Positions 1 to 64,000 of a DNA stretch of 64,000 nt are shown here, in pieces. The stretch is taken from the NCBI RefSeq assembly GCF_032854445.1, contig NC_088306.1, positions 25,515,764-25,579,763 on the forward strand, read 5' to 3'. Source of the DNA: Liolophura sinensis (Eukaryota > Mollusca > Polyplacophora > Chitonida > Chitonidae). Made by a program: the position numbers and the translations under genes. Below the pieces are notes generated by a model that made no database searches, had not been told where the DNA came from, and worked only from the letters and a program-made list of their open reading frames with translations. The number at the start of each line of letters is the position of its first letter. Positions within the stretch are counted from its first letter, which is position 1.

Positions 1-1029
1 GACCAGTTTCGTTTCATTACATTTTGTTCTGCTCATGATAAGTGCGTCCTTCAGCCTGGTGAATGGATTGGCTAAGTTCTGCTACGTATCTCTAGAGCGG
101 CGTACCAACAGTCTCTTAGTGTCAACAGTATGTAAACTATTGTCGCAAAGATAAACTGTGTACAGACTTGAGTTACACCACTAGCCTATGTCTGTACTTC
201 CAGAGATGTATGTATACGGGTCTATGGCCTAAATACTGTTAATAAAGGAATTTGTGACGTGATACCGTAGCTTCAAGATTTTATCGTATGTATACCACTG
301 TCTCGGGAATGATTATCAGCACGAGTGTGTAACGCCCGTATTGAGCAAACTAATGACACAAAGGGATGGCACAGAATCAACGCTGATTGGCTGAAGGATT
401 AGAATCATGCGTGCATTTTCGCAATAATAAATGTACACAGTTTTAAGTGAAAACTTATACGAGACTTACAAACCACTTCCGGTGTAAGTGTGTTTCATTG
501 CGACTGTAATCCGTCAACATGGGTGGACTCCTGTATTAGTTCTCGTAAACCTATAGGCCTGTGTGTCTTCTTACAACCGAAATACAGTGAATACTTACTG
601 TCCTGTATTGAAGATGAAAATGACACCGCGGCCTTGTTAATATAAATTCATATACATAAATGTATGTATGAAATGTATAAAGTGTCTAAACCCCTTCGAA
701 GTATTTAATTTATTTGATCGATACGATTGTTTCCATAGTAACGAATGAGTTTCGTGTTTCGTGTGCACAACAAATCTATTGTTACGTAAATATACATAAA
801 AATACTGTTTCGGTCCCTTGGAGACAATATGTTGTTAACCACGCTAGTCTGGCCGTTGCGCAGGCTCACGTTCCTTGAAGATATTTCACCAACATATTAC
901 GCATACCCTCACGAAGCAAATGTGTACCGCATTGTACACATTTGTGTGTGTAGCCGATGATTTAAACGAGATGTGTATCACAGGTACACAAATGGTAAAC
1001 ATTAAATGTGTAGGTGTATAATTTATGTA

Positions 1030-1405
1030 TGCATGTGTGTTTGGGGTTTAGCGTCATACTTAACAATTTTTCAATCATATGACGACGAGGAGTAATTAGG
1101 TGTGCGTACATGAACATACACCGTGTCTTCTTGAGGCAGGGCGAGTCCATGCCGCCAAAGTGCTGCCGCCACTGAAGTATCATGCCAAAGACACAAGAAA
1201 GGACACCATACTCAGTCGCGTTATACTGACACCGGGCCAACCAGTCATATTTTTTTGCTCTAACCCCTCACTGCTGAGCGCCTGGTGAGACACCAACAAG
1301 TACAATTTTTAGTCTTTGGTAGGAGACGGCCTGGGTTTGTTCCCGGATCCCTCTATTTCGAGACGGGCACTCTAACCATTATGCCACCGTGGGCACTCTG
1401 TTTCC
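1030..1405 (-). repeat. Dispersed repeat family B, near full-length copy
   Basis: The copy starts near the motif CATACTTAACAATTTTTCA and ends with a tRNA-like head read on the minus strand. That head has an A-box-like TGGCATAATGGTTAGAG. The same body text (a TGTGTCTTCTTG..GGCAGG segment, then TATACTGACACCGGGCCAACC) recurs near 6.9, 10.6, 25.3, 53.5 and 57.8 kb. This looks like a tRNA-derived SINE or SINE-like family. The long open frames across it are incidental. Confidence 0.7.
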
Positions 1406-1423
1406 TGGAACCAATGATAATGA

Positions 1424-1446
1424 CCCCCCCCCCCCCCCCCCCCCCC
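1424..1446. repeat. Poly(C) homopolymer
   Basis: Uninterrupted run of 23 C residues directly after the tRNA-like end of the family B copy. Exact length may be affected by sequencing or assembly error. Confidence 0.9.
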
Positions 1447-2407
1447 GTCACAGAAGTGAAAAAATGACGACGTAAGTACGACGATAAACAAGAATTAAAA
1501 GAATAAATAAACACACGATAGGCACACCAGGAAATACACTTTCCAATCCTACCTCTAAAATTTATTGAGACTAATCTCCATTAACTGCTATTAAAGAAAG
1601 CGACAGAATAACAAAATATATACATATGTAAAGACATTTATTGTTACTTATTAAATTTCTTCACAAAGTTGAATGTATTTACATGCCTCATTGTGACGAT
1701 GGGGAGTTGGTCTATGTGTCTATCACAAATTGAGAATAACCCGCCGTTTATCCACTGTTTCATTCTACTTCAAATGAAAAATTTCCTCTCGAATAAAATA
1801 TTGCTGTTTATAAGTCACAAAGCGGTTCCACAGACATCCGTGAATTTCCAACACAAAGGAAACCTTCAAGGTCAACTTGTACGTGTTGCTCTCCATGATA
1901 AACATACATTCTACTTTTTGTTCGGACCACTGTGCTCTACTTTAAACTGGATGTTATCAATGATGTTATCAAATTAGTCCAGATGAATTAAGTCCAATTT
2001 CTTGCTGAATTTGCGCTTTCATTTAATATCTCAAAATCCCGTTGTTTTATAGCTTTGGTTAGGGATTTATCAGCTTGAATTTCAAGATGCTTTGGAATAG
2101 CGGACAGGCAGCCGTTGGTCACAAATCACCTGAGAGACATCTGGTGGGTAAAGAAGGCAAAATGGCGGTAATTGTCTCCCTTAGCGTTACGACGTCATCG
2201 TGGAAATATATATTCTATTATGGATCTCTAAGTGAGATAACAGGCAAACGACCAAAACAATGTGCGATAGTACAGGTGATTACGTATTGGTAGGATTTCG
2301 CGTTGTTATTAGCTTTTAACCAACCTTAAACCTTAAAATGCATGGCGCACCCAAATACTGACGTAATATTATACACTAGGCCTATTGGATGCAGCATAGC
2401 TTCCGGT

Positions 2408-5400
2408 CTATCGTGACGTATTGCCGCCATCCAGAGGTACAGCTGTACCCGTCATGTTATCAGCACCCGGGGAACACAGGAACCAGATGTAGTCTGTCAC
2501 CTGTAAATGACGAAGGTCAGTTGTCAAATTCTCGGTGCGTTCCGAGAATGCAGCGTTTTCAGTGAACAAGCCTTCAGACAAGTTATTGGTGGGCTGAGTG
2601 GGGAAACGTCGCTTTCAACATCTTTCAGTCACGCATTCTTGGAGCTGTCATGTTTCGAGATCTATACATATCAGTCAACTGAAAATATCTCTATGTGGAG
2701 AATCTCCAGATACTTTTCAAAAACAACTGTTATACAAAAAACATTCCAAATAAAACCCCCAAAGCTCTTTAGTCTTTATGCCCTAATCCTGACAGTTATT
2801 ACCAGATATTCACGCATGTAGCATTTTAACTCTGTCCATATTTTAACATGAATTCTTACTTGTGAAATCTCTGTCGCTTTTTTTGTAGGATGTCCTTCCC
2901 TTATAAATCTCTCCTACAACATGGAAATTAAAAGACCATAATAATAAACAATACCGTGCCATCTGAAAAGTTTTTCTTTTAATGGAGTATAACGTCACTT
3001 TCATATTATTTGTATAACACACGTTAACATTCTTCAGCATGGTGTCTCACAAATCCCCCATCATGATATGTTAACATCCATCAACATTCCGTCTCACAAT
3101 CATTCAACACCATGTCTCAACAACCATCAACATTCCGTCTCACAATCACTCAACACCACGTCTTAGCATCCATCAACATTCCGTCTCACAATCATTCAAC
3201 ACCATTTCTCAACATTCGTCAGCATTCCGTCTCACAATTATTTAACACCATGTCTCAAAATCCATCAGCATTCCATCTCACAATCATTCAACACCATGTC
3301 TCAGCATTCATCCACATTCCGCCTCACAATCATTCAACACCATGTCTCAGCATTCATCCACATTCCGCCTCACAATCATTCAACACCATGTCTCAGCATT
3401 CATCCACATTCCGCCTCACAATCATTCAACACCATGTCTCAGCATTCATCCACATTCCGCCTCACAATCATTCAACACCATGTCTCAACAACCATCAGCA
3501 TTCCGTCTCACAATCATTCAACACCACGTCCTAGTATCCATCAGCATTCCGTCTCACAATCATTCAACACCATGTCTCAACAACCATCAGCATTCCGTCT
3601 CACAATCATTCAACACCACGTCCTAGTATCCATCAACATTCCGTCTCACAATCATTCAACATCATGTCTCAAAATCCATCAGCATTCCGCCTCACAATCA
3701 TTCAACACCATGTCTCAGCATTCATCCACATTCCGCCTCACAATCATTCAACACCATGTCTCAGCATTCATCCACATTCCGTCTCACAATCATTCAACAC
3801 CATGTCTCAGCATTCATCCACATTCCGCCTCACAATCATTCAACACCATGTCTCAACATCCATCAACATTCCGTCTCACAATCATTCAACACCATGTCTC
3901 AGCATTCATCCACATTCCGCCTCACAATCATTCAACACCATGTCTCAACAACCATCAGCATTCCGTCTCACAATCATTCAACACCACGTCCTAGTATCCA
4001 TCAGCATTCCGTCTCACAATCATTCAACACCATGTCTCAACATCCATCAGCATTCCGTCTCACATTCATTCAACACCACGTCCTAGTATCCATCAACATT
4101 CCGTCTCACAATCATTCAACACCATGTCTCAACATTCATCAGCATTCCGTCTCACAATCATTCAACACCATGTCTCAACATCCATCAGCATTCCGTCTCA
4201 CATTCATTCAACACCATGTCTCAACATCTTTTAATATCGTTTGTCGACATTCTTCAGCAGCATCTCGTGACATTCCGCAACATTCCGTCTCAACACTCTT
4301 CAACATGTGATATCAGCACTTTTTTTCACTGATATCCCAGCATTCTTAAACATGTCTCAACTTCTTTCACCACGATATCTAGACATGTTTTACCATGATA
4401 TCACAGCGTTCTTAATCATGATGTCTCAACACACTTCAACATGATATCTTAACATCTTTTTACCATTATGTCTCAACATTTGACAAAGGTGTCTCAACTT
4501 CCTTTTAAGTAGAATCTCATCAAGATGAACGCAGGGTGCACGCAATCATTGGTTATGTGCATAGGATATTTGTATTAGGCTAGAATCGGGTTAATTACAG
4601 GAGTAGGCCTTTCACAAATTACTAAATGTTTTTCAGTTCAATAAAATCATGGCAAACTAGTAGGCCTATTCCTACATATCTTCAATCAAGCTTTCCAATC
4701 TCAAACCTTTGCTTCAGCCGCAGTTGTGTTCCACTTTTCAGCCAACACCACAAACTGTTTGTCCGTCACTGAAAAACAATATTCCTGAAATGGTAACAAC
4801 TAAAGGACTAAAGTGACGTCTTCACTGACGTTTACTAAATGCATCATGTCTGCTTTCCTCTGATCGTAAAACTGACCATGAGTTTGGGTTAATTACATGA
4901 CTTCATTCCACTTTTAAGCGAGCGTTGGCTCGATGGAAGCTTTTTTTCCAGCTATCTTAATTTATTGCTACTGATACTCCGTGAAATGAATTTTGTTTTG
5001 ACCCCAAAACGTTAATTGCTTATCACACATCAGATTTTCTACATTTCTTCTCTCATCCTAATTTAAATCTCACAATACTTAAATGATTCAGGAAGTGATA
5101 CCATTATTTTAAAGGATTACATTAGTAAACTTGAAAAGCCATCCCTACACTCAAGTTACACCACTGCCACCACTAGACAAGCTTGAATCTTTGGCGCCCG
5201 TGCGAGGCACGAAAGTTGTTTAAGCCTAAGGTCATTACCGATGTCCTCGCGCAGATCTATAATCAACATTCATCAATAAAATTGATTAGGGTGTCTGTTA
5301 AAATTATGTTGTGTTTTTATGTTTCCTGGTACAATGCACTTCATGCCTCACCACCGTGACCCCAATGACCCTGGCGTCGTTCAAGATTTCCGTGCAATAC

Positions 5401-8400
5401 TTGCTAGTGGTGGCGGTGATGTAAACTGATCGCTGACAACGACAACGGCGCATGCGTTGTACGGAGTACGGGATGATGTGTGGCCTTACTTGCTGTCACG
5501 CAGAATCCCGGACATACCGCGTTACACGTGACCCCGAACTCAGCGGCTTCCAAGGCCACGCCCTATAACATATCAGATAAATCTAAATATTTACACCTGT
5601 GCAAACCTACGCGACACAACACACTGTGACAAGAGATGTAGCCTACATATAAGTGGCACAACAGGATATTGTGCGAATAAAGCCTGGGTAAGTCTCAACC
5701 TTGCAGTTACGTAACATGTCAAATCAAGGTTCAAATCATAGCGAGGAGACGAAGTTATTGATAACAAAAACGAAACATTGCGCAACAGGACGTCGTTTGA
5801 ATAGGGACATTTCAATGTTTAAGCCCGAGGTGTTGGGTACTCCGTTAACTTACTGGATTTGACCCATCGGCTATAAAACACGTGTGTCTTTCTGATATCA
5901 TTGGAAACCGCTTACTACTTCTACTTCCATATATACATTTGTTGAGATGTACCATTATTATTAATAAATATTATTAATAAAACAGATCTTTGGAAATTTT
6001 GGATTTTGTTTCTACGGTTGACAACATGAACTGTGGATAACCTACCAATTATTAAGCCTGGGTAAATCTCAACCTTGTTGTTACATAACATGTCAAGATG
6101 TCATACTAGCTAAAGTTCAAATCATAGCGAGGAGACTAAGTTATGGATAAGAGGAACAGGTGATACGCTATCAGGCTATGGAAGCCGGTCCCGGCTAAGC
6201 CGGCTCTCGTTCTTTATATTCGTTGGTAAGTCCAGAAAACATGCGAAAGGGCGAAACAACGAAAGGAGGGGATGAAATTACGAAGCAAGAGGGCGAAAGT
6301 CTCTTTCGATCTTTTGCTTTCAAAAGTGCAAACAGAAGTGCGAAAGAGCGATGATTGCGGTCAACATTAAAATATGGATTAAGGCTTATTCATGCTTTCA
6401 CGATAGAACACCATAAAATTATCTTTCGATTTCATTTGACTGGTGTTTTCTTTTTAACCTGTACTCAAGAATATTTCACTTATACGATGGAGTATAGCAT
6501 TATAATGAGGGGAAACCGGGCAGAGCCCGGGGGAAACCCTCGACCATCCGCAGGTGAATTATCTTTCAAGTATCTGTCAATACCAATGAAAATACGTAAC
6601 AGATTTTTTAGATTACTCCTGTTGACATTATAAATCCCCAACCCAGATGCCTACCTTATTTCCCCACATCTATGCATATGTCCATGTGTACCTCTGGTGT
6701 TGGAGTTGCAAAAAAAATGTATGTATGTATGCATGTAGGTAGGTAGGTAGGTAGGTAGGTAGATATGTAGGTAGGTAGGTAGATATGTAGGTATGTAGGT
6801 AGGTAGATATGTAGGTATGTAGGTAGGTAGGTAGGTATGTGGGTGGGTGGTTGGGTGGGTAGGTAGGTAGGTAGGTAAGTAGGTATGTATGTATGTATGC
6901 TTTACGTCATACTTAACAATTTTTCAGCCATATGACAGCGAGAAGTCACTACAGGTTTGTGTACACATACTGTGTCTGCCATATCGCTCATGCAGCCAAT
7001 GTGCTGAAATGCTGAAGCAACATGCCGAAGACACCAGACATGATACCCCACCCGTTATACTGACACATGGCCTAACATTCCTGTTTCCTTGTTCTAACCT
7101 CTCAGTGCTGAGCGCAAAGCGATACACGGCAAGCACCATTTTTAAAGTGTTTGGTATGATCCTCCCCGACATCGAGGCGAACGCTCTAACCTTTCAGCCA
7201 CAGAAGCGGTCTTATTCAACCACGCGCCAAAACTCAAATACCACTGCAACCAATACAATACCAATGCAAATTTATAAACACCCGTACATTTTTGAGACTA
7301 AATTCATCTGTAGACAAACCTACCTTGGTAAGCCCAATTAAACCCGATTTGGCAGCGCTGTAGGGGGCCTTTCCAGGGGCGCTGATGAGTCCCATCTGTG
7401 ACGACATGTTGATGATGCGACCCCAACCTGTATTTAATATCGAGAAACCAGGGCCCACTTTCACAAAACTGTGTTACCATGTGTGATGAATTTCCAGGCG
7501 AGTTATTTGTTGATACGAAGGGTGTTATACGTCGTAATCTAGAATTTTTCACTTTATGGGTGGAAGAAAGGGGAGCGCCGGAAGTAAACTGCCCAACTCT
7601 ACTAGGCACTGGTACGTACAAGTACCTGACATACCTTCTGACAAAGCTCAGCCCAAGCAGCCAGAGCTAGTTTCGAACACGCGACCTCTTTGTTGAAAGC
7701 TCCTGACAAGGACAGCATCAACGACCTTTAACTATATCTCACAAACAAGCCTAACACACGACATGAAGTTTATGAAAATCAAATGGGCTCAGCCAGAGAA
7801 ACGGTACAAGCAAAAACATTAAAAATCCATGCGTCGACACAGAAATTCGTATATCAGCCGTCATGAAAAATGGACGTTCCAGGTTAATAATCGCTGAGTC
7901 AATTCCGAAAACGATATTTAACGCAAATCACCAAAGAACTACAAAAAAAAGCATATGAAGTTCAAAAATAGGAGGGAATCGTGTAAAGAGAAGGGGTCCA
8001 CAGTTTCCAGTGATGTTGGAAAGACGTAAAGGCATGTTATAGACAAATGAGTGAAATAAGTATTTAAACCATGTATCGGTCTAGAATATAAATAGTTGTA
8101 ACACACCGTGCCTTGCCGCGATGACTTCAGATGATTCTGATAGACAACCTGCGCTGACCGCCAAGCGAGGAAGTTACAACTTCCTCTTTTAAAGTCTTAG
8201 GTGTGACTCGATCAAGGATTGACCCTGGACCTACCGCTCCCGAAGCGGACGCTCTACCAACTGTGCTATCCGGGCCGGTGTGGCAGACTCAGTGCCCACC
8301 GGAGTGACGTCCCAAAGTTCCGGAAGTTGCGACCAACGTCAGAATGAATCAATCACTGGCAAATGGAACCACACGTCAGTGGCCACTACCTGCTCCAGCT

Positions 8401-11205
8401 GCCACCGGGAAGAGAATGGAACGCACAGCTAATGAAAACGAACCTGAAGGTCATAAAACCCATCAGCCTCGGCATCATTATTTTAATTAAAACTTTATAA
8501 AGTTTTTGTTTCCAGACAATTAATTTACAGAAGACAAGGTAACACGACAGAGTATGAGATTTTGTTGGGATTAAAAAATCGAACCTTTGCGTTTCATGGC
8601 AGATAAGAAATGTTTGATGAGGTGAAATGGTGCCGACAAGCAGACGCCGATCATCTCGTCCCACTTCACATCCGGGAACTCTTCCACAGGACACACGTGT
8701 TGGATACCTACAAGTAAGTATACGCCTATCTGTAGCCCCAGACAACTGATTCCCAGTTGATTATATTGGCTGACTGACTGACTGACTGATTCATTCATTC
8801 ATTCCTCCATTGGCATTTAACGCCCTGGTCTATGGCCTGAAAGTCGCAGCGAGTAAGGGGAAGTTGCGAGTGAATTCTGCATGTAAAATAAAACTTTTTT
8901 AGAAAGGAAAATTTCTTGATTTGAGAGGAAGGCTTGACGGTCTTTATACTTCGTTCGCAATCCAGCGGATGGTTGTAGGGTTGTAGGGTTGTAGGGTTCT
9001 CTCAGGCTCAGGTTTCCTCCAACTATAATGCCGGCTATCGTCGTATAAGTGAATTACATTTGAATAGGGAGTGAAAATAGAATCAAACCAAATCGGTTGT
9101 AACAATATTTCTCCTCTGTATAGCACAGTATCTAAATCTTTGAGTGACGGAAACCGGGTTGATTTGAGGGAAAACTAACGCACTTGGTCAAGTTAACTCT
9201 TGACGTGATCAACCTGATCATGTCAACCACATCCGGATTAAGTGTACGATTTTATTTATTTATTTATTGATTTGACTGGTGTTTTACGCCGTACTCAAGA
9301 ATATTTCACTTATACCACGCCTCCCAGCATTATGGTGGGAGGAAACCGGGCAGATCCCGGGGGATCATCCGCAGGCTGCTGACAGACCATCACACGTACG
9401 ACCGGAGAGTATAATGATTATAACTAATATATTTCGTTGATTACAGTGGATAATAACAAAGATTGATTGATTTATTGACTGTTGCATAACGCCGTGCTGA
9501 AGAATTTTTCACTGATATGACGGCAGTCAGGGTTGAGGAAACTGGAGTGCCCGGCGAAAAACACCCACCTTCTGTAGCTAGGTGGGCCAGGACAGAAGGA
9601 GTGTAAGTCAGAGGTCACGGGTTTACTCCGGGTTCAGTTGGTTGGTTTTTCTTTGGGTTCAGCATTGTGGTTTACTCCGGGTTCAGTTGGGTGGTTTACC
9701 CAAGGGTCCAGCTGGGTGGTTGACTCTGGGTCCAACTGGGTGGCTTACTCCAGGTTCAACTGGGTGGTTTACTCCGGGTCCAACTGGGTGGTTTACTCCG
9801 GGTCCAGCTGGATGGTTTACTCCGGGTTCAACTGGGTGGTTTACTCTGGGTTCAACTGGGTGGTTTACTCCGGGTCCAGCTGAGTGGTACACTCCAGGTC
9901 CAGCTGGCTGGTTTACTTCGGGTTCAGCTTTGTGGTTTACTCCAGGTCCAGCTGGGTGGTTTACTCCTGGTTCAACTGTGTGGCTTACTCCGGGTCCAGC
10001 TTGGCGGTTTACTCCGGGTTCAGCTAGGTGGTTTTCTCCATCCATATAGGAGTTGGACCGCGCTGATTAATGTACAGTATTCCTTTATACGATGTTAAAA
10101 AGGGGGGCGGGTCTTGGTTGATGGCTTACAGGCGTTTGCGGGTTTAAACCCGGCCTTGGACAGGGAATGTGTAGATTTCCTTCTCTCACTGTTCGTAGGG
10201 CCTTCGTGACAACAAGCGGTCGACGACGCTCCTGCGTGGGCTTACAACTATACGTCACATGTAGGAAAGTTCGCCAGTAGCTTGCCAAAGGTCTGTGGTT
10301 TAACCCGGGCACAACGGTTTCCTTCGTTGATAAAACTAACCGCCTTTGTATATGTAACTGAAACATTCTTGAGGATGGCGTTCAACAACAATAAAATAAA
10401 CACAGCGTTAAAGTATCACACATACATGTACACACCGGCATTATTAATGAGTACATCTACACCATCGGGGTAAACCGCGTCTACATTTTGACAGAAGGCA
10501 TGAATTGACGACTTCTCTGTGAGATCGACTGGTATGAAAATGACTTTTCCCGGTAACCTGTAAAGGATTGGTTGATAAGGATTCATTAATTCATCACTTT
10601 AAAAATTGTACTTGTTTCTGCCTTGCTCAGCGCTCAACAGTCAGATGTTAGAGCAAGAAAACATGACTGGTAGGCCCGGTGTCAGTATAATGTGACTCGG
10701 TGGGGTATCATGTCTGGTGCCTTCAGCATGATACTTCAGTGCAGGAAGCACTTTGGCAACATAGAATAGTCCTGCCACAAGAAGGCATAGTATATATACA
10801 CACATAACGGCCCCCTTTCGTCACGACTGAAAAATTGACGACGTAAAAAAAAACCCAAAATTTATTTATTCATCAATGGATCAACGCTTCCATACATTTA
10901 GTGAATTCCAACTTTTGTTAAATTTTATTGATTCGCTTGTAAAAAATATTAAAGCATGAATTGACATCTCCTGTCGAGCTGATCGATGAATTTATTAAGT
11001 CCAATTATTTTATGAACTCCAGAGAAACAACTGATTTGTAGTCCTATCAATCATACTTGCTCATATCCGATAGAACGTTGTCAATAACGCTTTGTTCAGC
11101 AATTCCCGTAACGATGACGTCACAGCCTCGATTTAGAAACATTTTCGCCGTAGCCAATCCAATCCCACTGGTCGATCCAGTGACCAGAACAGTCTTTCCC
11201 TCCAT
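2408..11205 (-). CDS. Short-chain dehydrogenase/reductase, D-3-hydroxybutyrate dehydrogenase-like, 8 exons
   Basis: Predicted NAD(P)-dependent oxidoreductase of the classical SDR family, closest by eye to D-3-hydroxybutyrate dehydrogenases (ketone-body/hydroxybutyrate oxidation). Coding exons on the minus strand are 11205-11057, 10557-10436, 8707-8585, 7427-7324, 5562-5490, 4768-4707, 2913-2860 and 2500-2408. All introns are GT/AG; 780 nt give 259 residues, the usual SDR size. The start is the Met of MEGKTVLVTG; an upstream in-frame Met would add 23 non-family residues and spans a possible splice acceptor. Visible motifs are the TGxxxGxG cofactor loop (T9-G16), NNAG (88-91), catalytic S141, Y154 and K158 (YSAAK), and the terminal TGTAVPLDGG. 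Compared with the bacterial enzyme, Q93, S141, K151, Y154 and Q195 are kept, but the tetrad Asn is C113, the substrate His is M143 and the Trp is F186. It may therefore be a divergent paralogue with another substrate. Introns hold 46-bp and 24-bp minisatellites and SINEs. Confidence 0.9.
3073..4235. repeat. 46-bp minisatellite, about 25 copies, in dehydrogenase intron 6
   Basis: Units of the type CAACACCATGTCTCAGCATT..CCACATTCCGCCTCACAATCATT repeat every 46 bp. Variants alternate between AGCATTCATCCAC, AACATCCATCAGC and a CACGTCCTAGTATCC form. Degenerate units continue to about 4500. Because 46 is not a multiple of three, each unit shifts frame, and stop-free stretches appear in several frames at once. 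The array lies in the intron between exons 4768-4707 and 2913-2860. Confidence 0.95.
5678..6149. repeat. Pair of ~90-bp direct repeats about 375 bp apart
   Basis: The segment beginning AAGCCTGGGTAAGTCTCAACC at 5678-5766 recurs, diverged, at 6053-6149. It carries a small insertion but the same CAAATCATAGCGAGGAGAC end. The pair lies in dehydrogenase intron 4. It could be a local duplication or the ends of a decayed element. Confidence 0.7.
6238..6352. repeat. CGAAAG-block repeat, partly fold-back
   Basis: Short blocks start with CGAAAG/CGAAAC/CGAAGC (GCGAAAGGGCGAAACAACGAAAGG) and are followed by inverted CTTTCG and TGCTTTC motifs, then TGCGAAAGAGCG. The layout resembles the CGAGATT blocks at 39.5-40.0 kb, but the core word is different. 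It sits in dehydrogenase intron 4. Confidence 0.6.
6436..6560 (-). repeat. SINE family A fragment
   Basis: Contains TGGTGTTTTCTTTTTAACCTGTACTCAAGAATATTTCACTTATACGA and GGGAAACCGGGCAGAGCCCGGGGGAAACCC, the conserved core of family A. The tRNA-like head is missing. Orientation is set by the full copy at 19408-19670. Confidence 0.85.
6716..7200. repeat. (GGTA)n microsatellite followed by family B copy
   Basis: About 180 bp of GTAG/GTAT tetranucleotide repeat (6716-6898) abut a family B copy. That copy begins TTTACGTCATACTTAACAATTTTTCAG and runs to about 7200, where the tRNA-like head degenerates. The family B copy is in minus orientation. It lies in dehydrogenase intron 4, upstream of exon 7427-7324 in window coordinates. 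Confidence 0.85.
8155..8280 (-). repeat. tRNA-like head of family B
   Basis: Read on the minus strand this carries an A-box-like TAGCACAGTTGGTAGAGCG and a B-box-like GGGTCAATCC, followed by the GTCACACCTAAGACTTTAAAAG linker. It is a truncated family B copy, not a functional tRNA gene. The same head recurs at 25.5 kb. Confidence 0.75.
8762..8806. repeat. (GACT)n/(ATTC)n microsatellite
   Basis: GACTGACTGACTGACTGATTCATTCATTCATTCC lies just beyond the acceptor of dehydrogenase exon 3. Confidence 0.85.
8971..8997. repeat. Short (GGTTGTAG)n repeat
   Basis: Three and a half copies of an 8-mer. It is superficially telomere-like, but short and internal. Confidence 0.8.
9246..9410 (-). repeat. SINE family A, partial
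   Basis: ATTTATTTATT tail on the left, then GGTGTTTTACGCCGTACTCAAG and GGTGGGAGGAAACCGGGCAG. It breaks off in CACGTACGACCGGAGAG before the tRNA-like head. A second, more diverged related piece follows at about 9466-9560. Confidence 0.85.
9625..10040. repeat. 24-bp minisatellite, about 17 copies, in dehydrogenase intron 2
   Basis: The unit CCAGCTGGGTGGTTTACTCCGGGT and TTCAACTGGGTGG variants repeat every 24 bp. A 24-bp unit keeps frame and has no stops, so both strands look coding (an octapeptide like GWFTPGPA one way, NHPVEPGV the other). There is no start context, splice evidence or homology for a protein. Confidence 0.95.
10630..10850 (+). repeat. Family B copy, headless
   Basis: Reverse orientation of the 1030-1405 copy: GGCCCGGTGTCAGTATAATG, then GCATGATACTTCAGTG, CTGCCACAAGAAGGCA and finally GACTGAAAAATTGACGACGTA. 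It lies in dehydrogenase intron 1. Confidence 0.8.
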
Positions 11206-12794
11206 ATTTATTTGACACAGAACTGCAGTAAAAATTTGTATAAAGGTGTTTTCTGTTGAATCACAATCTGCCACATAAATATAATTCTAGTATTGTATAG
11301 TATTATATATTTATTTTTATTTATTTGATTGGTGTTTTACGCCGTACTCAAGAATATGTCACTCACACGACGGCGGCCAGCATTAGGGTGGGAAGAAACT
11401 GGGCATGGCCTGGGGGAAACTCACGACCATCCGCAGGTCGCTGAGAGAACTCCCACCTATAGTATTATATAAGCGTGACACCTATTATGTAGGTCTATAT
11501 CATTATAGGCCTATATGATTATTCAAAGACATGGCAATGTTCATCACTATATCATCTTTTGACAAAAAATAACCACAATTTTCTAAATAAAGTTGCTAAA
11601 CTTTGTAAAAAAAAAATCAACCTAGATATGTTCTATCTTCAAACAATGGATTTACTCGGGCTATTCTTTGTTAGATCAGCTGCAAAACATTTGGATGACT
11701 TTCAATTCCAAATAACATACGTAATAATGATTTCCAAACACGCAATGTAGCATAAAATTAGTAACCTTAATTAGCGAAACAAAAACACGTTATATCGCTT
11801 TACCACAAGGCGTGATGAAAACGTGAATTGTTTGGGAGCGAAAAGCCAGTCATAACACTTTCGGGCCTATCTTAAAGGCGATCTCAGCAACGAATGTAGC
11901 ACGTCTGGGTTTCCGTACTTTGAGGCAGGCGCGCTGCGCCCCCAAGCGAACAACAATATTACACCAGTTGTGACGGGACTGCACAGCGTACTCGATCTAC
12001 AGAGTTTCTCAAAAGAATGAGTCGTACTTAGGCCTGGTTCCAAGGAAATATACTAGTGGCACATGCAAGCAAGATTAGTGGACAACTACCGCCTTACCTT
12101 ATCCCGAGTAAACTTAGCGTGAAGTAACTTAGCGTGTCCTCACCTTGCTACATAAAGATGCAGTGACCTCGATAACGGCCATGCATATATGGAAGCTCAA
12201 GGGAACCACGTTGCAATGCACGCACATTTCGATGTGATATCGATCGTTGTTAACTGATGCGGGGTTAGCCCTATCTCAGTGACTAAATGTATTCTTATTT
12301 AGTGTGTCATTTAGAATCATTACAACCATCAAAAGTCGTGGGCTGTAAAACTTTCAAGTCGGGATACAGATTAATCTTGCATGTTTAAACGTTACGTGAA
12401 AAGGTGATATAAAATAAAGAGTAAGGTTTAAAGGAAAATGGAGAAATGTATGCCAAAAAAGTTGAGGAAACAATTTTCATTTTTTGAGGCATGTGTTTAA
12501 TAATAACCCCCGAGAAGTTTTGATTCCACAGCTTGCTGCTTCAAATCAGGAGTTTGTCAGGTATACCTTGCGAAGGACGGTAGTTGACCATCCATAACAT
12601 TTAAAGCTCTAAAATTATTATAGCGTAGACTATGTGTATCAAAAACAGGCCCATTTTGCTGTGGAAATGTTGGCGCCTGTTCAGTCAAATCAAACCTCCT
12701 TGAAAGAAAACATATTGTAAAAAAAAACGTAACGCAAAAAAGACAGACGACTCTGATTTAATTCCCATTTAATTAAAACAGCTCTTGTCGAACT
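11206..12794. other. Intergenic stretch between dehydrogenase and LRR genes
   Basis: Contains a minus-oriented SINE family A fragment at about 11310-11455 (GGTGTTTTACGCCGTACTCAAG to ACCATCCGCAGGTCGCTGAG). The remainder is AT-rich sequence with no recognisable coding potential. It should include the dehydrogenase promoter/5' UTR on the left side and the LRR gene 3' UTR on the right, both on the minus strand. No core promoter could be assigned. Confidence 0.6.
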
Positions 12795-15122
12795 TCATCC
12801 AATGACAGTAGAATACCGACACTTGAAATCGTCAGGTGTAAGATCGACAAATCGTTGTCCTGCGAGATTTTTTGGCGAAGCACACGTCACTTCCGGACTG
12901 TCTTCAAACAACGACCCCTTGGAGTCCATCATTTCCTTCAGCCAGCGAAGAGTGCAGTCGCAGTTCCATGGGTTATCTCCCCTAAGCAGAACATGAAAAT
13001 TATTACCTCAAGTTATACTTTTCCCGACACTTAGTTATTACGTACGTCTGTCAGCAACTTTTTTATGCATGCAGAGACTGACCGGCCTTGAACTACATCC
13101 GGATTCCGATTTGGTTCCACGCACTTTTTAAAGGATTCTGCGCTCTATCGAGAGACGTGACACAAATGCAGAGTATTTTCCCTTAGTTTGTAGTTCTGAA
13201 AATTTGCACATGGACCTGTGGCGGAGATTACCGCTCTAGGCGTAAACCACGTGGTATATATGAAAGTATGCAGTACCATGACAGGTTAGCAAATTTTTTT
13301 CGCCACAAGCTTTTACAAACATAAAAAGCAGCCCTTTTGTCACTTTATCAAAATACGTCTAGCTCTTACTAGCATAAATCTCAAAGTTCATTTGGATTTT
13401 TGCTTCCTCGATTCAAGAAAATCCGTGATATTTCAGAATGAAAGGCTTCCGCTTACCGAGAGGAATAATGGTTTTTGTCGATATTTTCAGAGTTAATGAG
13501 ATCGCAGGTTCAAATCCAGCTGTACATGGGAAGGTCTGCCAGCAACCTGCGGATGGTCGTAGGTTTCCCCCGGGCTGTGCCCGGTTTCCATTTTCGAAAA
13601 CAGTTGATTTGTCAGGTACCTGGCTTTCTATGAACTTTGTCAGGCTTGCTTCATCCATAAACTGGTGCGAATTAGGAAAAAATAAAAAACGGAACTGAAC
13701 ACCAGTCAGTTAAATAAACCTATAAACTAAATGATAACCGCAGACATGAGGTAGGCTACTCTAGGGCCCATCCTGTGTTATAAAGTGTTCCTAATTCTGT
13801 AGTCAAACTCGAGCAAATCATCTACCGGTTACATACAAGTCTATTATCAGTCAAATGCACGGAGATACTTACAGTCGAACACTCTGAAGATTTGGTAACT
13901 TTGACAAGGTTCCGTTTATCAGAAAATGCAGGAGATTCGAGTTAAAATACACCGCCTCCAGACTCGGCAAGTCCATAAATGTTGGAGGGGTGATGTTCCA
14001 CAGGCGAAGGCTGCTTATATCCAACACGGCTAAGTTTGGAAGACCCGCGTAGCTAAACGTGTTGTCACCCATAAGCACAAAGCGTTGAGGTTCTTGAACA
14101 ATGACGTCAGACAAGAGAACTTCTCGGAGCGAGGTCAAGCCGTCGAACGCCCCCTGCATGATGTAACTCAAAGGATTGTAGCGGATTCTGATGGACTGGA
14201 TGCTGGACAAACCAGAAAATGCTTTTGTCGGTATCTGCGTGATCCCAGAGTTATCCAGTATCAGGGTAACAAGGTTTTCCATTCCGCTGAACGCATATTT
14301 TTCCAAAACCAAAGATTTTGAGCCGACTGAACAGCAGTTACTCAAATCTAAGGAATCGACTTTTTTCAAATCTTCAAAAGCGTAGGAACTTATCCGACAT
14401 GTGTTGATTTTAAAGGATTCCACGCCAGAAAGGCCCAGGAACGCTCTCTTGCCGACAGTTTGGCTGCTTATCCTCAGCAATTTCAAGTTCGGTAAATTCG
14501 GAAAAGTTCCTGAGACGAGCGTTCCTACTGGACAACCCACAAGGTCCAAAGAACGTAACGTTATAGGTAATTGGCTGAGAAGATTTGTATCCAGGCTGGA
14601 CAAAGGGTTGTTCGAAATGTTTAATATTGTTAGATATGACCCTGCCAACGGTGATGAATCAAAACGTTGCAGATTGCCTCTCGATATCTCTAGTTGTTTC
14701 ACAGTTCCCGCCAAGGTTGGAAGCGATGTCAGACCAGTCTCCCTAAAGATTAGATTTTGTAATCTCCCTTCCTTCCCAAATGTACCTGACAGTTTCTCGA
14801 GAGGTGCTGTCACAAAGCCTAGCGTCTGCAGATTTGGCAGGTACCCCAAATCGTCTGCGTCGAGTCCCTTTAACACACCGGACTGTATAACTATGCATGT
14901 CGTGCTCAGAGGAAACCTCCTTGGGAAAGATGTGAATGTGGCGCCTTTACAATAGACCCAAGAACCCTGAAGAAAACAGTTTTTAGGTACACTTTCTATT
15001 GGCCCGTGTGTCCCGTTCATAATACGATTAATCCCAGATCCACATATACTGGATGTGATGTCTCCATCTGCCGATGAAAATCCGAAGCTAACTCCCAGGG
15101 CTATCACCATGAACGTGTACAT
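12795..15122 (-). CDS. Secreted leucine-rich-repeat protein with LRRCT cap, 2 exons
   Basis: Exons 15122-13873 and 12981-12795 join in frame (CT|G) across a GT/AG intron to give 478 residues. Residues 1-18 are a hydrophobic signal peptide (MYTFMVIALGVSFGFSSA). A Cys-containing N-terminal segment (C27, C49, C58, C75) may act as an N-cap. About ten LRRs follow, with LxxLxIxxN-type strands, for example LTILNISNNPLSSLD and LPNLAVLDISSLRL. The second exon encodes a complete LRRCT module: NPWNCDCTLRWL (C424, C426), then C450 and C471, a typical four-cysteine cap. The chain then stops seven residues later with no transmembrane helix or GPI-like tail, so it is probably extracellular. The ATG lies immediately after a strong polypyrimidine-AG acceptor, implying an upstream non-coding exon. 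Ligand-binding or adhesion roles are typical of such proteins, but no orthologue can be named. Confidence 0.88.
13497..13595 (+). repeat. SINE family A fragment in LRR gene intron
   Basis: Plus orientation: B-box-like GCAGGTTCAAATCC, then GGGAAGGTCTGCCAGCAACCTGCGGATGGTCG and a core GGGCTGTGCCCGGTTTCC. Truncated at both ends. It lies in the single intron of the LRR gene. Confidence 0.85.
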
Positions 15123-15469
15123 CTGAAAAAAACCTCAACAAAATAAGCCTTTCAAGTGTTTTGTATATCACGGAAACATTGTTCTTATATTACGAGTCCA
15201 ATGACAGGAGGTGTAATTAAATGAGTTAATGCCAGGCATTCAAGCTTGATGATAAGTGTATATTTAAAGGTTGGCAATGGCTGAACAAACATATACTGTC
15301 TTTCAACAGTTGTACTCATGTATCCTGTATACGCCGTGTGGTGGTGCGTGACCTACATAAACTGCATTACAAATACTAAGGAATAGATAGTAAAACTACA
15401 AAAGCTATGACACTGTGATAATGAAATAAGGCTTCTTGTCAATGAGTTGGGTTAGGGTTTTATCATGGG

Positions 15470-15760
15470 CCCACGCAGGTAGCCCTGCAGGACACCTATT
15501 GCGTTCGTTCGGATTATTATTATTCCACCGATTTTGTGAGCAACATACAGCCTAGGCCGTTGGATCGATTGACTTGAAATTTTGCCGTAAAAAGCCCCAA
15601 TACCTGAAGTTGTGCACTACGGAGCCCGATTTTTTCATGTCACGTGATTTGGCGGCCATATTGGATTTTATATGAAACCGTTTAATCATCTTCTTCTCAA
15701 GAACCAGTTAATGGATTGTTCTGAAATTTAATTTAGTTTTAAATTTAGTTACGTAATTTC
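15470..15760. repeat. Candidate dispersed repeat (uncharacterised)
   Basis: A compact segment from CACGCAGGTAGCCCTGCAGG through TATTATTATTCCACCGATTTTG to GATTTGGCGGCCATATTGG and ATCTTCTTCTCAAGAACCAG. Its texture differs from the flanks and resembles repeat consensus text seen in other marine invertebrates. Only one copy is visible here, so this is a weak call. Confidence 0.35.
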
Positions 15761-16494
15761 AATGACGTGTAACTAGGAAACTATGGTAGCTAGACATGTG
15801 TAACTTGCTCCAAATTGTAGCCCAAGACATGCTCTTTTCGTACCATGCCACCGGATTTGAGCTACGAATAACAGTTTTCTTGCTAGAAGCGTTTAAATGA
15901 CACCACCGTTTTGTTTTTGTTTTGTTTTTTGTTTTCTGTTGTATTTTTTGTTGTTTTTTTCTTCTTCATAAATACATGTTTATCTAATTGCTTTACATGT
16001 TTATCTAATTGCTTTAACATTGAGTTAGATGGCGTATGGACAGATATACAATCTATTGGCTTGCCCGTTTCTGTTGCACTGTCAGTGACTTCCCAAAGGC
16101 GTTGTGCGTTTAGATATAGTTGTCTCATGTTTGACAGTGTACAGTGATAACTACGAGAGCGATAAACGTGGACCCTGGTCGAAACTGCTTCGCAGTTGTA
16201 GTTCTAACTATACATGTAAATGCTTAAAAAATAGCAAATTAGACACCACCACCCCTCCTCCTTAGTCCCATGAGTGACAGCATTCTTTCAGGTGATTGTA
16301 CTCCAAAACATACAGCAGAACAGAGTTAATAGTCGACAGTCGCAACATCGTGCCATGATGATGGAGCAACATGCGATGACGAGATGGAACAATGGTCGAT
16401 GGAGACAGTGACGCAATTGGACAATTAGGGGATTGTGGGAGAGAACGCTTCGTATGATCTGGTCGATCATCCTTCTTTTTGGTCGTCATATCAA

Positions 16495-16550
16495 AACGCC
16501 ACCATACAAAACGCCACCATACAAAACGCCACCATACAAAACGCTTTTGT
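16495..16550. repeat. 15-bp tandem repeat, 3-4 copies
   Basis: CAAAACGCCACCATA is repeated without change three times, followed by a partial copy. Confidence 0.9.
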
Positions 16551-16904
16551 GTCAGTTTCTTGCCCTGTCAGATTTTTACTTATCAGTTTTGGGAATTTCG
16601 CATATGTATACATTTGAAGGTATAGCATTGTACCTGTATAGGCTACGTCTTAATAGGCCTATGTATTGTGACAACTCGACACCCGTTACAGAATCTGCGC
16701 AAATATTTCGGACATATATCGTGGAAAGAATGGAACAGAGGAAACCAAACGTTGCAATTAAACCACGGTTAGGACAACAGTGTGATAATGGGGTACGTTT
16801 ATGGTGCAATGGGGAGTCTGTCCAAGTCCGATTGATATACATAAGCAACTGTGCATCTACAGAAATCCCAATTATAATAAAGATTCATGTAGAGTGACGA
16901 TACA

Positions 16905-17075
16905 ATCTAGGACAGGACAGCCGTACGTGGCAAGGCCTGTCAGCAATCTTCAGATCGTCGTGGCTTTCCCCTCGGGCTCTGTTCGGTTCCCTCCAACCAC
17001 AATCTGGCCGCCGTCGTATAAGTGAAATATCCTTGAGCACGGCGTACAACTCCAATCACATACATAAATAAATAA
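16905..17075 (+). repeat. SINE family A, partial
   Basis: Plus orientation from CCGTACGTGGCAAGGCCTGTCAGCAA through CGGGCTCTGTTCGGTTCCC to the tail ACATAAATAAATAAAT. The tRNA-like head is absent. Confidence 0.88.
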
Positions 17076-17479
17076 ATCTAAGACAGATATTTTGTGAATG
17101 TACATAGTACAGCTACACACACTTTTATCTCACCTTTACGCTCATCAGCACCGCGTACACCAACGGCCAAGCACTAACTGCGTGGGAAAGGTAAGGTCTG
17201 ATAGTCATAAGATGACAGGTGTCAGGACTTGCACAGGTGCAATGAATTAGCGGTGTAGATTTCATCTCAGCTCACAGATCATGGCGTGACAGGAAATGTT
17301 TGCTTAAACACTCATCGATTAGCTTGAAGCACGTGTAGTAAACTAGGCTTCAAACGTTCTTTTCACCACTTACCTCCGCCAAGATTATGTTTGCATGTGC
17401 ACGTTTGTGTCAATTTATCCGTCTGTCAGTGTTTTAAGAAAAAGGCTATGCAGGGATTTGAGTGAAACTTTACGTTCTC

Positions 17480-17605
17480 CAGAATATTTCAATTATACTA
17501 CGGCCGGTCAGCATTATTGCGGGAGGAAATCGCACAGTGCCCGGGGAAAACGATCATCCGCAGATTGCTTGCGGATCTTCCCAAGTAGTGCCCGAGAGGA
17601 AGCCA
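17480..17605 (-). repeat. SINE family A fragment
   Basis: AGAATATTTCAATTATACTACGGCCGG, then GGGAGGAAATCGCACAGTGCCCGGGG and a head-side part GGATCTTCCCAAGTAG. Confidence 0.8.
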
Positions 17606-19407
17606 ACATGAGGTAGACCTGAAGTGCACTATCCCGCTGACCGGATGTTCAAGGACTTAAACCCAATACAGTGAATACTGGAAAATTCCTCGTTCAGTGA
17701 ACATTAATTTGTCTGTTGACTGGTTCAATTGAAATATTGAATTCATCAGGACAAATTTCGACCAAACTGATCGAACTTTTCCTTTTGGGTTTAACCATGC
17801 TTTTCGGTTTATATTTCCAGTGCTTACTTGTCAGCAAAAACGGTGTCCAAACACAACACTGTCAAATGAAGCCATCATGACATGGACACCAGACAGGACA
17901 CCATAACCCAGAGGCCATGCACTTGACACGGGGCCAACATTAATGCTGTCGGTTTATAACTGAACCAGTCATGTGTTCCAAATGATTGTAGAAGGGCGTT
18001 GGTCTTTTACCACCCATACGATCGACTGCCATCCTATAAGTCAAATATTCTTGAGTGCGATGTTATCCCGCAGTCCACCATACACACAAATACTATTACC
18101 GAAGAATCCGCCGGATCAGCCTAATCCATTTTCCCACCAAATCCCTCCAAGTTTTAAGAATATACATGACAATTTTAAGAAGATATGTATATACGATACA
18201 TAATAATTAGTAAGTAACTAAAAAATAAAAATTAGTTAGTAGCTGTTAGGTAATAAACAGCTACTCTACACCCCAATATATGCAGTCTTGGCCTATACAT
18301 CACAAATACTGGTAATTCAACGTAATGTGAAGAGAATGAGTAAACAGACAATACGTAACACGTTGCGAAATTCATGCTTACACAACAACGAATTCCATTC
18401 AAGGATACTGGTCAATACATAGTATTTTCATTATTAAAGCTGTATGTACATTATTTACAAAATCATTCTAGATTTGGAACATTTCAGAACCTCACACTGT
18501 AGTCCTGTATGCAAATGTCAGCAACATCAGTTTGCAAAGCAGGAATATTGCATACGTAATAAAAAAGACATCATCAGCGCATTATGGTTTGTTTGCTTAG
18601 AGTGACACAATAACCCGATTTCAGACACGGTTTGAGGCATGTGTTACGTGTATTTACAGTGATGTAATAGAATACCGAAGATACCAGACAGGACGCGACA
18701 GCGTGTTACATTGCACCGACAGCGGTCAAACCAGTATACTATTGTTATCCGATTCAGATTGCTTTGCCAGAAAACCCACACAAGATGCCGAACCCAGCCA
18801 CAGTATAGTGCGATGAACTACTCACTTAAACACCCATATCAGTGAAGCAATGAATTTCACACATTGCTGGTTTTAAAGAGGCCATACCGAAGATTTGTCG
18901 CAAAAGATTCATTATAACCAAATCAAAATTTCTGCATTTACCAAAAAATAGTTCAAAATTATTGCCATTCACTAAAGATCACACTGCTACCTGTACTGTT
19001 AACAGTGCTAAATTGATTCTTATGTTGAAAAAGTTACAATACAAATTTTATGAGCTTTATTACCGATTTTGATTTTGAAGGTAACATGTGGCTGATATTT
19101 TGTGAAGGTAATTATTTGGACTATTCACAAAAAATGCCCCTAATCGATTTTTTAAGTCTCCGGTACTAGCCTCTTTTGCCCGGACTCAGGATTGAGCCTG
19201 GATCTCAACTTATTGGAACACCACTACCAGCCATTCATAATGTTATCTTACACTATACTGAAATGAAAAGTAAACATGAATAAATGAAGAGAATAAATTG
19301 GGTGAACCAAACAACATGCATGCTTTCTAAAATGAAACTATGAAATCCGTCACGACCATTACTTTAATTTTTCATCATGTTTACCTTCTTGATAACCCTA
19401 ATTGCTC

Positions 19408-19670
19408 AGTTTGCTCAGTTGGTTAGCGCAGTAGCACAGGCTTATGACCCAGGAGCCTCTCGCCAATCCGGTCGCTGTGAGTTCAAGTCCAGTTCATGCT
19501 GGCTTCCCCTCCAGCCATACGTGGGAAGGTCTGCCAGCAACCTGCGGATTGTCCTCGGTTTCCCACGGGCTGTGCCCGGTTTTCTCCCACCAATGCTGGC
19601 CGCCATGGTGCAAGTGAAAATATTCTTGAGTACAGCGTAAAACACCAGGCAAATAGTTAAATAAATAACC
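19408..19670 (+). repeat. SINE family A, full-length reference copy
   Basis: A complete element of about 260 bp. The 5' tRNA-like head has an A-box TTGCTCAGTTGGTTAGCGC and a B-box GAGTTCAAGTCC. The body follows: TACGTGGGAAGGTCTGCCAGCAACCTGCGG, the GGGCTGTGCCCGG hairpin and CTTGAGTACAGCGTAAAACACCAG. The tail is CAAATAGTTAAATAAATAA. This copy fixes the orientation used for all family A calls. The family is a typical RNA polymerase III-transcribed, LINE-mobilised SINE. Its named family cannot be assigned without a database. Confidence 0.93.
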
Positions 19671-20727
19671 CTCATTAACTTCCTAGATCACAAGGCCAAA
19701 GTCATGTGACACTTACATGTAGGTCTGATTTAGTCTTAACTTGCAGCATTATTCCTTAACTTTGATTTGAAGGCCATTGTTCAGTTTTATCATGACAGTG
19801 TCAGACAGCTCTTAGTATTAAAATCATAAAACTTCTCAAGGCAAGTCACAATTTTATCACTAAAAAGTGTATTGAAGTCAACACTAAATCTGACATCTTA
19901 AGTCTAAGGCAGCTTTGTGATGCTGGGGGCAGCCTGCGATACAAAACAGCACATCTGAATAGGTGGTGTACATTTGGTTGAATTGCCTGTGTTCATACCA
20001 ATAATATGTTGACCACCAGGACGCTCTTATACAATATCATGAACATTCACAGGACATTCACAATAAGAGCAGAACATTCATAAACAAATAACAGAGGACA
20101 TTATTACCTTATGAATAATAAATAATACTCCGCCCTCTCAAGACACCCCACTGCACATAAATACTCTGCCCCCTCAAGGCACCCCACTGCACAAGAAAAC
20201 CCATTGGCATGGAAACGAGCTGGTTGAGTTTTCACATTATTTTGACTTTTATTATGTGTATAAAAAAATTTTTTTTTTTTTTATTTAACATTTTAATCAG
20301 GAAAGAAATTCCTACCTGGTTATATAATACAATGACAGCTGACGTTTGGAGTCAATATTTCAACCCATGAAAGTGTTAGGAGAACAACTTTGGATTGATA
20401 TTCCCTTTAACAACTTAGGACACACAGGCAGATAGTTTGAGGAACAATACCGTTCTCCACCTCCTCCAGTAAATGACAAGAGTCAGCCGATAACAGATAT
20501 TTCAACCAGTTGTCTTTGAAACTGCACAAAACGACACCAATTTCGTTGTTTTGCTTCACCAGTATGATCTGACAGGACAATCATTACATGATCGTTCTTC
20601 TCCTAATTTCTCACGACCATACAAATGGAGACCACCGCCCCTTCCACACACACAGAGAAGTTTCTCCTTGATCTCAGATCTATTGTCTCATATCATCAAA
20701 TTTATACACATCTTACAAAGCTGTTCA

Positions 20728-35136
<14,409 letters not shown>

Positions 35137-37039
35137 TTTAAGGTAAAAATAAAATTAGTTCTTTTTCTGAAAACTATATTTTAGAACTAATTTATCGAGA
35201 TCAAGTTGGCTTGATGAAGACTTGTACAACCACCTTCCATTTTCTGCAAATAAAAAATCAAGCAAAAATTTATCAAATCATGGCCACAAATGAAATCTAA
35301 CAAGGACTTAGAGTAGATAGACTTCAGACATATAAGAGTCAATCACTTTTACCTCTTAAACAAACTGGTGAGTGTTTGCGCTCTTGCTCTACATGTTCTC
35401 GTGACAACCAATCTACACAGCTATATTCTAGGCTACTCTCAAGCAACATTTCGAAGGCTAAGGTCTTAATTCACTGTCTTCAATGATCACCCCACAAATC
35501 TTACAATTTTCTTAGTGACATCAAATGCCAAAACATGCCAGCAACATGTGGATGGACAACAACGTGAAAAGATAATATGGGGAGGTAGATGGAAATGAAC
35601 CAAACTGAATGACATTCTGAGAACTATAAATGGTAATAACCAGAAATTAGAGTCTTCAACAGACAACACAAAACCTGCGAAGTATATTTAAATTACGAAA
35701 GTTAACAAATCTTAGTTTTGAGACCTGAGTTTGTGCGTGTTGGCCGAGTAATATACCAAATACCCACACTTTCACGTAGTTCAACTGAATCAAACGTTGA
35801 GGTCTATTTTCAACTATTTCTGATATTTACCTGCTTCCACATTTAGTCATTGAACAATAAAATCCAATCCATCCAATTCGAACCAAGTGGATCTTTAAAT
35901 CCAGCCTAAATCCAGCCTAAATTCAACCTAGGACAATTGCACATGTCAATTTCTTGTGTAGATTTTGGAGAAAAGTTCCTTTCAATCCGTTTAAATCCAT
36001 TTCAGATTGCTTCTATGCTGAAATCAGACCAAGTGTTGGCTTTTCTCGCTTCAAAATCAGAGTGTGCACTCATGATGGATAGGGTGAAGGCCACAGGCAG
36101 AAAAGGTGGATAATAAGAGAGCTGCACACGATAGGCATGACCAATCTTTAGAGTTGATTTTGCTAGCTCAACTGACTGGGCTAATTCTTTTTTCTATTCT
36201 ACCTCCATGATGACTGATGAAACTATTGCTAAACTTGTCATCTAAGCATGGATTCATGGTGCTGTCTTTGTTAGGTTGATTTCCATATCTTTTGATGCGC
36301 TGTTCCAAAATTTTGGTACACCCGACTCCCTATGACTGCACAGTGATATTTTGATGAGCAAGAAGGAAATATTTCTGTGGATTTCAACACCATTTTGTCT
36401 CAGGAATGGATTTACACTTGTAGGAGTGGTGATAAAGGTCACATTCTCTTCAATCCATAACATAAATTTACGTGTACTCTTGTTTAGAGAGTATTTACAG
36501 GCCCACTTCCTTCCAGAAAGTGATGAGCTTTACCTGGCAGCGGGCTGGAGATCGGCTATGGTAGTAAATCTATTGTTCTTAGCAGATTTTAAGTCACAAA
36601 TACGTTCCTCAGAGTCCCTACTGGAAACATACTGTTGAACAGGTTGTAATCCTTGTGTTAAGGACAAGTAGCTAAACCTGGACACTAATCCTTGGCCAAA
36701 CAAACGTCAGAGAAATCTCTGATTAGTCTCAAAACAGGATTGATAGTTTCGAGCATCCGAGTTCCTAGCAATGAGCAGGAGGTGAGTATATTACTTAGAT
36801 TACTGTACTTTTTTCCAGGAGGCAGATAAATGGGTAAAATGCTTTTTTTTTTGTGGATTCCTACATATAGAGTAATACATGACACTGAAACTAACACATC
36901 TGAAGGCTAGGCACATTCTGATTACTTTTACACAAAGAATGTCCTACATAAAAACTGTAGTTTTTAGGGCAAAATTCACCTTGTTTTCACCTCCAGAGCA
37001 GCTATGACATCACTGCATAACTATGAAAAGAGACCATTC

Positions 37040-37695
37040 AGGTTGACGTTGATTTTTGTTAAGCAAGAATTAGCTACAACTGACCTGGGAGTTACTCAAA
37101 TAATGTGTGTACCATCGTTGCAAAAGCTACCCGGTTCAAAGCTCAAAGTTCATCCCTGCACCGTTCATTTTAGGCCAGGTATTGCTACAACTGCGCCCCG
37201 TGTGAAGCAGAAACACTGAGGAAGCCCGCCTCCAAATCATGTTTCCCCACAACGTCGCTATACCTTTCTAGGAATGAAATACCTCCCACTCACTCACCTG
37301 AACAGGCCATGTTGTAACTTACACAAATCAATTTCTGTTCACGGTACAGGATGTATGAACTGCAAAAGCGACAAGCTACGCGTCTACTATCACACGGAAT
37401 TTGGCAATTCGTGAATTGTGATGATGACAACATGGTGGCCGGTGACCTGTTCAGGTGAGTGAGTGGGAGGTATTTCGTTTCTACCGAGGTACAGCGGCGA
37501 TTTGTTGAAAATATGATTAGGGGGTGGGCTTCCTCAGTGTTTCTGCTTCAAGCGGAGCTCAGTTGCAGCAACGCCTGGCCTAGATTGTATGGTGCGGGGA
37601 TGAACTTCAAACTTTGAACCAGGTAGAATTTGCAACGATGGTACATACATTAGTCCAGTAACCCTCGGAGCAATTGCGGCTAAGTAAAAATCCGA
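37040..37695. repeat. Large imperfect inverted repeat (fold-back), arms ~250 bp
   Basis: The left arm (about 37040-37315) reads GTACCATCGTTGCAAAAGCTACC..GGCCAGGTATTGCT..AAGCAGAAACACTGAGGAAGCCC..ATACCTCCCACTCACTCACCTGAACAGG. The right arm (about 37430-37695) is its reverse complement with substitutions (CCTGTTCAGGTGAGTGAGTGGGAGGTAT..GGGCTTCCTCAGTGTTTCTGCTT..GCAACGATGGTAC). The spacer is about 115 bp. No protein is encoded. Likely a fold-back/MITE-type element or an inverted duplication. Confidence 0.85.
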
Positions 37696-39500
37696 CCCCC
37701 ACATTTGATTTGGGGCTGTTTCATTTCATAACACTTGAAACTGTGTTGCTTGAATGAAAGTTACCCCAGTCCGCCTAAATGTCTGTACAATGTAGAGCTA
37801 AATTATTGAAACGTGAAAGATATCTGACAGCGTGGACTGGGAAATCAATCAATTTTGCCAAACCTTGTGAACTACCAATGCGTTGTTGTTGTTGTCGAAA
37901 CAACTCTGTGCTATCTACACTCACTTCAGTAGCAGATAAATTTATCCCCAGTACATCAAACAATAACTTGGTGTGTAACTTACAGTTGGCCAAGTGTCCA
38001 ACAAAAAATCTACATCAGCTTACCAAGTTTTACCAGTAAAACGCCATTTGTTTATCAAAATACGTTTCAAGACGTCGAAACCGGAAGTTCAAGGGGGGCA
38101 CTTATCACCGGTCAGAATACATATATATATGTTTTTTTAATTACAGCATTTTAGGGTTAAGAACCTGGCAGTTATTTAAATATTTCCAAAAATGTTACTA
38201 TACTTATTATATACCGACACGAGCATTAGTTTTCTGCGATGCTACAAAAAGGCTGTCCTACAATTGAAAATGTACCCAAATGTTTAATGTTTCATATCAC
38301 TCGTACATTTACAGGATGCAGGTGCGTTCAGTCTTAGTTCAATGTTCGTTCAGGCGCTCCAGATTATCTTTGACACAAAAGCCTAAAGAGATTCATGGCA
38401 GAAACAACAGAAACCCCCTTGAAATTTATGCGAATTTCCCATGTTGCCTTTTTATTCTCTACATGCGCAAAAAGACTTTCAATCATAGGAAGGCCTACAT
38501 ATTGTTTTTGAATGATTCCGTTTTTCTGTTTTTTTTTTGTTACCTCTGGCGTGCAATGTCGGATGTGAGGAGTACATTTCATGAATAAAAAGATTAAACA
38601 TTCTGCTTGTTGTATATTTAACACATGATGTCACGGCATTTCTAGAGCCATGGACACACACAGACTATACTGTGTCCATGCAGGTAGAATAGATTCTACC
38701 TCCAGGGTGGGGTAAACAGGTAACGGCTTTCCGAATTCATATTTTCTTTAATACGATTGTAGATATAATCAGTTCAGGAAAAAAAAAACATTTACATACA
38801 AGAGGGATTTCTTTATATTTGCATGTTACAAATAATACGTAATTCCTAAATATAAATCATCTAGAAGGTTTAAATAGTGCTTAATTAGCCATTGTGTAAG
38901 AATAAAGACGTCGTCCCCATGGGTCAGTACCTGGACCCATTACCGGTACCTAGACCCGTTACCATTACCGGTCAAAAAAAAGATCCAAGTAACGTCGAAC
39001 CGAATAATAGCCACCAAGAAAATGAAAATGAAGAAAATGAAGGATCATACACACACCTGTGCACTGTAGGCTGCTAAGCACATACAACCACAATGGATCT
39101 ATGTGAAGAAAGAAGAAAAAAACGCAAAACGATTTCAGGGCATCTCCAACTGTCTAGCATCCCAAAGTTTCCGGGGTCTATACAGTCCCTGGACCCTCGA
39201 CTTTTGTGCTGGGAGAGTCAACCGATGGCCGTATACCACTTCAACATTGCTTCCCAGGCGCCTGCCTTAACACACCAGGCGTCAGTCCATTCTTGAATTC
39301 TGGTGGTGAGCATCTGAACCTTGACCCGGTCCAACAAATTGTAAAAAACATTTTCATAATGGACGGATGTACACAAAAGGAGTGTTCCTTTGTTATGTGT
39401 TCTTGGTAAATACAGAAAGTTTGACTTGGTTATTGATTATGGGGGATTTTTTTTATGGAAGCCATGCTCTCTCCTCAATATTTCCTTAAAACATGAACGG

Positions 39501-39720
39501 CGATATTTGAACGGCAGTGCGAGATTTATTCGAGATTAGGTCAAGATTAGGGCGACAACGCGAGATTCACCAAAGATGCACACGTGACTCCAACGATATT
39601 CTTACGAGAATCTCGTGCAAAAAAATCTCGCACCCTCTCCAGAATCTCGCGTTGTCCAGTGAATCTCACGTCCCCATTGGAACCTCACCCTCTCTTTCAA
39701 TTGTTGATTAAATCTCGTCT
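39501..39720. repeat. CGAGATT block fold-back, unit 1
   Basis: The left half consists of consecutive 11-nt or 8-nt blocks, most starting with C and usually CG: CGATATTTGAA, CGGCAGTG, CGAGATTTATT, CGAGATTAGGT, CAAGATTAGGG, CGACAACG, CGAGATTCACC and so on. The right half reads as the same kind of blocks on the other strand (CGAGATTCTGG, AGAGGGTG, CGAGATTTTTT). The turn is at the near-palindrome CGAGAATCTCG, 39605-39615. Confidence 0.85.
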
Positions 39721-39809
39721 GAATATGGTCTGTTTTTTTAATTTCGTCAGAATGTTGCTGTCTCCACGAAATAAGTAATTTTATACCCAAACTAAAGTTT
39801 CAAAGCTAG

Positions 39810-40011
39810 CGACATTCTCACGACAAAGCGATATTTGCACGAGATTTGACTGACAGCGCGACATTCAGGCGAGATTTAGACAACATTCAGTCGAGAAGGC
39901 GACATTTTACCCTAATCTCGCTCTCTCATGTGAATGGCGCTTGAATCTCGACCAAACCTTGCGTTCTCAACTAAATGTCGTCTGAATGCCCCTCTGTCGC
40001 CCGAATCTTAT
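39810..40011. repeat. CGACATT/CGAGATT block fold-back, unit 2, both arms in the same block order
   Basis: Left arm 39810-39910: blocks of 11,8,11,11,8,11,11,11,8,11 nt (CGACATTCTCA, CGACAAAG, CGATATTTGCA, CGAGATTTGAC, TGACAGCG, CGACATTCAGG, CGAGATTTAGA, CAACATTCAGT, CGAGAAGG, CGACATTTTAC). The right arm read on the minus strand from about 40011 gives the same length order (TAAGATTCGGG, CGACAGAG, GGGCATTCAGA, CGACATTTAGT, TGAGAACG, CAAGGTTTGGT, CGAGATTCAAG, CGCCATTCACA, TGAGAGAG, CGAGATTAGGG). It lies about 340 bp upstream of the XRRA1 ATG. Confidence 0.88.
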
Positions 40012-40345
40012 ACCATACCGACATTTACATCGACAAAATAAGTTCCAGCCTTCTTTTTCTATAAATTGTAATGTGATGAGTAAGCCAATATTAAAGATCT
40101 CATATTAACAGGGATTCGGTGAATTTCAAGTATAAAATATATTTTAATTTCTGTTTCATCGTGTTGAAAGTATACGTTGATCATGGGATAAAGATAGACG
40201 GAACTTATCTTAATCCCAGGTTGATCTTATACAGGGAGCGACATGGGAAAAATGTACGAGTTAAGGACCAAATTTTCCTCAAGGTTAGTCCTTTTTCTCC
40301 CTCTCCACACTTTTGGCTCATGTCGCTGTTGCCGTAGTGATGTAT

Positions 40346-40357
40346 CAAAATGGCGAC
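40346..40357 (+). promoter_or_regulatory. YY1/TISU-like element over the XRRA1 start codon
   Basis: CAAAATGGCGAC surrounds the ATG at 40350. It matches 10 of 12 positions of the TISU consensus SAASATGGCGGC and contains the YY1 core ATGGCG. In other animals such elements mark genes with very short 5' UTRs and housekeeping-type transcription. The functional call is inference. Confidence 0.45.
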
Positions 40358-43300
40358 GGCAGGAGTGAAGTTCGATGATGGATCAGGGGGGTTTGCCGCT
40401 AATTGTTTTCCAGTCCGAACTCTTTTTCGACAAAGTGATGAAGGTTTGTTGTAGCTAACAATAGCACTGTACTGGAACGTTGATTTAAACAAAACCAGAG
40501 ATTAAATGATGTTCACAGTTGGAAAGTGTGAATGATTGAAATTATCAGTGCTAGTTGTTGTTGTACTACGTGTCCTATGGTCGCTTACTCTGCCGCACGT
40601 AATGTCAAAGATCCCGTCGCTTCATATATCGTTACAAAGAAGATAGTGTCATGTTTTCCCAAAATTACGAGACATTGGATTAAAATGTGTAATGTGGCAA
40701 AATATCCGTCGAGACAATGCCAATCAATTCCCCCAAGGTAGAAATGATCAAGAGTCGTTTCAGAGACAGCAATGATTATTGATACATCAGAATAAGGCAC
40801 ATTTGCATTTTAGATGGACGCCATTTTTTTAATTGAAATGTTACGAGATCTCACGGTACACGATGGCCGACAAGTAGCAGTGTATCGTTTGACAGGTTGA
40901 ACTACAACAGCCTATGTTTTAAACTAGCAGTGGCATGCTTAATACATTAAATGTCTGTTTCATTGAAATTTTGCATTGGAAGTCATGCCCCTATTTGCAG
41001 TAGCTTAAAGTGAAAACAATGGAAAAATTGAAAAATACCTAGTAGAAAGTGTTGTTTTGAAATGTTGCCATTTTATAGGCCGTGAAAAGCATTTGCAACC
41101 TCAAACTTCAAAGTCCACTGTCCGTGACTGGATGCTAGTTTAAATTGATGATGGCTGATCTTTTGTGGCAAGTGTAGTGGCACACATCCTGAAATGCGAA
41201 TGTAAAAACACTGAAATATAAGTGTGTCACTTATGTACCAGTGGCTTTGGCACAAAAACTACTGCATAGAAATCCATCCACAACACACTTGGTGTGAGAA
41301 CAATTCAAGGTATCCTAATCCAGAAATAACGATTCATTTAATTATTATCAGGTCTGTTTCTTGCACACCTGAAACTTCTGATATTAGTGTACTGACTGCA
41401 TCAGGTGTCATGTCTGACATGCGATGTGTTCCATTGAGGCATTAGAAAGTATCTCATCACTGAGATCAGCTTGGGACAAGAAAACACTCTGGTGATAATT
41501 CTGAAACAGGTCTACTGTAATACGAAACAGTGACACCCAGTTAAATGTACCGTTATGCATAATACATGTAATATACACTTCTGTTTCTCAGCGGCTGGAG
41601 CCTGGTTGGTGGCTCACAGAGCAGAACAGAGGCGCAGGTTTAAGGCCATTCTGTGCACAAGGCCCAAAACTTTCTCCCAAATTCGTGAAGAAAGAAAGAA
41701 GACAGAAAGAGAAAACAGGAGAGTCACAAACAGAAATGGAAAACACCCTGAAGATGAGCAGACAGATGATTTCGTCCTGGATGGATTCTTTCTGGTATAA
41801 AATTGCTGTCCTTTAACAGTTCCTTGCTCAGGCTGTAAAGCTTTATACACTTCCTTGGTTGAGATCATACATAGCTTATTGAGTTGCCTGTTCAAATGCT
41901 GCTCTTTCCAGCTCTGTAGAAGCTTTGTGATAACAGGATTATTGAGGAGTTTTGGCACGTTGTTCATGAAGGACATATTGTGGTGATTTTCTCCACGCTT
42001 ACTTGCGGGTTTCCCCTTCCCTTCGACGTTCAAGATCATCTTATGAGTCCTTCTCATGCTGGCTGCCTTTCCGGCCATACGTGGGAAAGTCTGTCAGCAA
42101 CTTGCGGATGGTCATGGGTTTCTCCCTGGTTCTGCCTGCTTTCCTCCCACCATAATGCTGGTGGCCATTGTATAACCACCTCCAGCATTATGGTGGGAGG
42201 AAACAAGAGGAAGCCTGGCAGAAATCAGAGGAAACCAGGCAGAAATGTTCTTAAGTATGGCATAAAACCTCGAATCAAATACTGTAAATAAATGAATAAC
42301 AAGATCATTTTAAAAGAAAAGACAACAGATAATTTAACCTGACTTATTTCTGGAGAGAGATGGTAACAGACATAGCAATTTTGTTCTGACAGCCTTGGTT
42401 GGTCTGTAAATGAACTTTTAATCTGGAATTCTCACAGAGCCTTGGGCCTATTGACGTTTCAGATTTCAATATATGTTTACAATCCATACCCGTTCTAACT
42501 TGTTCAGTCTCTGTGTATTCCAAACGACATCGGAAAGAGCTATATATCTCTCAGCACCATACAGAATGCTCAGCCTCCATTCCAGGCTTATCTGAAAACT
42601 ATAGAAATCTCAGAAAATGAAAGAATCAAAACATGCCTCCTTGCATCTTTTAGGGTTTAAATGTTCAAAAACTGCAGCCAGCATTATTTTTTCCTGATTT
42701 CAGGGAATAATATATAAATTTTAATTTCTGCAATTAATATAGAATACTTCCAATTAAAAATTAAGATCACTGATTGGTTTTATTTATCATATGCATCCAT
42801 TCAGGGTATGTAAATATTTGAAAGATACACAGTAAACCATGAAAATAATTTTTTTTTTCTTAAAAATAATATTTTTCTTGTGAACTATAATTTGATAATT
42901 TTTAAATACTTCTGTTATAGTGAACACATAAAATTGCATAAGATGCCTGCAAACTGACTCCAAATGCATACCTTATGGCAGCCGTGAGGTGGTTCTTTGG
43001 ATCATAGTAAGCTATAACCTGTACACCATGCTGAAATATTCCAGCCAAACAAGTTTTGTATGGTGGTGAAATAAATTATTATTTGCTTGACAAAAAGCAT
43101 TCGATAATAAGATCGGAGACATCAGAGACATTTATTACAACTCTGATTAGAGGAAAGCTGTTGAACCCGAGTGTCAGACTGGGATGCGCTTTGGGGACAA
43201 AACCGAGTGACAGACTGGGATGCGCTTTGGCGACAAAACCGAGTGACAGACTGGGATGCGCTTTGGGGACAAAACCGAGTGACAGACTGGGATGCGCTTT

Positions 43301-46300
43301 GGGGACAAAACCGAGTGACAGACTGGGATGCGCTTTGGCGACAAAACCGAGTGACAGACTGGGATGCACTTTGAGGACAAAACCGAGTGACAGACTGGGA
43401 TGCGCTTTGGAGACAAAACCGAGTGACAGACTGGGATGTGCTTTGGGGACAAAACCGAGTGACAGACTGGGATGCGCTTTGGGGACAAAATCGAGTGACA
43501 GACTGGGATGCGCTTTGGGGACAAAACCGAGTGACAGACTGGGATGCACTTTGGGGACAAAACCGAGTGACAGACTGGGATGCGCTTTGGCGACAAAACC
43601 GAGTGACAGACTGGGATGTGCTTTGGAGACAAAACCGAGTGACAGACTGGATGCGCTTTGGGGACAAAACCGAGTGACAGACTGGGATGCGCTTTGGCGA
43701 CAAAACCGAGTGACAGACTGAGATGCGCTTTGGCGACAAAACCGAGTGACAGACTGGGTTGCGCTTTGGTGACAAAACCGATGACAGACTGGAATACACT
43801 TTAATGACATAGGACCTGGTATGGTAAGGCAGGGAATCGGCCCGTGCAAGAAACTGTGGACCTTGAGTAGCAAAAATGACTATAGCTGGGAGTGATAGCT
43901 ACTGACACACTTGAAAGGCTACTTCTTTTTTCAGTTTTGTTTTACATTCTTTCCTGTTATATGGCAAGCATGGCGAGCATATGAAGCTTCAAACATGCAC
44001 TGAAGCCATGTACAGGTCATAAAATCGAAAAATTAAAGCTGGCCCCAGTCATGCTTAATTGTCTTTTTTTTGGATTAGACACTGTACAGTTATTAAAACC
44101 ACTGCACTACAAATGTAACTTTCTGAAAAATTCTAGAGCACGCAGTTGTTCACCAATCAATTAAATAAATATATAACAAATGTAACTTTCAGCCTTAGAC
44201 TTCCTCTACGCGTAACATGTTAAAGTTAATGATAGCCAGAGAACCACGTGCTCTCTACCAGTATCCACATGTGATGTCGCTATAGTTGCCAAATGTTACG
44301 TACTACCATAGCTTATCCATTGTAATTCATAATAACACTTATTTAGTGCGAGGTGGCCTTTATCTTACAAAAACAGAGCCACAAAGATTCAAACTCTTTG
44401 CCAATAAGCATCCTTTCCTGTGCAGCGACTTCGTTAGTCCACTGTACTGTGGAGGATGTCTGATAGACCATGGCAGAAATACAATTTTTAAACTTGTTAA
44501 AATGTGACAAAACTCCTCACAGTATAAAGTTTATGTTTTACAATGAAGACAAACGTTAACCAAAATTAAGGCAGTGTTGCTTACTTTGAAGTGCCACCTG
44601 GTTGTGCAACGTTAGAAAAATAGAAAGTTAAGCTTTTTAAACATTACATGGGATACTTTATTTATTCAAATAAACATTTGGCCTACCATTGACGTTTCTT
44701 TTAACCGGAAGCTTCTTGTTCACAGAATTTCAAAACTTTAAAGTACATGTTAAAAATATACTCATTACATCCTGATAATCACACAGCATTGGTTGTTGTT
44801 GTCTTCATTACATAGGTTTAATGAATTATTTGTTGCATCATCATTTTATTTTACTACATGCATGTCAGTATCAAAGTGAAGAGTAGATTCCGAATTTATT
44901 TATTTATTTGATTGAAGGCCTGTCAGCAACCTGTGGATGGTCGAGGTTTTCCCCCGGGCTCTGCCCGGTTTCCTCCCACCATAATGGTGGCCGCCGTCGT
45001 ATAGGTGAAATATTCTTGAGTACGGCGTAAAACACCAGTCAAATAAATAAATAAATATATAAATAAATAAATTTATTTGATTGGTGTTTAACACCAATAC
45101 TCAAGACTACATGTATTTGACTTATGATGGGAGGAAACTGGGCAGAGCCTAGAGAAACCCACGACCATCGGCAGGCTAGGTAAATTCCAAAGAAATATAA
45201 AACGATGAAGATGAAAAATTTCCAAAATTATCTGGAATTCAAGATGGTCTTTTTTTTTTCTTTAACATGAGTTGGATATCATTTGCAGATGTTATGTTAA
45301 AATGTTAAATGCAATGTTAAAAAAATAGGCATCAAACAGAAATATCAAGCCCGTGTAAATTTACCCAAAATATGTTGTTTGATTTTCAGCTGCGCCACTG
45401 TTGTGTGGATGACCCCTCTGACCTGTGCTCCATCAACATTGCTGGTCAGGAAATGTCAGATGTCAAGGAAGAGGACTTGGAAATGTTTGACAATGTGGCC
45501 TATGTCAATGCCGCAGAGAATTATCTCCCCTTAGGTAGCCTATCAATAATCATAGACATGAGGGGAATATAATGCTGTTGTAATTATGCAATGGCAAATG
45601 TTAAGAAAATGTATGTATTAGTATATTAATAGTCATGTGAAGAGAACTGACCACTGATAGACGTTCAGAATCCAACACCTTCCACAACAGTAATATTTTT
45701 TTTTTAGTAAGTGGTCTGTTTTAATAGTATTAAATGAATTAAGTTACGTTGTACTTGAATATATGTTTGGTGTATTGTTGACACTTATATGGAGAGCTGT
45801 ATAAAAAGTTATCAAATGTGGCCTTGAGCAGAAAATTTATGCATTTGCTGCTCTCAATGTGTGTGGGGCCTTGGTGACTTTAAACTACCTGGGACCTCCC
45901 TGGCCGACTGGTGTGCAATAACCCAGAAACATCTCACCAATGCGTTAGCTGTGAGTTCCAAGTCCAAATCATGCTGACTTCCTCTCCGGCTGTATGGAAT
46001 TAAGGTCTGCTAGCAGCCTGTGGATGGTCATGGGTTTCCCTGGGCTAGTCCTGTTTTTCTCCCACAATAATGCTGATTCCGTCGTATAAGTGAAATGTTC
46101 TTGAATATGACGTGAAAGAGCAATGAAATATTTCCCACTGAAGACATATTTAACTGGTTGGGAGGCCTTAAAAAACTTTTACTGTCAAGTTGCTAGTAAA
46201 ACACAAAATAAACCTGGCGATGAAACAATTAAATAACTAACTGTTTTTTTTCTTTTTCAGAGGCATTTAATCACTTTCCGATAATCAGAGAGCTGGAGGT

Positions 46301-49300
46301 GCCTCTGAACGGATTGAGAGGCCTAAAGCTTGAACCTGGTCACTTCCCATACTTAGAAGTCAGTGCTACAATTATCTTATTTCATCAAAGAAATAAATAT
46401 TAAATAAATAAACAATCCTTTTTTTGTCATATTTGGAAATACTAAATATATATCAAATGCGGTTTGATTATGTATATTTAAATGACTTTGGGTCACCCAC
46501 ATCAAACACATGTAAAACTAGCTGTTGGTTTTCCTTCCCTCTGAAGAATCTGCTGATGGATTTACTCTACTAGTAAGACTGGGAGTCTTGGCTCATATCA
46601 CCAGTAAAATCCATTTCTTATTGGCTCCCTTGTACTTTGGCTTATTTCTTACCCTGAGCGTCGGCGTTGGCATCCAATATTAGAGAAAGGAATGTTAAAC
46701 AAAATGTTAGCGATTTGTGTCTTAAAAAGTTATGCATGTATTGAGCTCAGGGTTCACACACATGTAGAGCAGAATAGCATGAGACAGATATTCCATTGTT
46801 GACTAGGTGTGCATATATTAAGTACCGTAAATTACTGAATTTCTTACTCAGTGTATTGTGTATTAGAATCACTGTTACTATTAGAATCACAAAATGTTAG
46901 ACGTGGTATCTTAAAAAGCATTGTATGTATTGACCTGAAGTTTTACATGCATATAAAGCGAATGACGCAAGGGAGATGTTCCATCACTGATGCTCTGTGA
47001 GCAGATTAATTACCATAAATTACCAAATTCACGATTTCAGCCAAAGTTTTGCTTTCATGTGTCTTATACAGTCAAGCTTTTGTGCTACCAATTCTAAATT
47101 TACACATGTCTGAGCTTTTTCTTATCAGACCCATGTTAATCAGCCTTGCTGTACTAGGGAGTCCACCCTATTTGATGGAACAGCTGGTTGAGAGAGAGTT
47201 ATACTCAAGACTTCCATAAGTTTTTAAAGAGGCCATATACTTAATTGTGCTTCTCACATTTATTTTCAGATGCTGGATTTGTCGTATAACAACTTATCAC
47301 AGGAAGACATTTTATCTGTTGGAATTTTGCAACATCTTAGAGTTCTCCAGCTCTCAGGGAATAACTTCAAGTCTCTACCCATAGATATGACATTACCTTA
47401 CAGAGATGAGAAGGGGTAAGGACACACTTCTCATTAATTCTTTTTAGTTTTCAGTTTTTAATCAGATCATCTGCTATTCTATAATAATTTGCAAAAAATT
47501 TGAAATTGAATTTGCTCTGATCAATTTTTTGATCCATCACCTCTTTACTTGTGTTTTCATCTTTTCTAGGAGGCGTGCTCGCTACCCCAAACTGGAAGTC
47601 CTCATGCTGGATGATAACAAACTCTCTGATGTCAGTGTATTTGCCTGCCTGGCTGGACTAAGATGGTATGCACATGTAGGAACTTGCCGCAAGCTAATCG
47701 GTTTTGTGTCTTTCAAGGTTTATTCTCTTTCTTCCCTGTTCTCATTTTGGTGTATAAGGACTGGGCTGCAACATCAAGCACATGCAGGAAGTAATGTTGA
47801 AAATAACTTTAAATCCATAAGCAAACATTGCAGCATCAATCTAGCCTTCTGTTAAGCAGTGGATGAATGCTTTAAATATCCTTCCCATATTTATTTTGAT
47901 GTAATCTGGAGAACTTTGGCAATTCCAATTGCTAAATTGGTCATCATGTAACTACCTCAGTTGTACTCAATAGGAGTGAACAGAGCCGGCCAGTACTGAC
48001 CTGTATCACAGGTGACAGCCATACTTTTTCCTGTTATATAATGTCTTTGATTTGGACATCAATAAAAAAATATCCTTTCCATATATTTATATGTGTGTGA
48101 TATTTTTCAAAATCATTTTTCATCGTATAGAGTCAAATTTAAGCTAAAATCTAAAGCTACCTGTGAAAGCAAATCTCCACTGTATTTGTTACAAGTCTCT
48201 GTTATAGTATTAATGTGCTCTTTTTTATGCATTTTTCAGCTTACGACAGCTAAACTTAGAAAAGAACGAGTTATATTTTGTCCCTCAGCTCATGGTGTTG
48301 GACGGACGTGTTAAAACAAGTGACGAAGATCTTGGCTCGAAACAACGCAAAAAATCTGGGCGTACTGGTCGGCCATCAAGTCAGCCTTATCACATGGACA
48401 GAATAAAGGAGCTGTTAGAGCAGCGCTTAGAGAACACCCCTCGGGGTCCCACGGAGGACAATGGGGCGAGTTGTGGATTGGACACTGGGGAGGGCAATGG
48501 GATAGGCACTGAGGAGGACGCTGGTGGGGACCCAGTGGATTCCAGCCCACTAACAACACAGGAAAATTCACCGCCAATGAAAACAGAGGACTCTGGAGGT
48601 ATTTTAGTGTGAAAATTTGTAGCATGAAGGTTTATAGTGTGAAGGTTTTTAGCATGAAGGTTTCCAGAGTGAAGGTGTTTAGTGTGAAGGCTTTTAGTTT
48701 GACGGTTTTCAGGATGAAGGTTTTCAGGGTGACAGTTTTTAGGGAGAACATATTTAGTGTGAAGGCTTTTAGCGTGAAGGTCTTCAGGGTGACGGTTTTC
48801 AAGGAGGGCGTATTTAGTGTGAAGGTTTTCAGGATTACGTTTTTTAGTGAGGAATCTGCCTCTGGCCTCCATGCTAAACTGAATGAGTTTGTAACTCTGG
48901 TTCCAATTGTTGACAAGTGTATGTATGGTTAAATAATCAAAAAGTCAGTAAGCCAGGATTAAAAAGCACGCCTTTGAATAACTTATGGATTCATTTAAAT
49001 CCTGATGAAATAATCTAGTTGATCCAGAAATTGAGTGAGAGGTTACATGGTGTATTTCATCTAAAGTTTCAGTTATGCAAAAATATACTTTCACAGACAT
49101 ATAAGGGCATTAAAATGACACTGTTAGCGCCAACAGTTCAAGTTTTCAGAGAAGAATAATTCTTCACAAAAAAAGACAAAACTGAAGTGGCTGTATAAAC
49201 TAGAAGAATAAATCAGAATCCTTCGAGAAAATTACATCACTTTCAAGATACTCAACTTTTGTACATAAATTTCACAAGTATTTGGTAAATTTCTATATTG

Positions 49301-52300
49301 TCAACCAGTTTATCCCAGTTTAAAGACTTGAGAATTGTATTGAAGTTGCTTCAAAATTGTTTTATTCACAGAAATAATCTATGATGAGTTTGACACGTCT
49401 GATCTATCGGCACGGATCAATGACCTTGACCTCGATCAAGAGATCAGGGAGTCCAAAGAGGATATTGCCAAAGCTGCTTCCTCTGTCAGGTTGTACGAAA
49501 AACCACTGGGCCCACCGCCTCCGCCTTTCTCGGAACTCCGCTACCTTAATCTGGGATATAACCTGGTAGGTTGAGAACTTAATACCCGTGGTAAGACCCA
49601 ACTCAAGTAACTTGGACTGGGCATCCAGCTTTATTACAGGTATCTGTTATTTGTTTCCCTTGTACTTGGTTTCCGGGTCAGATTGAGGTATTGAAGGAAT
49701 ACTTCTGGTTTGTTAGCCACTTTAATTGGCAAGACTTTCCATATTTTTTTTTGGTGGTTGGAGCTTTCAAGCCCATAAAGCTATGCACATAGCTTTCTTC
49801 TGAGGTAAAGTTTCATCAAAAATTTGTTTTAGCTTCCAGTGAAAAAAGAGTTAAGAGTTAGATGTGAAAGCTGTTTGATTTGCCTAAGGAAATGCGGGTT
49901 ACTATTGAGTTTATGATGTGTCTCTTCACAGAAACTCCTTGTTAGGTGAAACAGTGTTAGTGATGCCTTCTTAACAAAAGCAGTTAGGTCAGTTTTTCCT
50001 CAGGACAAGGCAAGTGTATTCAATAGTGATTGTTAGTTTTTTCTCAGCTCCTAATGATAGTGGCATCACAGTGAAATGAGAAATGATTTTATAAATAGAC
50101 TTATCAATCACTTGACCTTTGGTTCCAGTGTAATATGATGTATCTTCTTGTGACTGTGAAATGAGATAATAAAATAAATATTTACCACCCCATCCCCCCA
50201 TACACATCACCCCCCCACACACACATCCCCCCCCACACACACATAACCCCCCACACACACACATCATCCCCCCCACACAGCCCCCCCACACACACACACA
50301 CATAGCCCCCCCCACACACACACACACATCCCCCCCCCAACACACACACATAGAAATTCATTTCCTATGGAAAGTCTGGTAAAACAAAGATGTTCTGACA
50401 GCGTTATATCTGGTTCTGTCTGTAGTTGCATTATCTTAGATGCAAGAACTGAATTTTCAGAAACTGGATTGTGGGCTCCCATGGCAACAGATTGGAGGTA
50501 CACTGACCAGTCAGGTTGACTTCTCTGTTGAACCAATCACGCTCCATGTCACAGTGTTGAGTGTTGTGTCAAAAGCAGGCTAACTGTATTGATAATAATT
50601 ATTTCACCAGGACATCCCTGTTGTCACTTCATGACTATCACCATAACGACCACCCATCACCCGATAGCTCTCTGTTATATCACTGGAATTTTGTTTTCAG
50701 TTCGCTCATGAGGAGGCTCTCTTGGCTGTGGCTGCCTGGCCGATGTTATCCGAGCTCATCATTCACAACAACCCGCTCACCGATGAGCACCCGGGAGACC
50801 CTCCTCTGTTGAAGCGATTCCTGGAAGATAGACTGGGAATTAAGCTTGTCAGGTGACTTCAAAATTCTTCAAGTTTTTGGGATTTAAGACTACATGTATA
50901 TTGACTGTGTTTGCCAACTTAACAAGCTTCTGTTCAACTTTGAGAAACTTATTGTTTACCATACAATGCAATTATTGTCCAGTGATTGCAAGGACCACAT
51001 AAAGGCCTTAAAATGATACATTTGATGCCAACACTCCAGGTAAGAGATTAATAAATCTGGTGTCAAGCAACCACACTGAAAATATTAATAAAACAAGTAC
51101 ATATACTCATATTTCGTCTTCTCATATTCATATTTTCAGAAAAAAGCCAGTTCCACCTGGGAAGAAGCATATTGAAGTATCAGTGAAAAAGTCAAGAAAG
51201 GTATGTTATCTGAAACAAAGAGACTCAATATTTATTTATTCATATGATTGGTGTTTTACGCTGTACTGGACGGCAGTCAACATTATGGTATGTTCTGTCC
51301 GTCAGTCCGTCACATTGCAGTTTGGTCCCAATGGCCCATCGTACTAAATTCAAACTTCAACTGCTGCTTTACCATAACAAGTTGCAAATCATTTTTAGCT
51401 CTCCTGTATGAAGTAGGGCAAGGTGTTGTGAGAGAGGGGAAAAGTGGCCGTGTTGGTCACAGTGTCGGTGTCGGTGTCCTGTTAAGCTTTTTTGTTTTGG
51501 CTCCTGTATAAAGGGATTGAAGGTTAAGCCTTTTCTTTCGAGCCCCTGTACATGTGTAATGGACTCACATTCATTGATTGAAGGTTAAGCTTTTTGTTTA
51601 TCTCTCTAGCCTAAGATATGGTGTGTAAATGCACAAACTTGAATGGAAGGTTAATCTTTTTATTAGCTGTTGTATATTGGGCTATCATGCATGGATTGAA
51701 GGTTAGACTTTTTTTGGTTGTCTAGTCTAAGGTAAGCTGTTTTTTAGCTGTATTGCCTGTATAATGGCAATCATATGTGGATCTCCAACATACAGCAATA
51801 GAAAGTTATGTTTTTTGTGTGTTCTTTTTTGTATTTCTTTTTGCTGGTGTACGTCTCCAAATGGACTACTGATTGATAGTTAAACTCTTCTTTTGGTTTT
51901 AGTTATATAGGCTTTGTGAATGTTTTGTAATGATTTTAATTGATAGACTTTCTGTTCAAAACTTTACTAGTTATATGATTTGTTTTCTGTAGTAAACCTG
52001 TTCTGTAGAAATTAAGTCTCCACCCAGGGCAACAATTTCTTGTATACAGGGTTTCTGTGACTTTATTGCTTATGAGGTTTATGGATTTTGCCAGATTTAC
52101 CATTTTTGTAATCAAGAAAAGTTTCACGTAGGGCTACAATTTTTATGCACATGCCTACCTACATGTAGGAGAACAAGAAAGGTATTGGGTTCCTCTGACC
52201 ATTTTACCATTTTCCTGTTTTGTGGACGCACATTCACATTGACTTCATTCTGTCCTCCTGTAAACATGGATTTCTACAAGCCTTTTTTGTAAGGCTACGG

Positions 52301-55300
52301 TTTCTCACACAATCACTTATCTAGATAAGCTTTTTGTCTCTGTAGCTACTTTGCCAGATTTGTAGAGTGTAAGAATTTACCTTGGTGTAAACCAAATTAT
52401 CTGGTATACACAGTATTTGTAGAAAACTTTCCACATCTGTATTAATACTAGGATCCTGTGACACTGGTCGATGCATGTGCCTTCCTATTCTGTAACATAA
52501 TGTTTAAACCATCCATACAGACAGTCACTGTTGTAAGCTGAGTATTTTCTCAGCCAATCAGAGGGCTGCAGTGGCCACCTTAGTACACGGATAGCCAATC
52601 ATGGGAAGCGATTTGCATATCAAAGACCACTCAAGCGAGCTGGCACTCAAACACCCCACTATGAAGTTTTTGTACTACCATAACTCAGAACTCAGAGTTG
52701 GAATTGTTCACAGATTGCCGCATGCAGTTCACAATTTGTATGTCAAAGACCACTACTTCAATTTTGTGCATAAACTCCCCACAGTGATGTCTTTACCACC
52801 ACAACACTTTACAACTTTATCTTTATTCTGATTCCATTGTGTAGTTGATAGCTATAGCCAGCAAGCTGGTGGGATTCTCTGTATGCATTGCCTAGGCTCA
52901 TAACTTACAGCTGTTTTTTTTGTTTGTTTTGTACACATGTACATCCCCAATTCCTCAACCTTTTCGCTTATAAAAGAACAACAGCTGCGATTTATGCATA
53001 CACGCTCTTAACTTGATTTTGAACACAAATGGTTGGATTCACTGGTTGGATTGGCCAGTTTCAGGGCTTCAGAAAGGATGATTTTATCAGTAAAGAAAGA
53101 ATAATGCCTTTAGAATATGGTTGAATAAACACCTTGCAAACATGTGAAAAGGTTGAACAGTTACAGTAATTTACCCTAAATCCTCAACTAATTCGTCCAC
53201 TGACGTAGCACAATATTTTGGCATTTTGGAAAAGTGTTATCTCATCAGCACAGGTTGTTGTATAATTTCTGTTGAGTTCATATGTGCCCTACCTGAACAA
53301 TACCTGTTTAGTATTGAAAATCTTATGCATTACATGTATGTTTTCAAACTGTATCCAAAGTAATACCTTACTAGTCAAATGTTCTGAGGATTTACAATTT
53401 AATATATTATCCTTTTAAAATGTGTATTACCTGAACAAGCCGAAATACTTGAGATCAAACTTGGGTTGGGTCGTACCAAAGACTTTAAATATGGTACTTG
53501 CTGCTGCCGCGCTTGGCACTTAGCCCTAAGAGGTAAGAGCAAGGAAACCTGACTGGTTGGCCCGGTGTCAGTATAATGTGCCTGGCTATGGTGTCCTGAC
53601 TGGTGTCCTCGGCATGATACTTCAGTGGCTGCAGCACTCTGGTAGCATGGATTCGACCTGCCACAAGAAGACACAATATGTGTGTGCACACACCTAGTGA
53701 CTCCTCTATAAACAAAACATCACAGAGAGCCAGTATGTCCAAAGTGGATGCTGGGCCAGCGTTGATATTAGTCATTGCTTGCATTTGTGAGCGGGCAATA
53801 CTGTACCTTACATGTATAGTTACACGGTTTTATCCATCCATTTTACCTTGACAGGTGAAGTCTACTATACCAAAGATCCCACGTGTCAGTGTTGAGGAGA
53901 GATTGATGCTAGAAGCTCCTCCCCCTGAGAGGCAGACCCAGTCATCGCCTGACAACCACAAGCCACTCCCACCCATCCACCCTACACCAGAGCCCAGACC
54001 TTTAACAGCCGATGGATTAGAGGTCAAAGGTCAAACAGGGTCAGAGGACGTCCAGGATGAGTCAACTGATAATCCATTCTTTATGACTCAGGTATTCAAT
54101 GATTTATTTATTAATATTCATGTCTTACTGATATGGTCATGGAGCCGATTCCACAAACCCATTTAAGGGACTTAAGTGAAAATTTGAAATGCGATCGTAA
54201 AGGTTAGTTGTGGGCTTTAGAAGTTAATATTTATTCCACCTCATTAATGTGGTCTTTAGATAAATGTGTCAAAATTTCAACCTCCAGTACCAAAAACTAA
54301 ATATCTTAAACAGATTTTAAAATTTTGGCTTTAGTCAGAAACAACTCTGTGGATTTTGGCCCCAGGTTGCAGTGATCTTCATTACAGTAATTTAACAAAG
54401 TGCATGTACAAAGTAGAGCAGTATTTGAGTTTAAAAGTCGCACCCTCATGTAATTCCGTAAGACTTGGAGCCCATGATGCTGGATATATGATAAAAGATG
54501 ACGTACAGGCACATTTTCATGTTTAAAAGCTGTAAAATTCTGAGTACGGCTGTATTTAATGTTGCGGGTATAGGTAAGTGTGGTTCCTTGAACTGGTATT
54601 CTGCGTACCTTCAATGTGATTTCAGCTAGGTTACAAAGCTATCTGCCCTACTATTGGTTACTTATATATAATAACTTGCATGTAGTGGAGGAAGGCTATC
54701 AGCAAAGTATAGTGTATGAAAGTCTTGCTCTAAAGCCAGAGATTAACGTGACAATGTGCAACACCCCAGTGGTGTCGCACAGACATGTACAAGTAGAACA
54801 GTAACTGTTACATATCAGAAACAATGATCCAAGGTTAGTGATGATGTCACCGTATCAGATGTGGTGTGGAGAACTGATACTGTGCCTGCTGAAGCAATTA
54901 GTGCCATCTGACATTAGGGGAAGGAAACCAGCCATTGCCAAGGTATAGATTTGTTGCATCTTTCATGGAATAGAATGGAAATTTGCAGACAGGTATACCA
55001 AGACTCAGTTTTATGGAATTATAACCTTCAACCAATACAGCATAAACAGAAACGTTGCAATAGAATAAGCCTCACTGCCTTTTAACGTCATGGTCTCTAA
55101 CAGTCATAGCATTTAACGAGCAATGGGCTGGAGGGCATCATTCCACCCTGTCTACCTTTCCCACCCTTCTACGCAAGGTTCAGATGGATATCTGATATTT
55201 ACCATGTCTCACCTATGTACTATTCCATCATTAACACCCTTCTACGTAAGGTTCAGGTCGATATCTGATATTTACCATGTCTCACCTGTGTACTATTCCA

Positions 55301-58300
55301 ACATTAACACCCTTCTACGCAAGGTTCAGGTCGATATCTGATATTTACCATGTCTCACCTATGTACTATTCCATCATTAACACCCTTCTACGTAAGGTTC
55401 AGGTCGATATCTGATATTTACCATGTCTCACCTGTGTACTATTCCAACATTAACACCCTTCTACGCAAGGTTCTGATGGATATCTGATATTTACCATGTC
55501 TCACCTGTGTACTATTCCAACATTAACACCCTTCTACGCAAGGTTCTGATGGATATCTGATATTTACCATGTCTCACCTATGTACTATTCCATCATTAAC
55601 ACCCTTCTACGTAAGATTCAGATGGATATCTGATATTTACCATGTCTCACCTGTGTACTATTCCAACATTAACACCCTTCTACGCAAGGTTCAGATGGAT
55701 ATCTGATATTTACCATGTCTCACCTGTGTACTATTCCAACATTAACACCCTTCTACGTAAGGTTCAGATGGATATCTGATATTTACCATGTCTCACCTGT
55801 GTACTATTCCAACATTAACACTTTTCTACGCAAGGTTCAGGTCGATATCTGATATTTACCATGTCTCACCTGTGTACTATTCCATCATTAACACCCTTCT
55901 ACGTAAGATTCAGATGGATATCTGATATTTACCATGTCTCACCTATGTACTATTCCATCATTAACACCCTTCTACACAAGGTTCAGGTCGATATCTGATA
56001 TTTACCATGTCTCACCTGTGTACTATTCCAACATTAACACCCTTCTACGCAAGGTTCAGATGGATATCTGATATTTACCATGTCTCACCTGTGTACTATT
56101 CCAACATTAACACCCTTCTACGTAAGGTTCAGGTCGATATCTGATATTTACCATGTCTCACCTGTGTACTATTCCAACATTAACACCCTTCTACGCAAGG
56201 TTCAGGTCGATATCTGATATTTACCATGTCTCACCTGTGTACTATTCCAACATTAACACCCTTCTACGCAAGGTTCAGGTCGATATCTGATATTTACCAT
56301 GTCTCACCTATGTACTATTCCAACATTAACACCCTTCTACGTAAGATTCAGATGGATATCTGATATTTACCATGTCTCACCTGTGTACTATTCCAACATT
56401 AACACCCTTCTACGCAAGGTTCAGATGGATATCTGATATTTACCATGTCTCACCTGTGTACTATTCCATCATTAACACCCTTCTACGTAAGATTCAGATG
56501 GATATCTGATATTTACCATGTCTCACCTGTGTACTATTCCAACATTAACACCCTTCTACGCAAGGTTCTGATGGATATCTGATATTTACCATGTCTCACC
56601 TATGTACTATTCCATCATTAACACCCTTCTACGTAAGATTCAGATGGATATCTGATATTTACCATGTCTCACCTGTGTACTATTCCAACATTAACACCCT
56701 TCTACGCAAGGTTCAGATGGATATCTGATATTTACCATGTCTCACCTGTGTACTATTCCAACATTAACACCCTTCTACACTAGGTTCAGATGGATATCTG
56801 ATATTTACCATGTCTCACCTGTGTACTATTCCAACATTAACACTTTTCTACACTAGGTTCAGATGGATATCTGATATTTACCATGTCTCACCTGTGTACT
56901 ATTCCAACATTAACACCCTTCTACGTAAGGTTCAGATGGATATCTGATATTTACCATGTCTCACCTGTGTACTATTCCAACATTAACACTTTTCTACGCA
57001 AGGTTCAGGTCGATATCTGATATTTACCATGTCTCACCTGTGTACTATTCCAACATTAACACCCTTCTACGTAAGATTCAGATGGATATCTGATATTTAC
57101 CATGTCTCACCTGTGTACTATTCCAACATTAACACCCTTCTACGCAAGGTTCAGGTCGATATCTGATATTTACCATGTCTCACCTGTGTACTATTCCATC
57201 ATTAACAGTTTGGAATCAGGGCCAGAGACTGTTTGTTCTGAGAGGTCAAGAGGTCAAGGCAACATGGATAACCAGTCCACTCAATGACTATTTCTATAAA
57301 TTTCCAACATTTTGAATTTGAACATATAATTATTTGTTTTTTCACGCAATATTATTGTTTTTATGGGGAATTCTAAGTGTTTTAAATTTCTTTAAAATAT
57401 TTAAACTCGAACAAGTTTATTTTTTCACTTCAACTCCACCACTTTTTATACACTTGTTTGTTTTCACTTATCACCTCACCTATATTTAATACACACTCAC
57501 TGAAGTTCTCTCCCTTGTTCATTATAGGTGGATGACCAAGTGGATGATGGGAAGGCTGTGGCCAAAACACAGAAAGCACAAGAAAAGCAGCTGGCCAAAC
57601 TTCTGCAGGATGAGAGATATAAAGGTTATGAGGAGCTCTTGGACTTGGATGAAGACGTAGACTTTGAAATGCCGAAAGGTAGGTCACGCCTCTTGATAGT
57701 CCAAAAGCTTGACCCGACTGACATCTAGGGTCTGTGGAATCAAATCCAGGTCAGGTCACATCAAAGACTTTAAAAACACTAATTGTTGCTGCTGGGGCAG
57801 TACTTTGGGGGCATGAACTTGCCCTGCCACAAAAACACAAAGTATATGTACACACACCTAATGAGTCCTCATTGTCATATGACTAGAAAATTATTAAGTA
57901 CAATGTTAAACCCCATACATCATGACGGGTCAAGTACACCCCCACCACTATTGCTTTCAAGATAGCTTACTGGGTGTTGGCAAATCTCTCTTTAAATCAT
58001 GGTAGCCTTGTTTTCATGAACATGTCAGCTACTTAAGAATCAGTGCCAGGGAGAATGCATTTCACAGGGTCATCATGGTTATGTTGCTCCTCTTCTTCAC
58101 TAAGGCCTATATCTTTGTCACATGTGTCCAGCCTGGAAGGGATTCCCTCACTGTGAAAATGAGACACATTCTCCTAGCGAAGGTTTCCTCAGAACATAGA
58201 AATGCTTCTGAACGGAGAGTTCTCAAGCATTTTTGCGCTCTCTCTGGCAGTTCATATTCTCAATCAATCCATAATCTCTTAAACAAAACTTATATGCTTC

Positions 58301-61300
58301 AGAAGAAAGTTTCAGGAAATCAGTCAACTCACATTCATAGACACACATTTAGCAGGTGTAATTGTAGAAAAATATTACCTCTCATTTGTGTACATTTATA
58401 GATATGGTTGCGCAAAGAGTACGCTAAAGTACATGTATGTGAATGTCAGGTCTGTGGACGATGTGGAATGTTACTGGATGAATTTATGCCAGTAAGTGGG
58501 TTGTTATTGGCATATAGCAGTGAAAACGCACAAGGTGAATCGGTAAGCAGTGGTAATATAACCTGGGAATGGTAGAATAAGTGGGTTGTTATTGGCATAT
58601 AGCAGTGAAAACGCGCAAGGTGAATCAGTAAGCAGTGGTAATATAACCTGGGAATGGTAGAATAAGTGGGTTGTTATTGGCATATAGCAGTGAAAACGCA
58701 CAAGGTGAATCGGTAAACAGTGGTAATATAACCTGGGAATGGTAGGATAAGTGGGTTGTTATTGGCATATAGCAGTGAAAATGCACAAGGTGAATCGGTA
58801 AGCAGTGGTAATATAACCTGGGAATGGTAGGATAAGTGGGTTGTTATTGGCATATAGCAGTGAAAATGCACAAGGTGAATCGGTAAGCAGTGGTAATATA
58901 ACCTGGGAATGGTAGGATAAGTGGGTTGTTATTGGCATATAGCAGAGAAAATGCACAAGGTGAATCGGTAAGAAGTGGTAATATAGCCTGGGAATGGTAG
59001 GATAAGTGGGTTGTTATTGGCATATAGCAGTGAAAATGCACAAGGTGAATCGGTAAGCAGTGGTAATATAACCTGGGAATGGTAGGATAAGTGGGTTGTT
59101 ATTGGCATATAGCAGTGAAAACGCACAAGGTGAATCGGTAAGCAGTGGTAATATAACCTGGGAATGGAAGGATAGCGAAATGCATTTCTATTTGTTTGAT
59201 TAATGTTTTATGTCCTGCACAAGAATATTTTACTTATACGTTGGGGGCCAGCACTGATGAAATGTAGACCCTGTCTACGTGAAAAAATGCAGGTGTGTGG
59301 CAGGTAGGGTGTTCATACATGCCACACTCAGAAGGCATTATTCCTGTTGCACTGTCATGTATTTTGTCGTAACTAAAGTATTTGGGTCCCAAAAACAGTA
59401 ACGCCCCATGCATGGGGCGCATTTCCGTTTTGTTCTGAGACTTGCCGAGTAGCGGGATGTGCAAATCAACTTCACAGAATTCACCACAGCACTGAGCATT
59501 AAGCTGTTTAACATCACCATGAAGTATGGTTTGCGTGCACAACGCTACAACTTGAAGATAATGTCCAGAGTTCGTGAAATCGCACATTCAATTTGATTTT
59601 GGGCAAGGGCAGCACTGTAGTTTATGTATTTCTCTTTGCAGCTAGCTTCATCAAATGGCTGTTTACATTCTCTGTTCAGTTTGCTTTGTTTGTGTTTCTG
59701 ACTTGTGATTCCATTTCTCTTTTGTTCCAGACATTCCCGGTAATGTACGTGCCCTGAAGTATGCCCTTGGTCACCAGCTTGTCTACAGGGATGCCGTACC
59801 CCAGCTAGACGTCATCAAGAAACGCGTGAAGGCCTACAACAGGGTGAGCTAGTGAAACAAAGAGAAAGTCACACAAACAGGCAAAATAAAACACTCAAAT
59901 GCATCCACCAAATCGGAGGGTCATTTGCGGGAAGCATACTTAGTGTCGAGTAGCCCTTATCTAAGTGCACTTTATGTCTCTTCAACATACATCACGGTTG
60001 TGAGGGGCCATCTTAACTAATTGAGCCTCATGAAACCTGCCTGAGTGAGTACTGAGAATATGAGATTAAACACGTGCTATATTACTTTGCCAGATTCTAG
60101 TCAAACCTAAAACCTCTTTCATAAGTAGGACTTCAAAATTGGTATTCTTGGTATACTTCTTTCATAAGTAAGACTTCAAAATTGGTAACTTTGGTATACT
60201 TCTTTCATAAATAGGACTTTCAAAATTGATAACCTTGGTATACTTCTTTCATAAGTGAGACTTCAAAATTGTGACCAAGATGATGCTGAAAGACAGGGCA
60301 AAGCCAAAACAAGGCCATTAACAAACAATCTGCTTAGCAATGAAATGGACGGAAATAAATATTTTTATTTACATATCTCCATTTTTATAGAAAAAATTTA
60401 CTATCAATGTGCTCCAAGCTACTTTCATTTTAAGTAAGTGTATTTTTAGGCTCGCATATAAAGAGTGTGGCACATGTTTGAATCTATCATCTGCTGATTC
60501 ACTAATATTGTAGCAGTTGCAAGCAGGTTGGGGAGACAATACCAGAGAATTCCTGTATCCTAACTTGTGTATGTGTTGAAGTAATAGAGTAGCTTTGCAT
60601 GCTGTAGGCTAAATATAAGTACATGTATTTATGAAGGAAGGATTTGGTTAGAAAACCCTGTTTCTCCACATTTTTTTTTGCAATGTGCATGACAGTGATG
60701 TGATAACATCGGCAGCTGATTCACAAAGCTATTTCTGACTTAAGTCAATATTTAAAATCTCTCCACAGCACTTTTTTTTTCTGGACTGAAAGTTGAAATT
60801 TGGACACAGTTGTCTCAAGGTAGCCTTGATGACATGAACAAAATATAATGGCTAAAGCCAAAAAATAAACTTTAAGATCGTATTTCAAATTTAACTTAAG
60901 TCGGTAATGGCTTTGTGGAATTGAACCCAGAACTTGCAAATATTCCAGCTTAGCGCAGACTATTTCCCAAACTGTCCCTGAACAACATACACATGACCAG
61001 TCAAAATGAGGAGTGTTGCAAATATGTCAACCAGATGCCCCAGACTTTTCTTCAATATGTAATGGTAGAAGGATTTTACTACATGGGTCACACCAGGATT
61101 CAAACTCAGGTCTCAGCAGCCGAAGTCCAGCATTCTACAAACTGAGCTAACCTTAAATTCCCACTAGCTACTGCTAGTATAAGCACTGGAAAGCTGCTCT
61201 GGTTATATATATATATATATATACAATTCAATCTTTTATTGATGTCGTGATCTAACAGTTACTTTATATACATGTACACAATCACTTTATATATACACAA

Positions 61301-63988
61301 TCACTTTATATATACACAATCACTTAATATATATACAATCTTTCGGTGATGTCTTTATCTCACAATTACTTTATATATCTGGTGGGCATAAAAAAATGGG
61401 CCGTACGTTGACATCCAATATCTGCAAAACCTTCTTATGTCAGCTTCTAAAAATTTACACATTCAAAAGCCCTTATGTTTTAAGTATACAGGCTAAATTT
61501 CAATTTCATCCTTTAAGATTTCTGTTCATGGGACCAAAATCAAAACAGAGTCAAAAACGCATGTTCGGGACATTTCAAAATGATGCTATACCTTGTTTCA
61601 CTTGAAAAGGTGATCAATGTCTTGTCCCCCGCAGAGAAAACCATCTTGATTCAGCAAAACTTGTGCCTATCTGGCAGAAGGGTTTCTCTGACACAGGGGC
61701 CAGACAATTTTTCCAGACGTCTTGATTGACACATGCCACACAGGTGCAGCATGCACTCTACTCATGACACCTGACACCCCATGTACCAGTATATATAAAC
61801 CACCCTTAGACCAGGGTATCTGGATATACTGCTGAGTGGTATTTCTGAAAGTGCACAAATCAGCTATATATAGAAAAATTAATTCAATTTGAATGGCTTA
61901 ATCTGAAAAGTTACGATAATTGGCCTAGTTTTAATAAGAAAATAAATCAGAAAAACGATTTATCACTTCATCTGTCACATGTTGCAGAATGGTATTCAGT
62001 GCAACCCTGATACCAAAAAATGTAATGATAAATTTATGACGTATGGCCTGTGTAAATTTTATCACACTTGCTCAGAAATTCAAACAGCTTTGTCTTTGTG
62101 AATAAAGAATTGTCATATCCATGATCAGACCATCAATCAATCAGTCAATCTCGTCCCACATTACAGACCGGCGTTCAGTACAACCCTGGCAAGTCCAAAC
62201 AGGAGAAGATAGAGGAGGCATTGACCAATCTGAAAACAAGACAGGCTGTTGAAGAGGCTAACCTTGCCTCAGTCCTCAAAAGCAAGAAAAAGATGAAGAA
62301 AAAATTCCCCGAGGCAGAAGTCCTGTTGGACGAGGTAAGTGACAGGTGATTGGGAAATGGTGAGTTGCATCATTTATCCTCCATTCACTGAGGGCCTTGT
62401 TTTAAAAATTTGTATTTGACCTAAAATTTCTCCATAACATAAACAGAACTCCTACAAAATCAGTGACGGAATTTGAGGCCATATACGTTATTTGTTTGAA
62501 GAAAAGGGAAACGAATGTTGCAGCTGTATTTGTGTCGAAGATTGTCATGCATAGGGGCTGTTAGGGAACAGTCAAAGTGTGTGATGATTCGTCAAAAATT
62601 GTGATATTTGATTAGAAAATTTGTGATGATTGCGTTTTCAGAAGTTTGTGATGTTGGCATGGTTAGAAAATTGGTATTGATTGTGAGGCTTGGTCTGAAA
62701 AATTTGTTATGATTGTTTCGAAATTGGTGATGCCAAGTTAGAACTTTTTTGATGTTTGACCCAAATGCATGATGTTTGATCAGAAAGGTTGTGATGCTTA
62801 ATCTGAAATTTTTCCAGTCCACCTCACAAAATTTGTAATGATTACATCTTCAGAAATTTCTGATGTCTAGTTGGAACCTTTTTGATGTTTGGCCCAAGTG
62901 TGTGGTGTTTGATTAAAAAACTTATTGAATGCTTGATCTGAAATTTTGTTATGCCTGGTCATAAGATTTGTCATGATTGCATTTTTCAGAAATTTAACCT
63001 GAAATTTTATGAGGCTTGAGTGATCGGAACTTTCTGCTGTTGTATGAGAATACCAGCTGCAAATTTCTTATATCCATGATATTGGTTACATATTATTAAT
63101 GAAAACTATTTGTGATTTTTCCTTTTCTGGTGTTTCAGATACAGAGACGCTACAACATGGTTCGATTTGCTTCAATGCAGGAAGCTCAGAACTCGCGAAG
63201 TGTAGTGAAAGAGACGCTTGTCGAGGCTCAGGCTAAACTGGCAGAACTAGCTCAGAGTGCCAAAGGTACTGAAACAGATGGGCTTAATTAGATATCCAGG
63301 CCTATAATAATTTTGAAACATACTGAAGCAAAGTTAAAATGTTTTATGCAAGACCTGGAAACTGTGATATTGGTTGGGAAAATAAACCTCATGGATAGAA
63401 ATTTAATTCTGTTCTTTTAAATTTTCAAAAGTAATATTAAATTTAAAATGTTATTCCAAGACTCTGAAACTGTGATACTGATGACAGAAATATATATATT
63501 TTCAGAAAATACATCCTGAAATTTTGAAGTGTCTTACCAGCTTTTAATCCATTCTTTGATGAAAATTTCTTGGCGTAAGACAACTGGAGAGACTTTTGTT
63601 TCTAGAGTTTGTATGTGATACACAGAATTTGAGAGATTTTATGTCTGGTAAAGGCCAGTCAGAAAGTAATTGTTTTATGATAAACTTCAGTTTTACGGTA
63701 CTTTTTTTGCTGATTGGAATAAAAGCAGTGCTTTGTAAGTTTAATTGATACATCATGCTGCCGTTGTATGTGCCACACTCTGAACACATTAGAAAAAGAA
63801 ATCATCATACATTCTGGAGTATGATCTGAAGTATTTTTCTCCAGATGTGATGTAAACTTACATGTGTGTCTAGATAGGCTACTCCGTTTTCTGTTTTGCT
63901 AAATATTGTTAGAAAAATGTGTGTATTTATTTGTGCAGATGAGCGTTACAGTTTTGTTACCCAATGGTTCTGGCTCCTAATGACTTAG
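40350..63988 (+). CDS. XRRA1: X-ray radiation resistance-associated protein 1 (XRRA1) orthologue, 16 exons
   Basis: Exons: 40350-40443, 41592-41794, 45390-45534, 46261-46358, 47270-47415, 47570-47665, 48240-48598, 49372-49565, 50701-50852, 51140-51200, 53855-54091, 57528-57678, 59731-59843, 62167-62334, 63139-63265, 63939-63988. All introns are GT/AG and phases fit; 2394 nt give 797 residues, close to the human protein (about 790). The N-terminus NCFPVRTLFR, the segment LDGFFLLRHCCVDDPSDLC and then NVAYVNAAENYLPL match the family. LRRs lie at about 150-275 (LEMLDLSYNNLS, LRVLQLSGNNFKSLP, LEVLMLDDNKLSD, LRQLNLEKNELYFVP), with another pair in exons 8-9 (LRYLNLGYNLF, LSELIIHNNPL). A Pro-rich acidic linker and a Lys/Glu-rich, helix-prone C-terminal third follow. 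The molecular function of XRRA1 is poorly known; it was named from radiation-response studies. Exon 16 (stop TAG 63986-63988) is the least certain, as its 16 residues have no recognisable similarity. Confidence 0.94.
42045..42295 (+). repeat. SINE family A with internal inverted duplication, in XRRA1 intron 2
   Basis: Plus orientation: TTCTCATGCTGGCTGCCTTTCCGGCCATACGTGGGAAAG, then CCTCCCACCATAATGCTGGTGG. This is immediately followed by the inverted CCTCCAGCATTATGGTGGGAGGAAAC, then the normal 3' part CTTAAGTATGGCATAAAACC and a GTAAATAAATGAATAA tail. Confidence 0.87.
43165..43800. repeat. 36-bp minisatellite, about 17-18 copies, in XRRA1 intron 2
   Basis: The unit is CAGACTGGGATGCGCTTTGG + GGACAAAACCGAGTGA, 36 bp, with GGGG/GGCG/GGAG and TGCGC/TGCAC/TGTGC variants. 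Near the right end two units carry 1- and 2-bp deletions. A 36-bp unit without stops keeps several frames open on both strands for 150-260 codons. This explains the long apparent proteins here, and none has a start or splice context in XRRA1. Confidence 0.97.
44915..45180. repeat. Two SINE family A copies tail to tail, in XRRA1 intron 2
   Basis: A plus-oriented copy (44915-45062, AAGGCCTGTCAGCAACCTGTGGATGG to GTAAAACACCAGTCAAATAAATAAATAAAT) meets a minus-oriented copy (about 45066-45180, AAATTTATTTGATTGGTGTTTAACACC to ACGACCATCGGCAGGCTAG). The junction is the shared A/T tail, and both lack the tRNA-like head. Together they form a hairpin-capable pair about 330 bp upstream of exon 3 (start 45390). 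Confidence 0.88.
45895..46130 (+). repeat. SINE family A, full-length diverged copy, in XRRA1 intron 3
   Basis: From the head-side GGCCGACTGGTGTGCAATAACCCAG..GTGAGTTCCAAGTCCAAATCATGCTGACTTCC through GGTTTCCCTGGGCTAGTCC to GTCGTATAAGTGAAATGTTCTTGAATATGACGTGAAAGAG. It ends 130 bp before exon 4. Confidence 0.85.
46700..47035. repeat. Diverged tandem duplication, offset ~186 bp, in XRRA1 intron 4
   Basis: AAAATGTTAGCGATTTGTGTCTTAAAAAGTTATGCATGTATTGA..GCATGAGACAGATATTCCATTG recurs as AAAATGTTAGACGTGGTATCTTAAAAAGCATTGTATGTATTGA..CGCAAGGGAGATGTTCCATCA. Confidence 0.75.
48605..48850. repeat. 15-bp degenerate minisatellite, about 16 copies, in XRRA1 intron 7
   Basis: The unit GTGAAGGTTTTTAGC has variants ATGAAGGTTTTCAGG and GTGACGGTTTTCAGG. 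It begins within 10 bp of the exon 7 donor (exon end 48598). It reads through in frame in two directions because the unit is a multiple of three. Confidence 0.93.
50188..50350. repeat. C-tract/(CA)n compound simple repeat in XRRA1 intron 8
   Basis: About ten alternations of CCCCCC(C) with CACACACACA and occasional TAG/CAT. The G-rich minus strand has multiple G6-8 tracts (potential G-quadruplex). Stop-free Gly/Cys/Val frames across it are artefacts. Confidence 0.95.
51230..51300 (-). repeat. SINE family A tail fragment
   Basis: AATATTTATTTATTCATATGATTGGTGTTTTACGCTGTACTGGACGGCAGTCAACATTATGGTA in XRRA1 intron 10. The CAAGAATATTTCACTTATACGA segment is deleted. Confidence 0.8.
51500..51900. repeat. 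Degenerate repeat around GATTGAAGGTTAAGCTTTTT
   Basis: Related words near 51508, 51577, 51642, 51695, 51799 and 51873 (ATTGAAGGTTAAGCC, ATTGAAGGTTAAGCTTTTTG, ATGGAAGGTTAATCTTTTT, ATTGAAGGTTAGACTTTTTT, ATAGAAAGTTATG). Spacing is irregular, 50-100 bp. An ancient tandem array, or part of an unknown element, in XRRA1 intron 10. Confidence 0.6.
52955..53158 (-). mobile_element. MITE-like element, copy 2, in XRRA1 intron 10
   Basis: Left end CCTCAACCTTTTCGCTTATAAAAG, right end GAATAAACACCTTGCAAACATGTGAAAAGGTTGAAC. The interior AACACAAATGGTTGGATTCAC is the reverse complement of the interior of the element at 26868-27053. Inverted termini TCAACCTTTTC/GAAAAGGTTGA. Confidence 0.7.
53465..53745 (+). 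repeat. Family B copy in XRRA1 intron 10
   Basis: Plus orientation: TACCAAAGACTTTAAATATGGTACTTGCTGCTGC, GGCCCGGTGTCAGTATAATG, GGCATGATACTTCAGTGGC, CTGCCACAAGAAGACAC. It ends about 110 bp before exon 11. Confidence 0.85.
55165..57210. repeat. 73-bp minisatellite, about 28 copies, in XRRA1 intron 11
   Basis: The unit starts TTCAGATGGATATCTGATAT, continues TTACCATGTCTCACCTGTGT and ends ACTATTCCAACATTAACACCCTTCTACGCAAGG (73 bp). Sites that alternate between copies are AGATGGAT/AGGTCGAT, CTGTG/CTATG, CAACA/CATCA and GCAAGG/GTAAGG/GTAAGA. The array fills most of the intron and ends about 320 bp before exon 12. Confidence 0.97.
57740..57915 (+). repeat. Family B copy with internal deletion, in XRRA1 intron 12
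   Basis: CACATCAAAGACTTTAAAAACACTAATTGTTGCTGC, CTGCCACAAAAACACAAAGTATATGTACACACACC and ATATGACTAGAAAATTATTAAGTACAATGTTAAACCCC are kept. The central TGACACCGGGCC part is missing. Confidence 0.78.
58495..59175. repeat. 85-bp minisatellite, 8 copies, in XRRA1 intron 12
   Basis: The unit runs from AAGTGGGTTGTTATTGGCAT through AGCAGTGAAAACGCACAAGG and TGAATCGGTAAGCAGTGG to TAATATAACCTGGGAATGGTAGGAT, 85 bp, with very few differences between copies (AACGC/AATGC, AGCAG/AACAG, GAATA/GGATA). Each copy carries CGGTAAGC in the sense of XRRA1. Confidence 0.97.
59195..59265 (-). repeat. SINE family A tail fragment
   Basis: TTTGTTTGATTAATGTTTTATGTCCTGCACAAGAATATTTTACTTATACGTTGGGGGCCAGCA, directly after the 85-bp array. 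Confidence 0.75.
60116..60275. repeat. 43-bp tandem repeat, about 3.5 copies, in XRRA1 intron 13
   Basis: CTTTCATAAGTAGGACTTCAAAATTGGTATTCTTGGTATACTT is repeated with minor changes. Confidence 0.92.
61205..61345. repeat. (TA)n and ~19-bp ACTTTATATATACACAATC repeat
   Basis: A (TA)n run at 61206-61222. Three to four ACTTTATATATACACAATC units follow near 61260-61340, in XRRA1 intron 13. Confidence 0.85.
62580..63015. repeat. Degenerate ~22-25-bp repeat in XRRA1 intron 14
   Basis: Recurring GTGATG(T/A)TTG(A/C)TCAGAAA.TTT words, for example TTGTGATATTTGATTAGAAAATTTGTGATGATTGCGTTTTCAGAAGTTTGTGATG. These are old, strongly diverged tandem repeats across about 430 bp. No ORF. Confidence 0.75.
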
Positions 63989-64000
63989 TATTTATGATTT

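Follow-up and report, generated by a model that had tools for sequence, protein, structure and literature searches.

What are the short CGA-led blocks that face one another in two neighbouring groups at positions 39501-40010 of the 64-kb window (the whole stretch of DNA analysed here), and is it really the length and order of these blocks, more than their sequence, that has been kept? The first-pass annotation wrote both groups as inverted repeats made of consecutive blocks of exactly 11 or 8 nt with a core such as CGAGATT or CGACATT.

The motif CGA[GC]ATT occurs 20 times in the window (11 on the plus strand and nine on the minus strand), and 16 of these copies lie within 39501-40025, comprising 9/11 of those on the plus strand and 7/9 of those on the minus strand. 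A chain model that learns a 7-nt core and leaves the spacing free between 5 and 20 nt, fitted by EM, returned 33 steps of 11 nt (19 steps), 19 nt (seven), 8 nt (five), 18 nt (one) and 15 nt (one) with a score of 142, such that 31 of the 33 steps fall on a lattice of 8, 11 and 19 nt in which 19 is 11 plus 8. The top chain among 60 shuffles with six EM rounds scored 42, and 300 shuffles with 12 rounds, as in the real run, gave a mean of 20, a standard deviation of 8.5 and a maximum of 50, so that the parsing into blocks withstands comparison with shuffled DNA. In a motif-free run, in which the EM starting points were restricted to the 7-mers most frequent in the region itself, without a CGA seed, the region scored 143 with five starts and 144 with eight; 150 other regions of the window, all outside its listed tandem arrays, scored a mean of 25 with five starts (standard deviation 9, maximum 63). 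The regular spacing of the core is thus confirmed, at a level far above both shuffles and other regions. Core-to-core steps in the motif-free fit are of 11 nt (14), 19 nt (12), 15 nt (one) and 18 nt (one), so that the arrays are most simply described as repeats of a unit with an 11-nt form and a 19-nt form, the latter extending the former by a purine-rich piece of 8 nt, NGANANNG. The observed/expected CpG ratio is 1.42 in 39501-40010 compared with 0.61 in the window. The components of the two units are as follows.

39501-39757, unit 1, whole.
39501-39604, plus strand, left array of unit 1, reading inward 11-8-11-11-11-8-11-11-11-11 (EM chain; chain scan score 43.1).
39605-39757, minus strand, right array of unit 1 (EM chain; chain scan score 25.8 for 39620-39728).
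39594-39615, no strand, dyad centre of unit 1, 22 nt, loop-less, in which the facing cores abut (sequence and fold).
39810-40010, unit 2, whole.
39810-39910, plus strand, left array of unit 2, 11-8-11-11-8-11-11-11-8-11 (EM chain; chain scan score 43.4).
39910-40010, minus strand, right array of unit 2, with the length order of the left arm when read from 40010 inward (chain scan score 28.1).
39900-39920, no strand, dyad centre of unit 2, 21 nt, loop-less, in which the facing cores overlap by one base.
40019-40029, plus strand, lone CGACATT core beyond unit 2 (motif scan).

All four arrays face inward, pointing right, left, right and left. With the blocks assigned to the lattice by hand after EM, and leaving out the innermost block of unit 1, they contain 30 blocks of 11 nt, 13 of 8 nt and one of 10 nt. 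The 11-nt block reads CGA[G/C]ATTYNNN, in which positions 1-3 and 5-7 are well kept, position 4 is mixed G/C, position 8 is pyrimidine-rich and positions 9-11 are nearly free; the last position of the 8-nt block is G in 12/13. Two blocks of the left array of unit 1, at 39572 and 39583, are poor matches to the motif. The right array of unit 1 reads 11-11-8-10-11-11-8-11-8-11-8-11-8-11 inward from 39757, followed by 4 extra nt and then the innermost 11-nt block at 39605-39615. Lengths of exactly 11 or 8 nt therefore hold nearly throughout, but with two exceptions, both in this arm. Chain scanning identified no second copy of the lattice in the 64-kb window, where the best chain elsewhere scores 3.9 compared with 25.8-43.4 for the four arrays. 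Degenerate coding repeats with a period of 11, 19 or 30 nt were set aside by reasoning only.

Prokaryote and viral sequences served as a control and not as a search for relatives, because those collections contain hardly any animal DNA. The exact module pattern has 0 matches in viral contigs and 0 in prokaryote genome contigs, and looser patterns returned 17 (viral), 0 and 42 (prokaryote) stretches. The resulting 59 loci were scored on both strands with the lattice model, and among the best 14 of 118 rows 13 have 11-nt steps only and are plain 11-nt tandem repeats; the other, L007 (score 36.9), has two 19-nt steps at which the cores are unlike CGANATT, and 8-nt steps are absent from these 14. 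We note that one viral contig carries an 11-nt tandem array (L001:7455-7775) with CGAAATTTTCA and CGAAATTTTTC variants that have no relation to the 8-nt piece.

A more complex picture is seen when the arms are compared with each other. The two arms of unit 2 do share one length order over 10 blocks each, as first reported, and they align gap-free, meet at 39910 and are alike at 61/101 positions; a gap-free inverted repeat would keep block order trivially too. The left and right arrays of unit 1 differ in block order. In the observed block grammar an 8 never comes after an 8 and comes after an 11 about half the time, and two random 10-block arms obeying this grammar agree by chance with p=0.014, or p=0.029 for agreement in at least one of two units. 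The proposal that length and order are kept better than sequence is thus sound for length, which is very strict, but for order it amounts to a p of about 0.014 in one of the two units.

Little else connects the arms block by block. In unit 2 paired blocks have a mean identity of 0.616, compared with 0.629 for unpaired blocks matched in length (p=0.91 by permutation), with 25% agreement in the tails of paired 11-nt blocks, and exact permutation of blocks in the 7-block modules gives p from 0.17 to 0.98. The best local matches of the six arm pairs, each compared with 300 draws from the block profiles, have p values of 0.59, 0.017, 0.76, 0.27, 0.64 and 0.15, in which the own-arm pairs are those at 0.59 (unit 1) and 0.15 (unit 2), and the lowest, between the left arrays of units 1 and 2, is marginal among six. 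A perfect 15-nt inverted match in unit 1 (39554-39568 with 39642-39656) lies inside the range of the profile draws. In neither unit did the permutation and local-match tests find the arms to be inverted copies beyond the unit motif.

The two units form more stable DNA folds than do dinucleotide-shuffled sequences (z -2.8, 0 of 100; z -2.3, 5 of 200), as would a hairpin-forming element, whether a source of hairpin RNA or a cruciform, in which arm pairing is the function. However, paired blocks match no better than unpaired ones, 54% (unit 1) and 69% (unit 2) of 200 block permutations within length classes fold as stably as the real order, and no Rfam family comes near threshold on the array; the sole Rfam match, to ceN89 at 39059-39143 outside the element, reaches 20.9 of 48 bits, far below the gathering score. 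The suggestion of a hairpin element is thus weakened, pairing not being favoured beyond the shared motif, and we consider it highly improbable. The arms pair because both consist of that motif. To speak of two neighbouring fold-backs is justified in comparison with shuffles but not in comparison with the units' own blocks in permuted order, and since pairing, fold stability and shared order show little beyond the motif, the region is better described as four arrays of a single degenerate motif in alternating orientation.

The structure of these arrays is one of a kept core, a nearly saturated 4-nt tail and strict length. Across the six comparisons among four 7-block modules (aligned by the lattice, with one gap in the right array of unit 1), the cores are alike at 214/279 position pairs and the tails at 40/144, which is near chance, and the tail columns and position 4 contain three to four letters each. 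Neighbouring blocks do not resemble one another more than distant blocks do: tail identity is 0.332 at lags 1-2 and 0.332 over all pairs (p=0.50), with 0.38 at lag 1 alone. Growth by short-block duplication, as initially proposed, therefore finds no support. As controls we used five other arrays of the window, of which two were trimmed, and their variable columns hold two to three letters, mostly two; neighbour similarity is seen in 2/5 (p=0.036, and 0 of 500) and not in the other three (p=0.12, 0.40 and 0.66). Because the tails are near saturation and neighbours show no excess likeness, the CGA arrays are not young, and either they are old and have retained core and spacing, or they were put together from blocks that already differed.

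These observations bear on a possible though less probable origin, in which the region was never a transposon but a purely local degenerate minisatellite with a 19-nt unit and an 11-nt deletion form, whose inversion and duplication took place at this site through template switching or foldback priming. Head-to-tail units, a minisatellite feature, are present within each arm. Selected TRF rows place about 16% of the window in tandem arrays whose periods range from 15 to 85 nt and most of which are nearly indel-free, and arrays such as those at 48597-48829 (15-nt unit, 69% matches, 0% indels) and 24125-24417 (16-nt unit, 86%, 0%) keep their unit length despite strong divergence, so that strict unit length alone is not special here. 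The lack of another lattice copy in the window and of a clear target-site duplication (TSD) also fits a local origin. Against it, arms produced by an inverted duplication in place would have been identical at first, and unit 2 keeps no sign of this at block level; neighbouring blocks, moreover, show no excess likeness, which is present in two of the five control arrays and not in the other three.

The contrast between core and tail, together with the strict spacing and CpG richness, would equally be expected of a selected protein-binding array, such as one belonging to the downstream gene's promoter, whose cores and spacing are read by a multimeric host protein, and the arrays are followed, 340-850 bp further on, by a putative start codon at 40353. 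An array of transposase sites predicts an identical pattern, however, strict unit length is also a property of other arrays in the window, and the 10.5-bp phase coherence is ordinary for such steps; a host binding array is accordingly unlikely in our estimation. The coherence is 0.82 for the left array of unit 1, 0.67 for both arms of unit 2 and 0.21 for the right array of unit 1, the last calculated on the chain without the 8-nt starts. The coherence of unit 2 is also that of a pure 11-nt array (0.67) and is reached in 30% of random orders, and for this reason coherence is not taken as evidence of phasing; nothing points to the phased array of the first-pass annotation beyond the 11-nt step itself. 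A related proposal is that the ends of a transposon family, or a host locus, embody a strict two-length code, with a 7-nt core at exactly 11 or 19 nt and free tails, in which a multimeric DNA-binding protein tolerates an 8-nt spacer module and spacing and order, rather than sequence, are inherited. This predicts both the core/tail contrast and the two-step lattice that are seen, and order as a part of the code is disfavoured because the arms of unit 1 have no common order; we judge the proposal quite unlikely.

The putative downstream gene would begin with a segment at 40353-40444 that resembles the start of an XRRA1 protein. A domain scan covering eight ORFs of the window, which was also the extent of the search for a transposase, gave no match for this putative first exon and an LRR_8 match at 47451-47852 below threshold (18.2 bits, cut-off 27), and the name XRRA1 is thus not confirmed. 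Directly upstream of the putative start codon is a small inverted repeat (40237-40255 and 40309-40327) reading AGCGACATG.../...CATGTCGCT, and adjoining the putative XRRA1 exons is a 15-nt tandem array (48513-48932) in an open frame encoding VKVFS-like five-residue repeats. Among the other features of the window, a larger MITE-like inverted repeat at 37070-37309 and 37443-37683 has arms of 175 and 68 nt with 81-82% complementarity and is without the CGA lattice. Fragments of a repeat, GGTGTTTTACGCCGTACTCAAGAATATT..., common in molluscs, are present at 45024-45095, 9267-9347, 42119-42224 and 10353-11367, in several copies and orientations. Fragments of a repeat starting GGTGTTTTACGCCGTACTCAAG resemble one known from molluscs, for which reason the window is taken to be probable mollusc DNA, and a literature search with 25 bases of the GGTGTTTTACGCCGTACTCAAG repeat yielded no match.

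The boundaries of the units were inspected for signs of insertion. No direct repeats of 7-12 nt bracket unit 1 or the pair of units. For unit 2, two 11-mer pairs with one mismatch each are present, at 39766/40033 and 39777/40004; among 1500 random loci, at least one such pair is found in 3.9% and two distinct pairs in 0.13%. The first pair consists of the following strings.

39766-39776, plus strand, 11-nt string that recurs with one mismatch at 40033-40043; candidate TSD or common arm end.
40033-40043, plus strand, second copy of the string, the mismatch being CG to CA.

This pair could be a TSD whose mismatch is a CpG change. Both pairs could alternatively represent common outer ends of the two right arms, which align with an 8-nt gap. 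A terminal inverted repeat outside the arrays was not found, the best 16-mer match being 11/16 against a background mean of 10.5 and maximum of 13.

Inverted arms made of short tandem units are a familiar arrangement, and the Drosophila FB and sea-urchin TU elements have units of 10-31 bp and 15 bp, respectively. By description, these differ from the region analysed here in sequence, lengths and hosts. A closer parallel is Tm1, a Phantom-like Mutator/Foldback element of root-knot nematodes, for which excerpts of the published account (PMC3169594) describe CG-led units in the terminal inverted repeats (TIRs) of 13-15 bp (8-21 bp overall, about 14), with the consensus CGATTCAGTATCCGC and a 5' end better conserved than the 3' end. 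The same excerpts give an average of 431 bp for the non-coding MITE-like copies, TSDs of 8-10 bp in 45/53 complete elements, an average identity of 93% between the two TIRs of an element, and defined terminal motifs as well as a GA-rich motif D, GGGAAAAGGGGA, which the MITE-like copies lack. On this partial account, the likeness lies in inverted arms with a variable number of short CG-led units that are better kept at their 5' ends, in unit numbers that differ between arms and in a MITE-like size of a few hundred bp. The differences are that the units here are of 11 and 8/19 nt whereas those of Tm1 scatter around 14 nt (8-21), and that the terminal motifs, motif D, the 8-10 bp TSDs and the 93% arm identity were not found here. 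Motif C of Tm1 (CGATTCAGTATCCGC) has 0 matches in the 64-kb window at up to 3 mismatches, and motif D (GGGAAAAGGGGA) has five with 2 mismatches where 4.1 are expected, none of them in the element. With no convincing TSD, and with terminal motifs and arm identity missing, we leave the CGA region outside Tm1 and every named family.

Galileo, a foldback-like element of the P superfamily, also carries tandem repeats inside long inverted arms, and in the excerpted description the TIR-internal repeats bind transposase, with several THAP sites per arm (PMC3688188); unlike this region, it has TIRs of more than 1 kb, much longer repeats and a known transposase. Tetris of Drosophila virilis likewise has arms with internal tandem repeats and, again from excerpts, is a foldback element without a transposase gene, differing from the present case in its 220-bp repeats, TIRs of up to 1.7 kb and identified TSDs (PMC4079207). 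In the titles and abstract openings of the literature searched, we found no account of an 11/19 lattice or of a mollusc foldback element.

Set beside these elements, the region may well be what remains of one or two non-autonomous (MITE-like) DNA transposons of the foldback type, a reading to which we give roughly an even chance, with the blocks as putative transposase-binding sites. In its favour are the strict lattice, the core/tail contrast with tails of three to four letters, the high CpG content, and the Tm1 and Galileo parallels; long inverted arms of short tandem units are present, as four inward arrays and two loop-less dyads. Against it are the absence of a convincing TSD, of terminal motifs, of arm-to-arm identity and of a second copy in the window. 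A plausible scenario is that each original copy comprised two inward-facing arrays of a short unit in 11-nt and 19-nt forms, the cores of which would have been bound by the transposase that an autonomous partner supplied, with a multimer assembling on the arrays at strict spacing and pulling the ends together. The tails would then have diverged, with core and spacing maintained across the family, and the copy, having inserted upstream of the gene near 40.35 kb, would now be decaying without a function of its own. The description of the locus as an undescribed fold-back transposon is apt insofar as a foldback-type element with short blocks is the best reading, but 'undescribed' fits only the sequence, because foldback elements with short-block arms are already a described kind.

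As a matter of method, two opposed arrays of one degenerate motif mimic an inverted repeat with conserved block order, and such mimicry arises even though the arms show no detectable block-by-block descent. If the region is of the foldback type, it would provide an unusually clean case of what short arm repeats are for, as the outlasting of all else by core and spacing is what an array of sites for a multimeric transposase predicts.
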